This document shows positions 1 through 64,000 of a stretch of 64,000 nucleotides of DNA, one piece after another. Source of the stretch: Microbacteriaceae bacterium 3FA27C10 (lineage in GTDB: Bacteria > Actinomycetota > Actinomycetes > Actinomycetales > Microbacteriaceae); contig SCNI01000001.1 of assembly GCA_005502775.1 (NCBI GenBank), positions 62,001-126,000 of the forward strand, written 5' to 3'. Within the stretch, counting starts at the first letter, position 1; each line of letters begins with the position of its first letter. Position numbers and translations under genes: made by a program. The notes below the pieces were generated by a model. That model searched no databases. It was not told the DNA's origin and was given only the letters and a program-made list of their open reading frames with translations.

Positions 1-30
1 GGTGACCGAACGGTGCGAAGGAAGGTCATC

Positions 31-801
31 GTGGACAATCTCGGTATCGACTTCTTATCGGAGCTGGTGGGCACAGCGATGCTCGTGCTCCTCGGTTGTG
101 GTGTGGTCGCCAACGTGGCGCTCATCCGCACCAAGGGCTTCAACGGCGGATTCCTGATGGTGAACATCGGCTGGGGCCTCGCGGTCTTCGCCGGTGTCAT
201 CGTCGCCTACGCCTCCGGCGCCCACCTCAACCCGGCAGTGACGCTGGGTCTCGTGGCGAACGGCGCGAAGAGCTTCGGGTCTGCGGCGACGCCCGTGGAC
301 GTGAACTTCCTCACCGTCATCGCCTACATCGGTGCTCAGCTGATCGGTGCGTTCATCGGCGCGGTGGTCGTGTGGCTGGCCTACAAGCAGCACTTCGACC
401 AGGAGCCGGAGCCGGCGAACAAGCTGGGCGTGTTCTCGACGGGGCCGGCGATCCGTTCCTACGGCTGGAACCTCGTGACCGAGATCGTCGGCACCTTCGT
501 GCTGGTGTTCGTGGTGATCGGCTTCGGCGGCGGTCGTCAAGGCGACGGGGGCCTCGCGGCTCTCGGTGCTCTGCCGGTGGCTCTGCTCGTGATCGGCATC
601 GGCGCCTCCCTCGGTGGCCCGACGGGATACGCGATCAACCCGGCCCGTGACCTCGGCCCGCGCATCGCGCACTTCGTGCTCCCCATCAAGGGCAAGGGCT
701 CGTCCGACTGGTCCTACTCCTGGGTACCCGTGGTCGGGCCGATCATCGGCGGCGTCATCGCCGGGCTCGTGGCCATCCCACTCCTCCCCATCCTCACCTG
801 A
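31..801 (+). CDS. glpF: Aquaglyceroporin (glycerol facilitator)
   Basis: MIP-family channel of 256 aa that lets glycerol cross the cytoplasmic membrane passively. Both pore half-helix motifs are present: HLNPAVT near residue 70 and [10 protein letters not shown] near residue 205. The Asp after NPAR is the mark of glycerol-conducting rather than water-only channels. Six hydrophobic segments are visible. I chose the GTG at 31 because GAAGGAAGG lies just upstream; a GTG at 13 is also in frame but has no ribosome site inside the window. glpK follows on the same strand, so the pair brings in and traps glycerol. The upstream neighbour is cut off by the window edge. Confidence 0.93.
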
Positions 802-805
802 CACC

Positions 806-847
806 CAGGGGGCCGGTCCAGAGTCTGGATCGGCCCCCTGCTTTTTC
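806..847 (+). terminator. Hairpin terminator between glpF and glpK
   Basis: A 15-bp stem (806-820 with 826-840, one G-T pair) encloses a 5-nt loop and is followed by CTTTTTC. This is a textbook intrinsic terminator. It sits inside the glpF-glpK gap, so glpK must depend on read-through or on a promoter in the following 50 nt. Confidence 0.85.
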
Positions 848-899
848 GAGCACGCAGCTTTCGCACGTACCACGACCGTCTCATAACGAAGGAGTTGCC

Positions 900-2414
900 A
901 TGACGGACTACATCATCGCCATCGACCAGGGAACGACGAGCACGAGAGCGATCATCTTCGATCACTCGGGATCGATCGTCGCGAGCGGCCAGAAGGAACA
1001 CGAGCAGATCTTCCCCAAAGCAGGATGGGTCGAGCACGACCCGAAGGAGATCTGGGACAACACGCGCGAGGTCATCGGCCAGGCGCTGTCGAAGGCCAAC
1101 ATCACCCGCCACAACGTGAAGGCCGTGGGTATCACGAACCAGCGCGAGACCGCGGTGGTGTGGAACAAGAACACCGGTGAGCCGGTCTACAACGCGATCG
1201 TCTGGCAGGACACGCGCACCCAGTCGATCGTCGACCGCCTCGCGGCCGATGGTGGCGTGGAGCGGTTCAAGCCGATCGTGGGCCTGCCGCTGGCGACCTA
1301 CTTCTCGGGCACGAAGATCGTCTGGATCCTCGAGAACGTCGAGGGGGCCCGAGAGGCCGCCGAAGCCGGCGACCTGCTGTTCGGAACGACCGACAGCTGG
1401 GTGCTCTGGAACCTCACCGGCGGCGTCGACGGCGGCGTGCACGCGACGGATGTCACGAACGCCTCCCGCACGCTCTTCATGGACCTGGAGACGCTCCAGT
1501 GGCGCGACGACATCCTCGAGGCGTTCAACGTGCCCAAGTCGATGCTCCCGGAGATCAAGAGCTCCTCCGAGGTCTATGGGACGGTGCACGACTCCTCGTT
1601 GCTGCGTGAGGTTCCGGTGTCGGGCATTCTGGGTGACCAGCAGGCCGCGACCTTCGGTCAGGCCGCGTTCGACGCGGGCGAGTCGAAGAACACCTACGGC
1701 ACGGGCAACTTCCTGATCTTCAACACCGACACCGAGATCGTGCACTCCAAGAACGGTCTCCTCACCACCCTCGGCTACAAGCTCGGCGACGCTCCCGCGC
1801 ACTACGCGCTCGAGGGATCGATCGCGGTCACCGGCTCGCTGATCCAGTGGCTCCGCGACAACCTCGGCATCATCTCTTCCGCCCCCGAGGTCGAAGAACT
1901 CGCCAAGACCGTCGAGGACAACGGCGGCGCGTACTTCGTGCCCGCGTTCTCGGGCCTGTTCGCTCCCTACTGGCGATCGGATGCCCGCGGCGCCCTCGTG
2001 GGACTCACCCGCTACGTGAACAAGGGCCACATCGCCCGCGCCGCCCTCGAAGCGACCGCGTTCCAGACCCGCGAGGTCCTCGACGCCGTCAACGCCGACT
2101 CCGGCGTCGACCTCACCGAACTCAAGGTCGATGGCGGCATGATCGCGAACAACACGCTCATGCAGTTCCAGGCCGACATCCTCGGTGTCCCGGTCGTGCG
2201 TCCCGTGGTCGCGGAGACCACCGCGCTCGGCGCCGCCTACGCGGCCGGCCTCGCGGTCGGGTTCTGGGCCAACCTCGACGAGCTCCGCGCGAACTGGCAG
2301 GAAGACTCCCGCTGGACCCCGAACATGAGCACCGAAGAACGCGAACGCCAGCTCCGCAACTGGAAGAAAGCCGTCACCAAGACCTTCGACTGGGTCGACG
2401 ACGACGTGCAGTAA
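900..2414 (+). CDS. glpK: Glycerol kinase
   Basis: FGGY-family kinase, 504 aa (normal length), converting glycerol and ATP to sn-glycerol 3-phosphate in the cytosol. Visible family features are the N-terminal phosphate loop [10 protein letters not shown] (residues 9-18), NQRET near 82, WQDTRT near 101, the GDQQAA segment and the C-terminal KVDGGM / [14 protein letters not shown]-binding region. AAGGAG lies 6-7 nt before the ATG. By eye, the segment after SSEVYG lacks the histidine that HPr phosphorylates in Firmicutes GlpK, so that kind of PTS control is unlikely (inference). It lies downstream of glpF but behind a strong terminator. Confidence 0.97.
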
Positions 2415-2419
2415 TCCTG

Positions 2420-2452
2420 CCGTGGGCGCCGTGCTTCGCGCGGCGTCCACGG
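2420..2452. terminator. Possible hairpin between convergent glpK and trpD
   Basis: A 12-bp GC-rich stem (2420-2431 with 2441-2452, one G-T pair) and 9-nt loop lie just after the glpK stop, between convergent genes. No T run follows on either strand, so termination by it is only plausible. The remaining bases up to 2550 show nothing recognisable. Confidence 0.4.
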
Positions 2453-2550
2453 GCCGCGCCGGTCCCCGCCCGGCGCGGCGCGACACGTGGCGGTGAGGTC
2501 GCTTCGCGGCCTCGCCCCCACCTTGGGTCGGCGAGTACGGCCCGCAGCCT

Positions 2551-3606
2551 TCAGACCCGCTTGGTGGCGGAGACCCAGGCGTCGAGCTTCTGGGCGGCCG
2601 CGCCCGAGTCGATGGCGGCCGAGGCCACGGCGGACTGCTCGCGCAGGCGCTGGAGGAGCGGACGGTCGACCTCGGCGGGGTCTGCCGCCAGGGCGAAGGA
2701 GACGAGGCCGGCGGCGGCGTTCAGCACGACCATGTCGCGGACGGGGCCGGGCTCCCCGGCCAGGACGCGACGCACGACCTCCGCGTTGTGAGCGGCGTCA
2801 CCGCCCCGCAACTGGTCGATCGACGCGACCGGGATGCCGAGATCCCGCGGGTTCAGGTCGTGCTCCTTCACAGACCCCCGCGACACCTCCCAGATGTGGC
2901 TGTGGCCGGTGGTGGTGAGTTCGTCGAGCCCGTCGTCGCCGCGGAACACCAGAGCCGTCGCTCCGCGGGTCTGGAAGACGCCGACGATGAGGGGCACCCG
3001 GTCGAGGTGAGCGACGCCGACCGCGGAGGCCTCGGCGCGAGCCGGGTTGCAGAGCGGGCCGAGGAAGTTGAAGACCGTGGGAACACCCAGCTGCGCGCGC
3101 ACGGCGCCGGCGTTCTTGAACCCGGGATGGAACTTCGAGGCGAAGGCGAAGGTGATCCCCGTCTCGGTGAGCACCTCCGCGACGCGCTCCGGCTCCAGAT
3201 CGAGATCGATGCCGAGGGCGCGCAGCACGTCCGAGGAGCCGGAGAGCGAGCTCGCCGCCTTGTTGCCGTGCTTGACCACCGGAACCCCCGACGCCGCAGA
3301 CACGATCGAAGCCATGGTGGACACGTTCACGGTGCCGAAGGAGTCGCCGCCGGTGCCCACGATGTCGAGGGCCATCGGGTCGACCGCGAGCGGGAGCGCA
3401 TGGTCGAGGATCGCGTCCCGGAAGCCGACGATCTCGTCGACGGTCTCGCCTTTGGCCCGGAGAGCCACGAGGAATCCGGCCAGCTGGGCCTCGGTGACCT
3501 CGCCCTCCATGACCTTGTTCATCGACCACGTCGCCTCGGAGATCGAGAGATCGGATCCCGTCAGAAGTCGAGCGATCATCACGGGCCAGGAGTACGTGTC
3601 AGCCAT
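2551..3606 (-). CDS. trpD: Anthranilate phosphoribosyltransferase
   Basis: Second step of tryptophan synthesis: joins anthranilate to PRPP. 351 aa, the usual length. The PRPP loop GTGGD (residues 84-88), the KHGNKAASS segment (112-120) and a later metal-binding DGLDE are intact. The ATG follows a TAGGAT box by only 7 nt with no ribosome site, so the message is probably leaderless. It is divergent from ctaE, the same neighbour trpD has in mycobacteria, and is separated from the other trp genes. Confidence 0.95.
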   Translation of the reverse strand: MADTYSWPVMIARLLTGSDLSISEATWSMNKVMEGEVTEAQLAGFLVALRAKGETVDEIVGFRDAILDHALPLAVDPMALDIVGTGGDSFGTVNVSTMASIVSAASGVPVVKHGNKAASSLSGSSDVLRALGIDLDLEPERVAEVLTETGITFAFASKFHPGFKNAGAVRAQLGVPTVFNFLGPLCNPARAEASAVGVAHLDRVPLIVGVFQTRGATALVFRGDDGLDELTTTGHSHIWEVSRGSVKEHDLNPRDLGIPVASIDQLRGGDAAHNAEVVRRVLAGEPGPVRDMVVLNAAAGLVSFALAADPAEVDRPLLQRLREQSAVASAAIDSGAAAQKLDAWVSATKRV

Positions 3607-3613
3607 ACCAGCG

Positions 3614-3619
3614 ATCCTA
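3614..3619 (-). promoter_or_regulatory. trpD -10 box (leaderless start)
   Basis: TAGGAT on the minus strand ends 7 nt before the trpD ATG. There is no room for a leader or Shine-Dalgarno, so transcription should begin at or next to the start codon. Confidence 0.6.
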
Positions 3620-3697
3620 CGGGGCGGCCGGGCGCCGGGACACGCCGGTGGACCCGCCCCACGGCGGCCAAATGCAAAACGGCTCCACGATTTCGGA

Positions 3698-3703
3698 CAT
3701 AAT
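3698..3703 (+). promoter_or_regulatory. ctaE -10 box (leaderless start)
   Basis: CATAAT ends 6 nt before the GTG of ctaE, again leaving no space for a leader. Together with the trpD box 80 bp away it makes a compact divergent promoter region. Confidence 0.6.
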
Positions 3704-3709
3704 GGACCT

Positions 3710-4339
3710 GTGACGAGCAGCTCATTGACCCATTCTCAGACTGCCCCGATGGTGCAGCGCCCCAACACGGTCGCTGTCGGAACCATCGTGTGGCTGGGCA
3801 GCGAAGTCATGTTCTTCGCCGGCCTCTTCGCCATCTACTTCACGCTGCGGTCCACCAACCCCGCGGCGTGGGCGGATCAGGCGAACACGCTCAACGTGCC
3901 GTTCGCGCTAGTCAACACGATCATCCTGGTGATTTCCTCCTTCTGGTGCCAGTTCGCCGTGTTCGCCGCCGAGCGCGGTCAGCCGCGCCGCACTGGCTGG
4001 AGTCCGTTCAAGTGGGGCATCACCGAGTGGATGTTCCTCGCCTACGCCTTCGGCGCGATCTTCGTCTGCGGCCAGGTCATCGAGTACGCCACCCTCGTCT
4101 CCGAGGGCATCACGATCGACGGCAGCGCCTACGGCTCGGCCTTCTACCTCACCACCGGCTTCCACGCCCTGCACGTGACCGGCGGCCTCATCGCCATGCT
4201 CCTCATGCTGGGGCGCGTGTTCGCGGTCAAGAACTTCGGTCACAAGGAGGCGACGAGCATCATCGTCGTCTCGTACTACTGGCACTTCGTCGACGTGGTC
4301 TGGATCGGCCTGTTCCTCGTGATCTACGTGCTCAAGTAG
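3710..4339 (+). CDS. ctaE: Cytochrome aa3 oxidase subunit III
   Basis: Membrane subunit III of cytochrome c oxidase, 209 aa with about five transmembrane helices, the shorter actinobacterial form. The conserved WLGSEVMFFAGLF segment opens helix 1, and FHALHVTGG and YYWHFVDVVWIGLF mark the C-terminal helices. The reading frame stays open far upstream, but the GTG at 3710 matches the start of known homologs and fits the -10 box. It heads the ctaE-qcrC-qcrA-qcrB operon, as in mycobacteria. Confidence 0.95.
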   Translation: MTSSSLTHSQTAPMVQRPNTVAVGTIVWLGSEVMFFAGLFAIYFTLRSTNPAAWADQANTLNVPFALVNTIILVISSFWCQFAVFAAERGQPRRTGWSPFKWGITEWMFLAYAFGAIFVCGQVIEYATLVSEGITIDGSAYGSAFYLTTGFHALHVTGGLIAMLLMLGRVFAVKNFGHKEATSIIVVSYYWHFVDVVWIGLFLVIYVLK

Positions 4340-4387
4340 CCGGCCGACACGATCCATCGACGAAGTCCCGAACAGAAGGTAGAGAGA

Positions 4388-5182
4388 ATGGCCCGCAAGA
4401 GCAGGAAAGCCAACAGACGCCATCCCCTGGCTACTGTCGTGCTGATTGCTATCGGCCTGGTCGTCACGGGTGGCGGGTACGCGCTCTTCAGCAGCACCAC
4501 CACGGCCTCGGCCGACACCAGCGCCTCCAGCCAGCAGACGATCGACGAAGGCAAGAAGCTCTTCGCCGCCAACTGCGCCACGTGTCACGGCCTCGACATG
4601 CAGGGCACGAAAGACGGCCCGAGCCTGATCGGCGTCGGCGCGGCGGCCGTGAACTTCCAGGTGGGCACCGGCCGCATGCCGATGGCCATGCAGGGCCCGC
4701 AGGCCATGCAGAAGCCGACGCAGTTCACGGATGAGCAGACCGCGGCCCTCGCCGCCTACGTCGCCTCCATCTCCCCCGGCCCCGCCATCCCCGACGAGCG
4801 CTACCTGCAGGCCGACGGCGACGCCACCAACGGTGGCCAGCTGTTCCGTATCAACTGCGCGATGTGCCACAACGTGGCCGGCGCGGGCGGTGCGCTCACC
4901 GAAGGCAAGTTCGCCCCCGAGCTCACGGGAGTGCTGGCCACGCACATCTACGAGGCGATGCTGACCGGCCCGCAGAACATGCCGGTCTTCAACGACAACA
5001 ACCTCACGCCCGAAGACAAGCGCGACATCATCACCTACCTGAAGTTCCTCGAGAACAACCCCTCGCCTGGTGGCTTCGAACTCGGTTCGCTCGGCCCCGT
5101 CGCGGAAGGCCTGTTCGTCTGGATCTTCGGTCTCGGCGCGGTCATCGGCCTGATGGTCTGGCTCACCGCCAAGTCGAACTAG
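4388..5182 (+). CDS. qcrC: Diheme cytochrome c of the bcc complex
   Basis: Cytochrome cc subunit, 264 aa, passing electrons from the Rieske centre to the CuA site of the oxidase inside the bcc-aa3 supercomplex. It has an N-terminal membrane segment (about 15-35), two haem c sites CATCH (63-67) and CAMCH (157-161), and a C-terminal anchor helix ending in LTAKSN. AGGTAGAGAGA precedes the ATG. It lies 48 nt after ctaE and 51 nt before qcrA in the same operon. Two haem sites are expected in actinobacteria, which often lack a soluble cytochrome c. Confidence 0.96.
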   Translation: MARKSRKANRRHPLATVVLIAIGLVVTGGGYALFSSTTTASADTSASSQQTIDEGKKLFAANCATCHGLDMQGTKDGPSLIGVGAAAVNFQVGTGRMPMAMQGPQAMQKPTQFTDEQTAALAAYVASISPGPAIPDERYLQADGDATNGGQLFRINCAMCHNVAGAGGALTEGKFAPELTGVLATHIYEAMLTGPQNMPVFNDNNLTPEDKRDIITYLKFLENNPSPGGFELGSLGPVAEGLFVWIFGLGAVIGLMVWLTAKSN

Positions 5183-5233
5183 CCGCACCCGCGTTGATCA
5201 CAGCACATTCCAGCAAGCTCGAAAGGGAACACA

Positions 5234-6304
5234 ATGGCACATGACGAGGTGAGCGGCACCCATTCCGCCGCTTCCGATTCGTCGGCCGTCGAGACGAGTC
5301 GAGGCGCATCGACCGGCACTGCGGTCATTGCGTCCGACGTCGTGAACCCGGGCGAACCGCCCCACCGTCACCGCGTCACCGACATCGACCCGAAGGCCGA
5401 GAAGCGGGCGCAGCGATCGGTCTACACGCTCTTCTACCTCTCGATCGCGGGCAGCATCTTCGCCGTCGCGGCGTACATGGCGTTCCCGATCGAAGACGGC
5501 GACCAGGCGGCTCTGCGACTCAACACCCTGTTCATCGGTGTCGGCGTGGCGCTCGCGCTGTTCGGCATCGGGCTGGGTGCCGTGCACTGGGGCAAGGCCC
5601 TCATGCACGACAAGGAGGGAATCGACCTCCGGCACCCGGTTCGCGGCTCCGAGGAGACGATCGCCCGTTCCGTCGAGATCTTCGACGAGGCCGACCGCGA
5701 GTCGGGCTTCGGGCGGCGCACGCTCATCCGGAACAGCCTGATCGGCGCCCTCGTGGCCTTCCCGCTCCCCGGCATCGTGCTGTTCCGCGGTCTCGCGCCG
5801 CAGGACGAAGACCCGGCTCAGCTGCTCAGCCACACGGTCTGGAAGAAGGGTGCGCGCCTCACGCTCGACCCCTCCGGCATCCCCGTCAAGGCCTCGGATG
5901 TGACGATCGGCTCGGTCTTCCACATCATCCCCGAAGGCCTCAACGACCTCGAGGACCGGCTGGAGCAGAAGGCCAAGGCCGCTGTGCTCCTCATGCGCCT
6001 CAACCCGGCCGACCTCAACATCAGCCCGGAGCGCAAAGGCTGGTCGTACGACGGCATCGTCGCGTACTCCAAGATCTGCACGCACGTCGGCTGCCCCGTC
6101 GCGCTCTTCGAGCAGCAGACGCACCACCTGCTGTGCCCGTGCCACCAGTCGACCTTCGACGTGGAGAACGAGTGCCAGGTGATCTTCGGGCCGGCCAAGC
6201 GCCCGCTGCCGCAGCTGCCCATCGCGGTCGACTCCGAGGGCTACCTCGTCGCCCAGAGCGACTTCCACGAGCCCGTCGGCCCTAGCTTCTGGGAGCGTTC
6301 ATGA
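5234..6304 (+). CDS. qcrA: Rieske iron-sulfur subunit of the bcc complex
   Basis: Rieske protein, 356 aa, taking the first electron from menaquinol. It has three predicted N-terminal membrane helices (about 65-85, 98-118, 165-187), typical of actinobacterial QcrA, then the cluster domain. The 2Fe-2S ligands are C282/H284 in CTHVGC and C301/H304 in CPCH, with C287 and C303 placed to form the usual disulfide. GAAAGGG precedes the ATG. The stop overlaps the qcrB start as ATGA, so the two are translationally coupled. Confidence 0.97.
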   Translation: MAHDEVSGTHSAASDSSAVETSRGASTGTAVIASDVVNPGEPPHRHRVTDIDPKAEKRAQRSVYTLFYLSIAGSIFAVAAYMAFPIEDGDQAALRLNTLFIGVGVALALFGIGLGAVHWGKALMHDKEGIDLRHPVRGSEETIARSVEIFDEADRESGFGRRTLIRNSLIGALVAFPLPGIVLFRGLAPQDEDPAQLLSHTVWKKGARLTLDPSGIPVKASDVTIGSVFHIIPEGLNDLEDRLEQKAKAAVLLMRLNPADLNISPERKGWSYDGIVAYSKICTHVGCPVALFEQQTHHLLCPCHQSTFDVENECQVIFGPAKRPLPQLPIAVDSEGYLVAQSDFHEPVGPSFWERS

Positions 6305-7962
6305 CCAGCACGATCGATCATCGCACCGAAGCTCCGGCCGAGGCGCCCGCACCGCGCAAGTCGGGCGGCTTCACCGCCGCGGCGGCGAACTACATCGAAG
6401 ACCGCACGAGCATCTCGGGCGTCGTCAAGGAGTTCGGCCGCAAGATCTTCCCCGACCACTGGTCGTTCATGCTCGGTGAGGTGGCGCTCTACAGCTTCGT
6501 CGTCATCATCCTCTCTGGCACGTTCCTGACGTTCTTCTTCCAGGCGTCGATGGCCGAGGTCGTGTACAACGGCTCGTTCGTGCCGCTCAAGGGCATGCAG
6601 ATGTCGTCGGCGATGGATTCGGCGCTGCACATCTCGTTCGACGTGCGCGGTGGCCTGCTGGTTCGCCAGATCCACCACTGGGCGGCGCTGCTGTTCATCG
6701 CGGCCATCGGCCTGCACATGCTGCGCATCTTCTTCACGGGAGCGTTCCGCAAGCCGCGTGAGCTCAACTGGGTGATCGGCTTCGTTCTCTTCGTGCTGGC
6801 GCTCGGAGAGGGCTTCACCGGCTACTCCCTCCCCGACGACCTGCTCTCCGGCAACGGCCTCCGCATCATCGACGGCCTGATCAAAGGCCTCCCCTTCGTC
6901 GGAACCTGGATCTCGTTCCTGCTCTTCGGCGGAGAATTCCCGGGCACGGCGATCGTGGGGCGTCTCTACACCCTGCACATCCTGTTGCTGCCGGCGATGG
7001 TGGTGGCGTTCATCGCGCTGCACCTCGTGTTCGTCGTTGTGCACAAGCACACCCAGTTCTCGGGTGGCGGCCGCACCGAGAAGAACGTCATCGGCTACCC
7101 GGTGCTCCCGGTGTACGCCGCGAAGGCCGGTGGATTCTTCTTCCTGGTCTTCGGCGTCATCGCCCTGATGGCCTCGTTCTTCACGATCAACCCCATCTGG
7201 AACTACGGCCCCTACGACCCCTCCCCGGTGTCGGCGGGGACGCAGCCCGACTGGTACATCGGTTTCGCGGATGGCGCGCTGCGCCTGATCCCGCCGGGCT
7301 GGGAGTTCGTGTGGCTCGACCACACCTGGTCGTTCAACATCATCGTGCCGGTTCTGGTGTTGGTGATCTTCCTCGGCCTGGTGGCGTCGTATCCCTTCGT
7401 CGAGGGCTGGGTCACGGGTGACAAGCGCGAGCACCACATCCTCGACCGTCCGCGCAACGCCCCGACCCGCACGGGTATCGGCGCCGCCGGAGTCACCTTC
7501 TACGCCGGCCTCTGGGCGGCGGCGAGCTCGGACATCATCGCGACGCACTTCCAGCTCTCGCTCGAGAGCGTGACGCACACGATTCAGGCCTGGGTCATCC
7601 TGGGCCCGTTCATCGCGTACTTCATTGCGAAGCGCGTGTGCATCGGTCTGCAGAAGAAGGACCGCGAGATCGTGCTGCACGGCTTCGAGTCGGGCCGCAT
7701 CGTGCGACTCCCCGGTGGCGAGTACATCGAGGTGCACGAGCAGGTCGACGAGTACGAGCGCTGGAAGCTCGTGAACTACGAGGTGCACGAGCCGATCACG
7801 CTCCGGCCGAACGCCCAGGGCAAGATCACCGGCGCCGCGCGCCTGCGTGCTCGCATGTCGCGCTGGTTCTTCGAAGACCGCATCGCCCCCGCCACCTCGA
7901 AGGAACTCGAGCACGGCCACGGCGACGCCCACGGCGAGATCGAGGGCGGCGGCCACCACTAG
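6301..7962 (+). CDS. qcrB: Cytochrome b subunit of the bcc complex
   Basis: Integral cytochrome b, 553 aa, holding two b haems and the quinol sites. Probable haem ligands are H126/H139 and H226/H241, spaced across two helices. The segment GEGFTGYSLPDD follows the usual cytochrome b plan, and the protein keeps the long C-terminal part seen in actinobacteria, ending in a His-rich tail. Its start overlaps qcrA by 4 nt. A strong terminator follows directly, so it is the last gene of the operon. Confidence 0.97.
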   Translation: MTSTIDHRTEAPAEAPAPRKSGGFTAAAANYIEDRTSISGVVKEFGRKIFPDHWSFMLGEVALYSFVVIILSGTFLTFFFQASMAEVVYNGSFVPLKGMQMSSAMDSALHISFDVRGGLLVRQIHHWAALLFIAAIGLHMLRIFFTGAFRKPRELNWVIGFVLFVLALGEGFTGYSLPDDLLSGNGLRIIDGLIKGLPFVGTWISFLLFGGEFPGTAIVGRLYTLHILLLPAMVVAFIALHLVFVVVHKHTQFSGGGRTEKNVIGYPVLPVYAAKAGGFFFLVFGVIALMASFFTINPIWNYGPYDPSPVSAGTQPDWYIGFADGALRLIPPGWEFVWLDHTWSFNIIVPVLVLVIFLGLVASYPFVEGWVTGDKREHHILDRPRNAPTRTGIGAAGVTFYAGLWAAASSDIIATHFQLSLESVTHTIQAWVILGPFIAYFIAKRVCIGLQKKDREIVLHGFESGRIVRLPGGEYIEVHEQVDEYERWKLVNYEVHEPITLRPNAQGKITGAARLRARMSRWFFEDRIAPATSKELEHGHGDAHGEIEGGGHH

Positions 7963-7983
7963 GCGGCCTCCCCTCCCCCACTC

Positions 7984-8019
7984 AGGGCCCGGCACACATC
8001 ACGTGTGCCGGGCCCTTCG
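7984..8019 (+). terminator. Terminator of the ctaE-qcrCAB operon
   Basis: A perfect 14-bp stem (7984-7997 with 8003-8016) and 5-nt loop begin 22 nt after the qcrB stop, followed by TTCGTCGT. The arms read as AGGGCCCGGCACAC and its complement. Confidence 0.85.
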
Positions 8020-8342
8020 TCGTCCCCACCGCACGCTCGCGAGTAGCCGCCACGGATGTCACGATGCTCGAGTAGATTGAGATCCTGGTCACGAAGCGGC
8101 GACAACGGCGACGCCACCGGGGGCGCGTATCCGGATGCACTCCCTCGCCGGCGGCGGACTGCCGGCAGCGCGGCCTCGATTGGCGGACCTCGCCCCGTAA
8201 CGACGGAGTGCGCGCCCAAATGCGGACTGTCAGTCCGTCGTTTGCTTTGTCGGACTGCGAACTCCGTCGTTGACGCACGCGTGTGGGAGGCAGCCACGTC
8301 GGGCACACCGGCCAAGGAAGCGCGGCCTCGTCCGGAAGATGC
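8017..8342. other. Gene-free stretch between convergent operons
   Basis: About 330 nt between the qcr and cta terminators. I find no ORF that looks like a real gene on either strand; the short open frames resemble no family I know. The only clear structure is the nested inverted repeat at 8200-8272, annotated separately. Confidence 0.5.
8200..8272. repeat. Nested inverted repeat, copy 1
   Basis: Outer arms AACGACGGAGT (8200-8210) and ACTCCGTCGTT (8262-8272) are perfect complements. Inside are a small hairpin CGGACT/AGTCCG (8224-8238) and another CGGACTG (8252-8258). The same plan, arm sequence and length recur at 19462-19534. Confidence 0.7.
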
Positions 8343-8372
8343 GAAAGGCCCCCTCCGTGGCGGAGGGGGCCT
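8343..8372 (-). terminator. Terminator of the ctaC-ctaD-ctaF operon
   Basis: A 12-bp stem (8346-8357 with 8361-8372) and 3-nt loop lie 24 nt beyond the ctaF stop. On the minus strand the stem is followed by a short T run. It closes the cta operon. Confidence 0.75.
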
Positions 8373-8396
8373 GTGTGCGCGGGGCTGGGCGGGCGC

Positions 8397-8813
8397 CTAG
8401 CGGGCGAAGTAGCCGCGATAGTACTCGTAGGTCCAGCCGACGATCGCCACGAGCGTGAGGGCGGCGGCGATGAAGCAGATCCAGATTCCCACGGCGAGTC
8501 CGAGCATCAGCAGGGCGCCGCCACCGGCGAGGATGATGGGCCACCAGCTCCACGGGCTGTAGAAGCCGACCTCGGGGTCGCCGTCGTCGATGTTGGCGTC
8601 GAGGAGGTCTTCGGGGAGCTCCGCACCCTGGGCGCCATGCACGCGTCCGAGGTAGAAGGCGAGGAACGCCGCCAGGATGGCCGAGAGGCCGATGGCAACT
8701 GTTCCGACCCATTCGACCGAGCCGTAGGAAAGCAGCGACCACACGGTGTACACCGCGTCGGCCAGCAGCATGAAGCCGCACAGGATCCAGAAGAGATTGG
8801 TGTTCGCTCTCAT
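8397..8813 (-). CDS. ctaF: Cytochrome aa3 oxidase subunit IV
   Basis: Small membrane subunit, 138 aa with four hydrophobic helices, specific to actinobacterial cytochrome c oxidases. The start MRANTNLFWI, the W-rich stretch before helix 3 (PWSWWP) and the ending YEYYRGYFAR fit the family. It begins 4 nt after the ctaD stop, so it is co-transcribed and probably coupled. Confidence 0.93.
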   Translation of the reverse strand: MRANTNLFWILCGFMLLADAVYTVWSLLSYGSVEWVGTVAIGLSAILAAFLAFYLGRVHGAQGAELPEDLLDANIDDGDPEVGFYSPWSWWPIILAGGGALLMLGLAVGIWICFIAAALTLVAIVGWTYEYYRGYFAR

Positions 8814-8817
8814 GGGA

Positions 8818-10575
8818 CTACTTCACCTTGCTCTGCGAGAGGTCGTACGTGGGGGCATCCGGAGCATCCTTCGCCGGACCGACGCCGACGGGGATGCCGG
8901 CCTCAGGGTGGTTGAGGTCGAACGCCGGGGACTCCGAGCGAATGCGCGGGATCGACGTGAAGTTGTGGCGCGGCGGCGGGCACGAGGTGGCCCACTCGAG
9001 CGAGCGCCCGTAGCCCCACGGGTCGTTCACCGTGACCTTCGGCGCCTTGCGGGCCGTGATGTACACGTTGAGGAAGAACGGGATGAGCGAGGCGGCCAGG
9101 ATGAAGGCACCGATCGTCGACAACTGGTTCATCCAGGTGAAGCCGTCTTCCGGCTGGTAGGTCGCGTAACGACGCGGCATGCCGAGCACGCCCAGCCAGT
9201 GCTGGATGAGGAACGTCGTGTGGAAGCCGATGAACAGCAACCAGAAGTGCCAGTGTCCGAGCCGCTCGTTGAGCATCTTGCCCGTCCACTTCGGCCACCA
9301 GAAGTAGAAGCCCGAGAACATGGCGAACACGACGGTTCCGAACACCACGTAGTGGAAGTGCGCCACCACGAAGTAGGTGTCGGAGACGTGGAAGTCGAGC
9401 GGCGGAGACGCCAGGATGACACCGGTGAGTCCACCGAAGGTGAAGGTGATCAAGAAGCCGATGGCCCAGATCATGGGTGTCTCGAACGTGACCGAACCGC
9501 GCCACATCGTGCCGATCCAGTTGAAGATCTTCACACCCGTCGGCACCGCGATGAGCATCGTCATCAGGGCGAAGAACGGCAGCAGCACCGAACCGGTGAC
9601 GTACATGTGGTGAGCCCACACCGTGACCGACAGGGCGGCGATCGAGATCGTCGCGTAGATGAGGGTCTTGTAGCCGAAGATCGGCTTGCGGCTGAACACC
9701 GGGAAGACTTCGGAGACGATGCCGAAGAACGGCAGCGCGATGATGTAGACCTCCGGATGCCCGAAGAACCAGAACAAGTGCTGCCAGAGCAGCACGCCGC
9801 CGTTGGCCGCGTCGTAGATGTGCATACCGAACACGCGGTCGCCACCCAGGGCGAAGAGCGCCGCGGCGAGAACCGGGAAGGCCATCAGCACGAGGATCGA
9901 GGTCACCAGGATGTTCCAGGTGAAGATCGGCATGCGGAACATCGTCATGCCGGGGGCGCGCATCGTGATGATGGTGGTGATGAAGTTCACCGCACCGAGG
10001 ATGGTGCCGAAGCCCGAGAGCCCTAGGCCGAACACCCACATGTTCCCGCCATCACCGGGTGTGAACGTCGTCGACGACAGCGGCGCGTAGGCGAACCAGC
10101 CGAAGGATGCGGCACCCTGCGGGGTGAGGAAGCCGGAGACCGCGATCAGCGAGCCGAAGAGGAAGAGCCAGAACGCGAAGGCGTTCAGACGCGGGAACGC
10201 GACATCCGGAGCACCGATCTGCAGCGGCATGATGACGTTGGCGAAGCCGGCGAACAGCGGCGTCGCGAACATCAGCAGCATGATCGTGCCGTGCATCGTG
10301 AAGAGCTGGTTGTACTGGTCTTTCGTCTGCAACAGCTCGAGGCCGGGCTCGAAGAGCTGGGCGCGGATGACGAGGGCCATCACGCCGCCGAGGCAGAAGA
10401 ACAGGAACGAGGCGATCAGGTACATGTACCCGATGGTCTTGTGGTCGGTGGAGGTGATCCACTTGACGAAGATGTTGCCCTTGCGCCCGACGCTCTTGCT
10501 GGGGGTGCCGGTGGGAGCCGGCGACGGCGCCAGGCTCGAGCCGGCGGCGGGGGAAACGGCCACAGTCGCAGTCAT
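8818..10575 (-). CDS. ctaD: Cytochrome aa3 oxidase subunit I
   Basis: Catalytic haem-copper subunit, 585 aa with twelve membrane helices, reducing O2 to water and pumping protons. CuB ligands H273, H322 and H323 are present with the cross-linking Y277 in HPEVY. The haem ligands are H95 and the HFH pair H406/H408. It starts 9 nt after ctaC ends and is followed directly by ctaF. Confidence 0.98.
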
Positions 10576-10584
10576 GTCGCGTTC

Positions 10585-11454
10585 CTACTCTTTCGGTGCG
10601 GGCGTGCCGATGCCCGGGAGGTTCTGGTTGCGGTTGTAGTCGGGACCCAGCTGGCCGGTCTGGCCGGCGTCCTTCAGCGTCTGGATGTAGGCGTCGTAGT
10701 CGGCCTGCGACACCACCTTGACGTTGAAGAGCATCATCGAGTGGTACTCGCCGCAGAGCTCGGCGCACTTGCCGCTGTAGGTTCCGATGCGCTCGGGCGT
10801 GACGTACATGTAGTTCGTCTTGCCGGGCAGCATGTCTTTCTTGTAGAGGAAGTCGATCACCCAGAACGAGTGGATGACGTCGCGCGACTCGAGCTGGATC
10901 TCGACCTTCTTGCCCACGGGCAGGTAGAGGGTCGGGATCTGCGACTCGACGAGAGCGCCGTTGCTGTCGTCGGGGTTGGCCTGCGCCTGCACGCCGGGCG
11001 AGTAGACGTTCTGGTCGACGTAGTTGAAGTCCCACGCCCACTGCTTGCCGAAGACCTGGATGACCTGGTCGGGGTTGTCGTACTTGGCCTCGATGGCGCT
11101 CTGGTCACGGGCCGTGAACGCGAAGAAGCCGAGCACCAGGATGAGCGGCACGATCGTGTAGAAGATCTCGATCGGCATGTTGTAGCGCAGCTGAGCGGGC
11201 AGACCGGTCTGGCCCTTGCGGCGGCGGTAGACCACGATCGCCCAGATGGTGAGACCCCAGGTGATGATGCCGACGACCAGCAGCACGATCCACGAGGTGA
11301 CCCAGAGGCCGATCACGCGGTCGACGTTGTTCGTGGTGCCGGGCTCCGTGGGGAGCCAGCCCTGCAACTGAGCCTGCGTGCATCCGGCGAGGACGACAGA
11401 GATGACGAGCGCGATGGGGATCGCAGCCCAACGGAGACGTCTGTTAGAGCGCAC
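10585..11454 (-). CDS. ctaC: Cytochrome aa3 oxidase subunit II
   Basis: CuA subunit, 289 aa. It carries a lipoprotein signal (VLAGC, lipidated C25), two membrane helices (about 47-75 and 93-115), then the periplasm-side CuA domain with ligands H195, C230, E232, C234, H238 and M241. The GTG start is preceded by GAAAGG at 6 nt. It is first in ctaC-ctaD-ctaF. Its promoter must lie in the 110 nt before the erpA terminator; I see only weak -10 candidates there, such as a TAGGCT near 11505. Confidence 0.97.
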   Translation of the reverse strand: MRSNRRLRWAAIPIALVISVVLAGCTQAQLQGWLPTEPGTTNNVDRVIGLWVTSWIVLLVVGIITWGLTIWAIVVYRRRKGQTGLPAQLRYNMPIEIFYTIVPLILVLGFFAFTARDQSAIEAKYDNPDQVIQVFGKQWAWDFNYVDQNVYSPGVQAQANPDDSNGALVESQIPTLYLPVGKKVEIQLESRDVIHSFWVIDFLYKKDMLPGKTNYMYVTPERIGTYSGKCAELCGEYHSMMLFNVKVVSQADYDAYIQTLKDAGQTGQLGPDYNRNQNLPGIGTPAPKE

Positions 11455-11567
11455 CAGTGACCTTTCGGGAAGCTACACCGTCAGTGTATTTGACCTTCTC
11501 CTAGCCTACTGGGTCGATTTCCCCGACGATGCCACAGGCGCACCGGAGCCGTGTGTGTTAGGGCACG

Positions 11568-11596
11568 AAAAAGGGCCGTTCCCGAAGGAACGGCCC
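11568..11596 (-). terminator. Terminator of erpA
   Basis: A 10-bp stem (11573-11582 with 11587-11596) with a CGAA loop is followed on the minus strand by five T residues. A second 7-bp hairpin at 11604-11622 lies between it and the erpA stop. Confidence 0.85.
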
Positions 11597-11632
11597 GAGA
11601 TCCGGTGCAGACGGACTGCACCGATCACTTTC

Positions 11633-12004
11633 TCAGTGGAACGAATCTCCGCAGGCGCAGCTGCCGGACGCGTTCGGGTTGTCGATGGTGAAGCCCTGCT
11701 TCTGGATGGTGTCTTCGAAGTCGATCGTGGCGCCCTCGAGGTAGGGGACGCTCATCTTGTCGACGATGACCTCGACGCCGTCGAAGTCGACCACGCCGTC
11801 GCCGTCGAGCATCCGCTCGTCGAAGTAGAGCTGGTAGATGAGGCCGGAGCAGCCGCCGGGCTGCACGGCGACGCGCAGGCGCAGGTCGTCGCGGCCCTCC
11901 TGCTCGAGAAGGCTGCGGACCTTGTCACCCGCGGCCGGGGTGATGCCCACCTTGTGAGCCGGGGTCTCGACCTCGGCGGTCTTCTCCAGGGTGATGTCGC
12001 TCAT
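11633..12004 (-). CDS. erpA: A-type iron-sulfur cluster insertion protein
   Basis: HesB/IscA-like carrier, 123 aa, which hands Fe-S clusters to apo-proteins. The three ligand cysteines are present: one in PGGCSG and two in the C-terminal SCACGDSF. I chose the ATG at 12004 because GGAG is 5 nt upstream; a GTG two codons earlier is too close to that site. Its position next to ctaC matches mycobacteria (an Rv2204c-like gene), which suggests service to the respiratory Fe-S proteins (inference). Confidence 0.92.
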   Translation of the reverse strand: MSDITLEKTAEVETPAHKVGITPAAGDKVRSLLEQEGRDDLRLRVAVQPGGCSGLIYQLYFDERMLDGDGVVDFDGVEVIVDKMSVPYLEGATIDFEDTIQKQGFTIDNPNASGSCACGDSFH

Positions 12005-12072
12005 GTGCACTCCATTCGCTCGAAAGCTCGTAAGTATGACGGAAGTCTAACTCCGGCAACCGGGTGGATCGC

Positions 12073-13503
12073 TCAGGAATTCCCGCCGCGGTCGTTCACG
12101 CGCAGAAGAAGGAGTGCTTCGGCGGTGATCGCACGCTTGAAGACGCCCAGGTGCAGCGATTCGTTCGGGCTGTGCGCCCGGGTGTGCGGGTCTTCGACAC
12201 CGGTGACCAGTATCTGGGCCTCGGGGAACACACGCACGAGATCGGCGATGAACGGGATCGAACCGCCGATGCCCGCCTCCACCGGCTCGGCGCCCCAGGC
12301 GTCGCGCATCGCGTCCTTGGCCGCGGCCACCGCCCAGCCCGAGGTGTCGACCAGGAAGGGGCTGCCGGTGTTGACGTCGTCGATCTCGACGTGGGCGCCG
12401 AACGGGGTGTGCGCGCGGATGTGCGCGACGAGCGCCTCGTAGGCCTCCCCCGCATCCTGCCCCGGAGCGATGCGGGTGCTCACGCGCACGGCGACCGAGG
12501 GGGTGAGCGTGTTCGAGGCGTTCGCCACCGATGGGGCGTCGATGCCCGTGACCGTGATCGCAGGTCCGGCCCACAGCCGCGACAGGATGCTGCCGGTTCC
12601 GATGGGCTGCACGCCTTCGAGCAGGCCGGTCTCGTCGCGCAGCGCCTCCTCGGTGTACTCGGGCGTGTCGATCGGCCGCGTGGTGAGGCCCTCGACCGCC
12701 ACCGAGCCGTTCTCGTCGTGCAGGGAGGCGAGAAGGCGGATGGTGGCGAGCATCGCATCCGGCACCGCTCCCCCGAACATGCCCGAGTGCGAGGCGTGCG
12801 CGAGGGTCGAGACGGTGAGGCGGAAGGTGACGTTGCCGCGCAGGCTGATGGTGAGCGAGGGGGTGTCGACGTCCCAGTTGTCGGAGTCGGCCACCACGAT
12901 GACGTCGGCGGTGAGAGCCTCGCGGTTCTCGTCGAGGAAGGCGGCGAAGGAGTTGGAGCCGAACTCCTCCTCTCCCTCGATGAACACCACGAGACCGAGG
13001 TCGAGATCGTCGCCGACGGTGTCCCGGAGCGCGCGCACCGCGGCGAGATGCGAGACCACGCCGGCCTTGTCGTCGGCGGCGCCGCGCCCGTAGAGACGGT
13101 CGCCGCGCACAGTGGGCTCGTACGGGAGCGAGTCCCAGTCCTCGTCCTTTCCGGGCGGCTGCACGTCGTGGTGCGCGTAGAGCAGCACCGTGGGGCGGCC
13201 GTTCCTCGCCGCACGGGTGGCGAGCACGGCGGGCTGCCCGAGCTCGCCGGAGTCGGTGGGGGCGCGACGGATGTCCACCGTGTCGAAGACGCCGGTCTCG
13301 CGGAAGAGGGCGGCCACGGCATCCGCGCTCTCGGCGACGCGGGCCGGGTCGAAGGCGTCCCAGGAGACGGAGGGGATGCGCACCAGCGCGCTCAGATCGG
13401 CGATGCTCACCGGCAGCGCGAGTTCGACGGCCTCGCGGATCGCCGCCTCGCGCGCATCCGGCGCTGGATTCAGGGTGAACGAGGAGGCATCGCTGTCTGT
13501 CAT
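12073..13503 (-). CDS. M20 family metallopeptidase (dipeptidase)
   Basis: Cytosolic di-zinc peptidase, 476 aa, most like dipeptidases that cut small peptides. Metal residues in order are H and D in AHHDVQ, D in GAADDKAG, the catalytic E pair in EGEEEFGS, D in VADSDNW and H in EDPHTRAH. The frame is open further upstream, but the ATG at 13503 is 7 nt after a TAAGAT box and begins the recognisable domain, so I start there. It is divergent from the DUF3043 gene. Confidence 0.88.
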   Translation of the reverse strand: MTDSDASSFTLNPAPDAREAAIREAVELALPVSIADLSALVRIPSVSWDAFDPARVAESADAVAALFRETGVFDTVDIRRAPTDSGELGQPAVLATRAARNGRPTVLLYAHHDVQPPGKDEDWDSLPYEPTVRGDRLYGRGAADDKAGVVSHLAAVRALRDTVGDDLDLGLVVFIEGEEEFGSNSFAAFLDENREALTADVIVVADSDNWDVDTPSLTISLRGNVTFRLTVSTLAHASHSGMFGGAVPDAMLATIRLLASLHDENGSVAVEGLTTRPIDTPEYTEEALRDETGLLEGVQPIGTGSILSRLWAGPAITVTGIDAPSVANASNTLTPSVAVRVSTRIAPGQDAGEAYEALVAHIRAHTPFGAHVEIDDVNTGSPFLVDTSGWAVAAAKDAMRDAWGAEPVEAGIGGSIPFIADLVRVFPEAQILVTGVEDPHTRAHSPNESLHLGVFKRAITAEALLLLRVNDRGGNS

Positions 13504-13508
13504 GCAGG

Positions 13509-13516
13509 TAATCTTA
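13509..13516. promoter_or_regulatory. Overlapping divergent -10 boxes
   Basis: On the minus strand TAAGAT (13516-13511) serves the M20 peptidase, 7 nt before its ATG. On the plus strand TAATCT (13509-13514) can serve the DUF3043 gene. The two boxes share four base pairs, so only one polymerase can sit there at a time. Confidence 0.5.
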
Positions 13517-13540
13517 AGAGACGTAACGAGCGAGGACACC

Positions 13541-14113
13541 GTGGCCAGAAAATCCAGCACCCCCGAAGCACCGATCGAACTCCCCGTCGAGGAGCCGGCC
13601 GGCAAGGGGCACGCGACCCCGACGCGCAAGGAGCGCGAGGCCGCGAACAAGCGCCCGCTCGTTCCCGGCGACCGCAAAGAGGCATCCAAGGATGCACGCC
13701 GCAAGCAGCAGGAGCTGCGCGACAAGGCGCGCGTGGGCATGGCCAACGGCGAAGAGAAGTACATGCCGATCCGCGACCGCGGGCCGCAGCGCAAGTACGT
13801 GCGCGACTTCATCGACGCCCGATTCAACCTGGGTGAGTTCCTCATCCCGATCATGTTCGTGGTGATCCTGCTCACGCTGGTGCCGGCCCCCGAGATCCAG
13901 GCCGGCGTGATGCTCGGCCTCTACGCCTTCGTCATCCTCGTGGTGGGCGACAGCCTGTTCATGGGCTTCCGTCTGATGAAGAAGCTGCGCGAGAAGTTCG
14001 GCGCCGACAAGGTCGAGCGCGGCACCCGGTGGTACGCCACCATGCGCGCGCTGCAGTTCCGCCGCCTCCGCCTGCCGAAGCCGCAGGTGAAGCGCGGCGA
14101 ATACCCGCGCTGA
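13541..14113 (+). CDS. DUF3043 membrane protein
   Basis: 190-aa protein of a family restricted to actinobacteria, function unknown. The charged N-terminal half (residues 1-90, many Lys/Arg/Glu) is followed by two membrane helices (about 92-112 and 115-137) and a basic C-terminal tail. The GTG start has GAGG 5 nt upstream. It keeps the same company in mycobacteria (near the erpA and cta genes), which makes the call firm although the role is not known. Confidence 0.85.
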   Translation: MARKSSTPEAPIELPVEEPAGKGHATPTRKEREAANKRPLVPGDRKEASKDARRKQQELRDKARVGMANGEEKYMPIRDRGPQRKYVRDFIDARFNLGEFLIPIMFVVILLTLVPAPEIQAGVMLGLYAFVILVVGDSLFMGFRLMKKLREKFGADKVERGTRWYATMRALQFRRLRLPKPQVKRGEYPR

Positions 14114-14121
14114 AGCCAGGA

Positions 14122-14144
14122 GCGGCGATCCGGTGGATCGCCGC
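14122..14144. terminator. Hairpin after the DUF3043 gene
   Basis: A 10-bp stem (14122-14131 with 14135-14144) with a GGT loop sits between convergent genes. It has no T run and probably assists the stronger hairpin just beyond it. Confidence 0.45.
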
Positions 14145-14157
14145 CGCGCCGCCAGCG

Positions 14158-14184
14158 CCGAGTGAGCTGTGCTCGCTCGGTTTC
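14158..14184 (+). terminator. Terminator between convergent DUF3043 and pyrD
   Basis: A 10-bp stem (14158-14167 with 14171-14180, one G-T pair) and 3-nt loop are followed by TTTC on the plus strand. Confidence 0.65.
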
Positions 14185-15232
14185 AGGGCTGAGGTGCGTG
14201 CGTACGACGCAGTCGCGCCAGCCCGATGTTGATCGACCGCGCCCAGAGCGGGCCGCGGTAGAGGAACGCGGTGTAGCCCTGCACCAGAGTCGCTCCGGCG
14301 GCCAGGCGTTGGTCGACGTCGTAGGCCGTGTCGACGCCACCCACCGAGATGACGCAGAGTTCGGCGGGGACCACTGAGCGGATGAGCTTCAGCACCTCGA
14401 GTGAGCGCGCCACGAGAGGCGCTCCCGAGAGCCCGCCGGCGCCCGCGGCCTCGACGACGGCCGCGTCGGTGCGCAGGCCCTCGCGGGAGATCGTGGTGTT
14501 CGTGGCGATGATGCCGTCCAGACCGAGTTCGACCGCGAGCTCGGAGATGCGCAGCACCTCGTCGTCGCTGAGGTCGGGCGCGATCTTCACGAGCAGAGGC
14601 GTGGCACCGGCCTCGGCCTTGACCGCGGTGAGCAGGGGCGCGAGCTTGTCGAGCTCCTGGAGCCCGCGGAGGCCCGGGGTGTTCGGCGAGCTGACGTTGA
14701 CCACCAGGTAGTCGGCCATCGGGGCGAGGGCACGAGCGCTCTGCAGGTAGTCGTCGATGGCGTCGTCGACGTCGACGACGCGGCTCTTGCCGATGTTGAC
14801 GCCGATGATGGGCCGAGGACGTGTGGTCGAACGCACCTTCGCCAGCCGGAGCGAAGCGGATGCGGCACCCGCATTGTTGAAGCCCATGCGGTTGATGACC
14901 GCCCGGTCGGGGATGAGCCGGAACAGCCGGGGGGTCGGGTTGCCCGGCTGGGCGCGGGCCGTGATGGTGCCGATCTCGACGTGGCCGAAGCCGAGCGCGC
15001 CGAGGCCGACGATGCCGCGACCGTCTTTGTCGAAACCGGCGGCGACGCCGAACGGCGTGGGGAAGCGCAGCCCGAGCGTCTCGACCTCGAGATTCTCAGG
15101 GCCCCGCGTGAACCGGGCCACGAGACCGTCGAGATGCAGGCGCGGAAGGGCTCGGATGACGTCGAAGGCGAGGTGGTGGGCGCGCTCAGGATCGATGCGC
15201 GACAGCACGTGCCGGAAGAAGAACGCGTACAT
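14183..15232 (-). CDS. pyrD: Dihydroorotate dehydrogenase (quinone), class 2
   Basis: FMN enzyme of pyrimidine synthesis, 349 aa, passing electrons from dihydroorotate to the membrane quinone pool. The N-terminal helical extension (residues 1-40) marks class 2. The catalytic Ser region [11 protein letters not shown] and the FMN-binding segments VISVGG and [10 protein letters not shown] are intact. The ATG is 4 nt past the nrdR stop, so it belongs to the hisD-nrdR-pyrD series. A much longer upstream frame exists but is the nrdR gene in another frame. Confidence 0.95.
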
Positions 15233-15236
15233 CCCG

Positions 15237-15761
15237 CTACTCGGCCCGGCCGCCGGCGGAACCGGCTTTCGAGTCGGCGCCGCCATCGGCATCCGCGCCG
15301 CCCGCGGCGGCCTGCTCGTGCTCGACCCGGAGCAGGGTGATGGCGGCCTCGAAGTCGTCGAGCGAGTCGAAGCCCTGGTAGACGCTCGCGAAGCGCAGAT
15401 AGGCCACCTCGTCGAGCTCGCGGAGCGGCTGCAGGATGGCGAGACCGATGTCGTTCGCCTCGATCTGCGCCGCACCGGAGAGGCGCACGGTCTCCTCCAC
15501 CCGCTGGGCGAGCACGGCGAGGTCGCTGTCGGTCACCGGGCGGCCCTGGCAGGCCTTGCGCACCCCGCTGACGATCTTCTCGCGACTGAACGGCTCCACC
15601 ACTCCGGAACGCTTGATGACGCTGAGGCTCGCCGTCTCGGTGGTGCTGAAGCGCCGGCCGCAGTCGGGGCACTGACGGCGCCGGCGAATGGCGAGACCGT
15701 CGTCGGTGGTGCGCGAGTCGACGACGCGGGAGTCGGGGTAGCGGCAGTATGGGCAGAACAT
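15237..15761 (-). CDS. nrdR: Transcriptional repressor NrdR
   Basis: 174-aa zinc-finger/ATP-cone regulator that senses dATP/ATP and represses ribonucleotide reductase genes. The zinc ribbon has C3, C6, C31 and C34; the ATP-cone spans about 49-139. The last ~25 residues are a low-complexity Gly/Ala/Asp tail not needed in other NrdR proteins. GGAGG precedes the ATG. No nrd gene lies in this window, so its targets are elsewhere. It is coupled to pyrD. Confidence 0.95.
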
Positions 15762-15922
15762 GGCCCCTCCAGCGTACCGGCTCCCCCGGGCGCCCCGCCG
15801 TCGCCGCGTGCGCCTGTGGAGAAACGCGGCAGCTCGTCGAGCGGCGTGAGTAAGAACCCCGCGACGCGCCGGATCGAGGCGGTTCGGCGCGACCCGGCGA
15901 TGGGCGTCCCGGTGCGCCTGGG

Positions 15923-17242
15923 TCAGGCAGTGGTGCGGTCGGTGAACCGGGCGGTGACCGCCTCGCCGTGGGCGGGCAGGTTCTCGGCCGTGGAGAGGGC
16001 GACGATTCGCTCGGCCACCCGCTCGAGGGCCGGGCGGTCGTAGCGCACGATCTGCTGCGGTCGCAGGAAGGTGTAGGCGCCGAGACCCGAGGAGAAACGC
16101 GACTGGCCGCCCGTGGGCAGAACGTGGTTCGAGCCGGCGAGGTAGTCGCCGAGGCTCACGGGCGAGTAGCCGCCGAGGAAGATGGCCCCGGCGTTGTGGA
16201 TCGACGCGAGGGTCGCATCCGGATCCCCCGTCTGGATCTCGAGGTGCTCGGGGCCGTAGGCGTTGCTGAAGTCGGCGGCGGCGGCGATCGAGTCGACGAG
16301 AACGATGGCCGACTGCGGGCCGTCGAGCGCGACCTCGACGCGTTCGGCGTGCTTGGTGGCTGCGGCCACTCCCCCGAGTTCGGCGAGCACGGCGTCGGCG
16401 AGGGCGGCCGAGTCGGTGACGAGCACCGCGGCGGCGAGCTCGTCGTGCTCGGCCTGGCTCACCAGGTCGGCCGCCACGAAGGAGGCGTCGGCCGTTCCGT
16501 CGGCGATGACGAGGATCTCGGTGGGGCCGGCCTCGGAGTCGATGCCGACGATGCCGCGCACCACGCGCTTGGCAGCGGCCACGAAGACGTTGCCGGGTCC
16601 CGTGATGACCTCGACCGGCTCGAGCTCGAGCTCGGGCACGCCGTGGGCGAGGGCTCCGATGGCTCCCGCTCCGCCGATGGCGTAGACCTCGTCGATGCCG
16701 AGCAGGCCCGCAGCACCGAGGATCGTGGGGTGCACGCGGCCACCGAACTCCTTCTGCGGCGGCGAGGAGATGGCGATCGACGCGACACCGGCCAGCTGCG
16801 CCGGCACGACGTTCATCACGACGCTCGAGGGGTAGACGGCTTTGCCGCCCGGAACGTAGAGGCCCACACGCTGCACGGGGTGCCAGCGCTGCTCCACCAC
16901 CGCACCGTCGTCGAGGGTGGTGCTGTGTGCATCCGGGATCTGGGCCGCGGTCGCCGCGCGCACCCGCGCGATGGCCTCGACGAGCGCCGCCCGCACCGCC
17001 GGATCGAGACCGGCGACGGCCTCGTCGATGTGCTCCTGCGGCACCCGCACGTGCTCGGGCACCACGCCGTCGAAGCGCTCGGCCTGGGCGCGAAGGGCGA
17101 CGAGACCGTCGGCGCGCACCTCCTCCACGATCGCGGCGGCCGCGTCGGCGGCGACCGAGACGTCGGTGTCGGCGCGCGGCACGACGGAGGCGAGCTGCGA
17201 GCGGGAGAGGGACTGGCCGCGGAGGTCGATGGTCTGGATCAT
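15923..17242 (-). CDS. hisD: Histidinol dehydrogenase
   Basis: Last enzyme of histidine synthesis, oxidising histidinol to histidine with two NAD. 439 aa, usual length. The family segments [32 protein letters not shown] (zinc ligands) and [11 protein letters not shown] are all present. Its ATG overlaps the stop of a dead SDR fragment as ATGA, and the TAGGCT promoter lies within that fragment, so hisD is now read from a promoter inside gene debris. No other his gene is in view. Confidence 0.97.
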
Positions 17243-17460
17243 GGCGCATCCAGCCTAGCGAGCCCGCCCGGGCGCCGCGGCCCGCACTCCAGCCGCTGCG
17301 GCCGCCAGCCGAGTATCCGGCAGGCCTTCTCGTTCGAGGCCCGCTTGGCGTAGGCGAGGCTCTCGCGCAGAGCCGCGCCGATCTGCGCCGTCACGAGCGC
17401 GGGCCGGTCTAAGAGCAGGAAACGCTCGCCCGCGGCCTCCGGAGCGAGAAGGGTCAGGAT
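17239..17460 (-). pseudogene. C-terminal remnant of an SDR-type epimerase
   Basis: The minus-strand frame reads 73 codons without a start and ends in TGA. It contains RFLLLDRPAL and [13 protein letters not shown], which match the C-terminal end of extended SDR / NAD-dependent epimerases, where the last motif is typically an A-x-x-LGW-x-P. About three quarters of the gene, including the NAD-binding domain, is missing. It breaks at about 17460, exactly where the plus-strand XRE remnant begins. The remnant cannot be functional. Confidence 0.65.
17252..17257 (-). promoter_or_regulatory. hisD -10 box
   Basis: TAGGCT on the minus strand ends 9 nt before the hisD ATG, giving a leader of only a few bases. 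It lies inside the coding frame of the dead SDR fragment. Confidence 0.45.
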
Positions 17461-17462
17461 GC

Positions 17463-17645
17463 GTGCGGCCGAAGGTGGTGGAGCATCCCGCCGTCGGGCG
17501 CATCGCGCTGGACTGCGACACCCTGGTGGTGGCGGCCGACGACCTGCGCATCATGATCTACCCGGCCGAGCCGGGTACCGCCGACGCCGAGCGGCTCGCG
17601 CTCGCCGTGGTGCTCGGCGCACAGAGCCTGGTGGAGCAGTCCGGC
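17463..17645 (+). pseudogene. C-terminal remnant of an MmyB-type XRE regulator
   Basis: About 61 codons match the C-terminal ligand-binding end of MmyB-like XRE regulators: VEHPAVGRIALDCDTL, DDLRIMIYPAEPG and VLGAQSLVEQ. The same ending is seen in the gene at 58126-58964. The N-terminal helix-turn-helix and most of the sensor domain are absent. The frame then runs on into the neighbouring TetR gene without its own stop. It probably marks a lost divergent SDR/XRE pair. Confidence 0.65.
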
Positions 17646-17684
17646 CGAAACGGCCGGCCGCGCGCCGGAACCGCGGAGCGGCGA

Positions 17685-18461
17685 CTATCCGGCGCTCGCG
17701 AGGGCGCGGTCGAGCCACTCCGTGAGGAGCTCGCGCTCGCCCGCACTCAGACTCGGGATACTCGGCGCCACCGCGCGGAACGCCACCGTCGCGGCCAGGA
17801 TGCGGTCGGGGTCCGCCGCGAGCACTCCGGCGAGCCGCGCATCGATCCCCCCGATGTCGGCCGTTGAGTCGCCCTCTGCCTGCGGCTCCGGCGACGGAGT
17901 GAGGATGCGCGCGAGCACCGCATCGTAGATGTCGTCGGCCAGGCCCGCGTCGCGGTCGGCCGGCGGGGTGGCCAGGAGGGTCTGCACGGCGCCGACTCCC
18001 GCCGCCTGGATGAGCCCGACGGCACGCGGTTCGGTCACGCGCATCCGGCCGGTCCCAGCCAGGCGGCGCACGCGCGCCTCGAGAACCCGACGGCCCGTGG
18101 CGGCTGCCGTCGAGCCCGTGCGGCGATCGGGATCGTTCAGGAGCCGGAAGATCGCCGGGTTGGCCAGACCGAACTCGATCTGCGACCGCCAGCCGGCCTC
18201 GAGATCGACGAGCGGATCGACGCCCTCCTCCGCGGCGGCCTCGACCACGGCGGCCTTCGCCGCGACGTAGGCGTTCATCACGTGCTCGGCCACGGCCTCC
18301 AGCAGGCCGTCTTTGTCGCCGAAGTAGCGGTAGATGGCGGGCGGCTGCACTCCGGCGCGCTGGGCCACGCCGCGCGTGGTCACGGCATCCGGGCCCTCGG
18401 CCTGCAGCAGAGCCGCGGCTGCCTCGACGATGGCGGTGCGCGTGTCGGTGACGTCGGTCAT
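17685..18461 (-). CDS. TetR family transcriptional regulator
   Basis: 258-aa one-component regulator. The N-terminal helix-turn-helix spans about residues 9-55 (IVEAAAALLQAEGPDAVTTR, then PAIYRYFGDKDGLL). The rest is an all-helical ligand domain of the WHG type. I chose the ATG at 18461; an alternative six codons upstream lacks a ribosome site. It is divergent from the NmrA-type reductase across an 88-nt gap with repeated AACGATATC half-sites, so it most likely represses that gene and itself. Confidence 0.85.
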   Translation of the reverse strand: MTDVTDTRTAIVEAAAALLQAEGPDAVTTRGVAQRAGVQPPAIYRYFGDKDGLLEAVAEHVMNAYVAAKAAVVEAAAEEGVDPLVDLEAGWRSQIEFGLANPAIFRLLNDPDRRTGSTAAATGRRVLEARVRRLAGTGRMRVTEPRAVGLIQAAGVGAVQTLLATPPADRDAGLADDIYDAVLARILTPSPEPQAEGDSTADIGGIDARLAGVLAADPDRILAATVAFRAVAPSIPSLSAGERELLTEWLDRALASAG

Positions 18462-18464
18462 TTT

Positions 18465-18532
18465 CCAACGATATCGCATCGGCGATAACAGTGATTTATC
18501 ATTGGTACGCTCTTCATGTTTTCAACGATATC
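18465..18532. promoter_or_regulatory. Candidate TetR operator sites
   Basis: CCAACGATA (18465-18473) faces TATCATTGG (18497-18505) as an inverted repeat with one mismatch. CAACGATATC (18466-18475) recurs as a direct repeat at 18523-18532. All three half-sites lie between the TetR and NmrA-type start codons. Confidence 0.5.
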
Positions 18533-18549
18533 CCCCGAGAGGAATCCCC

Positions 18550-19446
18550 ATGATCGTCATCACCGGAGCAACCGGAGCACTCAACGGCGCCACCGTCGAC
18601 CGTCTGCTCGAGCGGATGCCGGCGAGCGGCATCGCCGTCGTCGCTCGCGATGTCGAGAAGGCCCGGCGCTTCGCCGAGCTCGGCATCACCGTGCGGCACG
18701 GAGACTATGCCGACCCGGCTTCGCTCCCCCGCGCCTTCGACGGCGCCGAGCAGCTGCTGCTCGTCTCCGCGAGCGACCCGAAGGCCGACGCGGTGGCCCT
18801 CCATCGCGACGCCGTCGACGCCGCCGTCGCCGCGGGAGTGGGCCGCATCCTGTATACGAGCCACCAGGGCGCCTCGCCCGACACCCCGTTCGGCCCGGCC
18901 CGCGACCACGCCGCCACCGAGCGGATGCTCGCCGAGTCAGGCGTGCCGTGGACATCGCTGCGCAACGGCTTCTACGCCCACAGCCTCGCCTGGCTGGCCG
19001 GCCCGTGGCGCGAGACGGGCACCATCGCAGTGCCGATGGACGGCCGGGTGTCGTGGACGGCGCGAGCCGACGCAGCGGAGGCGGCCGCCGTCATCCTGGC
19101 CGCGAACCGCGCTGCGACCGGCGGCGCGAGTGCTGCAGGCCCCTACGACGGGCCCGTCACGCTGACTGCTCCGGACGCGCCGACGTTCGCCGACACCGCC
19201 GCGATCGCCTCCGAGCTGGCCGGCCGCCCGGTCGCGCTCGAGGTGCTCGGCTCCGAGGAGTGGGTCGCCGCGCAGCTCGCCACAGGCCAGCCCGAATTCA
19301 TGGCGCGCTTCACCCTCGGCATCTACGAGGCGGCTGCCGGCGGCTACTTCGCCGGCACCGATCCCCTGCTCGGCGCCCTCCTCGGCCGCGCCCCCCTCAG
19401 CGCCCGCGACGCGCTCGCAGCTCCGACTCCGGCTCCGGCGCGCTAG
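18550..19446 (+). CDS. NmrA/QOR2-like NAD(P)H-dependent reductase
   Basis: 298-aa atypical SDR related to quinone oxidoreductase QorB and NmrA. The Rossmann loop GATGALNGATV is at residues 6-16. Later segments LLLVSASDP and TSHQGAS follow the QorB plan, and no classic Tyr-x3-Lys pair is obvious. GAGAGGA precedes the ATG. Pairing with a divergent TetR regulator suggests induction by a reactive small molecule such as a quinone (inference). Confidence 0.82.
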   Translation: MIVITGATGALNGATVDRLLERMPASGIAVVARDVEKARRFAELGITVRHGDYADPASLPRAFDGAEQLLLVSASDPKADAVALHRDAVDAAVAAGVGRILYTSHQGASPDTPFGPARDHAATERMLAESGVPWTSLRNGFYAHSLAWLAGPWRETGTIAVPMDGRVSWTARADAAEAAAVILAANRAATGGASAAGPYDGPVTLTAPDAPTFADTAAIASELAGRPVALEVLGSEEWVAAQLATGQPEFMARFTLGIYEAAAGGYFAGTDPLLGALLGRAPLSARDALAAPTPAPAR

Positions 19447-19461
19447 CCCGGGTGAGCCCAG

Positions 19462-19534
19462 AACGACGGAGTGTCGGCCGGAATCACGCAGACGACGGAG
19501 GCACAGTCCGTCGGCGCGGCAACACTCCGTCGTC
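19462..19534. repeat. Nested inverted repeat, copy 2
   Basis: Outer arms ACGACGGAGTGT (19463-19474) and ACACTCCGTCGT (19522-19533) are perfect complements. An inner hairpin CGACGGA/TCCGTCG lies at about 19492-19512. Length and arm sequence match copy 1 at 8200-8272. Here it fills the gap between convergent genes and ends close to the dnaE stop. Confidence 0.7.
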
Positions 19535-19552
19535 TGCGGGCAGGTCAGACGA

Positions 19553-22500
19553 TCAAACCAGGCAGTTAGGGCCGAGCAGCGACTTGAGCTCGCCGTAGAG
19601 GTCGGCCGAGACACGCACGTTGTAGGGCACCTCGAACACCCGCACGTTGTCGCTCTTGACGAGCTTGAGGCGCACCTCGGTGTCGCCGGCATGCCGGATG
19701 AGCACGTCATTCAGCGCCTGCACGGTGTCGGTGGTGGCCTTGTACTCGGCGAGCGAGATCTGCAGCGGCCCGGAGGAGCCGACCTGCCCGAGATCGGGCT
19801 GGAACAGGCTGAAGGCGTGCAGGTTCATGCCGTCGTCGCGCAACGACACGCGGCCGCGTACCACCACGATCGCGTCGTTCGTGAGCGCCGGACCGAATTC
19901 CTGGTAGGTCTTGCCCATGAACATCGCCGTGATCTCGCCCGCGAAGTCCTCGACCGTGATCATGCCGTACTGATTGCCCGAGTTCTTCGCGGTGCGGTGC
20001 TGCACGCTCGTGATGAGCCCGGCGATCGTCACCTGATCGCCGTCCTGCGTGTGCTCGCTCTCGAGCAGGTCGAGGATGGACGTCGACGCCACCTTCGCGA
20101 GCGGGATCTCGAGACCGGCGAGCGGATGGTCGGAGACGTAGAGCCCGAGCATGTCGCGCTCGAAGGCGAGCTTGTCGCGCTTGGCCCACTCGGGGCGCAC
20201 CGGGATGTGGTGCACCTCCTCGGGGGCGTCCCAGAGCGAGTCGAAGTCGAAGCCCACCTGGCCGTTGGCCTCGTTGCGCTTCTGCGAGACCGCGTTGTCG
20301 ATCATGCTCTCGTGCACCTCGATCAGCGCACGACGGGTGGCGCCGAGCGAGTCGAAGGCGCCGGCCTTGATGAGCGACTCGATGGTGCGCTTGTTCGTGG
20401 CTCCGAGCGGGACCTTCTTCAGGAAGTCGCCGAAGGAGGTGAAGGCGCCCTTCTCCTCGCGCGCGCCGCGGATCAGCTCCACCACGTTCATCCCGACGTT
20501 GCGCACCGCGCCCATGCCGAAACGGATGTCGGTGCCGACGGCCGTGAAGAAGCCGATCGACTCGTTGACGTCGGGCGGCAGCACCTTGATGCCCATGCGG
20601 CGGCACTCCGAGAGGTAGAGCGCCATCTTGTCCTTCGAGTCGCCGACGCTCGTGAGCAGCGCGGCCATGTACTCGGCCGGATAGTGCGCCTTGAGGTACG
20701 CCGTCCAGTACGAGATGACCCCGTAGGCCGCCGAGTGCGCCTTGTTGAAGGCGTAGTCGGAGAACGGGAGCAGGATGTCCCAGAGCGTCTTGACCGCCGC
20801 GTCCGAGTATCCGTTGTCGTTCATGCCCTTCGAGAAGCCCTCGTACTGCTTGTCGAGCTCGGACTTCTTCTTCTTGCCCATCGCGCGGCGCAGCAGGTCG
20901 GCCTGGGCGAGCGTGAAGCCGGCGAGCTTCTGCGCGATCGACATCACCTGCTCCTGGTACACGATGAGGCCGTAGGTGCCGCCGAGCACCTCCCGCAGGG
21001 GTTCTTCGAGCTCGGGGTGGATCGGCGTGATCGGCTGGATGCCGTTCTTGCGCAGCGCGTAGTTGGTGTGCGAGTCGGCGCCCATCGGGCCCGGCCGGTA
21101 GAGCGCGAGCACGGCCGAGATGTCTTCGAAGTTGTCGGGCTTCATCAGCCGCAGCAGGCCGCGCATGGGCCCGCCGTCGAGCTGGAACACGCCGAGCGTG
21201 TCGCCGCGGGCGAGCAGCTCGTAGGAAGGCACGTCGTCGAGCGCGAGGTCTTCGAGCACGAGGTCTTCGCCCCGGTTGGCCCGGATGTTGTCGAGCGCGT
21301 CATCGATGATGGTGAGGTTGCGGAGCCCCAGGAAGTCCATCTTGATCAGCCCGAGCGACTCCGCCGCCGGGTAGTCGAACTGGGTGACGATCTGGCCGTC
21401 CTGCTCCCGCTTCATGATCGGGATGATGTCGATCAGCGGGTCGCTGGACATGATGACGCCGGCCGCGTGCACGCCCCACTGACGCTTGAGGTTCTCGATG
21501 CCGAGCGCGGTGTCGAACACCGTGCGGGCCTCAGGGTCGGTCTCGATGACCGTGCGGATGTCGACGGCCTCCTTGTACCGCGGATGCGCCTTGTCGAAGA
21601 TGCCGGAGAGCGGGATGTCCTTTCCCATGATGGGCGGCGGCATCGCCTTCGTCAGCTTGTCGCCCATGCTGAACGGGAAGCCGAGCACACGGCCGGAGTC
21701 CTTCAGTGCCTGCTTGGCCTTGATGGTGCCGTAGGTGACGATCTGCGCCACGCGGGCGTCGCCGTACTTCTCGGTGACGTACTTGATGACCTCGCCACGG
21801 CGCCGGTCGTCGAAGTCGACGTCGAAGTCGGGCATGGAGACGCGGTCGGGGTTGAGGAAGCGCTCGAAGATGAGGCCGTGCACGAGCGGGTCGAGGTCGG
21901 TGATGCGCATGGCGTACGCCGCCATCGAACCGGCTCCGGATCCACGCCCCGGCCCCACCCGGATGCCGTTGCGCTTGGACCAGTTGATGAAGTCGGCGAC
22001 CACGAGGAAGTAGCCGGGGAAGCCCATGCTCTTGATGACGCCCACCTCGTAGTCGGCGCGCTCGCGCACCTCCTGGGTGACCCCGTTCGGGTAGCGCTCC
22101 TTCAGCCCCGCCTCGACCTCCTTCTCGAACCAGGTGGCCTCGGTCTCGCCCTCCGGAACCGGATAGCGCGGCATGTAGTTGGCCGAGGTGTCGAAGGCCG
22201 TCTCGCAGCGCTCGGCGATCAGCAGCGTGTTGTCGCAGGCATCCGGGTAGTCGCGGAACAGCGCCCGCATCTCGGCGGCCGATTTGAGGTAGAACTCGTC
22301 GGCGTCGAACTTGAAGCGGTTGGGGTCGCTGAGCGTGGAGCCCGACTGCACGCAGAGCAGAGCGGCGTGGGATGTCGCGTCGTGCGCGTGGGTGTAGTGC
22401 AGGTCGTTGGTGGCGACGAGCTTGAGGTCGAGCTGCTTCGCGAGCCGGATGAGATCGGGCATGATACGGCGCTCGATCTCGAGCCCGTGGTCCATGATCT

Positions 22501-23065
22501 CGGCGAAGAAGTTCTCTTTGCCGAAGATGTCGCGGAAGTCGGAGGCGGCCTGCACGGCGGCGTCGTACTGGCCGAGCCGGAGCCGCGTCTGGATCTCGCC
22601 GGAGGGGCATCCGGTGGTGGCGATGAGGCCCTTGCTGTAGGTCGAGAGAAGTTCGCGGTCCATGCGGGGCTTGAAGTAGTAGCCCTCGATCGACGCCTTC
22701 GACGACAGCCGGAACAGGTTGTGCATGCCCTCGGTCGACTCGGAGAGCAGTGTCATGTGCGTGTAGGCGCCCGCGCCCGACACGTCGTCTCCCCCGCCGT
22801 TGCCCCAGCGCACGCGGGTCTTGTCTCCGCGGTGGGTGCCCGGGGTCAGGTAGGCCTCGGTGCCGATGATCGGCTTGATGCCCGCTTCGGTGGCCGTCTT
22901 CCAGAAGTCGAAGGCGCCGAAGACGTTGCCGTGGTCGGTGATGGCGACCGCCGGCATCCCCTGCTCTTTCGCGGCCTCGATGAGGGGTTTGACTCTCGCG
23001 GCGCCGTCCAGCATCGAGTATTCGCTGTGGACGTGCAGATGCACGAAGGAGTCGTTCGAGGGCAC
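19553..23065 (-). CDS. dnaE: DNA polymerase III alpha subunit (DnaE1)
   Basis: Replicative polymerase, 1170 aa. The N-terminal PHP domain keeps its metal residues (HVHSEYS, then AITDHGN), as in DnaE1 of mycobacteria where PHP does the proofreading. The catalytic aspartates are in PDFDVDFDD near residue 410. The C-terminal OB domain is recognisable (TIAGLITSVQHRTAKN). The GTG start has GGAG 5 nt upstream. The genome's single essential replicase is expected here; all long frames on the opposite strand are shadows. Confidence 0.98.
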   Translation of the reverse strand: MPSNDSFVHLHVHSEYSMLDGAARVKPLIEAAKEQGMPAVAITDHGNVFGAFDFWKTATEAGIKPIIGTEAYLTPGTHRGDKTRVRWGNGGGDDVSGAGAYTHMTLLSESTEGMHNLFRLSSKASIEGYYFKPRMDRELLSTYSKGLIATTGCPSGEIQTRLRLGQYDAAVQAASDFRDIFGKENFFAEIMDHGLEIERRIMPDLIRLAKQLDLKLVATNDLHYTHAHDATSHAALLCVQSGSTLSDPNRFKFDADEFYLKSAAEMRALFRDYPDACDNTLLIAERCETAFDTSANYMPRYPVPEGETEATWFEKEVEAGLKERYPNGVTQEVRERADYEVGVIKSMGFPGYFLVVADFINWSKRNGIRVGPGRGSGAGSMAAYAMRITDLDPLVHGLIFERFLNPDRVSMPDFDVDFDDRRRGEVIKYVTEKYGDARVAQIVTYGTIKAKQALKDSGRVLGFPFSMGDKLTKAMPPPIMGKDIPLSGIFDKAHPRYKEAVDIRTVIETDPEARTVFDTALGIENLKRQWGVHAAGVIMSSDPLIDIIPIMKREQDGQIVTQFDYPAAESLGLIKMDFLGLRNLTIIDDALDNIRANRGEDLVLEDLALDDVPSYELLARGDTLGVFQLDGGPMRGLLRLMKPDNFEDISAVLALYRPGPMGADSHTNYALRKNGIQPITPIHPELEEPLREVLGGTYGLIVYQEQVMSIAQKLAGFTLAQADLLRRAMGKKKKSELDKQYEGFSKGMNDNGYSDAAVKTLWDILLPFSDYAFNKAHSAAYGVISYWTAYLKAHYPAEYMAALLTSVGDSKDKMALYLSECRRMGIKVLPPDVNESIGFFTAVGTDIRFGMGAVRNVGMNVVELIRGAREEKGAFTSFGDFLKKVPLGATNKRTIESLIKAGAFDSLGATRRALIEVHESMIDNAVSQKRNEANGQVGFDFDSLWDAPEEVHHIPVRPEWAKRDKLAFERDMLGLYVSDHPLAGLEIPLAKVASTSILDLLESEHTQDGDQVTIAGLITSVQHRTAKNSGNQYGMITVEDFAGEITAMFMGKTYQEFGPALTNDAIVVVRGRVSLRDDGMNLHAFSLFQPDLGQVGSSGPLQISLAEYKATTDTVQALNDVLIRHAGDTEVRLKLVKSDNVRVFEVPYNVRVSADLYGELKSLLGPNCLV

Positions 23066-23096
23066 TGATTCTCCGGCTGTCTCGGCTTGGGTACCA

Positions 23097-23102
23097 AGTC
23101 TA
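23097..23102 (-). promoter_or_regulatory. dnaE -10 box
   Basis: TAGACT on the minus strand lies 31 nt before the GTG, leaving a leader of about 25 nt that includes the GGAG ribosome site. Confidence 0.45.
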
Positions 23103-23149
23103 AACGCCGCTCACCGGGTGGCGTCGGCGTGTCGCCGAGGTTCTCGGTT

Positions 23150-24094
23150 TCAGTGCTCCGGGTAGGCCGAACCGGTGAGTTCGGCGGAGACGTCCCACAC
23201 CCGGCGGGCCTCCTCCTCGCTGCGCAGCCGGGAGTAGAGCGGCTGCTCCGCGGGCGCCCCGCCGAGGTGGCCGGCGCCTTTCGGGCCGTAGAGGCGGCCG
23301 GGTCGCGCATCCGGGCCCGTGGCGGCGAGGAGCGCGGGAAGCGCCGCCGTCTCCGGTGTGCCGACCAGGATGCCGCGGGCCGACAGCCAGCGGATGACGC
23401 GCACCCCGGTCGTGTCGGCCTCCCGCCCCAGCTCGGGCCGGGCCGCGAGCAGGCTCGTCGGCGCGATGCCCGGGTGCGCGAGGGTGCTGGTGATTCCCCA
23501 GCCGTGGTCCCGGCTGCGCCGGTCGAGCTCGAGGCCGAACAGGCCGAAGGCGATCTTCGACTGGCTGTAGGCGCGGCCGCCGTCGTAGCTGTGCTCCCAG
23601 TTGAGGTCGCTCCAGTTGATGGAGCCCTGGTTGGCCGCGATGCTGATCTGCGAGACGACGCGGGCCTGCCCCTCCCGGAGCAACGGCAGGAGCGCGGCCA
23701 CGAGAGCGACGTGGCCGAGGTGGTTGGTGCCGAACTGCGACTCGAAGCCGTCGGCCGTGGTCTGGCGTTCGGGCGGGGTCATCACGCCGGCGTTGCCGAC
23801 GAGCAGATGGACGGGCGCGCCGTCGTCGCGCAGCGTCGCCCCCAGCGCCGCCACCGAGGCGAGCGAGCCGAGGTCGAGCTCACGCAGGGTCACTCGCGCC
23901 GACGGCACCAGAGCCCGGATGCCGGCCGCGGCCGCCTCGCCCTTTCGCGGGTTGCGCACCGGAAGCACCACCTCGGCGCCGGCAGCGGCGAGCCGGGTGG
24001 CGATGCGGAGCCCGATGCCGTCGCTGCCGCCCGTGACCAGGGCGCGCTTTCCGGCGAGGGAGGGGACGGAGATGTCGAGGGGGTTTCGTGGCAT
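23150..24094 (-). CDS. Short-chain dehydrogenase/reductase (SDR)
   Basis: 314-aa NAD(P)-dependent oxidoreductase of the retinol-dehydrogenase-like group. The cofactor loop TGGSDGIG is near residue 19, NAGVM near 95, and the catalytic pair is in YSQSK. The substrate is unknown. I start at the ATG at 24094, which opens the domain; the longer frame has no support. It is divergent from an MmyB-type XRE regulator, a pairing that recurs in this window. Confidence 0.87.
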
Positions 24095-24130
24095 GCGTCG
24101 AGCCTCGCGGATCCGGCGCACCGCATCCAG

Positions 24131-24143
24131 GACTCGCCGAGTC
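24131..24143. promoter_or_regulatory. Candidate operator of the SDR/XRE pair
   Basis: GACTCG-C-CGAGTC is a perfect 6+6 inverted repeat in the 86-nt divergent gap. A -10-like GATAGT (24169-24174) for the XRE gene lies downstream of it. Confidence 0.35.
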
Positions 24144-24180
24144 ACTGTTACGGAGCTCCCCCATGGTCGATAGTGAAGGC

Positions 24181-25020
24181 ATGCAGATCGACCGGGCGGG
24201 CCTCTCGGAGTTCCTGCTGCGCCGGCGCACGGCGTTGCAGCCCGAAGACGTGGGGCTCCCCCGCGGCGCGCGGCGCCGAACGACCGGGTTGCGCCGGGAG
24301 GAGGTCGCGGCGCTCAGTCACATGTCGGCCGACTATTACGCCCGGCTCGAGCGCGGCACCGGTCCACATCCCTCCGCACAGATGATCGCCTCGATCGCCC
24401 AGGGACTGCACCTCTCGCTCGACGAACGCGACCATCTTCTGCGGCTCGCGGGTCACCAGCCGCCCGCGCGGGGCGCATCCGGGGACCACATCGGGCCCGG
24501 GCTGCTGCGCATCCTCGACCGGCTGAACGACACCCCCGCCGAGATCGTCAGCGAGCTCGGCGAGACGCTGCGCCAGACGCCGCTCGGCGTGGCCCTGACC
24601 GGGGAGACCACCGGGTTCACCGGCCCGATGCGGAGCATCGGCTACCGCTGGTTCGCCGACCCCGCGAGCCGCCGGCTCTACGCGGCCGAGGATCACGAGT
24701 TCCTCTCCCGGCTGTGGGTGTCGGGGCTGCGCGAGGTCGCCACGCGCCGCGGTCCCGCTTCGAGGGCCGGGGCCTACGCGGAGCTGCTGCTCGGCTCGAG
24801 CGAGGAGTTCCGCGCCCTGTGGGAGCGGCACGAGGTCGGCATCCGCCCCGGGGCGACGAAGCACTTCGTGCACCCCGAGCTCGGCGCGCTCGAGCTGAGC
24901 TGCCAGACGCTCGTCGACCCGGCGGAGTCGCACGCGCTGCTCGTCTACACGGCCTCGCCCGGATCGGAGAGCCACGAGAAGCTGCAACTGCTCTCGGTGA
25001 TCGGCGCGCAGGCGTTCTAG
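24181..25020 (+). CDS. XRE family regulator with MmyB-like ligand domain
   Basis: 279-aa regulator: helix-turn-helix at about residues 10-70 ([24 protein letters not shown]), then an MmyB-like PAS-type domain (about 105-270) thought to bind a fatty acid or similar ligand. The ATG at 24181 gives the start typical of the family and lies 6 nt after GATAGT. The ATG at 24163 with GGAG upstream is a fair alternative. Such regulators usually control the divergent SDR gene. Confidence 0.85.
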
Positions 25021-25036
25021 GCGGGACGCGCGCGTC

Positions 25037-26035
25037 TCAGCGGCGGCGGGCGATCGCGCGGCCGAGGGCGTCGCCCGAGGCCCACGCGGTGGCGACGGAG
25101 GAGCGCCCACCCCACGCGTCGCCGCAGATACCGACGCCGTCCTGGAGGGCGAAGGGCTCCGGATGCGTCGTGGTGGCGCGGGCGAAGGTCCACCGGTGGG
25201 CGTGGCTCCAGTCGGTGCGGATGCCCGGGTCGATGCCGAGGAGGGCTCTGACCTCGGCCTCCACGGCGTCGACGGCGTCGACGGGCCGCTCGAGATGGGC
25301 CCGGGCGAACTCGGCCGTGCTATGGGCCACGACGACCGGGGCTCCGTCGCCACGACGGTCGCCGTCGTCGGCCAGGAAGGTCAGGATCGGCGAGTCGTTC
25401 ACGAAGGCGCCGTGCAGCTCGGCCGGCCAGCCGCGCTCCGCGAAGCCGAGGGCCACCGCGATCACGGGCTCCCAGGAGTGGGTGTCGAGATGGGCGGCCA
25501 GCGCAGAGGAGGGCGGGAGCAGCCGGGCGGCTTGCGGTTCGGGCATCGCCAGCACGACGGTGTCGTAGCGGATGCCGTCCGCCGCACCGTCGCTGCCGAG
25601 GGCCTCGAGCTCCCGCTCGAGCTCGACCTCGACCGCCGGGCCCGGCTCGGCGGCGAGGTCGACGGCCAGCGAGCGGAGGCCGTGAGCGGCGGCGTAGCGC
25701 ACAGGGCCCGTCGACTGCCCTGCGATCTCGCCGGCGGCGAGCACGGCGACGGTGTCGGTCCACGGATGCGCGAGGCCCTTGCGCTCCCACTCGGCCACCA
25801 CCGCGGCGAATCCGGAGCCCTCCGGCGCGGTGAAGTACGAGGCGCCGAGGTCGACGACGCGTCCGTGCAGCGTGCGCCCCGACATCCGGCCGCCCGGGCG
25901 GCGACCGCGATCGACGACGCGCACCGCGACCCCCTCCTGGCGGAGGGCTCGCGCGCACGCGAGGCCGGCGATGCCGGCGCCCACGACGAGCACCTCGGCT
26001 CGAGGGGCGGACAAGGAGGAGTCGGAAGCGGTCAC
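25037..26035 (-). CDS. Renalase-like FAD/NAD(P)-dependent oxidoreductase
   Basis: 332-aa flavoprotein. The dinucleotide loop VVGAGIAGLACARAL is near residues 17-31, followed by VVDRGRRPGGRM, and the C-terminal FAD segment is GVGICGDAWGG. This layout fits bacterial renalase-like amine or dihydropyridine oxidases; the true substrate is unknown. The GTG start lies 6 nt after CAGGAT, so it is probably leaderless. It ends 16 nt from the convergent XRE gene. Confidence 0.8.
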   Translation of the reverse strand: MTASDSSLSAPRAEVLVVGAGIAGLACARALRQEGVAVRVVDRGRRPGGRMSGRTLHGRVVDLGASYFTAPEGSGFAAVVAEWERKGLAHPWTDTVAVLAAGEIAGQSTGPVRYAAAHGLRSLAVDLAAEPGPAVEVELERELEALGSDGAADGIRYDTVVLAMPEPQAARLLPPSSALAAHLDTHSWEPVIAVALGFAERGWPAELHGAFVNDSPILTFLADDGDRRGDGAPVVVAHSTAEFARAHLERPVDAVDAVEAEVRALLGIDPGIRTDWSHAHRWTFARATTTHPEPFALQDGVGICGDAWGGRSSVATAWASGDALGRAIARRR

Positions 26036-26131
26036 GGTCTCATCCTGGCCCCCTCAGGCGACGATTGCGGCAGCGGCCGCACGCCTGCTAGCGTCACTGA
26101 CATCGTGATCGACCGTCAGGAGGTGACACCC

Positions 26132-26185
26132 ATGAACGCAGTATCCGCTTCGGGTGCTCCCGGCGTTCCACGCTCTCGCGACTGA
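26132..26185 (+). CDS. Putative 17-codon leader peptide
   Basis: A tiny ORF (MNAVSASGAPGVPRSRD) with a near-perfect Shine-Dalgarno AGGAGGTGA 6 nt before the ATG, far stronger than most sites in this window. An in-frame GTG at 26105 would make it 26 codons. It ends 49 nt before the patatin-like gene. A 9-bp stem (26156-26164 with 26196-26204) overlaps its end. It could be a regulatory leader; the peptide resembles no family I know. Confidence 0.4.
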   Translation: MNAVSASGAPGVPRSRD

Positions 26186-26234
26186 GCTCGTCGCTGCCGG
26201 GAGCCCCGCCACGCACGTTGCGAAAGGCACTCCC

Positions 26235-27245
26235 ATGAACACGACATCTCTCCCCGCTCCTGACCCCTCTGTCGACGACCACGGCGGTGGCCGAACCCGC
26301 GCCCTCGTGCTCGGGGGCGGCGGCGCCGCCGGCAACGCCTGGCTGATCGGCGTGCTCGCCGGGCTCTCCGAAAGCGGTGTGGACGCATCCACCGCCGAGC
26401 TCGTCATCGGCACCTCGGCCGGTGCCACGGCCTCCGCACAACTCGCGGGTGCCACCGCGATCGAACTGCTCGCCGCCATCCTCGACGCCGAAGCCCCGCC
26501 GGCCCCGGGCACGGCCCCGTCCGGCAGGGTCGGGTCCGGCACGGTCGTTCCCGGCACGGTCGGCGCCGGCACGGTCGGGGCCGTGGGTTCCGGCGCCGGC
26601 CGGCATCCCATCGGACCGCTCGCCGGACACCTCGAGACCACCGACCGCATCATCGCCGCCTCGGCCGACCTCGCCGACATGCGACGGCGGATGGGGGCGG
26701 CTGCGCTCGAGGTCGACGCCGCCTCCGACGGCTCCTGGTCGCAGCACTGGCGGGCCACCGCTCTGAGTCGGTTCCCCGTGCGGGACTGGCCGGCGCACCG
26801 GATGCTGCTCACCGCCGTCGACGCCCGCACCGGCGACCCCGTGGAGTTCGGGAGCGACAGCGGAGTCGAGCTGGTCGACGCCGTCGCCGCGAGCACCTCG
26901 GGCGGCCCCTCCGCCTATCGCATCGGCGATGAGCGCTACATCGACGGCGGCTACCGCCGGTCGAGTGAGAACGCCGACCTGGCCCTGGGGTCCGAGCGGG
27001 TTCTCGTGCTCTCGCCCTTGGGCGGCAGAACGAGACTCCCGCTCGGCTGGGGCGCCGAGCTCGCCGTGCAGGTGGCGGAGTTGAGGGCGGCCGGGAGCAC
27101 GGTCGAGGTGATCCTGCCCGACGCCGACTCGCTCGCCGCGTTCGGCGACAGCATGACGAACCTGGCCGCGCGCGTGCCCGCCGCTCGCGCCGGCCACGCC
27201 CAGGGTCGGGTCGCAGCCACGGGCCTCCGCGACTTCTGGGGGTGA
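26235..27245 (+). CDS. Patatin-like phospholipase family protein
   Basis: 336-aa predicted lipid acyl hydrolase. The oxyanion loop GGGGAAGNAW (about 23-32), the nucleophile elbow GTSAG and the dyad Asp in DGGYRRSS are present, so the active site looks complete. A Gly-Thr-Val-rich insert from a 15-nt DNA repeat (26521-26577) sits between nucleophile and Asp. GAAAGG precedes the ATG by 7 nt. No signal peptide is visible, so it probably acts in the cytosol or at the inner membrane face. Confidence 0.85.
   Translation: MNTTSLPAPDPSVDDHGGGRTRALVLGGGGAAGNAWLIGVLAGLSESGVDASTAELVIGTSAGATASAQLAGATAIELLAAILDAEAPPAPGTAPSGRVGSGTVVPGTVGAGTVGAVGSGAGRHPIGPLAGHLETTDRIIAASADLADMRRRMGAAALEVDAASDGSWSQHWRATALSRFPVRDWPAHRMLLTAVDARTGDPVEFGSDSGVELVDAVAASTSGGPSAYRIGDERYIDGGYRRSSENADLALGSERVLVLSPLGGRTRLPLGWGAELAVQVAELRAAGSTVEVILPDADSLAAFGDSMTNLAARVPAARAGHAQGRVAATGLRDFWG
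26521..26577 (+). repeat. 15-nt in-frame tandem repeat in the patatin-like gene
   Basis: CCGGCACGGTCG recurs at 26536, 26551 and 26566 with a diverged first unit at 26521, a 15-nt period. It encodes five-residue units ending in GTV. The length can change without breaking the frame. Confidence 0.75.
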
Positions 27246-27346
27246 CGCGAGCATCCGTCCGCTCACGGAGAGCCTCCGCCGAACGTATGCCTCCCGGGCG
27301 ATATGCGATACCGAAGACTGGCCTCCATCGATGATCGGGGGATCAC

Positions 27347-28069
27347 ATGATGGGGCAGCCACGAGGGACTCGACGCATGACCGCCCTCGTGGTGGTGCTC
27401 GCACTCCTCCTCAGCGGCTGCTCGATGTTCCTCCCACGCAGCGGAGACGACCGGGCACGGGATGCGGCACGCGCCACAGCGACGCAGATCGCGGCCGACA
27501 TCGACGACAGCCGCCCCCGGCACGTTCTCGCCTCAGACCTCGCCTACCTCCACTCGGACGCGAGCCGTCTGCCCCCGGCGACCGACGATGCCACCGCGTC
27601 CGGAGAGGGCGATCGTCTGAGGATCACGGCACTCAGCTGGGACGGCATGACCCGCGACGACGACGGGGCGCGCTTCGTTCTGGAGATCGCCGTACACAAG
27701 GCCTCCTTCAGCTCGGGATCATTCGGTGGTGAGAGCTCCGACGCGGGCGACTGGACCGGGTGCTTCGCGTTCCGCGTGCGGCCGTTCTTCGCCTGGACGC
27801 GGACCACGGCCGACGAGACCCGCTGCCCGGAAGAAGACGGCTCGGTACGCAGCGACCCGGTGACGGGAGCGCGGCTGATCCGGGACTCGGGTTCGGAGGG
27901 CGCCGTGCTGGCCGCCGCCGTGGGAATCGCGGGGACGACCGACTGTGCGGTCGGCACACGGATGGCCGACGGCACCGTGCAGGTGTGGCATCCGCAATCC
28001 ATCACCCTCTCCGCGGGCGAAGCCGGGTGCACGATATCGAATGCCCTGCATCCCGTGACCACGCATTGA
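27347..28069 (+). CDS. Hypothetical lipoprotein
   Basis: 240-aa exported protein with a lipobox LLLSGC (lipidated C25). The body has about four cysteines after the lipidated one, likely paired outside the cell, and no family I recognise. GGGGGATC precedes the ATG. No partner gene is evident: patatin-like gene upstream, VOC gene downstream, both with their own start signals. Confidence 0.7.
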   Translation: MMGQPRGTRRMTALVVVLALLLSGCSMFLPRSGDDRARDAARATATQIAADIDDSRPRHVLASDLAYLHSDASRLPPATDDATASGEGDRLRITALSWDGMTRDDDGARFVLEIAVHKASFSSGSFGGESSDAGDWTGCFAFRVRPFFAWTRTTADETRCPEEDGSVRSDPVTGARLIRDSGSEGAVLAAAVGIAGTTDCAVGTRMADGTVQVWHPQSITLSAGEAGCTISNALHPVTTH

Positions 28070-28095
28070 CCTCACGCGCGGACAGCAGGCGGCCC

Positions 28096-28124
28096 TTGAC
28101 GCGGCACTTGTTTTTTGCAAGTGT
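28096..28124 (+). promoter_or_regulatory. Promoter and candidate operator of VOC-HxlR
   Basis: TTGACG (28096-28101), a 17-nt spacer and AAGTGT (28119-28124) form a plausible promoter. The inverted repeat CACTTG/CAAGTG (28105-28110 and 28118-28123) overlaps spacer and -10, so a protein bound there would block transcription. The HxlR protein encoded just downstream is the obvious candidate. Confidence 0.5.
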
Positions 28125-28189
28125 TGAGGCATCCGAAAGACGGAGTTCATCCGGCGCCTCGCGACGGAGCCCACCAGAGGGAGTTCACG

Positions 28190-28630
28190 ATGACCACCAT
28201 GATGTTCGTCAACCTGCCGGTGACCGACCTGGAGCGTGCGAAGACGTTCTACACGGCCATCGGATTCACGATCAACGAGAAGTTCACCGACCACAACGCC
28301 TCGTGCGTCGTGGTCGAGCCCGACCACAGCGCGTTCATGCTCGTGACCCGCGACTACTTCCAGACCTTCAGCGCACGGCCGATCGGCGACCCGTCGAAGG
28401 ACGTCTCGGTGGCGACCTCGATCTTCGTCGACACGCGCGACGACGTCGACACGGCGGTGACCAACGGCCTCGCCGCCGGCGGCACCGAGGCGCAGGACGC
28501 GGCCGACTACGGCTTCATGTACCAGCGGCAGCTCACCGACCCCGACGGCAACATCATCGAGTTCGGCTGGATGGACCCGGTGGCCGCCGAGCAGGGCCCC
28601 GAGGCCTACACCGCCCAGCAGCAGGGCTGA
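28190..28630 (+). CDS. VOC family protein (glyoxalase-like)
   Basis: 146-aa vicinal-oxygen-chelate protein with one paired beta-alpha-beta module, starting MMFVNLPVTDLERAKTFY and ending TDPDGNIIEFGW, both typical. Members include glyoxalases and antibiotic-binding proteins; substrate unknown. AGGGAG lies 6 nt before the ATG. The HxlR regulator starts 16 nt after its stop, so the two form an operon. Confidence 0.87.
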   Translation: MTTMMFVNLPVTDLERAKTFYTAIGFTINEKFTDHNASCVVVEPDHSAFMLVTRDYFQTFSARPIGDPSKDVSVATSIFVDTRDDVDTAVTNGLAAGGTEAQDAADYGFMYQRQLTDPDGNIIEFGWMDPVAAEQGPEAYTAQQQG

Positions 28631-28646
28631 GCCGGGGCTCTCAGCG

Positions 28647-29303
28647 ATGGCGTCGCGCGACTACGGGCAGTACTCCGGCATCACCCGGGCCATGGAGCTC
28701 GTCGGTGAGCGCTGGGCCCTGCTGATCGTGCGCGACCTGCTCGTGGGGCCGCGCCGCTACGGCGAGCTCGCCGCGGAGCTCCCCCGCATCCCGTCGAACA
28801 TCCTGGCCGCCCGCCTCAAAGAGCTGCAGGCGGCCGGGGTGATCCGGCGGGCGCCGCGGTCGCGCGTGATCCTCTACGAGCTCACCCCGTACGGGCGGGA
28901 GCTCGAGCCCGTCGTGCTGGCTCTCGGCGCCTGGGGGTTCCGCGCGCTCGACGATCCGCGCGAGGAGCAGCTGATCTCCGCGGAGTCGATGACGATGGAT
29001 CTGCGGAGCGCCTTCCGGGCCTCGGTGGCGCGCGAGCTGCCCGCCACCGCCTACGAGGCCCGGTTCGGGGCTTCGGGCGGAACCGAGCTGCTCATCCGCG
29101 TCGACGGCTCCGAACTCGACGTGGCGAGCGGGGGCGGCCCGGGCGACGTGGCGTTCTCCATCGCGGGAGGCGCCGGCATCCGGCAGCTCATCACCGGCGA
29201 ACTGGATGCCGAACAAGCGATCGCCACGGGCGTGGTCGAGCTGCGCCACGGCGACAAGAGCCTGCTCGGCCGCTTCGCGGACACCTTCCACCTCGCGGCC
29301 TGA
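28647..29303 (+). CDS. HxlR family transcriptional regulator
   Basis: 218-aa protein. The N-terminal winged helix (about 8-95, with MELVGERWALLIVRDLLVG and the wing near RVILYELTPYG) is typical HxlR. The C-terminal 90 residues resemble an SCP2-like lipid-binding fold often fused to this type. It probably controls its own operon through the inverted repeat at 28105-28123 (inference). Confidence 0.87.
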   Translation: MASRDYGQYSGITRAMELVGERWALLIVRDLLVGPRRYGELAAELPRIPSNILAARLKELQAAGVIRRAPRSRVILYELTPYGRELEPVVLALGAWGFRALDDPREEQLISAESMTMDLRSAFRASVARELPATAYEARFGASGGTELLIRVDGSELDVASGGGPGDVAFSIAGGAGIRQLITGELDAEQAIATGVVELRHGDKSLLGRFADTFHLAA

Positions 29304-29328
29304 CCGCGCACACGCCGGCGAGCGCGCC

Positions 29329-29637
29329 TCAGAGCTCCTCGACGTCGGAGAACAGGATGCGCACTCCCCCGGTGGCGAGGCCGAAGATGTGCGGGAAGAG
29401 CGCGCCGGCCTCCTCGGTGGCGACGGCGGCGCTGGCCGCGTCGTAGTCGGAGAAGTAGAGGTCGATCTGACGGTAGGCGGGCGTCGGCGTGCCGTCCTCC
29501 TTCGGCCAGACCTTCGCCGACTCGATGCGCTGGAGGCCGGGGAGCGCCTTGGCGAGAGCCACCTGCTCGGGGTAGGCGGCTTCGAACACCGAGGGGTCGG
29601 CGGGGTTGTCGTAGATGACGGTGATCTTCGTGGGCAC
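29329..29637 (-). CDS. EthD/REDY domain protein
   Basis: 102-aa small dimeric ferredoxin-like-fold protein. Recognisable segments are VIYDNPADPSVFEAAY and the ending near GGVRILFSDVEEL. EthD proteins accompany degradative gene sets, but its own role is unknown. GTG start with AAAGG upstream. It lies 130 nt from the downstream end of the catabolic operon and reads the same way. Confidence 0.75.
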   Translation of the reverse strand: MPTKITVIYDNPADPSVFEAAYPEQVALAKALPGLQRIESAKVWPKEDGTPTPAYRQIDLYFSDYDAASAAVATEEAGALFPHIFGLATGGVRILFSDVEEL

Positions 29638-29770
29638 GGGCGCATCCTTTCGTCGAACCCGCCGGAGAGCGTGATCGGCGTCGGCGGCGGGCGAGTCGAT
29701 GACTCGATTGCGACGCTACGCCGACCACGCTCCCGATGGCACGGAACCCGGCGGATCGGGGTCCGTTCGT

Positions 29771-30922
29771 TCAGTGCTGGTGCGCCACGTAGGCCACCGG
29801 CTCCGGCAGCTTGGCCTCGGCGCGGATGCGGCGGGACAGCCGCTCGATCGACTTCAGCGCCGCCACCACGTCGACCGCCCGCACCGCGAAGGGCATGGCG
29901 TGGATGGTCTCACCGGGCACGGTGGCCAGCTCCGCCACCTGGGTGAGCTCAGGCGAATCCGCGGAGAGGCCGATCTCGGTGAGGGTCGTCGGCAGGCCCA
30001 CGCGGGTGGTGAACTCGATGAAGTCGCGGATGTCGGCGGTCGGCGCCCCTTCGAGCACGAGCTGCGTGATCGAGCCGATGTTCACCTTCTGCCCGTGCGC
30101 GAGGCCGTGGGTCTGCGGCGCGGCCGTGAGGCCGTTGTGGATGGCATGGGCCGCCGCGAGACCGCCTGACTCGAAGCCGAGGCCCGAGAGCAGGGTGTTC
30201 GCCTCGATGACCTTCTCCACCGAGGGGGTCACGACGTGGTCGCGCACCGCATCCAGCGCGGGCAGCGCGTTCTCCCAGAGCACGTCCCAGCTGAGCCGGG
30301 CGAGCGCGGTGCCGGTCTCGGTCGGCAGGCCACCCGCCATCGTGTTCGAGTTCGACCGCGAGGTGGCGCGCGCTTCGAGCCAGGTGGCGAGCGCATCGCC
30401 GACTCCCGCCGCCAGGAAGGCCGCCGGCGCGTTCGCGACGAGCTGCGAGTCGATCAGAACGAGGTCGGGGTTGCGCGGGAAGAAGCGGTACTCCTCGAAC
30501 GCGCCGTCCTCGGTGTAGATGACGGCGAGAGCGGAGGTGGGCGCATCCGTCGACGCGACCGAGGGCACGGTGACCCAGCGGATGCCCGCGAGGAACCCGG
30601 CCGACTTCACCGCGTCGATCGTGCTGCCGCCGCCCAGGGCGACCACGACATCCGCTCCGGCGTCGGCGATGACGGCCACGAGCCGGTCGATCTCGCCCGA
30701 GGTCGGGATGCCGTTGAACTTCTCGCGGCGCACCGGCAGGCCGGCGGCCGCCAGCGAGGCCTCGACGTCGTGGCCGACGAAGCCCCACACGACGTCGTCG
30801 GAGACCAGCAGCGGGGTGGAGCCGATCGGGGCGAGGTACTCCCCCAGCTTCGTGATGGCCCCGGGGCCCTGCACGTAGCGGCCGGGACTGATGACCGTGC
30901 GGATGGGGATGGTGGTGGGCAT
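29771..30922 (-). CDS. Iron-type alcohol dehydrogenase, glycerol dehydrogenase (GldA) group
   Basis: 383-aa NAD-dependent dehydrogenase. The NAD loop GGGSTIDAVK is near residue 96. The metal ligands fit GldA: the Asp in GVGDALATWLE and His in AAHAIHNGL and HGLAHGQKV. AGGAG precedes the ATG. It is the last gene of a four-gene operon with a zinc alcohol dehydrogenase, DUF59 and amidohydrolase. The substrate may be a small alcohol or polyol from that pathway; glycerol itself is not proven. Confidence 0.85.
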   Translation of the reverse strand: MPTTIPIRTVISPGRYVQGPGAITKLGEYLAPIGSTPLLVSDDVVWGFVGHDVEASLAAAGLPVRREKFNGIPTSGEIDRLVAVIADAGADVVVALGGGSTIDAVKSAGFLAGIRWVTVPSVASTDAPTSALAVIYTEDGAFEEYRFFPRNPDLVLIDSQLVANAPAAFLAAGVGDALATWLEARATSRSNSNTMAGGLPTETGTALARLSWDVLWENALPALDAVRDHVVTPSVEKVIEANTLLSGLGFESGGLAAAHAIHNGLTAAPQTHGLAHGQKVNIGSITQLVLEGAPTADIRDFIEFTTRVGLPTTLTEIGLSADSPELTQVAELATVPGETIHAMPFAVRAVDVVAALKSIERLSRRIRAEAKLPEPVAYVAHQH

Positions 30923-30984
30923 TGCTGACTCCTGACGTCGTTGTCGGATGGATGGGGGTTGAGGAAAGAAGGAAGGCGAGGGGC

Positions 30985-32025
30985 TTACGGGACGAGGATG
31001 GCGCGGCCGCGCACGCGGCCGGCATCCAGGTCGTCGATGGCCTGCTGGAAGTCGTCGAGCGCGTACGTCACCGTGTGCAGTTTCACCAGGCCGCGCGCCG
31101 CCAGCACCATCAGCTCGGTGAGGTCGTCGTAGCTGCCCACCAGATTGCCGATGATGTTGATCTCGTTCGAGATGATGTCGATCGTCGGGATGTCGATGTT
31201 CTCGCCGTAGCCCACGACGAAGAAATCGCCGGCCTGGCGCAGCATCTGCACGCCCTCGGAGGTCGAGCCGCCCTCGCCCACGAAGTCGACCACGACCTCG
31301 GCGCCGTAGCCGTCGGTCAGCTCGAGCACACGGGTGACGTGGGAGCCGTCGGCGGCGGCCACGACCGTGTGGTCGGCCCCGAGCGACGCCGCGAGCTCCA
31401 GCGCCGCCGGGTTGCGGTCGACCACGATCAGCTCCGACGCCGTGAGCGCCTTCAGCACCTGGATGCCGATGTGCCCGAGACCACCCGCGCCGATGATCAC
31501 GCAGCGGTCGGCCGGCCGGAGCTTGCGTGCCGCCTTCGCCGCCGCGTGGTAGGCGGTGAGGCCCGCATCCGCCAGCGCCGCGACCTCCGCCGGCTCGAGC
31601 GAGTCGGCGATCCGGACGACGCTTCGCGCACTCGTCTTGAGGAACTCGGCGTACCCGCCGTGCGTGTCGATGCCGGGGAACTCGCTCTGCGTGCAGTGCA
31701 CGTCGTCGCCCAGCCGGCACGCCCGGCACAGTCCGCAGGTGATGAGCGGATGCACGATCACCTTGTCGCCGACGGCCACGTTCGTGACGGCGCTGCCGAT
31801 CGCCTCCACCCAGCCGGCGTTCTCGTGCCCGATCGTGTACGGCAGGGCGACGCCCGACTTCTGCTCCCACTGCCCTTCCAGGATGTGCAGATCGGTGCGG
31901 CACACGCCGGCGCCGCCGATGCGCACGATCACGTCGAACGGTCCGCTCACCTCGGGCTTCGGGACCTCGGTCAACTGCAGGTCCTGGTGGTAGCCGACCA
32001 CCTGCACGGCTCTCATGGTGCTCAT
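30985..32025 (-). CDS. Zinc-dependent alcohol dehydrogenase (propane-locus type)
   Basis: 346-aa MDR-family enzyme. The catalytic zinc ligands are in GVCRTDLH and GHENAG, and the structural zinc loop is CGLCRACRLGDDVHC. The NAD loop is GAGGLGHIG. The opening VVGYHQDLQL closely recalls the alcohol dehydrogenase of actinobacterial propane monooxygenase clusters (from memory). It overlaps the DUF59 gene by 4 nt (ATGA), with GAAGGAG inside that gene. It probably oxidises a short alcohol to a ketone or aldehyde. Confidence 0.9.
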   Translation of the reverse strand: MSTMRAVQVVGYHQDLQLTEVPKPEVSGPFDVIVRIGGAGVCRTDLHILEGQWEQKSGVALPYTIGHENAGWVEAIGSAVTNVAVGDKVIVHPLITCGLCRACRLGDDVHCTQSEFPGIDTHGGYAEFLKTSARSVVRIADSLEPAEVAALADAGLTAYHAAAKAARKLRPADRCVIIGAGGLGHIGIQVLKALTASELIVVDRNPAALELAASLGADHTVVAAADGSHVTRVLELTDGYGAEVVVDFVGEGGSTSEGVQMLRQAGDFFVVGYGENIDIPTIDIISNEINIIGNLVGSYDDLTELMVLAARGLVKLHTVTYALDDFQQAIDDLDAGRVRGRAILVP

Positions 32026-32840
32026 GCGACGCTCCTTCGCGTGGTTCTGATGAGGGAGGAAACGGGAAAGAAGTTCTCCTCGGCCCGAGGCACCTGGTCG
32101 GCCTCCGAACCGGGGTAGCGGGTGGCGAGCAGGCCACGGCAGAAGTGCGCGTTGCCGTCGATCGAGATACGGGTCGACCGCGCTCGGCGCAGGGCCAGAG
32201 CGGCGGATGCGGCGGGGTACGGCGCTCCGCGGTCGTCGACGAGCACGGGGTCGTGGTCGTCGACGCTCAGCCCGAGTGTTGCGCGCCGCCGGAGCAGCGC
32301 CTCCTTGGCGGCGTCGTCGGGCAGATCGCCGAGCACCACGGATGCGACATCCTGCTCCTGGATGTCGGCCCGGGCCCGCAGCAACGCCGTCAGCGCCCGC
32401 TCCATCGCGGCGGTGTGCGCCTTGCGCTGGAAGGTGGCGCGCAGCTCGTCGAGATCGCTCTCGGCCTCGTGCCTGAAGGTGCCGAGGTAGCCGGCGTCGG
32501 CCGCGAGGCCGCCGTTGATGATGGCGGAGTCGTGGTGGTCGTCGAGCTCGACCACGACGTGGCCGGCCTCGGGCAGCGCCGTGAGCACGTCCTTCGCGTC
32601 CGACGCCATGAGATAGGCGAAGTTCGGCGCGCAGAACGAGGTGGGCAGGCGCAGGTGCACCTCGAGACCGTCGTCGGTGAACCGCACCGAGCGCACGAAG
32701 CCGAGGTCGGTGATGGGCTCGTCGAGCTCGGGGTCGATCACCGCGTCGAGCGCCCGCAGCACGGACTCCTCGGTGAGGGCGAGGAGCGGGGGCGCCTCGC
32801 CCGGCACCGCGCGCGGGGCGAATGCCGTTCGGGGGCTCAT
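32022..32840 (-). CDS. DUF59/PaaD-like metal-sulfur assembly protein
   Basis: 272-aa protein. The N-terminal DUF59 (MIP18) domain covers about 25-110, with the usual DPELDEPITDLGFV and the conserved Cys in LPTSFCAPNF. The C-terminal half is specific to the version found in propane monooxygenase loci. Such proteins are thought to help insert iron or Fe-S into the partner oxygenase. Its ATG overlaps the amidohydrolase stop as TGATG and its own stop overlaps the dehydrogenase start, so all three are coupled. Confidence 0.82.
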   Translation of the reverse strand: MSPRTAFAPRAVPGEAPPLLALTEESVLRALDAVIDPELDEPITDLGFVRSVRFTDDGLEVHLRLPTSFCAPNFAYLMASDAKDVLTALPEAGHVVVELDDHHDSAIINGGLAADAGYLGTFRHEAESDLDELRATFQRKAHTAAMERALTALLRARADIQEQDVASVVLGDLPDDAAKEALLRRRATLGLSVDDHDPVLVDDRGAPYPAASAALALRRARSTRISIDGNAHFCRGLLATRYPGSEADQVPRAEENFFPVSSLIRTTRRSVA

Positions 32841-33883
32841 CAGACCGCCGCCAGGTCTGCCCGCTCGGGCTCGCGCGGTCCGGTCTCCGTCTCGTTCGCA
32901 TCCGGGAGCTGCAGCTCCGCCGGCACCGGGATGTCGTACATCTTCGCGGCGTTGAGACCGAGGATCTTGCGCTTCTGGTCCATCGTGATGGGCGCGTACT
33001 CGGTCATGTCCTCGGGGATCTGGAAGTCCACGAAGGCCTCGATCAGCCACTTCGGGGTCCACAGCGCATAGTCGCTCGAGAACTGGATGCGGTCCTCGCC
33101 GATCCAGTAGATGAGCTCGCCGATGATCTGCGCGAAGTAGCGCGGCCGGGTGTGGATGAAGGGCATCGCCACCGCGAGGCCGCCGTGCACGTTGGGCTCC
33201 TGCGTGGCGATCCAGCAGAAGTCCTCGAGCCGGGGCAGACCGACGTGCTCGACCACGAAGTTCAGGTCGGTGAAGTCGGTGGCCACGTGGTCGATGTCGG
33301 CCACGTCGAAGGCGTCGCGGTCGAGCGGGCGGATGGTGGGGCCCTTGTGCACGTGGATGTTCGTGATGCCCAGCTCCCGGCAGAGCTCGAAGTAGCGGTA
33401 GGCCCAGGGATCGTCGAGCTTCCAGCCGCGGGACTCGCCGTGCCACTCCGCGGTGTACAGCTTCACGCCCTTGAGGTTGAAGCGCTCCGCATCCGCGCGC
33501 AGTTGATCCAGACCCGCCTCGCCGTAGCGCGGGTCGAAGTTGTGGTTGTAGGTGAGCTTGTCGGGGTGCGCCTGGGTCAGCGCCCACGCCTCCTCCGTCT
33601 GGCCGAAGCCGTTCTTGTAGAACTCGGTGAGCGCGGCGGGCTGGAAGATGGCGTGGTCGACGATGTCGTCGGCGAAGACGTCGCGCATGAAGCGCTCGCC
33701 GCCCTGGTAGAGGTACTCCTCGTAGGGCCACTTCTGCTCGGCCGGCGAGAGGTTGGCGTGGTAGTCGTAGAAGCAGTCGATGAACTGCTTGCCGTGGATG
33801 TTGCGCTGGTTCTCGGGCCGCGCATCCCACAACGCCACGTGGGCGTCGACGATGAAGAACTTCTCGCCGTCTTTGGTGTACAT
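32840..33883 (-). CDS. Amidohydrolase family protein of the propane-monooxygenase-locus type
   Basis: 347-aa TIM-barrel protein (amidohydrolase-2). Segments GKQFIDCFYDYH, HVHKGPTIRPLDRDAFDV, FVVEHVGLPRLEDF and SSDYALW are near-identical in style to the amidohydrolase beside mimABCD in Mycobacterium (from memory). The first metal motif reads H15-V-A17 rather than the usual H-x-H, so one ligand is missing. AAAGGAG precedes the ATG. It is first in the operon and divergent from the activator. Function is unproven; homologs are needed for oxygenase maturation. Confidence 0.85.
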   Translation of the reverse strand: MYTKDGEKFFIVDAHVALWDARPENQRNIHGKQFIDCFYDYHANLSPAEQKWPYEEYLYQGGERFMRDVFADDIVDHAIFQPAALTEFYKNGFGQTEEAWALTQAHPDKLTYNHNFDPRYGEAGLDQLRADAERFNLKGVKLYTAEWHGESRGWKLDDPWAYRYFELCRELGITNIHVHKGPTIRPLDRDAFDVADIDHVATDFTDLNFVVEHVGLPRLEDFCWIATQEPNVHGGLAVAMPFIHTRPRYFAQIIGELIYWIGEDRIQFSSDYALWTPKWLIEAFVDFQIPEDMTEYAPITMDQKRKILGLNAAKMYDIPVPAELQLPDANETETGPREPERADLAAV

Positions 33884-33928
33884 GTCTGCTCCTTTGCTGC
33901 ATGCGGGGGATCTGCATCCCTGTCGACG

Positions 33929-33934
33929 ACGTTA
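33929..33934 (-). promoter_or_regulatory. -10 box of the amidohydrolase operon
   Basis: TAACGT on the minus strand lies about 45 nt before the ATG. The palindrome at 33967-33981 is about 33 nt upstream of it, a suitable place for an activator. Confidence 0.4.
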
Positions 33935-33966
33935 GGCGGGCGCCGGGAGGTCGAGCCCGGCCTCCG

Positions 33967-33981
33967 GTCTCAATCTGAGAC
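33967..33981. promoter_or_regulatory. Candidate activator site between operon and regulator
   Basis: GTCTCA-ATC-TGAGAC is a perfect 6+6 palindrome midway between the two divergent promoters (TAACGT at 33929, TAGACT at 34013-34018). A Fis-type activator dimer bound here could drive both sides. Confidence 0.5.
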
Positions 33982-34047
33982 GGGGGCAGGAGACACCGCG
34001 GAGCGGCCGACCTAGACTGACTGCGACGGACGACTGCAAAGGTGCTG

Positions 34048-35589
34048 ATGGACGATCACGCTCTCCCCTCCCGCGCCCAGGTGCACACGGCGCCGATGGC
34101 GGCCATCCCGGCGCGCCTGCTGGCCTCCTGGCAGCGCAGCGAAGATTACGGGGTGCCGCTCGACGAGGTGCAGCCCGTCTTCACCGGCACCTACGACGAC
34201 GAGTCGCTCTTCTCCGAGTGCGGGCGCGAGGTGCTCGCCGAGCTGCACAGCACCCTGGCCTCCGAGCCGGTCGGACTGATGCTGACCGACGCCGACGGCC
34301 TCGTGCTCAACCGGCTGAGCGGCGACCACCAGCTGCTGCAGGCCCTCGACCAGGTGCATCTGGCACCCGGCTTCTCCTACTCGGAGCGGGCCGCCGGCAC
34401 CAACGGGCTCGGTCTGGCGCTCGCCGACCGGGTGCCCACTCTCGTGCGGGCCGACGACCACTACGCGCGCAGCCTCTGCGGCTACACCTGCGCGGCGGCC
34501 CCCATCTTCGACCCCGTGACCGGGCGGCTGGAAGGTGCGGTGAACTTCACCACCTGGTCGGATGCACGCTCCGAGCTGCTGCTCGCCCTCGCGCAGACGG
34601 CGGCGAACTCCACCGCGAACCTGATGCTGGCGCGCTCGCACGGGCACCGTCCGCGGCGAACCGCGCGCGGACAGGTCTTCCGCATCGAACCGCTGCGCCA
34701 CGCGCCGGAGACCGAGCTCGAGCTCTCCGGAGCCTGGACGGATGCGGTGGCTCGCGCCGTCGAGGCGCTCCGGGACGGCCGGATCGTGGCCGCCGTCGGT
34801 GAGCGGGGCTCCGGGCGTGCGACCCTCCTCGCCCAAGCGGAGCGTCAGGTGGGTCCGCGCGACCGGCTGCTCGCCGTGCACGCGCCCGAACCGCACGACG
34901 TCGAGTCCTGGCTGTCGTTCTGGACGCCCGAGCTCGCGCACCCGCAGACCGGGTTCGTGATCTGCGACACCGACCAGCTGCCCGTGGCGGCGGCGGAGCG
35001 GCTCCGCGAGCTGCTCATCTCCTCTCGCCGTCGGGCGGATTCGCCGGGCGGGGCCTCCGGCGGCGCCCCAGCGCAGGCCGGCAGCGCGGGCGCGAGCGGC
35101 GCCGCGACGAGGGGCGCCACGACCTCGGGCTCGTACGCGATGTCCGCGGAGCGCTTCGACAGCATCCCCGCTCCGCTGGCCTCGCTGGTCGACACCGTGA
35201 TCCAGGTGCCGCCCCTGCGCGAGCGGGTGGCCGACATCCTGCCGCTCGCCGACCGTCTCGCCCTCCGGGCGCGGGGCCGACGGGTCGACATCACCCCGGC
35301 CGCGGCGCGAGCGCTCATCGACTACGCCTGGCCGGGGAACGTGGCCGAGCTCGCGAGCGTGATGAAGGAGGCCGCCGTGCGCACCGATGCGATCGAGGCC
35401 CGGCACCTGCCGCCCGAGCTGCTCTCGCGGGCCGAGCACCTGCCGCGCATCAAGGCGTTCGAGCGCGACGAGATGGTGCGGGTGCTCACCCGCCCGGGCA
35501 TCGCGGTCGAGGACGCCGCAGCCGAGCTGGGGATGAGCCGCGCCACCGTCTACCGCAAGCTCGCGCTGTACGGCATCCGGCTGCCCTGA
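34048..35589 (+). CDS. GAF/Fis-type transcriptional activator (MimR/AcoR-like)
   Basis: 513-aa regulator in three parts: GAF-type sensor (about 55-195), a worn AAA+ region (about 230-440) and a C-terminal Fis-type helix-turn-helix ending in MSRATVYRKLALYGIRLP. The AAA+ part lacks the GAFTGA loop and has a weak Walker A (GERGSGRATLL), as expected where sigma-54 is absent. I chose the ATG at 34048 with AAAGG 5 nt upstream over a GTG at 34042. Divergent to the catabolic operon, it is the likely activator, as MimR is for propane monooxygenase. Confidence 0.87.
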   Translation: MDDHALPSRAQVHTAPMAAIPARLLASWQRSEDYGVPLDEVQPVFTGTYDDESLFSECGREVLAELHSTLASEPVGLMLTDADGLVLNRLSGDHQLLQALDQVHLAPGFSYSERAAGTNGLGLALADRVPTLVRADDHYARSLCGYTCAAAPIFDPVTGRLEGAVNFTTWSDARSELLLALAQTAANSTANLMLARSHGHRPRRTARGQVFRIEPLRHAPETELELSGAWTDAVARAVEALRDGRIVAAVGERGSGRATLLAQAERQVGPRDRLLAVHAPEPHDVESWLSFWTPELAHPQTGFVICDTDQLPVAAAERLRELLISSRRRADSPGGASGGAPAQAGSAGASGAATRGATTSGSYAMSAERFDSIPAPLASLVDTVIQVPPLRERVADILPLADRLALRARGRRVDITPAAARALIDYAWPGNVAELASVMKEAAVRTDAIEARHLPPELLSRAEHLPRIKAFERDEMVRVLTRPGIAVEDAAAELGMSRATVYRKLALYGIRLP

Positions 35590-35615
35590 GGCGCTTCGGA
35601 ACCCGCGGCGGGAGG

Positions 35616-36653
35616 CTAGCGCCAGCCGAGCGCCGGGGCGACCTCGGTGAGGATCGACTCGAGCACGTGCGCGTTGTAGGCCACGCCGAGCTGGTTCGGC
35701 ACCGTCAGCAGCAGGGTGTCGGCCTCGGCGATGGCCTCGTCCTCGGCGAGCTGCTCCACCAGGCGCTCCGGCTCGGCCGCGTAGCTGCGGCCGAAGATGG
35801 CGCGCAGGTTGGCGTCGATCTGGCCGATCTGGTCCTGGCTGTCGCCATCGTGGCCGAAGTAGGCGCGGTCCTGGTCGTTCGTGATCGCGAAGATGCTGCG
35901 GCTCACCGAGACGCGCGGCTCGAAGTCGTGGCCGGCATCCTTCCACGCCTCGCGGAACTCCCGGATCTGCTTCGCCTGCTGCACGTGGAACGGCTCGCCG
36001 GTCTCGTCGGCCTTGAGGGTCGACGACTGCAGGTTCATGCCGAGCTCGGCTGCCCAGCGGGCGGTCGCGTTCGAGGCGGCGCCCCACCAGATGCGTTCGC
36101 GCAGACCCTCCGAGTGCGGCTCGATGCGCAGCAATCCGGGCGGGTTCGGGAACATCGGGCGCGGGTTCGGCTGGGCGAAGCCCTCGCCCTTCAGCACCTG
36201 TAGGAAGACCTCCGTGTGCTGACGGGCCATGTCGGCGTCGTCCTCCCCGTCGGCGGGCTGATAGCCGAAGTAGCGCCAGCCCTCGATCACCTGTTCGGGT
36301 GATCCGCGGCTGATGCCGAGCTGCAGTCTGCCGCCGGAGATGAGGTCGGCCGCGCCCGCATCCTCCGCCATGTAGAGGGGGTTCTCGTAGCGCATGTCGA
36401 TGACGCCGGTGCCGATCTCGATGGTCTTCGTGCGCGCGCCCACGGCGGCGAGCAGCGGGAACGGCGAGCCGAGCTGGCGGGCGAAGTGATGCACCCGGAA
36501 GTACGCGCCGTCGGCTCCCAGCTCCTCGGCGGCGACGGCGAGGTCGATCGACTGGAGCAGGGTGTCGGCTGCGGTGCGGGTCTTCGACTGCGGCGACGGC
36601 GTCCAGTGCCCGAAGGAGAGGAAGCCGATGCTCTTGCGATTCGTTGCGGTCAC
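35616..36653 (-). CDS. Luciferase-like (LLM class) flavin-dependent oxidoreductase
   Basis: 345-aa TIM-barrel protein of the F420/FMN monooxygenase superfamily. Typical pieces are the start IGFLSFGHWTP, the barrel segment IEIGTGVIDMRYENPLYMAEDAG and GRLQLGISRGSPEQ. Substrate unknown. The start is a GTG without a clear ribosome site, and the upstream 40 nt give no convincing box, so the start is the weak point. It is convergent with the activator gene and may or may not share the pathway. Confidence 0.85.
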   Translation of the reverse strand: MTATNRKSIGFLSFGHWTPSPQSKTRTAADTLLQSIDLAVAAEELGADGAYFRVHHFARQLGSPFPLLAAVGARTKTIEIGTGVIDMRYENPLYMAEDAGAADLISGGRLQLGISRGSPEQVIEGWRYFGYQPADGEDDADMARQHTEVFLQVLKGEGFAQPNPRPMFPNPPGLLRIEPHSEGLRERIWWGAASNATARWAAELGMNLQSSTLKADETGEPFHVQQAKQIREFREAWKDAGHDFEPRVSVSRSIFAITNDQDRAYFGHDGDSQDQIGQIDANLRAIFGRSYAAEPERLVEQLAEDEAIAEADTLLLTVPNQLGVAYNAHVLESILTEVAPALGWR

Positions 36654-36726
36654 GTGCGGTGCAACGCCGGGCGGGGCGGGGGCATTCCCGGGGTGTCCGT
36701 CCGCGTCCGCAGCGCGCGGGAGTCGC

Positions 36727-36732
36727 TAGGCT
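36727..36732 (+). promoter_or_regulatory. -10 box of the RlaP-like gene
   Basis: TAGGCT lies about 40 nt before the chosen ATG at 36773, leaving room for the GAAAGG ribosome site. Confidence 0.4.
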
Positions 36733-36772
36733 GACCCTCCACGGTCTCGTGGTCATGAAAGGCTCGGACGCG

Positions 36773-37567
36773 ATGCGCGCGATACCGGAGACACTCGACC
36801 CTCGGGTCGTCGAGCAGATCGATACCATGCTGTTCGCGGTCAGCCGCGACGATTCCGTGCGCATCCCGTGGGCGATCGAGAGCGGCAGCCGCGCCTGGGG
36901 CTTCCCGTCGCCCGACAGCGACTACGACTGCCGGTTCATCTACCTGCGCGAGCCCGAGCGCTACGTCTCCCTCTGGCCGGAGCGGGACGTGATCGAGATG
37001 CCGCTCGACGCCGTCTTCGACGTGAACGGCTGGGACCTCGCGAAGGCGGTCAAGCTCATCGTGAAGGGAAACGCGACGGCGATCGAGTGGCTGCGGTCGC
37101 CGATCGTCTACTCGGGTACGCGGGAGTTCCGCGACGCGATGCTCGGCTTTGCCTCCGAGGTCGTCGAGCGCGCGGCCATCGGTCGCCACTACCTGCACGT
37201 CGCGCAGCAGCAGAAGGCCGGATCGCCGTCGCTCAAGCGCGCATTCTCCGTTCTGCGGCCGGCGATGGCCTTGCGCTGGCTGCGCGTGCATCCGGATGCC
37301 GTGCTGCCGCCGATGGACCTGCCCGCGCTGACCGCCGAGAGCGAGGTGCCGCGAGAGGTGGCAAAGGCGATCGCCGAGCTCATCGCGCTGAAGTCGGTCA
37401 CCCGCGAACTCGGTGACGGGCGTCCACCGGCTGTGCTCGAGGCGTTCGTCGCTGCGGAGCTGAGCGCCGCCGAAGGATTCGGGTCGCTGCCGTCGGAGAG
37501 GAACGCGGCCGAGGTACGGCTGGCCGCCGATCGGTTCTTCCGCAGGCAGCTCGACACCTTCGGCTGA
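36773..37567 (+). CDS. RlaP-type predicted nucleotidyltransferase
   Basis: 264-aa protein of the DNA polymerase beta-like RlaP family. The nucleotidyltransferase signature GSRAWGFPSPDSDYDCRFIY near residue 38 carries the two catalytic Asp, and NGWDLAKAVKL and IEWLRSPIVY follow as in the family. Homologs sit in predicted RNA repair loci, but here it stands alone with no ligase or RtcB nearby. ATG candidates at 36755 and 36773; I prefer the latter. The activity is inferred from the motif only. Confidence 0.8.
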   Translation: MRAIPETLDPRVVEQIDTMLFAVSRDDSVRIPWAIESGSRAWGFPSPDSDYDCRFIYLREPERYVSLWPERDVIEMPLDAVFDVNGWDLAKAVKLIVKGNATAIEWLRSPIVYSGTREFRDAMLGFASEVVERAAIGRHYLHVAQQQKAGSPSLKRAFSVLRPAMALRWLRVHPDAVLPPMDLPALTAESEVPREVAKAIAELIALKSVTRELGDGRPPAVLEAFVAAELSAAEGFGSLPSERNAAEVRLAADRFFRRQLDTFG

Positions 37568-37578
37568 CGGGTCGGCGA

Positions 37579-38313
37579 TCAGCCGCAGAGGTGGGCGGTC
37601 GCCGCCGTTAGGGCGGCCAGCGCGGTCGGGGAAGCGACGCTCGCCGCTCCGGGTGGTGCTGCCGCCGCGACTGAAGCGGTCGTGGTCGTGGTCGTGGTCG
37701 TGCCGGATGTCGCAGAGTCCGCGGCCGTCGCCGCGGCCGATGCCGCCTCAGCGACGGCGGATGCGCATCCGGGGTCTGTGCGGTAGCGCTCGACGGCGGC
37801 GAGGGCCGGCACGAGGTCCTGCGTGATCGCGTCGAGGACGGGACGCACCTGGGTGGCGAGGTCGGGCGCCGTGGTGGGCGGGGCGGCCGCGCCCGACGCC
37901 CAGGCGTCGAGGAGCGACTGCTGGATCTGCTTGCTCGCACTGATCTGGTCGGCGAACACCGCGGCGACGTAGGCCTGGTCGGCCCCGATCTCGGCGGCGC
38001 GGGCCGCAGCGGCGTCGAGCACGGCCTTCTCGCGGGCGGCATCCGTCACGGGCTGCCCGCTGAAGTGCTTCGCTGCCGCGACTGCGTCGCCGGTGGCCAG
38101 TCGCTGCACGATCAAGGCGAGCACCGGGTCGAAGGCACCGCCGGGGATCGCGGAGTCCGCCGATGCGGCCGGGGTGGACGCAACCGAGTCCGCGACCGAG
38201 GCCGCCGGGGCCGAGGCCGGCGCGCTGGTGCTCGAGCACCCCGCGAGGGTGACCACGGTCAGGCTGACGGCGACGGCTGCTGCGACTCGCAGGCGACTGA
38301 GAGGTGCGAACAC
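37579..38313 (-). CDS. Exported chorismate mutase-like lipoprotein (AroQ-gamma)
   Basis: 244-aa lipoprotein (lipobox LAGC, C26). Residues about 62-140 match the AroQ-gamma fold of secreted mycobacterial chorismate mutase. By-eye alignment keeps R71, K82, D91, R94, S127 and Q131 at the active-site positions, and C183/C243 at the disulfide. It would convert chorismate to prephenate outside the membrane, a role not understood in any species. A Thr8 run comes from a GTCGTG repeat. GTG start, 6 nt after a TAGCCT box. Confidence 0.7.
   Translation of the reverse strand: MFAPLSRLRVAAAVAVSLTVVTLAGCSSTSAPASAPAASVADSVASTPAASADSAIPGGAFDPVLALIVQRLATGDAVAAAKHFSGQPVTDAAREKAVLDAAAARAAEIGADQAYVAAVFADQISASKQIQQSLLDAWASGAAAPPTTAPDLATQVRPVLDAITQDLVPALAAVERYRTDPGCASAVAEAASAAATAADSATSGTTTTTTTTASVAAAAPPGAASVASPTALAALTAATAHLCG
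37679..37702 (+). repeat. Hexanucleotide microsatellite (GTCGTG)4
   Basis: Four perfect copies of GTCGTG inside the chorismate mutase-like gene encode eight threonines on the minus strand, in a linker before the C-terminal helix. Copy-number change would keep the frame. Confidence 0.85.
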
Positions 38314-38438
38314 GCATCCAGGCTAGCGGGTGCCCTGCGCACCGATCGCGAGCGTCGAGGAGGCCCGCCGTCACGGGGCCGTCCCCCGCGGGCGGCAGAA
38401 AGTGAGTGAATGTCAGTGGCTGGTGTTTGACTATTTCC

Positions 38439-39896
38439 ATGACCGAGAACACGCCGCTGTTCGATGAGATCGCCTCGCGGCTCATCGCCGGCTTCGGCGC
38501 GCCTCCCCGTGGTCTCGACGACGACGAACTGCTCGCCGGAGCCGCCGCGATCGAACGGCTCGCGCGCATCGTGGGAGCGGCGCAGGTCGGCTACGCCGCC
38601 GAGATCGGCGCTCGCTCGCGGAGCGGGCTCGGTGACGAGGGGCTGAGTCGATCGCAGAACTTCGCCACTCCCGCGAAGCTGCTCGCTGCCGTGACCGGAG
38701 CATCCCTGCACGAAGCGCGTAGCCGGCTCGAACTCGGCGACCGGATGCGCGGCGCCGAGCTCCTGGGCGGGCAGCTGGGGCCCGCGCCGTTCCCCGAGGT
38801 GCGCCGCGCCATGCAGCGCGGAGACCTCGGCGTCGAGTGTGCGGCGGTCATCACGCGCGAGTGCGAGCGTCTGACGAAGCGCGGTGTCGACGCGACCGCC
38901 CTGGCCTCTGCGGAGCTGCAGCTCGTCGAGGCGACCGTGGGGTCACAGCTCGCTGTCGACGATGTCGCCCGGCTCGCGGTGCGCATCCGGGAGCTCGTCG
39001 ACCCCGACGGCCTCGAACCGCGGGCCGAAGCGCAGTCGGAGGCGCGTGCGCTCACCCTGGCGCGGGCGGCCGACGGCATGTACCGGGGGCGCATCGCGCT
39101 CACGCCCGAGGCGGGCGCACTCTGGCTGGGCGCGATGCAGGCGCTGATCAGCCCCCGAACGAGCCCGCGATTCCGCAGTGACGAGGAGTTCGCCGCCCAG
39201 ACCGTCACGGCCGACGTCCGCACCGGTCCGCAACGGCTCGCGGATGCCGCGACCGAACTCACCGGGCCCGCCGCCGCCGCACCCGAGCAGCCGCACCTCG
39301 CGGGCGCCACCACCACGGTCAACGTGCACGTGAGCCTCGCCGACCTCGGGGCCGGGCGCGGAGCCGGGTGGGTCGACGGGATCGACGAGCCGCTGCCCGT
39401 CTCCACGATCGAGCGGCTGCGATGGCACTCCCCCGTGGTGGCCACTGTCTTCGGCGACCGGGGCGAGGTGCTGCACCACGGCAAGGCGCGCCGGCTCTTC
39501 TCGCCCGCCCAGAATCGCGCTCTCGCGGCTCGCGACGGCGGATGCGTCTGGCCGGGCTGCGATCGCCCGCCCTCCTGGTGCGAGACCCACCACGTCGAGG
39601 GCTGGCGGTCGCCGGCCCATCCGCCCGGCCGCACCGACATCGACAACGGGGTGCTGCTCTGCCACTTCCGCCACTCCCACGTCCACACCTCGTCGTGGCG
39701 ACTCCTCATGTCGGGCGGGGTCCCTCCACGTCGTCCCCCCGCGCTGGATCGACACTGCACAGACTCCGGTACCCGTGACACGCCGCAGAACTCTGCCCCC
39801 GGCGCCGCCTCCGGATCCCGCCCTGTGGCGTATGCCCCGGTGGCCCGCTGCCGCAGGGTCCGCGGCCGCTCCTGCCTCCGCAGAGACGGATGCTGA
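38439..39896 (+). CDS. DUF222 / HNH endonuclease family protein (tail frameshifted)
   Basis: 485-aa protein as read. DUF222 occupies about residues 15-330 and the HNH nuclease follows (CVWPGCDRPPSWCETHHVEGW, then LCHFRHSHVH), with its Cys pairs and His intact. After GGVP the usual family ending HVVPPRWIDTAQTP is found in the next frame, reached by removing one base near 39725 and running to a TGA at 39901-39903. So the last ~55 residues are out of frame, by mutation or sequencing error. These genes are multi-copy in related genera, with unknown role. Confidence 0.8.
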   Translation: MTENTPLFDEIASRLIAGFGAPPRGLDDDELLAGAAAIERLARIVGAAQVGYAAEIGARSRSGLGDEGLSRSQNFATPAKLLAAVTGASLHEARSRLELGDRMRGAELLGGQLGPAPFPEVRRAMQRGDLGVECAAVITRECERLTKRGVDATALASAELQLVEATVGSQLAVDDVARLAVRIRELVDPDGLEPRAEAQSEARALTLARAADGMYRGRIALTPEAGALWLGAMQALISPRTSPRFRSDEEFAAQTVTADVRTGPQRLADAATELTGPAAAAPEQPHLAGATTTVNVHVSLADLGAGRGAGWVDGIDEPLPVSTIERLRWHSPVVATVFGDRGEVLHHGKARRLFSPAQNRALAARDGGCVWPGCDRPPSWCETHHVEGWRSPAHPPGRTDIDNGVLLCHFRHSHVHTSSWRLLMSGGVPPRRPPALDRHCTDSGTRDTPQNSAPGAASGSRPVAYAPVARCRRVRGRSCLRRDGC

Positions 39897-39903
39897 CCCG
39901 TGA

Positions 39904-40282
39904 CACTCGTCGGCGCCTCCCGCACCAGCACCGCCGAACGGCCACTGGCGCGTCAGCGTCAGCACTTCACCACCGCCGTCCCTGCAGCGCTGCGGCCACG
40001 ACGCGGCGACCGACTCGAGCTCCACCTCGATCAGCGCGGGCGCGACTTGATCAGCCGATCGAGTTCGCGATTGTCGGTGGTGCCCTCGCGAGACCGTGCC
40101 GGAAACACCCGAAATCAGCGCCACAACCACTCGAAAGAGTGGCTGACACCGCCGTTCCCGGCCGAGCCGAGCGGTCAGACTGTCGCTGCGGGGAATCGCG
40201 GCGCGCCTCCCACCCAGGGGCGGCGCCGCGAGCGCGATGGGGAGATCTGACGCGCACGCCCGCCCGAAAGGGGCACCACACC
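39904..40282. other. Gene-free stretch upstream of the GT2 gene
   Basis: About 380 nt. A 116-codon frame (39900-40250, +) starts on a GTG overlapping the restored HNH stop, but its Arg/Ser-rich product resembles nothing and I do not call it. A small hairpin CCACTC-GAAA-GAGTGG lies at about 40127-40142. GAAAGGGG before 40283 is the ribosome site of the glycosyltransferase. Confidence 0.4.
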
Positions 40283-42673
40283 GTGAGCATCGAAGCCGCG
40301 AAGAACACCGGAACCGAATCGACCGGAACCGGCAAGACGACCCGCACTGCGAGCACGACCCGCACCGACAAGGAGAACGCCACCACGATGCCGCCTCCGC
40401 GGTCGCGCCGCCAGCGCGGCACCGAGAAGGACGCGACGCCGCAGCCCGTCCTGCACGCCGTCCCCACGGCCGCGCGCATGGCCCGCGCACGCATAGCCCC
40501 CGCCCTGTGCGTGCTGTTGTGGCTCTTCTACCTCGTCACGGTCGTGGTGGCCCTCGCCCGCGGCGACGCCCTCCGCGACTCGACCCAGCTGGTGATGACC
40601 ATCGTCTTCCTGGTGTCGGTGACCCTCCTCACCTTCTCGGCCTGCATGTACCTGCTCGCCCGCTCGGCCGCCCTGCCGCGCTTCGCGAGCCACCGGCGCG
40701 CCCGCCGCATCGCACTCGACGAGCTCGCCACCCGGTTCCAGCGGGACGATCAGCAGAACGAGGACGGCCAGAACAGCCGGAGCGGCGAGCCCCGCCTCGT
40801 GGCCATGCTCCCCTCCCGCTCCGAAGACCCCGAGCTCGTGCGCCTGTCGCTCTGGTCGGTGGCGCTTCAGGAGTTCCCCGAGCTGAGGGTCGTGCTCCTC
40901 CTCGACGACGACCCCGACCCCGACGCCCCCGAAGCCCGGGAGTCGCTCGAGCGCAGCCGGATGCTCGCCCCCGAGATCATGGCCCAGCTCGAGCCGATGC
41001 GCGCCCGCATCAGCACCGCGATGGCGAGCCTGCGCGAGCGGCCTGGTGCCGGCGCCGCCACCGAGATCGTGATGCGCGAGCACGCCGCCGCCGCCCAGTG
41101 GCTGCGCGCGCGAGCAGAGGCGACCCCCCTGCGCACCCACGTCGACGCCTTCTTCGCCGACCAGGTGCTGCGCGGCCTCGCGACGAGCCTCGACGCCACG
41201 GCCACCGCCCTGCACGACGCCCTCGAGAACGACGAGACGCCGCTCTCCCAGGCCCGCGCCGAGCAGGTGCTGCAACGCCTCGTGAACATCTTCACCGCCG
41301 AGCTGAGCGTCTTCGAGCGCAAGCGCTACGCCTCGCTCTCGCACGCGCCGAACAAGGCGATGAACCTCAACAGCTACCTGGGCCTGCTCGGCGGGACCTA
41401 CCGCGAGCAGCGCGACCACCGCGGCCTCACGCTGGTGCGTCTCGACGAGGCGGGTGCCGCATCCGCCGCCGCCGAAGGGCAGACGCTCATCCACGCCCCG
41501 GACCCCGAGTTCGTGCTCACCCTCGACGCCGACTCGATGCTGCTCCCCGAGTACTGTCTGCGCCTCGTGCACGTGCTCGACCAGCCCGAGAACACCCGCA
41601 TCGCCGTGGCTCAGACCCCCTACTCCGCTTACCGGGGCTCCCCCACCCGGCTCGAACGCCTCGCGGGCGCCACCACCGATCTGCAGCACATCGTGCACCA
41701 GGGGCTCACCGCCTACGACGCCACGTATTGGGTGGGCGCGAACGCGGTGCTTCGGCGCCGGGCGCTCGAGGACATCCGCCAGGAGGTCGACGAGGACGGC
41801 GTGCGCGTGGTGCGCTTCATCTCCGACCGCACCGTGATCGAGGACACCGAGTCGAGCATCGACATCGTCGCGCACGGCTGGTCGCTGTTGAACTACCCCG
41901 AGCGCCTGAGCTACAGCGCCACCCCGCCCGACTTCGGCACCCTCGTGATCCAGCGCCGGCGCTGGGCCGACGGCGGCCTGCTCATCCTGCCCCGGCTGCA
42001 CGAGCTCGTGGTGGCGCGGCGACGCCAGGGTGAACCGCTCCGCATGGCCCAGCGGATGCTGCGGGCCAACTACCTGGGCTCCATCACCTGGGTGACGCTC
42101 GGCCTGCTGGCCGTTCTCACGCTCAACCCGCTGGGCGGACAGCTCGTGACCGCCCAGCTGCTGCTGATCGCCGCGCCGTACTTCATCGAGATGGCCTCCG
42201 ATCTGCGTTACCTCGGCTACCGCCGCCGGGACGTCTTCGGCATCTACGGCCTCAACCTGCTGCTCCTGCCGGTGAACCTCGCCGGCAGCATCGCCTCGGT
42301 GGCGCAGGCTCTCACGGGACGCAAGGCCCGCTTCATGCGAACCCCGAAGGTGAACACCCGCACGCCCGCCCCGGCGCTCTCCGTGCTCGCGCCGATCGTG
42401 ATCGCCGTGGGCGCCGGCGCCATCGCCGTGCGCGCCGGCTTCTCCTCCGACTGGGGCACCACGGTGTTCGCGGGCTTCACCGCCCTCGCCGCACTCTGGG
42501 GCGTCGGGCGGCTGATCGGGGTCGGCCACGCCATCAGCGACCTCTGGTTCGGCTGGATGAACTGGATCTGGGTCGACGCGAGGCGCGCCCCGGTCACCGC
42601 GGCGTCGACCGCCCCGGTGTGGTCGGTCGTGGTCGACGACGGCCCGCTCGAGACGATCGGAGCACTCCGATGA
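40283..42673 (+). CDS. Membrane glycosyltransferase family 2 (processive type)
   Basis: 796-aa inner-membrane enzyme: Lys/Thr-rich head (1-65), two helices (about 70-92, 102-126), a GT2 catalytic core, then several C-terminal helices. Catalytic marks are DDD (208-210), DAD (415-417), ED (520-521) and QRRRW (557-561), the set of cellulose/chitin/hyaluronan-type synthases. The first two are about 205 residues apart instead of about 70, because of an Ala/Glu-rich helical insert. GTG start. It overlaps the GH18 gene as ATGA. The sugar and polymer are unknown. Confidence 0.85.
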   Translation: MSIEAAKNTGTESTGTGKTTRTASTTRTDKENATTMPPPRSRRQRGTEKDATPQPVLHAVPTAARMARARIAPALCVLLWLFYLVTVVVALARGDALRDSTQLVMTIVFLVSVTLLTFSACMYLLARSAALPRFASHRRARRIALDELATRFQRDDQQNEDGQNSRSGEPRLVAMLPSRSEDPELVRLSLWSVALQEFPELRVVLLLDDDPDPDAPEARESLERSRMLAPEIMAQLEPMRARISTAMASLRERPGAGAATEIVMREHAAAAQWLRARAEATPLRTHVDAFFADQVLRGLATSLDATATALHDALENDETPLSQARAEQVLQRLVNIFTAELSVFERKRYASLSHAPNKAMNLNSYLGLLGGTYREQRDHRGLTLVRLDEAGAASAAAEGQTLIHAPDPEFVLTLDADSMLLPEYCLRLVHVLDQPENTRIAVAQTPYSAYRGSPTRLERLAGATTDLQHIVHQGLTAYDATYWVGANAVLRRRALEDIRQEVDEDGVRVVRFISDRTVIEDTESSIDIVAHGWSLLNYPERLSYSATPPDFGTLVIQRRRWADGGLLILPRLHELVVARRRQGEPLRMAQRMLRANYLGSITWVTLGLLAVLTLNPLGGQLVTAQLLLIAAPYFIEMASDLRYLGYRRRDVFGIYGLNLLLLPVNLAGSIASVAQALTGRKARFMRTPKVNTRTPAPALSVLAPIVIAVGAGAIAVRAGFSSDWGTTVFAGFTALAALWGVGRLIGVGHAISDLWFGWMNWIWVDARRAPVTAASTAPVWSVVVDDGPLETIGALR

Positions 42674-44205
42674 GCCCCCGCAGCAGCTCGCGCTACGCCG
42701 GCCGCCGGCTCTCGCCCCTCCGGCTCCTGATCAGCCTCGCCGCCCTCGTGATCATCCCCGCCTCGGTCGCGGCCGTCACGGTGCTGCCGGCCCTCCCGCC
42801 CGCGGTGCAGGGAGCCTCCGTCGCCAGCCGCTGGTTCGCCGGCTACTACGACGTCACCCTCGAGACCGGCGCCCAGCTCGCCACGAGCGCCTTCGACAGT
42901 GCCGCCGGCGGCGCCGTCCTCGCTTTCGTGGTCGCCGCCGGTGACCAGGACTGCACTCCCACCTGGGGCAAGAACTACACCCTGGATCAGGCCGGCCAGA
43001 CCTTCCAACTCGATCGCCGGATCGAACGGATGCGCCGAGAGGGCCAGCCGCTGGCCGTCTCCTTCGGCGGCGCCATCAACACCGAGCTCGCCGCGGCCTG
43101 CTCGAGCACGAGCGCCCTCACCGCCGCGTACCGCACCGTGATGGACCGCTACCAGATCGACGTGATGGACCTCGACCTCGAGGGCGCCATGCTCACGAAC
43201 GCGGCCGCCTCGACCCGGCGCGCCCAGGCCGTCGCCCAGCTGCAGGAGGCGCGCCGCTCGAGCGGCGGCTCGCTCGACGTGTGGCTGACCCTCCCGGTGT
43301 CCCCGCAGGGACTCACCGCCGACGGCATCGCCCAGGTCGACGCGCTGCTGGACGCCGGCGTCGACATCGCGGGCGTCAACGCCATGACGATGGACTTCGG
43401 CACCGACGGCACCACCCCGATGTCGACGCTCAGCACGGATGCGCTCACGGCGACCGAGGCCCAGCTCGCGACGGTCTGGAACGACCGCAAGATCGCCCTT
43501 CCCGACGGCGGCGCCTGGGCCCTGCTCGGTGCCACACCGATGATCGGCCGCAACGACGTGCCCCGCGAGATCTTCAGCACCGACGACGCCCGCGCGCTCA
43601 ACGCCTTCGCCACCGAGCACGGGGTTCAGCGCCTGTCGATGTGGTCGCTCAACCGCGACCAGACCTGCGGCAGCAACTACCCCAACCTCACGATCGTCTC
43701 GACCTCGTGCAGCGGCATCGAGCAGGCCGGGGAGAGCTTCGCGACGATCATGGCCGACGGCTACGGCGGCACCCCCTCAGGCCGACCCGCCGTTCTCAAG
43801 ACCAGCGAGATCATCCCCGACGACGCCACCACGAGCCCCTACCCGATCTGGTCGTCGGCCACCTACTACTCCGCCGGCGTGATGGTGGTGTGGAAGGGCT
43901 CGGTCTACGTCTCCAAGTGGTGGAACGAGGACGGCGCGACCCCCGACGACCCCACCCTCGACGCGGGCGCCTCCGCGTGGAGCTACCTCGGCCCGGTGCT
44001 CGCGAGCGACACCCCGTTCGCCCTGCCCACGCTGCCGCCCGGCACCTACCCCGACTGGTCGGCCACGACGCTCTACGACCAGGGCGACCGCGTGCAGCTG
44101 AACGGCACGGCGTACGAGGCGCGCTGGTGGTCGCAGGGCAAGAGCCCCGATCGCTCCGTGCTCGACCACGACTACTCGCCGTGGAAGCTCATCACCGGAC
44201 CCTGA
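42670..44205 (+). CDS. Secreted GH18 (chitinase-like) protein with two CBM5/12-like modules
   Basis: 511-aa exported protein. An N-terminal membrane or signal helix (about 16-40) precedes a GH18 barrel (about 52-365) with the catalytic D164-x2-D167-x-D169-x-E171 motif intact. Two short carbohydrate modules follow (about 391-440 and 460-508), each with the family Trp pair (KWW, RWW) that binds chitin. Its start overlaps the GT2 stop by 4 nt, so the two are made together. It may trim or release the polymer made by the GT2 protein (inference). Confidence 0.85.
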   Translation: MSPRSSSRYAGRRLSPLRLLISLAALVIIPASVAAVTVLPALPPAVQGASVASRWFAGYYDVTLETGAQLATSAFDSAAGGAVLAFVVAAGDQDCTPTWGKNYTLDQAGQTFQLDRRIERMRREGQPLAVSFGGAINTELAAACSSTSALTAAYRTVMDRYQIDVMDLDLEGAMLTNAAASTRRAQAVAQLQEARRSSGGSLDVWLTLPVSPQGLTADGIAQVDALLDAGVDIAGVNAMTMDFGTDGTTPMSTLSTDALTATEAQLATVWNDRKIALPDGGAWALLGATPMIGRNDVPREIFSTDDARALNAFATEHGVQRLSMWSLNRDQTCGSNYPNLTIVSTSCSGIEQAGESFATIMADGYGGTPSGRPAVLKTSEIIPDDATTSPYPIWSSATYYSAGVMVVWKGSVYVSKWWNEDGATPDDPTLDAGASAWSYLGPVLASDTPFALPTLPPGTYPDWSATTLYDQGDRVQLNGTAYEARWWSQGKSPDRSVLDHDYSPWKLITGP

Positions 44206-46510
44206 CCGACCGCGCCCCTCGCCCGGAACCCTGCTCGACGGCGCCCGGGGGCCGGTTCGCCGCGAATTCGGTGAGCCGGCCGTCGACGGAGACGCTGGCG
44301 CGCGCTTCCCGCCCGGGCGGCAGCAGCCGGCCGACGACCCGGATGCGCGCCGTCGCGATCTCCGCGGCCATCCACGACACGACGGGGTCGACGAGCCCGT
44401 CGTCGACCGCTCCCCCGCTGTCGTCCAGAAGCACCACGTCGACTCCGCGCTCGCGCGCCGCTGCGACCGCGCCGATCACGGGCTCGCGGGCGAGCGACCC
44501 GGCGCGAAGCGCGTCGCGCAGCTCACCCTCGCAACTGGCGTATTCGCGCCGCTGGGCCTGGGTGGGTTCGCCACCCTCGCCGATGCGCTCGAGCAGCGGA
44601 ACCGCCGTGCGAGCCAGCTCGGCGACCCGCGCGGTGAGTTCGGCCCGGGCCGCGAGGGTCCAGCTCTCCCGTTCGGCGGAGGCCACGGAGTCCTGGTGCA
44701 GCTCGGCGATGCGCCGCTGCATCCGCTCCACCGCCACGAGCAGGGCGACCGCGAGCCCGACGATGACCACAGGCCGGACGGTGACCTGCACGATCATCGC
44801 GGCCGGCATGCCTAGCAGGGCGCCGGTCACGACGAGCACGGCGACGATCACTCCCGCCCCCGCGAGTGCGGCCGCGACGCGCCGGCGCAGGGCGAGCGCC
44901 ACGAGCAGGAAGGCGACAGCCACGGCGAACCACGCGTTCCCGTAGGAGTAGAGCGATCCGGGGTGGATGCCCGCGGCCGAGGCTGCGACGACGAGCCCGC
45001 CGCACGACAGTGCCAGCACCACAGCGGTGCGGCCCGGCGAGGGCACCCGGCGGGGCGAGCGCCGCAGCACTTCGGCGGCCACCAGCGCGAGCGCGAGCAT
45101 GCCGAGCTGAAGCGGCCACGAGTGCGGCACGGCGACAGCGGCGAGCACGGCGCACAGCACCTGGACGACCACGTAGAGCAGTGCGAGCACACCCACGCCC
45201 GCTCGGAGCGCACGGCGGGCGCTCGCGCCGCCCGTCGCATCCAGGCCCCGAATGGGCGCGGCGGCGCAGCGCAGGCGCACGAGGGTTCCCCGGCCCGGCG
45301 CGGACTCGATCTCGGCGCCACCTCCGCTCAGCCGCGCCATGCGGCCGACGATGCTCTGGCGGATGCCCAGACGGTCGTCGGCGATCGCGGCCGGGTCGAA
45401 TCCGGGGCCGTCGTCGGAGATCTCCACGCGGAGCTCCGCCTCGGCCTGCACGAGCACCACCCGGCGTGCGGCACCGGGGGCGTGCAGCTCGCTGTTGCGC
45501 AGCGCCTGCCGGGTGGCGCCGACCAGGGCTTCGTGCGCGGCCTCCGAGGGGGCTGCGATGGCGGGGGCCGGGCCGGCTCCCGCCGCCGCCGACGCGCTCG
45601 GCCCGGCCGCCGTCGCGCGTTCATCGCGCAGCAGGAAGACCGCGCCGTGCATCCGCGCCTCCTCGGCCAGCGCGGTGCGCAGCGACGCCGGCTCGTGCGC
45701 CTGCTCGTCGGCCAGCCGGGAGACCATCGATGCGGCCTCCCGCGCCTGTTCCGCCAGGCGTTCGCGCGGTATCGGCAGACCCGACGCGGCGAGTGAGAGC
45801 GTGGCGAGCACCTCGTCGTGCATGAGCGCCGCCGCCCGGGTGCGCGCCGTCAGCCGGCCGCGTTCGGCTGATTCGCGGGCGGCTGCAGCGGTGGTCGACG
45901 CCGCCGCCGCATCCAGGCCGCGCCCCACCGACAGGATGTGCGCACCGATCACGCAGATCACCGCGCCGGTGAGCAGCGCCTGCGCGTCGTTCACGACGCC
46001 GTCGAGGTCGAGGCCGCCGTAGAGCGTGCGGTAGAGGATTCCCGCGGTGGCCCCGGCCGCCACCGTCAGCCAGGCGAGACCCCGCCCGCCGGCGACGAGG
46101 GCGGCGGCCGCGGCGGCGCCCGAGGCCGACAGCGTCCACGGGATGCGCGCGATCCCCTCCGCGGGCACGGCGAACGGAAAGCTGACGAGGGTCGCGTAGT
46201 ATCCGGCGACAGCCACAACCGCGAGCACCCTCAGGGTGTGGTCGGAGACGTGCCGAGCCAGGATTCCCGCCAGCAGGGTGGCACCGGCGGCGGCCCAGCT
46301 GATCGCGGTGGCCCAGAGCGGGAAGGCGCCCTGGCCGCCTTGAGCCACCATGGCGAGATGCACGAGAACCACGAGCACGATGAGCAGGGCCGAGTCGATC
46401 ACGAGCACCCGACGGGCCGTGCGCTCGCCCGGCCCGATGCGGCGGGCGATGCCCGGCTGCGCCGGCGCGCCGAGCAGAGGCGCGATCGAGATGCTCGTCG
46501 TCGCCGCCAT
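44192..46510 (-). CDS. Large orphan sensor histidine kinase with two membrane modules
   Basis: 772-aa membrane kinase. Five or six helices (35-195) are followed by a HisKA_3-like helix with H231 in MHDEVLATL and an ATPase domain (N339, DDGPGFDP 366-373, GRGTL 407-411). A second block of helices (436-595) and a cytosolic tail follow; the tail resembles a second kinase half without its key residues. No response regulator gene adjoins it. It overlaps the convergent GH18 gene by 14 nt and is divergent from pgi. GGGGGAACAG precedes the ATG. Confidence 0.8.
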   Translation of the reverse strand: MAATTSISIAPLLGAPAQPGIARRIGPGERTARRVLVIDSALLIVLVVLVHLAMVAQGGQGAFPLWATAISWAAAGATLLAGILARHVSDHTLRVLAVVAVAGYYATLVSFPFAVPAEGIARIPWTLSASGAAAAAALVAGGRGLAWLTVAAGATAGILYRTLYGGLDLDGVVNDAQALLTGAVICVIGAHILSVGRGLDAAAASTTAAAARESAERGRLTARTRAAALMHDEVLATLSLAASGLPIPRERLAEQAREAASMVSRLADEQAHEPASLRTALAEEARMHGAVFLLRDERATAAGPSASAAAGAGPAPAIAAPSEAAHEALVGATRQALRNSELHAPGAARRVVLVQAEAELRVEISDDGPGFDPAAIADDRLGIRQSIVGRMARLSGGGAEIESAPGRGTLVRLRCAAAPIRGLDATGGASARRALRAGVGVLALLYVVVQVLCAVLAAVAVPHSWPLQLGMLALALVAAEVLRRSPRRVPSPGRTAVVLALSCGGLVVAASAAGIHPGSLYSYGNAWFAVAVAFLLVALALRRRVAAALAGAGVIVAVLVVTGALLGMPAAMIVQVTVRPVVIVGLAVALLVAVERMQRRIAELHQDSVASAERESWTLAARAELTARVAELARTAVPLLERIGEGGEPTQAQRREYASCEGELRDALRAGSLAREPVIGAVAAARERGVDVVLLDDSGGAVDDGLVDPVVSWMAAEIATARIRVVGRLLPPGREARASVSVDGRLTEFAANRPPGAVEQGSGRGARSVRVR

Positions 46511-46627
46511 CTGTTCCCCCCGCCGTCAGACTATCGCGCGCCCGGGGCCGGTAGGTTGAGAGGTGAGCGCATCGCGGTGTGACCATCGGATGCGCGGTAC
46601 GAGCCTTCAGGATTCTCAGGAGAAGCA

Positions 46628-48388
46628 ATGGCCGAATCGGCGCCCATCGACCCGACTGCACCCCTCGACCCGACCGGGACCGCCGCGTGGACGGCGCTCG
46701 AGGCCATCGCCTCGGGATTCGAGCCCGACCTGCGCGGCTGGTTCGCCGCGGAGCCCGACCGCGCCGAGCGGTACACCTTCCAGGCCGCCGACCTCACGGT
46801 CGACCTGTCGAAGAACCTGCTGACCGACGAGATCCTCGCGCAGCTGCTGCAGCTGGCGCAGGATGCGGGGGTCGCCTCGCGCTACCAGGCGATGATCTCG
46901 GGCGAGCACATCAACGTCACCGAGAACCGCGCCGTGCTGCACACCGCGCTCCGCCGCCCCGCCGCCGGCACCGCCGCCGCCGCTTCGCTCGACCCCGCCG
47001 CCGGATTCGTCGTCGACGGCGCCGACATCGACGCCGAGGTGCACGCCACGCTCGACAAGGTGTTCGCCTTCGCCGACCGCGTGCGCTCGGGCGAATGGAC
47101 CGGCGTCACCGGCAAGCGCATCGAGACCGTGGTCAACATCGGCATCGGCGGCTCCGACCTCGGGCCGGTGATGGTCTACGAGGCCCTCAAGCCCTACGCC
47201 CAGGAGGGCCTCGAGGCCCGCTTCGTGTCGAACATCGACCCGTCCGACATCTACGAGAAGACCGCCGGCCTCGACCCCGAGACCACGCTCTTCATCGTCG
47301 CCTCCAAGACCTTCGGCACCCTCGAGACGCTCACCAACGCGCGACTGGCCCGGCAGTGGCTGTGGGACGGGCTCGTCGCATCCGGGGCCATCGCCGACGA
47401 CGACTCGGCCCGCACCGGCGCCGTCGCCAAGCACTTCGTGGCCGTCTCGACCGCGCTCGACAAGGTGGCCGCCTTCGGCATCGACCCCGAGAACGCGTTC
47501 GGCTTCTGGGACTGGGTGGGCGGCCGCTACTCGGTCGACTCGGCCATCGGAACCTCGGTCGCGATCGCGATCGGGCCCGACGGCTTCCGCGACTTCCTGG
47601 CGGGGTTCCACGCCATCGACGAGCACATGCGCACCACGCCGCTCGAGAAGAACGTGCCCGTGCTGATGGGGCTGCTGAACGTCTGGTACTCCAACTTCCT
47701 CAAGGCGCAGAGCCACGCCGTGCTGCCCTACGCGCAGTACCTGCACCGCTTCCCGGCCTATCTGCAGCAGCTCACCATGGAGTCCAACGGCAAGAGCGTG
47801 CGCTGGGACGGCTCCCCCGTCACCACCGACACCGGCGAGATCTTCTGGGGTGAGCCGGGCACCAACGGGCAGCACGCCTTCTATCAGCTCATCCATCAGG
47901 GCACGCGGCTCATCCCGGCCGACTTCATCGCGGTGGCCAACCCGGCGCATCCGCTGAAGGACGCCGTGGGCGACGGGGCGGCGGTCGCGCCCGGCGCCGA
48001 CGTGCACTCGCTGTTCCTCGCCAACTTCTTCGCGCAGACCAAGGCGCTCGCCTTCGGAAAGACGGCCGAGGAGGTGCGGGCCGAGGGCACCGCGGAGTCG
48101 GTGGTGCCTGCGCGCGTGTTCAGCGGCAACCGGCCCACCACCTCGATCCTCGCGCCCGCGCTCACGCCCTCGGTCGTCGGTCAGCTGATCGCGCTCTACG
48201 AGCACATCGTGTTCACCGAGGGCACCATCTGGGGCATCGACTCCTTCGACCAGTGGGGGGTGGAGCTCGGCAAGCAGCTCGCTCTGCAGATCGCCCCGGC
48301 GGTCGACGGCGATGCCGCGGCACTCGCCTCGCAGGACTCCTCGACGAAGGCGCTGATCGCGAAGTACCTGGAGCTGCGCACGGAGTAG
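46628..48388 (+). CDS. pgi: Glucose-6-phosphate isomerase
   Basis: Glycolytic enzyme interconverting glucose 6-phosphate and fructose 6-phosphate, 586 aa, somewhat longer than average. Family signatures are intact: [52 protein letters not shown] and the C-terminal [10 protein letters not shown] with the catalytic Lys. AGGAGAAGCA precedes the ATG and a possible -10 TAGGTT lies at 46552. No other sugar gene adjoins it. Confidence 0.97.
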
Positions 48389-48395
48389 GGGCCCT

Positions 48396-48425
48396 GCCCG
48401 CGTGCCATCCGCACTGGCCGCGGGC
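48396..48425 (+). terminator. Possible terminator after pgi
   Basis: An 11-bp stem with one bulged T (48396-48407 with 48415-48425) and 7-nt loop begins 8 nt after the pgi stop and is followed by CGTCTTCC. The T content is low, so it is only moderately convincing. Confidence 0.45.
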
Positions 48426-48438
48426 CGTCTTCCGCGAT

Positions 48439-48454
48439 AAAGTGATATCACTTT
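48439..48454. promoter_or_regulatory. 16-bp perfect palindrome upstream of the SPFH gene
   Basis: AAAGTGATATCACTTT is an exact palindrome 25 nt before the SPFH ATG, AT-rich in a GC-rich setting. It is a strong candidate binding site for the RHH protein encoded in the same operon. Confidence 0.65.
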
Positions 48455-48479
48455 TATTCGCGAACGAGGGATGCCGCCC

Positions 48480-49409
48480 ATGAGCACTGACACGACCCCG
48501 ACCCCGACCTCCGTCGAGACCGTCCCCGTCGGGCACGACGGCGTTCGGGTCGACGTGACCGAGCGCGAGGCGGCCTCGCTTCCCGGCGGTGTCGCGCTGA
48601 GCGCATCCCTCGCCCTGCTGGCCATCGGGATCATTCTGCTCGCCGTGCTCCCGGATGCCGCCAAGGCCGTCTCGCTCCTGTTCTTCGCGGCGTTCGCGTT
48701 GCTGCTCAGCTCACTCGTGATCGTGCAGCCCGGCCAGACCAAGGTGGTGCAGTTCTTCGGCCGCTACATCGGGACCGTGCGCCGCACCGGCCTGTCGATG
48801 GTGGTGCCGCTGTCGACGCGCCGCAGCGTCAGCGTGCGGGTGCGCAACTTCGAGACGAACCGACTGAAGGTCAACGACGCCGACGGCAGCCCGGTGGAGA
48901 TCGCCGCGATCGTCGTGTGGCAGGTGGCCGACACCTCGAAGGCCACCTACGCGGTCGACAACTACGTCGATTTCGTGTCGGTGCAGGCGGAGTCGGCTTT
49001 GCGTCACATCGCGACCACCCACCCCTACGACGGCTCGGAGACCGGGGGGACCTCGCTCCGCGGATCCACCGACCAGGTGGCCGACGAACTCGCGCACGAA
49101 GTGGCCGAGCGCATCTCGCTCGCGGGCGTGGAGATCATCGAGGTGCGGATCAGCCACCTCGCCTACGCCGCCGAGGTCGCGCAGGCGATGCTCCGCCGCC
49201 AACAGGCGAACGCGGTCGTGGCCGCCCGCACCCGCATCGTCGAGGGGGCCGTCGGCATGGTCGACCTCGCGCTCACGAAGCTCAGCGAGGACGGCATCGT
49301 CGAGCTCGACGACGAACGCAAGGCCGCCATGGTCAGCAACCTCATGGTGGTGCTGTGCAGCGACCAGCCGGCGTCGCCGATCGTGAACACCGGAACCCTC
49401 TACTCGTGA
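48480..49409 (+). CDS. SPFH (stomatin/prohibitin/flotillin) domain protein
   Basis: 309-aa membrane protein: Thr/Pro-rich head, two close hydrophobic segments (about 40-80) and the SPFH domain (about 80-265) from [21 protein letters not shown] to the helical [17 protein letters not shown]. Such proteins form membrane scaffolds. I start at the second ATG (48480) because GAGGG directly abuts the first one (48471). The small RHH gene follows 7 nt after the stop, and a 16-bp palindrome precedes the operon. Confidence 0.87.
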
Positions 49410-49416
49410 CGGGGTC

Positions 49417-49629
49417 ATGAGCACCGAGCGCAAGCAGCTCCTGCTGCGCATCGATCCCGCCCTGCACGACGCGCTCGCCCGCTGGGCGGCCGACGACCTC
49501 CGGAGCGTGAACGCGCAGATCGAGATGCTGCTGAGGCAAGCCCTCGCCAAGGCCGGCCGTTCGCCCGCCGATCTCCGTCCGCCGAACCCCCGGGGCCGGC
49601 CCCGCAAGAGCTCTTCCGACGCCGGGTGA
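49417..49629 (+). CDS. Ribbon-helix-helix (Arc-type) DNA-binding protein
   Basis: 70-aa protein. The RHH fold is readable: beta strand KQLLLRIDP, helix [13 protein letters not shown] and helix [18 protein letters not shown], followed by a basic Pro/Arg tail. It probably binds DNA as a dimer pair. Its position right behind the SPFH gene and the palindrome upstream of that gene suggest autoregulation of the operon. Confidence 0.82.
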
Positions 49630-49750
49630 GGTCTCAGTGCCCGGCTGCCCTGGGCGGATCCGGGCGCACGGGAGCGCGCAGCGCCGTACGGTCGAGGAGA
49701 CGGGCGCGTCAGATCGGGCGCGAGACCCGTCCCCGCCGAAAGGGCAGGCG

Positions 49751-50152
49751 ATGGAGCTGATCTTCGTGCGCGGCGCACTGGTGCGGGACGGCGCGTGGTG
49801 GTGGCGGCCCACGGCCGAACTGCTCGAGGCGCGCACCGGCATCCGGAGCCGCGTGCTCGCCCTGCCGTCGTGTGGAGAGACGACGCCGCAAGAGCGCAGC
49901 GGCGGGCTCGTCGGCGGCGTTGCGGCGTTGCGGCACGAGCCCGACACGCTCGCGGCCTCGGGCCCGGCGATCGTGGTGGGGCACTCCTACGGCGGCACCG
50001 TCATCGCCGAGGCGGGCACGCATCCGGCCGTCGGGCACCTCGTCTTCGTGTCGTCGTACCTGCCCGAGATCGGCCTGTCGCAAGGCGCGATCCTGAGCGG
50101 CGTGTCGCCTGTCGCGGGCGCACGGCTTCTGCTGCGCAGCTGTCTGCTGTGA
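49751..50152 (+). pseudogene. Truncated alpha/beta hydrolase
   Basis: 133 codons cover only the first half of an esterase-like alpha/beta hydrolase: FVRGALVRDGAWWW and the nucleophile elbow VGHSYGG. The frame ends soon after the next strand (HLVFVSSYLPE), so the lid and the catalytic Asp and His (normally another ~100 residues) are missing. AAAGGGCAGGCG precedes the ATG, so it may still be translated, but activity is unlikely. Confidence 0.65.
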
Positions 50153-50198
50153 GCGGAACCGGATGCGCGGGGCGCGGCTCGCGCGATTGACTGGGCGC

Positions 50199-50600
50199 AT
50201 GAGCCGACCGCTTGCAGACCAGCCCGCCCTCGTCCGCGACGAGCCCGCGCAGGCGGCACCCGCCCATCCGGTGGCCGTCCCTCCGATGCCGGCCGAGCGC
50301 CTGTGGCGCGAGCTCGTGGGCGAGGAGCTGCGGGAGTCACGGCTCGCGCGCGGCGAGTCGCTGCGCAAGGTTGCCGGACGGGCGCGCGTGTCGCCGCAAT
50401 ACCTCTCGGAGATCGAACGAGGGTTCAAGGAGCCGTCGAGCGAGATCCTCGCGGCGCTCGGCGGGGCTCTCGAGCGATCGCTGCTCGAGCTGACGAGCGG
50501 GGTCGCGGAGCGGTTGCAGTCGAGAGCGGGCGCCTCGAGCCCGGCCGCGAGCAGGAGCACGGTCTCCGTGACCGCCGGCGCGTTCGCCCTCGCCGCCTGA
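50199..50600 (+). CDS. ClgR-like XRE transcriptional regulator
   Basis: 133-aa protein with a long Pro/Ala head (1-35) and one XRE helix-turn-helix (about 40-100). The segment GESLRKVAGRARVSPQYLSEIERGFKEPSSE is the form seen in ClgR, the activator of clp protease genes in actinobacteria. No clp genes are in the window, so the match is by sequence style only and the function is a guess. Confidence 0.7.
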   Translation: MSRPLADQPALVRDEPAQAAPAHPVAVPPMPAERLWRELVGEELRESRLARGESLRKVAGRARVSPQYLSEIERGFKEPSSEILAALGGALERSLLELTSGVAERLQSRAGASSPAASRSTVSVTAGAFALAA

Positions 50601-50623
50601 GGCGGAGCCGGCCCTGCTCGATC

Positions 50624-50695
50624 GAGCGCTTCGAGCAGTTCTAGCGCTTCGAGCGGTTCGAGCGCTTGGAGCACTTCGGGGACTTCAGGCGGTTC
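50624..50695. repeat. Tandem array of eight 9-bp units
   Basis: Eight contiguous 9-nt units of consensus GAGCGCTTC (for example GAGCAGTTC, TAGCGCTTC, GAGCGGTTC) run from 50624 to 50695 in the gap between the ClgR-like and carboxylesterase genes. The last two units are more diverged. No ORF clearly uses it. Confidence 0.8.
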
Positions 50696-50759
50696 CGCCG
50701 GCACGGGAGGTTCGCGCCGTCGGCGGAGCTCGGCCCGTTCATCGACTCGGCGGTGCAGA

Positions 50760-52145
50760 ATGGGTCGGGTGAGCCTGCACGACCCCGTCGAGACCGACCC
50801 CGAGCGCGAGGACACCTCTGGCCCTCTCTTCACGCCCCCGCGAGGCCCGGTGCGCGGCTGGAACGACGGCGCCGTCGTTCGGGCCACGGGCATCCCGTAC
50901 GCCACGGCCGGCCGCTTCGAACCTCCGGTGGCCGCGGCCGACCGCAACGAGGAGCTGCTCGCCACCGCGTGGTCACCGGCCTGCCCGCAAGCCCCGGTGC
51001 CGTTCCTCGACGAGGTGCTCGGCAAGAGCGCCTCCGAGCGGCGGTTCGACGAGGACTGCCAACATCTCTCGGTGACCGCGCCCGCCGACCTCACGCCCGG
51101 TGAGACGCTGCCGGTGATGGTGTGGATCCACGGCGGCTCCTACGTCTCGGGCGCCGGCGACCTGCCCATCATGGACCCGGCGGCCCTCGTGGCCGAGCAG
51201 CGCGTGATCGTGGTGACCGTCACCTACCGCCTCGGGCTGTTCGGCTTCCTCGGAGGCACCCCGGGCCGCCCCGCGAATCTCGGGCTGCTCGACATCGTCG
51301 AGGCGTTCCGCTGGGTGCAGCGCAACATCCGGGCCTTCGGCGGCGACCCGCGGGAGGTCACCGCCTTCGGACAGTCGGCCGGCGCCGACGCGGTCGCCCA
51401 GCTGATGGCGGTGCCGGATGCGCCGAGCCTGTTCCGGCGGGCGATCATCCAGAGCGCGCCGTTGGGGCTGGGCCGAGGACGTGCCGCCATCAACGCGACG
51501 ATGGCCGCCGCGGCCGCAGGCATCGGCGCAGACGTCCCCGCCGAGGAGCTGGTCGCCCGGGAGGCGGCCATCGGGCGGCTCGCCGCCGGCAGCGGGCTGA
51601 AGGCCGGGATGCCGTTCGGCACGCAGTACGGACACGCGCCCCTTCCACCGGAGGCCGAGATCGAGGCGGTGTGGTCGCGCGTGGCGCCGGAGATCGACAT
51701 CCTGATCGGGCACACGGTCGAGGAGGCCCGGCTGTTCGTGCCGCGCATCCCGGCCGTCGCCCGGGTGGCGGCCTGGCCCGTGATCGGCCCGCTCCTGCGC
51801 CGTGGGCTCGTGTCCGCGGTCACGGCGGCGGTCTACGGCCGGAGCTCCCGCCGCTTCGCCCGGCGTCACGCGAGGGCCGGCGGTCGAGCCGACCGCTACC
51901 TCATCTCGTGGGCGGCACCGGGGAACCCCTTCGGCTCGGCGCACACCATCGACCTGCCCCTGCTCTTCGGCGACGAGAAGACCTGGGCGCAGGCCGCCAT
52001 CGTGGCCGGCTCGGAGTGGCGCGATCTCGACGCGGCGGCGCGCGCGACGCGAGCGCTGTGGGCCGGGTTCGCACACGGCTCGGCGCTGCCGAAGTCGGGT
52101 CGCATCCCTGGCGTGCTCCGGCATCGCGCTGTCGGGCGCCGCTGA
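50760..52145 (+). CDS. Type B carboxylesterase
   Basis: 461-aa serine hydrolase. The oxyanion segment WIHGGSYVSG (about 122-131), nucleophile elbow FGQSAGAD and the catalytic His in SAHTIDLPLLFGD are present. No signal peptide is seen, so it acts in the cytosol. The GTG at 50769 may be the real start: CAGAAT lies 7 nt before it, giving a leaderless message, whereas the ATG at 50760 overlaps that box. The substrate is unknown. Confidence 0.88.
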   Translation: MGRVSLHDPVETDPEREDTSGPLFTPPRGPVRGWNDGAVVRATGIPYATAGRFEPPVAAADRNEELLATAWSPACPQAPVPFLDEVLGKSASERRFDEDCQHLSVTAPADLTPGETLPVMVWIHGGSYVSGAGDLPIMDPAALVAEQRVIVVTVTYRLGLFGFLGGTPGRPANLGLLDIVEAFRWVQRNIRAFGGDPREVTAFGQSAGADAVAQLMAVPDAPSLFRRAIIQSAPLGLGRGRAAINATMAAAAAGIGADVPAEELVAREAAIGRLAAGSGLKAGMPFGTQYGHAPLPPEAEIEAVWSRVAPEIDILIGHTVEEARLFVPRIPAVARVAAWPVIGPLLRRGLVSAVTAAVYGRSSRRFARRHARAGGRADRYLISWAAPGNPFGSAHTIDLPLLFGDEKTWAQAAIVAGSEWRDLDAAARATRALWAGFAHGSALPKSGRIPGVLRHRAVGRR

Positions 52146-52295
52146 GCCGGCGCGCCCTCCCGGGGCCACCGGCCGCGCCACGACGGGAGCGGGCGCGGGG
52201 CACAGGCCATCGGGCACCGGGCATCGGCCCGCCGTCCGCAGCACGGCATCGTGCGCCCTCCGCCCGAGCCGCACCGGGAGCAAGCCCGAGCCAGC

Positions 52296-53057
52296 TCAGG
52301 CGGTCAGCACCAGCGGCCCGTCGTCGGTCACCGCGAGCGTGTGCTCGGTGTGCGCGGCGCGGCTGCCGTCGGCCGAGCGCACGGTCCAGCCGTCGGCGTC
52401 CATCCGCACCCGTGCCGTGGTCTTCGCCCACCAGGGCTCGAGCGCGAACACCATGCCGGACCGGATGCGCACCCCACGACCCGGGCGACCGTCATTGTCG
52501 ATGAACAGGTCGCCGTGCATCGTACGCCCGACGCTGTGGCCGCCGAACTCGTGGTTGACCGGGTAGCCGTAGACGGAGGCGACGGCCCCGATCGCCGCCG
52601 AGACGTCGCCGATGCGGTTGCCGGGCCGCGCGGCGGCGATGCCCGCGGCCAGGGCTTCCCGGGTGGAGCGGATGAGACGCTCGTCGGCGGGGTCGGCCCG
52701 GCCGACGATCACGGTGACCGCGGCATCCGCCACCCAGCCGTCGACGGAGACGGCGAAGTCGAGGCTCAGCACGTCGCCGTCACGCAGCCGGTAGTCGTGC
52801 GGCAGCCCGTGCTGGGCGGCGTCGTTCACCGAGAGGCAGATCACGTTGCGGAACGGGCCGTTGCCGAACGAGGGCGCATAGTCCCAGTAACAGGAGACGG
52901 CGCCGCGCTCGTCGACCAGGCGGCGGGCCGCGTGCTCGATCTCGAGGAGGTTCATGCCCACCGCCGCACGGGCCGACAGCGTGGCGAGCGTATCGCGCAC
53001 GAAGGCGCCGGCCGGCCGCATCCGCTCGATCTCGGCGGGGGTGTGCAATTCGATCAT
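52296..53057 (-). CDS. map: Methionine aminopeptidase, type I (second-copy type)
   Basis: 253-aa metalloprotease removing the first Met of proteins. Metal ligands are visible in order: D in SLDFAV and D in VADAAV, H in FGGHSVGR, E in ALEPWW and E in HTEHTL. It lacks the N-terminal zinc-finger extension. The ATG is 6 nt after TATCAT, so the message is leaderless. Its isolation from ribosomal genes and its divergent XRE partner suggest an accessory, regulated paralog rather than the housekeeping copy. Confidence 0.92.
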   Translation of the reverse strand: MIELHTPAEIERMRPAGAFVRDTLATLSARAAVGMNLLEIEHAARRLVDERGAVSCYWDYAPSFGNGPFRNVICLSVNDAAQHGLPHDYRLRDGDVLSLDFAVSVDGWVADAAVTVIVGRADPADERLIRSTREALAAGIAAARPGNRIGDVSAAIGAVASVYGYPVNHEFGGHSVGRTMHGDLFIDNDGRPGRGVRIRSGMVFALEPWWAKTTARVRMDADGWTVRSADGSRAAHTEHTLAVTDDGPLVLTA

Positions 53058-53059
53058 AG

Positions 53060-53075
53060 CGGTATGATAATACCG
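53060..53075. promoter_or_regulatory. Operator and divergent -10 boxes of map and XRE
   Basis: CGGTAT-GATA-ATACCG (arms 53060-53065 and 53070-53075) covers both TATCAT on the minus strand (map, 53069-53064) and TATGAT on the plus strand (53063-53068, XRE). A protein on the palindrome would shut both genes. Confidence 0.6.
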
Positions 53076-53131
53076 AACTGCCCTGACGATACCGCCGCCG
53101 TCCGGCCGGTGGCCGACCCCGGAGGCTCCCC

Positions 53132-53404
53132 ATGATGGTTCGCGCACCCCTCACCCCCGAGCAGCTCGAGGCCGGCCGCCGCCTCGGCGCCACCCTGCGG
53201 CGGGCGCGGGCGAGCCGCACTCTGAACGAGGTGGCGGCATCCGCGGGCATCTCGCCCGAGACCCTCCGCAAGATCGAGACCGGGCGGCTGCCGAGCCCCG
53301 CCTTCGGCGTGGTCGCCGCCCTGGCCTCGACACTCGGCCTCTCACTCGACGCCCTCGCCGTCGAATGGGCCGGTGCCGCGGTGCGGAGCGAGCGGAGCGC
53401 GTAG
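53132..53404 (+). CDS. Small XRE family transcriptional regulator
   Basis: 90-aa protein that is almost only a helix-turn-helix (about 12-75: LGATLRRARASRTLNEVAAS, then SPETLRKIETGRLPSPAF). GGAGG lies 6 nt before the ATG. It is divergent from the map paralog and probably binds the CGGTAT/ATACCG palindrome between them. Confidence 0.87.
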   Translation: MMVRAPLTPEQLEAGRRLGATLRRARASRTLNEVAASAGISPETLRKIETGRLPSPAFGVVAALASTLGLSLDALAVEWAGAAVRSERSA

Positions 53405-53514
53405 ACGGCGCAGCCGCTTCTCGACCGGCCTCGACACGGGTCGGGCACTCTCCGCCGGAGGGGCGCTCCCTCGGGCGCGGGCGGGATGCCTGACGAGGGT
53501 CTAGGGTCTCGAGC

Positions 53515-53724
53515 ATGAGCGACAGCACGCAAGACGAACCGATCATGGCGGGCTCCGACGACGCCACCGCCGAAGAGAAGCTCGACGGTCTCGATGCCCA
53601 GGCCCGCGCCGACGCCGAGTTCTACCAGGACAAGGACGCCACGAACGCCGCACAGCCGAAGGCGGACCCCCAGCGCTCGAGCTACGTCAATCCCTCCAGC
53701 AGCGAGCTCGGTCAGCAGGAGTAG
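53515..53724 (+). CDS. Small acidic hypothetical protein
   Basis: 69 aa, rich in Asp, Glu, Ala and Gln, without membrane or signal segments; probably disordered. No family recognised. TAGGGT lies 7 nt before the ATG, so the message is probably leaderless, which supports it as a real gene. Its neighbours give no hint of function. Confidence 0.6.
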   Translation: MSDSTQDEPIMAGSDDATAEEKLDGLDAQARADAEFYQDKDATNAAQPKADPQRSSYVNPSSSELGQQE

Positions 53725-53730
53725 AGCGAC

Positions 53731-54354
53731 TCAGGCGGTCATGTCCCCGGTCGCCGGGCGGAGCCCGGTGGGGCCGTAGTGCAGAATCAGCACCCCTTTC
53801 TCCGTGCTCACGGCGGGCTCCAGCAGTTCGAGGCTGGCCGGTTCGCCCTCGGCGGGGAACAGCCGCTTACCGGCACCGAGCACGATCGGGTACACCCAGA
53901 GGTCCAGCCGGTCGAACAGGCCCTGCGCCACGAGGGTGCGGGCGAAGTCGATGCTGCCGATCACGTGGATCTCGTTGTGCCGTTCGCGCAGTCCCGCGAT
54001 CTCGGCCGCCAGCTCGCTGCCCAGCAGGTGGGAGTTGTTCCAGGAGAGGTCCGGCGCGCCGCGGGAGGCGACGTACTTCGGCATGGCGTTGAAGGGCTCG
54101 CCGATCGCACTCTCGGGACCCTCGAGCTGATGAGGCCAATAGCCCGCGAAGATGTCGTAGGTGCGGCGGCCGAGCAGGAGGGCGTCCATCCGACCGATTC
54201 CCTGCATCACCTCGGCCCCGACGGCTTCGTCCATCACGGGTGCCTGCCAGCCGCCGAAGGTGAACCCGCCGCTCGTGTCCTCCTCCGGGCCGCCCGGCGC
54301 CTGCATCACTCCGTCGAGCGTACTGAAGAGGTCGATCTCGATGCGTCCCGGCAT
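53731..54354 (-). CDS. Dihydrofolate reductase family protein (RibD C-terminal-like)
   Basis: 207-aa NADPH-binding-fold protein of the YwjB/YyaP group, not true DHFR. Typical segments are FSTLDGVMQAPGG, DALLLGRRTYDIFAGYWP and IHVIGSIDFARTLVAQGL. GAAGGAG precedes the ATG at 54354. Its reaction is unknown; such proteins are common accessory genes in soil actinobacteria. It ends 6 nt from the convergent acidic-protein gene. Confidence 0.85.
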   Translation of the reverse strand: MPGRIEIDLFSTLDGVMQAPGGPEEDTSGGFTFGGWQAPVMDEAVGAEVMQGIGRMDALLLGRRTYDIFAGYWPHQLEGPESAIGEPFNAMPKYVASRGAPDLSWNNSHLLGSELAAEIAGLRERHNEIHVIGSIDFARTLVAQGLFDRLDLWVYPIVLGAGKRLFPAEGEPASLELLEPAVSTEKGVLILHYGPTGLRPATGDMTA

Positions 54355-54537
54355 GGTGTCTCCTTCGACGTGCGGTGTGTCCCGCGGTTCGCGGTCTGGC
54401 GTCGCATCAGAAGCGCACCCGCCTGTCCAACCTCGCAAGCACGCCCGCCCTTGTCAATGATGCGGGCTGCGGTGAGCCGGCCCGCCTGATGCTGCCCGAC
54501 GGAGTCGTCCTCGACGCGGGCGCGCTCTGAGCGCAGT
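54355..54537. other. Gene-free stretch beside the VOC remnant
   Basis: About 180 nt with no gene I can support. A short plus-strand reading (LMLPDGVVLDAGAL, stop at about 54530) looks like a protein end but has no traceable family. With the adjoining VOC remnant it forms a 400-nt zone of probable gene debris. Confidence 0.35.
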
Positions 54538-54633
54538 TCATCCGGCCGCGCGGGAGAACAGGTTCACGAGGGCGCCGTCGGGGTCACGGAACAGGGTCGA
54601 GCGGTTGATGACGCGGATGGATGCGAACTCCAT
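54538..54633 (-). pseudogene. Internally deleted VOC (glyoxalase) gene
   Basis: A 31-codon frame joins a typical VOC start (MEFASIRVI) directly to a typical VOC end (STLFRDPDGALVNLF). The roughly 90 residues between are gone, and the frame is kept. The ribosome site GAAAGG before the ATG survives. The product cannot fold as a VOC protein. Confidence 0.65.
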
Positions 54634-54755
54634 GATCGTCCTTTCGGGCCGCCGACTTTCCCTGCGCGACCAGTCTGGGCCGTACCCCCGAGAGCGGCCG
54701 GCGCGAATGCGTCAAGGACGGTGACTCGGGCTCGATGTCGTGGCATGCTGTGCGC

Positions 54756-55109
54756 ATGGAGCGCGTGCAGGGAATCGGCGGCTATTTCGTGCGGGCGAAC
54801 GACCCCGAGGCACTGACGGCGTGGTACCGCGACTGCCTCGGCCTGGATGCCGACGAGCACGGGCTCTGGCACCCGGGTGCCGGGCCCACCGTCTTCGCCG
54901 CCTTCGAGGCGGGCACCGACTACTTCGGGCGCTCCGAGCAGCAGGTGATGCTCAATTTCCGCGTGACCGACCTCGAGGCGATGCTCGCCCAGTTGCGCGC
55001 CGCCGGGGCCCAGGTGGCCGCGGAGACGCAGGAGATGGCGGGCGTCGGCCGCTTCGGCTGGGTCACCGACCCCGAGGGAAACCGCATCGAGCTCTGGCAG
55101 CAGGCCTGA
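54756..55109 (+). CDS. VOC family protein (glyoxalase/bleomycin resistance-like)
   Basis: 117-aa single-module VOC protein: GYFVRANDPEALTAWYRDCLGL at the start and TDPEGNRIELWQ at the end. CATGCT lies 6 nt before the ATG, so it is probably leaderless. Substrate unknown. It precedes a second VOC-like gene by 22 nt, so they may be co-transcribed. Confidence 0.85.
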   Translation: MERVQGIGGYFVRANDPEALTAWYRDCLGLDADEHGLWHPGAGPTVFAAFEAGTDYFGRSEQQVMLNFRVTDLEAMLAQLRAAGAQVAAETQEMAGVGRFGWVTDPEGNRIELWQQA

Positions 55110-55131
55110 GCGTGGAGTCAGGACGGCACGC

Positions 55132-55569
55132 ATGACGACGACGTGGTCGATCACGGTCGACTGCGCGGCGCCGCGCGTGCTCGCCGAGTTCTGGAAGACG
55201 GCGCTCGGCTACACGGATGCGCCGCCGCCCGCCGGCTTCGAGAGCTGGACGGCATGGTTTCTCTGGTGCGAGGTGCCCGAGTCGGAGTGGGACGACGGGG
55301 CGACCATCGTCGACCCCGACGGCATCCGTCCGCAGCTCTGCTTCCTCGTCGTTCCCGAGGCGAAGCGCGCGAAGAACCGCCTGCACCTCGACCTGAAGGT
55401 GAGCGGTGGCCGGGCCGAGCCCGCCGAGGTGCGAACGCCGCGCATCCGGAGCACCGTCGCCGCGCTCACCGCCGCCGGCGCGCGCACCCTCGAGGAGCAC
55501 CGGATGCACGGCGAACTCGATCACGTCGTGCTGGCCGACCCGGAGGGCAACGAGTTCTGCGTGGTGTGA
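55132..55569 (+). CDS. VOC-like (glyoxalase_6 type) protein
   Basis: 145-aa protein of the glyoxalase-like group whose members begin with WSITVDCAAPRVLAEFWKTALGY and end LADPEGNEFCVV. The central WFLWCEVPE and RLHLDLKV strands fit that group. No known substrate. Probably in an operon with the preceding VOC gene. Confidence 0.85.
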   Translation: MTTTWSITVDCAAPRVLAEFWKTALGYTDAPPPAGFESWTAWFLWCEVPESEWDDGATIVDPDGIRPQLCFLVVPEAKRAKNRLHLDLKVSGGRAEPAEVRTPRIRSTVAALTAAGARTLEEHRMHGELDHVVLADPEGNEFCVV

Positions 55570-55602
55570 GGCAGGTCCGGTGACCGAAAAGGGGATGAAT
55601 CG

Positions 55603-55953
55603 TCAGGCCCGCAGGATCGACGCCATCTTCTTGCCCCGCGCCACCTCGTCGACGAGCTTGTCCAGGTAGCGGATCCTCTGCATCAGCGGGTCGTCGATCT
55701 CCTCCACCCGGATGCCGCAGATGAGGCCGGTGATGAGCGTGGCGTTCGGATTGAACGCCGGCGCCTGGGCGAAGAAGGTTCTCAGATCGACCTCCTCGGC
55801 GATCACTCGCTCGAGGCCGGCCTGGTCGTAGCCCGTCAGCCACTCGACGACCTGGTCGACCTCGGCCTCGCTGTGCCCCTTGCGCTCGACCTTCTTCACG
55901 TACAGGGCGTGGATGGCCGCGAAGCTGGTACCGAAGATGCGGTGCTCGGTCAT
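55603..55953 (-). CDS. DUF2200 family protein
   Basis: 116-aa cytosolic protein. The typical start RIFGTSFAAIHALYVKKVERKGHS and the segment LITGLICGIRVEEIDDPLMQRIRYLDKLVDE identify the family, whose function is unknown. A GAGGTGAAGGGAGAG stretch precedes the ATG. It stands alone between the VOC pair and the MATE transporter. Confidence 0.85.
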   Translation of the reverse strand: MTEHRIFGTSFAAIHALYVKKVERKGHSEAEVDQVVEWLTGYDQAGLERVIAEEVDLRTFFAQAPAFNPNATLITGLICGIRVEEIDDPLMQRIRYLDKLVDEVARGKKMASILRA

Positions 55954-56014
55954 CGATCTCTCCCTTCACCTCCACGGTACCGGCGATCCGCGGTCGCGGG
56001 CTACGCCGGCGCCC

Positions 56015-57508
56015 CTACGCGGCCTGCTCGAGGGCCTCCTCGGCGCGCTCCGGCGAACCCTCGGTGAGGCCTCGCTCGATCGCCCGGCGCGAGGTGAGCC
56101 ACAGCACGATCCCGATCACGAACACGAGCCCCTCCGAGACCGTGAGCGCCCAGATGATGCCCCCGAGCCCGAACCAGAGCTTTCCGAGCAGCACGATCGG
56201 AATGAACAGCACCCCTTGCGCCATCGACATCGCGATGGCCGGCACGGCCCGCCCGGTGGCCTGGAAGAGCGAGGTGAGCAGACCCGTGAACCCGTTCACG
56301 ATCATCGCGACGAGCTGGGCGGCCAGCACGGTCACCCCGATGGCGAGCACCGAGGAGTCGCTCGAGAACGCCGAGAACACCGGCTCGCGGAACGCGAACA
56401 CCGCCACCCCGAACAGCAGCGAGATGCCTCCCACCACCAGTGCGGATGCCCGCACCGCGGAACCGAGACGCACCCGGTCACCCTTGCCGTAGGCGTAGGC
56501 GAGCAACGGCAGCACCCCGAGGGTGACGCCCATCACGAGGAACTCGGGCACCTGCGCGATGCGCACCGCCACGCCCATCGCCGCCAGAGCGCTGTCGCCA
56601 TAGGCGGCGGCGAGGTTGTTGAGCACGAGCGAGGTGACGATGAGAAAGGATGCCTGCAGCAGCTCGCCGACGCCCACCCCGAACACGGGTTTCAGCACGG
56701 CGGGCGACAAGGTGAACCAGCGTGGTGCGAGGCTCACGTTCTCGCTGTGGCGCTGCAGCCACACCACGAAGTAGATCACCACGGCGAGGTTCGACAGCCC
56801 CATCGCGAGGGCCGCGCCGCCCACTCCCCAGTTGAGCACCAGGATGAACAGCACGTCGAAGAGCACGTTCGCCACCGTGGAGCCGATGAGCCCCACCATC
56901 ACCTGGCGGGCCGCGCCCTCGGCGCGCACGATCTGCTCGAGGCAGAAGGCCGCGGCGAGCACGGGGACGAAGGCCAGCATGACCCCCACGTAGGCGCTCG
57001 TGGCGGGCACGGCCGGAGCATCCGCGCCCAGCAGGCCGACGAGCGGGCCGAGCAGCAGCAGGCCGATGCCGCCGAGCACGGCGCCCGTGATCACCGCACC
57101 CCAGAGGGCGAACGACGAGACGCGCTTGATCTCGCCCGAGGCCCCCGGATCGTGCTCGGATGCGCCGAGGAGCCGGGAGATGAGTGCCCCGCCGCCGACG
57201 CCGAACACCCCGCCCACGGCCATCACGAGGCCGAGCAGCGGTGTGCCGAAGGTGATGGCGGCGAGGAGCGAGGAGTCGTGCAAGGAACCGACGAAGCCGG
57301 CGTTCATGACGTTGTAGACGGCGCCCACGATCATCGCGGCGGCCATCGGCACGCAGAGATGCACGAGGGCGCGGAGGATCGGTGCGGCCGAGAGGTACCA
57401 GCGGTTGGTGCCGACGGCGTCGGGCGCCGCGCCGGAGGGGCTCGTGACGCTCGTGGCGTCGGCGTCGGCGTCGGGGTCGGGGTCGGTGTTGGGGGTCGTG
57501 GTGCTCAT
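56015..57508 (-). CDS. MATE family multidrug/sodium antiporter
   Basis: 497-aa efflux protein with twelve predicted helices. The N-terminal 35 residues are a soluble Asp/Ala-rich head (DPDPDADADA, from a GTCGGC-type DNA repeat at about 57455-57485). Helix 1 onward (LVHLCVPMAAAMIVGAVYNVMNAGFVG) is typical MATE. GGAAAGGAG precedes the ATG. It follows the marR gene by 98 nt on the same strand, so MarR most likely controls export of its own inducer. Confidence 0.9.
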   Translation of the reverse strand: MSTTTPNTDPDPDADADATSVTSPSGAAPDAVGTNRWYLSAAPILRALVHLCVPMAAAMIVGAVYNVMNAGFVGSLHDSSLLAAITFGTPLLGLVMAVGGVFGVGGGALISRLLGASEHDPGASGEIKRVSSFALWGAVITGAVLGGIGLLLLGPLVGLLGADAPAVPATSAYVGVMLAFVPVLAAAFCLEQIVRAEGAARQVMVGLIGSTVANVLFDVLFILVLNWGVGGAALAMGLSNLAVVIYFVVWLQRHSENVSLAPRWFTLSPAVLKPVFGVGVGELLQASFLIVTSLVLNNLAAAYGDSALAAMGVAVRIAQVPEFLVMGVTLGVLPLLAYAYGKGDRVRLGSAVRASALVVGGISLLFGVAVFAFREPVFSAFSSDSSVLAIGVTVLAAQLVAMIVNGFTGLLTSLFQATGRAVPAIAMSMAQGVLFIPIVLLGKLWFGLGGIIWALTVSEGLVFVIGIVLWLTSRRAIERGLTEGSPERAEEALEQAA

Positions 57509-57606
57509 GACTGCTCCTTTCCGGGCAGGCTCGAGCGCGCGCCGACGGGAGCCGGCACGGCAGAGGGAGAGTGAAGGGTGTGAAGTGTGGGCGCGCCCCG
57601 CTGCGG

Positions 57607-58050
57607 CTAGCGCGTGGGGCGGGGCAGTTCCGCGGTGACTTTCACGAGCAGGGCGTGGAGCGCATCCCGTTCCTGCTGGTCGAGAGGAGCCAGGATGCTC
57701 TCCTCGGTTCCGGCCATCGCCTCGTCGAACCCGGCGATGAGCTCGGCGCCGGCCGGGGTGGCGTAGACGCGCTTGCTGCGCTCGTTGCCCTCCTCGGTTC
57801 GGCGCTCGACGAGACCCCGGCGTTCGAGCCCCTGCAGGAGGCTCGACACGCTCGCGGCGGTCGTGCGGGTCATCTGCGCGATGTCGCGCTGGATGGAACC
57901 GGGGTTCTGCACCAGGAATCCGAGAGCGAAAGCCTGCTCGTGCGTGAGTTCGCGCTCCCGGATCCAGTCCTCGGCGGCTTTGCGCTGAGCCCAGCCGATC
58001 CAGCGCAGGAGCTCCAGGCTGGTGGTGAAGTCGATCTCCGGTTCGTCCAT
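57607..58050 (-). CDS. MarR family transcriptional regulator
   Basis: 147-aa winged-helix repressor. The fold is readable from LTHEQAFALGFLVQNPGSIQRDIA through TAASVSSLLQGLERRGLVERR to the wing RSKRVYATPAG. The chosen ATG lies 7 nt after an excellent promoter (TTGACA, 17 nt, TAGAGT), so the message is leaderless. The promoter contains an AGAACTC/GAGTTCT inverted repeat, the probable autoregulatory operator. Confidence 0.9.
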   Translation of the reverse strand: MDEPEIDFTTSLELLRWIGWAQRKAAEDWIRERELTHEQAFALGFLVQNPGSIQRDIAQMTRTTAASVSSLLQGLERRGLVERRTEEGNERSKRVYATPAGAELIAGFDEAMAGTEESILAPLDQQERDALHALLVKVTAELPRPTR

Positions 58051-58054
58051 GTTC

Positions 58055-58086
58055 AGAACTCTAACTGTTTGAGTTCTAACTGTCAA
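58055..58086 (-). promoter_or_regulatory. marR promoter with embedded operator
   Basis: Minus strand: TTGACA (58086-58081), 17-nt spacer, TAGAGT (58063-58058), then 7 nt to the ATG. Inverted repeat AGAACTC/GAGTTCT (58055-58061 and 58071-58077) overlaps spacer, -10 and start site. ACAGTTAGA is also repeated directly at a 15-nt step. Confidence 0.75.
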
Positions 58087-58125
58087 TCGGGGAGTCTTGT
58101 CCCACGCACCTGGGTCACCAGCACG

Positions 58126-58964
58126 CTACGGAGTCGTCTCGAGCGCTTGCAGGCCGGCGACCCGCAGAAGATCGAGTCTGGCCTCATCCCCCGACCCGGG
58201 CGCCACGGTGTAGACCACGATCCGCAGGTCGCCGCCCGGAACGGTCAGCACGTCGCAGTCGACCGTGATCGGCCCGACGACGGTGCGCGTCATCGTCTTG
58301 CGGCTCGAGCGATGCTCGGCCACCCGTGCCTGGGCCCAGCGTCGCTCGAAGTCGGGCGAGGTGGCACGAAGACGGGCCACGAGCTGGGTGAGCGAGGTAT
58401 CCCGGGGATAGCGGCCGACGGCGGCGCGGAGGTCGGCCACGAGGTCGCTCGCGAACTCCTCCTCGTGCTCGGCGCTGTACTCGACGCCGTCGTGACCCGA
58501 AGTGAAGTGGCGCCACACCAGGTTGCGCTCGAGGCCCACGCGCGAGGAGGGGTCTCCTGTCAGCGCAGCCCAGAGCGGGTTCCAGAGCAGGATGTCGTGA
58601 GTGGCCGAGAACACCGCGAGCGGCACGTCGCCGAGGCGGTCGACGAGGCGCTGCACCCCCGGCGTGATGTGCTGCGGAACGACGCCCGGACCGGGCGCGG
58701 CGACGCCGGCGACGCGGTAGAGATGGTCGCGCTCGTCTTCGGTGAGACGCAGAGCGAGGGCCAGCGCGCGCAGCATCTGCGGCGATGGGTCGCAGCCCGG
58801 CCCTGTTCGAGGCGCACGATGTAGTCGACGCTCACGCCGGCGAGGGCCGCGAGCTCCTCCCGGCGGAGTCCGGCTGCGCGCCGGCCCGAACCGGCCGGCA
58901 ATCCGACCTCGGCCGGGGTCACGCGGTCGCGCCACGATCGCAGCACGGTGGCGAACTCGCTCAT
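58126..58964 (-). pseudogene. MmyB-type XRE regulator with a frameshift
   Basis: The gene reads from MSEFATVLRSWRDRVTPAEVGLP through the helix-turn-helix to RLEQGR, then the family continuation (DPSPQMLRALALALRLTEDERDHLY) is found one frame away, consistent with loss of one base at about 58793-58802. The rest, including the full MmyB-like ligand domain ending VVYTVAPGSGDEARL, is intact. GAGAGGAGG precedes the ATG. Either the gene has just died or the assembly has an error. It is divergent from an SDR gene. Confidence 0.75.
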
Positions 58965-59080
58965 GCGCGCCTCCTCTCGTCTCCATCCTCCCCCGGCGGG
59001 GCGGGATGGTCGTGGTACCCGTGGTCCCACCGTCGGCCGGGGCCTGGGTGCTGCGGCGGCACGCCCGCAGTCTTGGAGAC

Positions 59081-59761
59081 ATGACAACGACACTCATCAC
59101 CGGGGCCAACAAGAGCCTCGGACTCGAAACCGCCCGCCGCCTGATCGATGCCGGCCACACCGTCTATGCCGGGATGCGCGACCTCGCGAACGGCGACGCG
59201 GCCCGCGAGCTGGGTGCCCACCTCGTGCAGCTCGACGTCACCGACCAGGCCGGCGTCGACGCCGCGCTCGCCTCCCTGCCCGAGCTCGACGTGCTCGTGA
59301 ACAACGCGGGCGTCCTCGGCACCTCCTTCGGGGTCGACGACCTCTCTGCCGAGGCGATGCAGTCCGTGTTCGACACGAACGTGATCGGGGTCGTGCGGGT
59401 CACCCAGGCCGCGCTTCCCCTGCTCCGGCGGTCGGCGCATCCGGTGGTCGTCAACGTGGCCTCGGGTGTGGGCTGGCCGCGATTCCTGCGCAGTGAGGGC
59501 CGTGACGAGTTCCCGGTGCCCTCCGTACCGTACGCGGCGTCGAAGGCCGCCGTCATCGCCCTGACCGTGCAGTACGCGAAGAACCTGCCGTCGTTCCGCA
59601 TCAATGCGAGCGACCCCGGCTACACCGCGACCGACTTCAACCGGCACAGCGGCCACCAGACCGTGACCGAGGGAACGGATGCGACGGTCGCGCTCGCGCT
59701 CCTCGGCCCTGACGGCCCCACGGGCGAGTTCCACGACCGCTCGGGGCGCATCGACTACTGA
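59081..59761 (+). CDS. Short-chain dehydrogenase/reductase (SDR)
   Basis: 226-aa NAD(P)-dependent reductase. The cofactor loop is GANKSLG (about 8-14), followed by NNAGVLG, NVASG and the catalytic YAASK, then DPGYTATDFN. Such compact SDRs often reduce carbonyl compounds. A GGAG sits only 2 nt before the ATG, unusually close. It is divergent from the frameshifted XRE gene, so its normal control may be lost. Confidence 0.87.
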   Translation: MTTTLITGANKSLGLETARRLIDAGHTVYAGMRDLANGDAARELGAHLVQLDVTDQAGVDAALASLPELDVLVNNAGVLGTSFGVDDLSAEAMQSVFDTNVIGVVRVTQAALPLLRRSAHPVVVNVASGVGWPRFLRSEGRDEFPVPSVPYAASKAAVIALTVQYAKNLPSFRINASDPGYTATDFNRHSGHQTVTEGTDATVALALLGPDGPTGEFHDRSGRIDY

Positions 59762-59849
59762 GGGCGCAGCGCCGAGCCGCGGGGTCGGGCAGGCGAGGCA
59801 CCGGGCCGGGCAGCAGGGGTGCGGCGATCGGCCGGCCAGCCGGGCCGGG

Positions 59850-60704
59850 TCAGCTCGCCCGCGCGGGCAGCGCCCGGCGCACGAGGATGTCGCCGTAGTT
59901 CGCCCGCAGCCGGAGCTCCACCGTGCGCTCGGAGCCTTCGAGTCCCGATTCGGCGGTGAGCTCGTTGCGCACGATCCCCTGACGCGAGGCGGCGTCGATC
60001 CAGGCGGCGGTGCCCGCGGGCACGCCGACCTCGATGCCGGCGTACCCGTTCTCGAGGCGAACCGTGCCGCCCGTCACTTCGCGCAACCGGATCCCCCCGT
60101 GCGCCGTGCGCACCTCGACGTTGCCGCCTGCACGGTCGACACTCAGCGCGCCGGAGGTGCGCACGTCGATGTCGCCGTCGACCGCGCCGAGATCGATGGG
60201 GCCGTGGGAGCCGCGGATGCTCGCCCGCCCGGCCACGTGCCCGACCCGCAGCGACTGGTGGCCCGCGGTCGCATCGAGGTCGCCGGCCACCTCGTCGATC
60301 CCCACGTCGCCGTAAGGCGCCTTGAGCCGCAGCGCCCCGGTGCGTCCGGCGGTGATGGGGCCGTAGCTCGCCGTCAGGGCGCAGTCGCCGAGGGTGCCGC
60401 GGAGGCGCATACCGCCGTAGGCCGAGACGATCGTGGCCGTCGAGCCGCTGGGCAGGTCGATCCGGATGTCGACCGAGTCTCCCGGCCCGAAGAGGTTGAG
60501 GCGTTTCGGCACGGCGACCGTGACACGCCCGCCGTCGAAGCGCACCTCCGACTCCCGGGCGAGCGAGATGTCGCCGGCCCGCCCGGGGCGGCTCGGGGTG
60601 ACCTCGACGAGGGTGTCGCTGCGTTCGGTGGCGGTGACGTCGATGTCGCCCATTCCGACCGCGATGGAGAGGTCGATGGGGCGGGGGGTGTCGTAGCTCG
60701 GCAT
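59850..60704 (-). CDS. DUF4097 family beta-solenoid protein
   Basis: 284-aa protein made of repeated short beta strands with GxI/V-type turns (GDIDVTAT, YGDVGIDEVAGDLDAT, GPIDLGAVDGDIDVRT, YGDILVRR), the pattern of DUF4097 putative adhesin-like solenoids. No signal peptide is seen, so the adhesin label is doubtful here. AAGGAG lies about 11 nt before the ATG. It lies 74 nt downstream of the RHH gene on the same strand and is probably co-transcribed with it. Confidence 0.8.
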   Translation of the reverse strand: MPSYDTPRPIDLSIAVGMGDIDVTATERSDTLVEVTPSRPGRAGDISLARESEVRFDGGRVTVAVPKRLNLFGPGDSVDIRIDLPSGSTATIVSAYGGMRLRGTLGDCALTASYGPITAGRTGALRLKAPYGDVGIDEVAGDLDATAGHQSLRVGHVAGRASIRGSHGPIDLGAVDGDIDVRTSGALSVDRAGGNVEVRTAHGGIRLREVTGGTVRLENGYAGIEVGVPAGTAAWIDAASRQGIVRNELTAESGLEGSERTVELRLRANYGDILVRRALPARAS

Positions 60705-60778
60705 GATCGTTTTCTCCTTCGTGCGCGTGTTCTGGTTCGTGTGGTCGCCGGAGTTCCGGCGTGCTCGATCGCCCCCGC

Positions 60779-61306
60779 TCACCGCGCCCATCCGGTGAAG
60801 GTGTTGTTCGTCCGGGATTCGCGCTGGGCGGCCCGGCGCGACTTCGGCTCGAGAGAGCCTGCGATCGCCCGCACCAGCCAGGTGTTGAGCGAGAGCCCGT
60901 CGCTCGCCGCCGCCTTCTCGACCCGGGCCTTGAGCTGGTCGGGCAGGCGCAGCGTCGTGCGGGAGGTCGACGCGTCCTCGCGCGGTTCCTCCTCGGCCTC
61001 CACGGAGGCGAGCGGTGCGGTCTCGGCCTCCACCGTGGCCGATCGCTCCACGAACGCCGGCGGCGTGGCGACCGAGATCGCGAACTCCGGGTCGCGCCCG
61101 CGCAGCCGCACCTCGACCGAGCCGGGCGCGATCTCGCGGGTGATCTCCCCGGCGGCGTCGCTGAGCGCCTCGAGCAGCACGAGGCGCGTCGCCGCATCGA
61201 GCGACAGGCTCAGCTGCTCGGCGATCGCCCGGGTCTCGGCGCCGGCGCCCGACGCGGCGGAGGCGAGCTGCCGGCGGAGCTCGGTGACGTATCGTTCCAA
61301 ATCCAT
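60779..61306 (-). CDS. RHH-domain (HicB-like antitoxin) protein
   Basis: 175-aa protein. The N-terminal ~100 residues resemble no named domain. The C-terminal part (about 115-155: RTTLRLPDQLKARVEKAAASDG, then SLNTWLVRAIAGSL) is a ribbon-helix-helix like that of HicB antitoxins. No HicA toxin is adjacent; the downstream gene is DUF4097. CATAGT lies 6 nt before the ATG (leaderless), flanked by TGACACCA repeats that it probably binds itself. Confidence 0.8.
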   Translation of the reverse strand: MDLERYVTELRRQLASAASGAGAETRAIAEQLSLSLDAATRLVLLEALSDAAGEITREIAPGSVEVRLRGRDPEFAISVATPPAFVERSATVEAETAPLASVEAEEEPREDASTSRTTLRLPDQLKARVEKAAASDGLSLNTWLVRAIAGSLEPKSRRAAQRESRTNNTFTGWAR

Positions 61307-61357
61307 GACACCACTATGACACCACTTCGACATCACGTCCAGCACCGAATGGTGTCA
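61306..61357. promoter_or_regulatory. Repeated operator at the RHH promoter
   Basis: TGACACCA occurs at 61306-61313 and 61317-61324 (11-bp step) and inverted, TGGTGTCA, at 61350-61357. The -10 box (61318-61313 on the minus strand) lies between the first two. Side-by-side half-sites at one helical turn fit RHH binding. Confidence 0.65.
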
Positions 61358-61370
61358 CCCGCATCGCACG

Positions 61371-61475
61371 AGCATCTCGGTCGAGCTGACGATCCTGACG
61401 GCCGATCGAGACTTCGGCCACCTCGCGAAGGCCCTCGGCGACGACAGGCTCAAGCAGGAGTACGTCCCCGAGTGA
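61371..61475 (+). pseudogene. C-terminal remnant of a PIN-domain toxin-like gene
   Basis: A plus-strand frame without a start ends ELTILTADRDFGHLAKALG..., then TGA at 61473-61475. The LTADRDFGHLA element is the last conserved Asp motif of PIN (VapC-type) ribonucleases. Only about 35 codons remain. It lies right behind the divergent RHH operator. Confidence 0.5.
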
Positions 61476-61494
61476 CCGCGGCGTTCAGGCCAGA

Positions 61495-63963
61495 TCAGCT
61501 GCGACGGCGGGTCCCCGGCAGACGGATGCCCGACAGCAGGTTCACGAGCCGCAGGAGCTGTTCCGTGCGCCGGCGGCTCACCGTGGCGTCGCTCACCGTG
61601 GGGAACATGCGGAAATTCAGCTGCGCCACGACGTCGGCGGCCACGGCGTCGACAGGCGCACCCTCGGGAGCGCCGATCGTCTTGATCGCCTCGCGCTTGA
61701 GGTAGCGCGCCAGAATGCGCCCCACCGGGGTGTGCCGCATGTCACGGACCGCCGTGTCGAGCGTGTACTCCCCCGGCCACGCTCCCGAGTTCGGCGGCAG
61801 CGGGTGACCCAGCAGGCGCTCGAAGTCGCCGGCGGTGAATCCCCGCTCGCGCGACGGGGAACGATACGCCGGGATGCCCGTGGGCACCGAGGCGCCCTCG
61901 ACGCCGGCCGGCCCGTCTGCGCCCGCTCCCGCGAGCCCGATGCTCCCGCTCCACACCACGTCCCGCGACGAGCGCGCCACCCGCACCTCGAACCTCCCCG
62001 GCTCGAGCGTCCACGAATGCCTCGCCGGGTCCCAGTACGAGAACGCACGGGGGTCGAGCACGATCGACACCCGCTCCGACTCGCCCGGCAGAAGCGACAC
62101 CTTGGCGAAGCCGCGCAGCTCCTGCTCCGGCCGGAACAGCGTCGACTCGACGTCGTGCACGTAGACCTGCACCACATCGCTGCCCGCGCGCTCCCCCGTG
62201 TTCGCGACGAGGAGTTCGATCACGGCCGACGCGCCGTCCGCACCCTCCGCGATCGACACATCCGTCCACGCGAAGCTCGTGTACGAGAGCCCATGCCCGA
62301 ACGGGAATGCCACCGTCTCACCCACCGTGTCGAAGTACCGGTAGCCCAGGTACAGACTCTCCCGGTACTCCACCGTGGCCGGCCCGTTCGGCATCGCCGA
62401 CACCGGATGCGTGGCATAGCTCACCGGGAACGTCTCGGCCAGCCGTCCCCCCGGCTCCGCCTCGCCCACCAGCACCGCGGAGAGCGCACCGCCGCCCGCC
62501 TGCCCGCCGAGGTAGGCCTCCACCACGGCCGGCACCGAGTCGAGCCAGGGCAGCTCCACCGGCGACCCGTTCTGCAGCACGACCACCGTCGCGGGATTCG
62601 CCGCGACCACGGTCGCCACGAGCCGCTCGTGCGACTCGGGCAGCCGCAGGTGCGCCCGGTCGACGCCTTCGGTCTCGAAGGTCTCCGGCAGGCCCACCAC
62701 CACGATCGCGACCTCCGACGAGCGTGCCGCCTCCGCCGCCCGGGCCAGCAGAGCGGCGTTCGTGGTGTTGTGCGTGCGGTCGTAGCCGGAGGCGTACCGA
62801 ACCGGTGACGCACCGCGCGCCTCGGTGAGCGCCTCCAGCAACGTCTCGACGCGCGTCGGCACCACGTGCGAGCTCCCCGCGCCCTGGAAGCGCGGTTCCT
62901 GCGCGAACGCCCCGATCACGGCGACGCTCGCCCCCGCCGCCAGCGGAAGCAGCGCCCGGGCCGCGGCCGATCCGTTCTCCACCGGCTCGTTCTTGAGCAG
63001 CACCGTGCCGGCGGCCGCCGCCCGCCGCGCGAGCCGGTGGTGCGCCTCCAGGTCGACGGGCTTGCGGTCCGGCCGCGCCGGCCCGCCGAACCGCGCCACG
63101 AGATCCAGGATGCGCGTCACGGCCGCATCCAGGTCCGCCCGCGCGAGCGCCCCCGAGGCGAGCGCGCGGAGCAGGTACTCGTCGTCGTCCCGCCCGAGCC
63201 CCGGCATGGCGAGGTCGTTGCCGGCGGGCAGCGAGACCGCGCGGTCCCACACCGCGCCCCAGTCGGAGACGACGACCCCGTCGAAGCCCCACTCCCCGCG
63301 GAGCACATCGCGCAGCAGCCAGCCGTTCTCGGTGCAGTGCTCCCCGTTCAGCTGGTTGTAGGCCGCCATCACCGTGGCAGGCCGCTCCTGGATCACGGTG
63401 TGCTCGAAGCTCGCGAGGTACAGCTCGCGCAGTGCTCGTTCGTCGACCACAGCGTTCACCCCGTAGCGGCGCTGCTCCGTGTTGTTCGCTGCGAGGTGCT
63501 TGAGCGAGGCGCCTACACCGGTGCCCTGCACCCCGCGCACCCAGGCGGCGCCGAGCCGGCCGGCGATGAGCGGGTCCTCCGAGAAGTACTCGAAGTTCCG
63601 CCCGCCCACCGGCGTGCGTTTGAGGTTCACCCCCGGCCCGAGCAGCACGGCGATGCCGTGCGACGCCGCCTCGCGCCCGAGCGCCTCCCCCACCTCCTGC
63701 ACGAGTGCCGCATCCCAGGTCGACCCGAGCGTCACGGCGGTAGGGAAGCAGGTCGCCGGATGCGAGTCGAACATCGACATCCCCGAGCCGTCGTGCGGCT
63801 TCCGTACCCCGTGCGGCCCGTCGCCGAGCCGGAGGGCCGGGATCCCGGCGCGCGGAATCGCGGGCGTGCTCCAGGCATCCGCCCCGGCGGTGAGCGCCAC
63901 CTTCTCGGCGTCGGTCAGCTGCCCGAGCAGCGCGGCGATCTCGGCGGACGTCATGGCTGTCAT
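61495..63963 (-). CDS. Glycoside hydrolase family 3 beta-glucosidase
   Basis: 822-aa enzyme in the standard order: GH3 N-terminal barrel (about 40-290) with the nucleophile D234 in VVSDWGA, C-terminal sandwich (about 320-550), then a fibronectin-III-like domain (about 600-670). The extra ~130 residues at the end (VGRILARYLKREAIKTIG...) are a tail found in some actinobacterial GH3 enzymes. No signal peptide, so it splits imported oligosaccharides. GGAAG precedes the ATG; a TAGCAT box is 8 nt upstream. No transporter is visible before the window ends. Confidence 0.92.
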   Translation of the reverse strand: MTAMTSAEIAALLGQLTDAEKVALTAGADAWSTPAIPRAGIPALRLGDGPHGVRKPHDGSGMSMFDSHPATCFPTAVTLGSTWDAALVQEVGEALGREAASHGIAVLLGPGVNLKRTPVGGRNFEYFSEDPLIAGRLGAAWVRGVQGTGVGASLKHLAANNTEQRRYGVNAVVDERALRELYLASFEHTVIQERPATVMAAYNQLNGEHCTENGWLLRDVLRGEWGFDGVVVSDWGAVWDRAVSLPAGNDLAMPGLGRDDDEYLLRALASGALARADLDAAVTRILDLVARFGGPARPDRKPVDLEAHHRLARRAAAAGTVLLKNEPVENGSAAARALLPLAAGASVAVIGAFAQEPRFQGAGSSHVVPTRVETLLEALTEARGASPVRYASGYDRTHNTTNAALLARAAEAARSSEVAIVVVGLPETFETEGVDRAHLRLPESHERLVATVVAANPATVVVLQNGSPVELPWLDSVPAVVEAYLGGQAGGGALSAVLVGEAEPGGRLAETFPVSYATHPVSAMPNGPATVEYRESLYLGYRYFDTVGETVAFPFGHGLSYTSFAWTDVSIAEGADGASAVIELLVANTGERAGSDVVQVYVHDVESTLFRPEQELRGFAKVSLLPGESERVSIVLDPRAFSYWDPARHSWTLEPGRFEVRVARSSRDVVWSGSIGLAGAGADGPAGVEGASVPTGIPAYRSPSRERGFTAGDFERLLGHPLPPNSGAWPGEYTLDTAVRDMRHTPVGRILARYLKREAIKTIGAPEGAPVDAVAADVVAQLNFRMFPTVSDATVSRRRTEQLLRLVNLLSGIRLPGTRRRS

Positions 63964-64000
63964 GTGCTTCCATGCTATGACCCGGATGCGCGCTCCCGGC

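Follow-up and report, generated by a model that had tools for sequence, protein, structure and literature searches.

Gene content and layout of the locus

The locus at positions 29,771–35,589 of the window (the whole stretch of DNA analysed, 64,000 nucleotides from Microbacteriaceae bacterium 3FA27C10) raises the question of what the companion genes of a propane monooxygenase do where the monooxygenase is missing. Five intact genes were found, in which a GAF/Fis regulator (34042–35589, + strand; GAF, AAA lid and the Fis-type HTH domain HTH_8) diverges from an AMD-D59-ADH-GldA operon on the − strand. AMD is an amidohydrolase (32840–33883; PF04909, E 1.4e-47), and D59 joins a DUF59/MIP18-type domain (PF01883, E 1e-14, residues 24–97 only) to a helical C-terminal domain (32022–32840). 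ADH is a zinc-type medium-chain alcohol dehydrogenase (30985–32025; PF08240 and PF00107), and the last gene encodes a GldA-type glycerol/diol dehydrogenase (29771–30922; NCBIfam NF006941). An earlier note had described AMD, D59 and zinc ADH as lying in this order, translationally coupled, with a GAF/Fis regulator, and the overlaps were confirmed: the AMD stop and the D59 start share one base, and the D59 stop and the ADH start share four bases. The translational coupling of these three genes is real. GldA starts 62 bp downstream of ADH. Furthermore, AMD, D59 and ADH are under purifying selection, with dN/dS values of 0.03–0.22 in 12/12 comparisons with four Microbacteriaceae loci. A promoter scan of the regulator-AMD gap found nothing.

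Relationship to propane monooxygenase loci

AMD, D59 and ADH genes usually follow those of a propane monooxygenase. The layout of the prm/mim locus (Gordonia TY-5, Rhodococcus, Mycobacterium smegmatis) is known from PMC6849523 and PMC4428276. The order AMD-D59-ADH in prmABCD/mimABCD loci is the same as in the window, in agreement with PMC6849523. These loci also have a Fis-type regulator and, in most of those checked, the palindrome described below before the alpha gene. However, the window has neither the oxygenase genes nor a dedicated GroEL, its regulator directly adjoins AMD, GldA is added, and its AMD has HxA rather than HxH. In the AMD tree, the AMDs of the stand-alone cassettes form a clade that is sister to the prm-linked AMDs, and ADH is 75–79% identical to prm-linked copies. 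By this kinship, ADH may be an NAD-dependent secondary alcohol dehydrogenase active on 2-propanol. The HTH end GMSRAT-x-YRK is similar in the window regulator and in the SDIMO-linked loci L185 and L186. The regulator was not assigned to the sigma-54 activators: the GAFTGA loop is absent, and Pfam gives an AAA lid without a full AAA core.

A palindrome shared with the prm/mim regulon

A candidate operator, the palindrome GTCTCA-N3-TGAGAC, lies in the regulator-AMD gap at 33967–33981 (no strand assigned). The exact palindrome occurs once in the own genome, and there is still one site when one mismatch is allowed. It was present in 65 of 84 regulator-AMD gaps, compared with a mean of 0.11 and a maximum of 1 in 100 shuffles; among the other 19 gaps, three hold a one-base variant. 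No copy was found in the five congeners lacking the cassette (5/5). Moreover, the palindrome precedes the prm-type alpha genes (n = 15; 10 exact, 4 one-base variants, 1 none), and it was found at none of the eight loci with other SDIMO types. One locus, L015, carries an SDIMO operon and the cassette side by side, with three copies of the palindrome. The palindrome before the operon places the cassette, by this candidate operator, in the prm/mim regulon, which thereby becomes a regulon defined by sequence. The kinship to mim/prm loci proposed in the earlier note was upheld by the sister position of AMD and by the same palindrome before prm-type alpha genes.

A similar case is Mycobacterium sp. 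AT1, whose propane locus is split. According to PMC6849523, the three genes lie apart from the monooxygenase there; they are of the stand-alone type (L079), and the palindrome occurs at both places. AT1, however, has a monooxygenase, whereas the window genome has no PF02332 match. Further palindrome sites in AT1 (C1) and in Cryobacterium (C16) fall within ORFs and were taken as chance.

The GldA-type dehydrogenase, noted earlier as an addition, is indeed found in few loci. In Arthrobacter liuii, a detached gldA lies 5 kb away behind transposase-like ORFs, with its own palindrome 107 bp upstream. On this operator evidence, GldA is nevertheless a member of the regulon.

Absence of the oxygenase and recurrence of the unit

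No oxygenase gene lies within 29771–35589, and a search of the own genome for PF02332 (alpha/beta hydroxylase subunits), run without a positive control, gave 0 matches; the same model was positive in 27/396 phylum genomes, in 18/51 genomes of a second genome set and in 5/5 plasmid records with such clusters. The genome has one PF00118 (GroEL) match, and so the dedicated second chaperonin of a prm/mim operon is missing as well. The absence of both oxygenase and second GroEL, as proposed for the locus, therefore holds for the genome. An intact mimABCD set elsewhere under the same regulator was also looked for and is not here (0 PF02332 matches, one operator site). An intact monooxygenase elsewhere with the same operator does occur in some Mycobacterium, such as AT1.

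The regulator/AMD-D59-ADH unit recurs across actinobacterial families. Of 80 named loci, 75 have regulator, D59 and ADH all adjoining AMD; four of the other five are cut by contig ends. ADH adjoins AMD in 77/80, and D59 neighbours every AMD of at least 50% identity, save three at contig ends. GldA and an SDR are near AMD in only 8/80 and 4/80 named loci, respectively, and therefore neither defines the core function. In L028 and L030, the SDR directly 3′ of ADH is of the 2,3-butanediol/acetoin type (303.7 bits, just below the 304.35 cut-off). Acetone carboxylase was considered as a partner pathway and rejected, as it was present in 2/43 genomes (38 cassette entries, some genomes twice, and five congeners without the cassette) and showed no link with the cassette.

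Among 70 distinct cassette genomes, 58 had no PF02332 match. The 70 comprise 33 genomes (3 with PF02332), another 36 (9 with PF02332) and the own genome. The 36 are what is left of 51 after removal of seven with a prm-linked AMD only, two with both types (G777, G865) and six taken to be repeats because their contig places were identical (G718, G719, G720, G011, G192, G573); G729, a partial hit, was excluded from the count. Some genomes with the stand-alone type also carry a prm-type SDIMO (AT1 and others), so the cassette could serve an oxygenase in trans there. The earlier note had offered two explanations, an oxygenase lost or moved, or a cassette re-used. Re-use is favoured. That the oxygenase was lost or moved in this genome alone is not supported, and a local loss was rejected, because the unit recurs across families, mostly without PF02332. 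If the cassette were the decaying remnant of a prm operon that had lost its oxygenase in this lineage, the sister relation to prm-linked AMDs and the shared operator would be accounted for, but this is very improbable given the intact overlapping genes, the low dN/dS (0.03–0.22), the retained operator and the presence of the unit in many families.

Proposed function of the cassette

Computation supports the gene order, the prm kinship, the lack of an oxygenase, the palindrome in common with prm loci, the GldA membership, the HxA motif and the purifying selection. The reading that we prefer, at roughly even odds (about 0.5), is that the cassette is a stand-alone branch of the prm/mim regulon that would serve the use of short secondary alcohols or diols. 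It probably has a job of its own, because the unit and its DNA switch are kept separately, often without an oxygenase in the genome. The GAF/Fis regulator would sense a small alcohol or ketone, bind the palindrome at 33967–33981 and switch on AMD-D59-ADH-GldA. ADH and GldA would then oxidise short secondary alcohols, vicinal diols and acyloins with NAD, and 2-propanol, 1,2-propanediol and glycerol-like compounds are proposed as substrates. GldA scored 491.8 bits against the glycerol dehydrogenase model NF006941 (cut-off 336), which places it in the GldA subfamily, and 406.4 bits against the propanediol/glycerol equivalog NF047954, below its cut-off of 700. D59 may act as a carrier of metal or of Fe-S clusters, with AMD, its constant neighbour, as its proposed first partner; AMD may be an accessory protein whose metal site has changed. 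In this view, the regulon would also include the oxygenase with its GroEL as an additional operon that can be absent. Should the supposed inducer be right, a promoter responsive to ketones or alcohols might be obtained from the locus.

D59, AMD and the metal site

In D59, Cys70 and Cys234 are invariant in 57/57 rows, and the PF01883 domain with the conserved Cys70 places the protein in the DUF59/FeS_assembly_P family. A Foldseek search matched it to CIAO2B and DUF59 structures with a probability of 1.00, with a best E of only 2.3e-3 and none ≤0.001. The N-terminal domain and its Cys are shared with the CIAO2/SufT/PaaD-type DUF59 carriers, whereas the helical domain at the C-terminus, which holds an invariant Cys, is additional in D59 and had no solved counterpart in the Foldseek search. 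The resemblance to CIAO2B/DUF59 proteins, which act in Fe-S assembly, would also suit a different role, in which AMD-D59 is a metal-loading pair for another metalloenzyme encoded elsewhere, with ADH and GldA as passengers. In agreement with this, AMD-D59 of Caballeronia and Aminobacter lacks ADH and adjoins GroEL and SDIMO genes, and the pair in Peribacillus and Rhizobium N324 comes without either. However, ADH lies beside AMD in 77/80 named loci, the single operator site would put the client under other control, and no client was found in a search limited to PF02332; we consider this role rather unlikely.

The window AMD has His15 and Ala17, and so the complete HxH metal motif of amidohydrolase_2 is lacking. 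Ala replaces the second His in 124/124 scored regulator-linked AMD rows, which represent about 117 distinct loci, since several genomes were entered twice (e.g., L002/L232, L004/L233, L237/L295, L079/L257, L073/L282, L075/L278 and L078/L281); the motif was unmatched, hence unscored, in 10/136 rows of one set and 1/49 loci of the other. By fold, AMD comes closest to decarboxylases and hydratases of the PF04909 type, such as LigW, LigJ and dihydroxybenzoate decarboxylase. These enzymes (LigW, LigJ, ACMSD family) share the AMD fold at 12–19% identity but differ from the window clade, which has HxA instead of HxH. With such relatives, and with K141, H177, H179, H213 and D271 invariant in 62/62 rows, AMD might itself be the key catalyst, cleaving, hydrating or decarboxylating the carbonyl product of ADH/GldA, so that the cassette would handle reactive carbonyls. 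Neighbours in other phyla, a glyoxalase gene in Rhizobium N324 and a DJ-1/PfpI gene in Peribacillus, fit this idea. It is doubtful, since the missing second His should weaken such chemistry and no substrate is indicated.

One may tentatively suggest that the stand-alone AMD was once a metal hydrolase and now handles metal or serves as a scaffold in partnership with D59, with the lost HxH ligand as the marker, and that AMD-D59 is an older general device adopted several times by propane monooxygenases instead of a leftover accessory. This direction is tentative, because the SDIMO-linked Ala-type AMD of L185 is the basal branch of the stand-alone clade and the label requires at least nine changes on the wider AMD tree. 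No role for AMD and D59 of propane-monooxygenase loci was found in the literature searched, and genomes with cassette, regulator and operator but no oxygenase allow this role to be studied alone.

The Ala/His switch serves as a branch marker. A simple His/Ala rule has exceptions, however: Ala was also found in the SDIMO-linked AMDs of L015 (regulator also present), L017, L185 and L270. L270 nests inside the His-type prm clade, and therefore the His/Ala change arose more than once; grouping all actinobacterial Ala rows, L270 included, was not rejected (p-AU 0.075). The AMD of Peribacillus (L113) likewise has Ala.

Organization and Distribution of the Cassette

The cassette at 29771-35589 is a conserved and selected unit that is sister to the accessory genes of the propane monooxygenase (prm/mim) loci, has a palindrome in common with them, and mostly lacks the oxygenase. 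The five genes claimed by the earlier note were all present and intact in the order given there: the GAF/Fis-type regulator (34042-35589, + strand) and, on the − strand, the amidohydrolase AMD (PF04909; 32840-33883), the DUF59 protein D59 (32022-32840), the zinc alcohol dehydrogenase ADH (30985-32025) and GldA (29771-30922). The proposed translational coupling was also observed, with one base shared by AMD and D59 and four by D59 and ADH, and GldA began 62 bp past ADH. The regulator was divergent from the operon, with an intervening gap of 158 bp. The host is a Herbiconiux relative: the closest AMD among the matches listed was that of a Herbiconiux MAG locus (97% identity), and the H. gentiana locus was present in another genome sharing the host's genus code.

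The AMD scan took the best 80 of at least 579 relatives as the named loci, and the regulator, D59 and ADH all adjoined AMD in 75 of these 80. Four exceptions (L007, L016, L026, and L049) were truncated at contig ends, and L017 had no adjacent regulator, with a soluble di-iron monooxygenase (SDIMO) cluster further along on the opposite strand. SDIMO genes were near the cassette in only two of the 80 (L015 and L017). Within the family, full-length D59 was found in 5 of 299 genomes, own genome counted, and thus the cassette is patchy there; the remaining matches were weak and covered the DUF59 part. No description of the stand-alone cassette as such was found in the literature searched. In PMC6849523, genes detached from the monooxygenase were described in Mycobacterium sp. 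AT1.

Absence of the Oxygenase and Relation to the prm Loci

The absence of the monooxygenase was borne out by a search of the host genome with the SDIMO subunit profile PF02332, which gave 0 matches, as did its 14 control genomes. The same model was positive in 5/5 plasmid records with SDIMO genes and in 18/51 genomes of a further set, and a match was obtained in 12 of 70 distinct genomes scored and none in 58. In the phylum sample, AMD (E ≤ 1e-60) was found in 44/396 genomes and PF02332 was positive in 27/396. The second GroEL was missing as claimed, since the genome holds a single GroEL. The assembly was 99.88% complete in 115 contigs, and therefore a small chance persists that an oxygenase gene is hidden in a gap.

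The suggested relation to the mim/prm loci was upheld by phylogeny. In a careful tree of 45 AMDs, 11 prm-linked rows from Rhodococcus and Mycobacterium formed one clade (support 99/97), and 24 rows of the stand-alone type formed another (100/99), with the SDIMO-linked L185 at its base (94/89). The two clades were joined as sisters at 100/100. On a wider tree of 85 rows, the stand-alone/SDIMO label needed 11 changes, 9 of them forced by well-supported branches. Furthermore, AMD-D59 lay within SDIMO clusters on plasmids of Caballeronia, Paracoccus, Aminobacter, and Ponticoccus. The pair was present as well in Peribacillus, Thermomicrobium, Halomicrococcus, and Rhizobium N324, with no SDIMO genes annotated close by; the plasmid gene table is incomplete, but tblastn likewise detected none at these loci.

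The Peribacillus plasmid locus (L113) carried the regulator, an AMD with the HxA metal motif, D59 and a DJ-1/PfpI gene, and SDIMO was not found nearby. Four Mycobacterium prm-type clusters (L349, L353, L355, and L186) lacked AMD-D59 after the coupling protein and had a different ADH-like gene (32-33% identity) there instead; the stand-alone cassette was elsewhere in those genomes.

Palindrome between the Regulator and AMD

The candidate operator GTCTCA-N3-TGAGAC at 33967-33981 was the single site in the host genome, even with one mismatch permitted; the reversed control pattern gave 0 exact sites and 1 with one mismatch. No site was present in 5/5 cassette-free congeners. The core GTCTC-N5-GAGAC occurred in 65 of 84 regulator-AMD gaps (a one-base variant in 3, neither form in 16), compared with a mean of 0.11 and a maximum of 1 in 100 dinucleotide shuffles. 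Among 20 cassette-bearing genome entries, 18 had the exact site and G141 and G718 had none; in G694, the site was located away from the cassette.

Moreover, the palindrome stood upstream of prm-type alpha genes (10 of 15 exact, 4 with one base altered, none in L335) and in 0/8 loci of other SDIMO types. In AT1, it preceded both prmA and the detached cassette. The palindrome is probably the route of cassette regulation. MimR is reportedly acetone-responsive, and actinobacteria are not known to have sigma-54. PMC4428276 describes palindromes that cover the putative prmA -35 box and likens them to an E. coli Fis site; the letters GTCTCA and TGAGAC are absent from its text, and the element described there may or may not be the same one.

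Properties of AMD and D59

K141, H177, H179, H213, and D271 were invariant in 62 aligned AMDs, and these, together with the HxH position, are presumably metal ligands, as in the superfamily. At position 17, where HxH has its second His, 31 rows carried Ala, 30 carried His and 1 was gapped. With an adjacent regulator, this residue was Ala in 86/86 of one set and 38/38 of the other. SDIMO-linked AMDs without an adjacent regulator had 14 His, 2 Ala and 2 unscored in the first set and 8 His and 1 Ala in the second; those with neither had 22 His, 1 Ala, 1 Gly and 8 unscored, and 1 Ala and 1 unscored, respectively. The SDIMO-linked Mycobacterium locus L270 (G730) showed an independent His-to-Ala change within the His-type clade. 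The structures nearest to the AlphaFold model of AMD (mean pLDDT 90.9) were a Bordetella TIM-barrel protein (3irs) and decarboxylases and hydratases of PF04909.

D59 adjoined every AMD of at least 50% identity, save L007, L016, and L221 at contig ends, and was lacking beside the 48% identity AMD of L226 and a distant 33-36% group. Cys70 and Cys234 were invariant in 57/57 D59 rows. In the D59 model (pLDDT 90.9, pTM 0.82), the first 100 residues matched CIAO2B and DUF59 proteins (best E 2.3e-3, none ≤0.001), and the C-terminal domain had no convincing match in the structure comparison. AMD may be served by D59, and the cassette could oxidise short secondary alcohols or diols. The Gordonia TY-5 enzyme Adh1 is reportedly a secondary alcohol dehydrogenase.

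Companion and Flanking Genes

GldA lay within 8 kb of AMD in 8 of the best 80 of at least 579 relatives, and GldA of 49-50% identity was near AMD-D59 or SDIMO genes in L179, L181, L243, L247, L250, L252, and L253, all from one distant actinobacterial family. The four palindrome sites of A. liuii corresponded to three cassettes and one gldA separated by transposase-like ORFs; the site 107 bp upstream of this detached gldA is evidence for GldA as a member of the cassette. Of the same best 80, 31 had an ABM-family protein and 19 a DUF1097 protein no more than 6 kb from AMD; an ABM gene was likewise present in prm loci, in line with PMC4428276.

Just past GldA, at 28115-28630 and 28647-29303, were a glyoxalase/VOC-family protein and then an HxlR-type regulator, a pair that was not conserved alongside the cassette across the loci examined. 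A luciferase-like monooxygenase (35616-36653), convergent with the regulator, stood beside the cassette in L001 only among the best 80 of at least 579 AMD relatives. At 36644-37567 was an RlaP-family protein (RNA repair, DNA polymerase beta-like; PF10127, E 7.7e-61).
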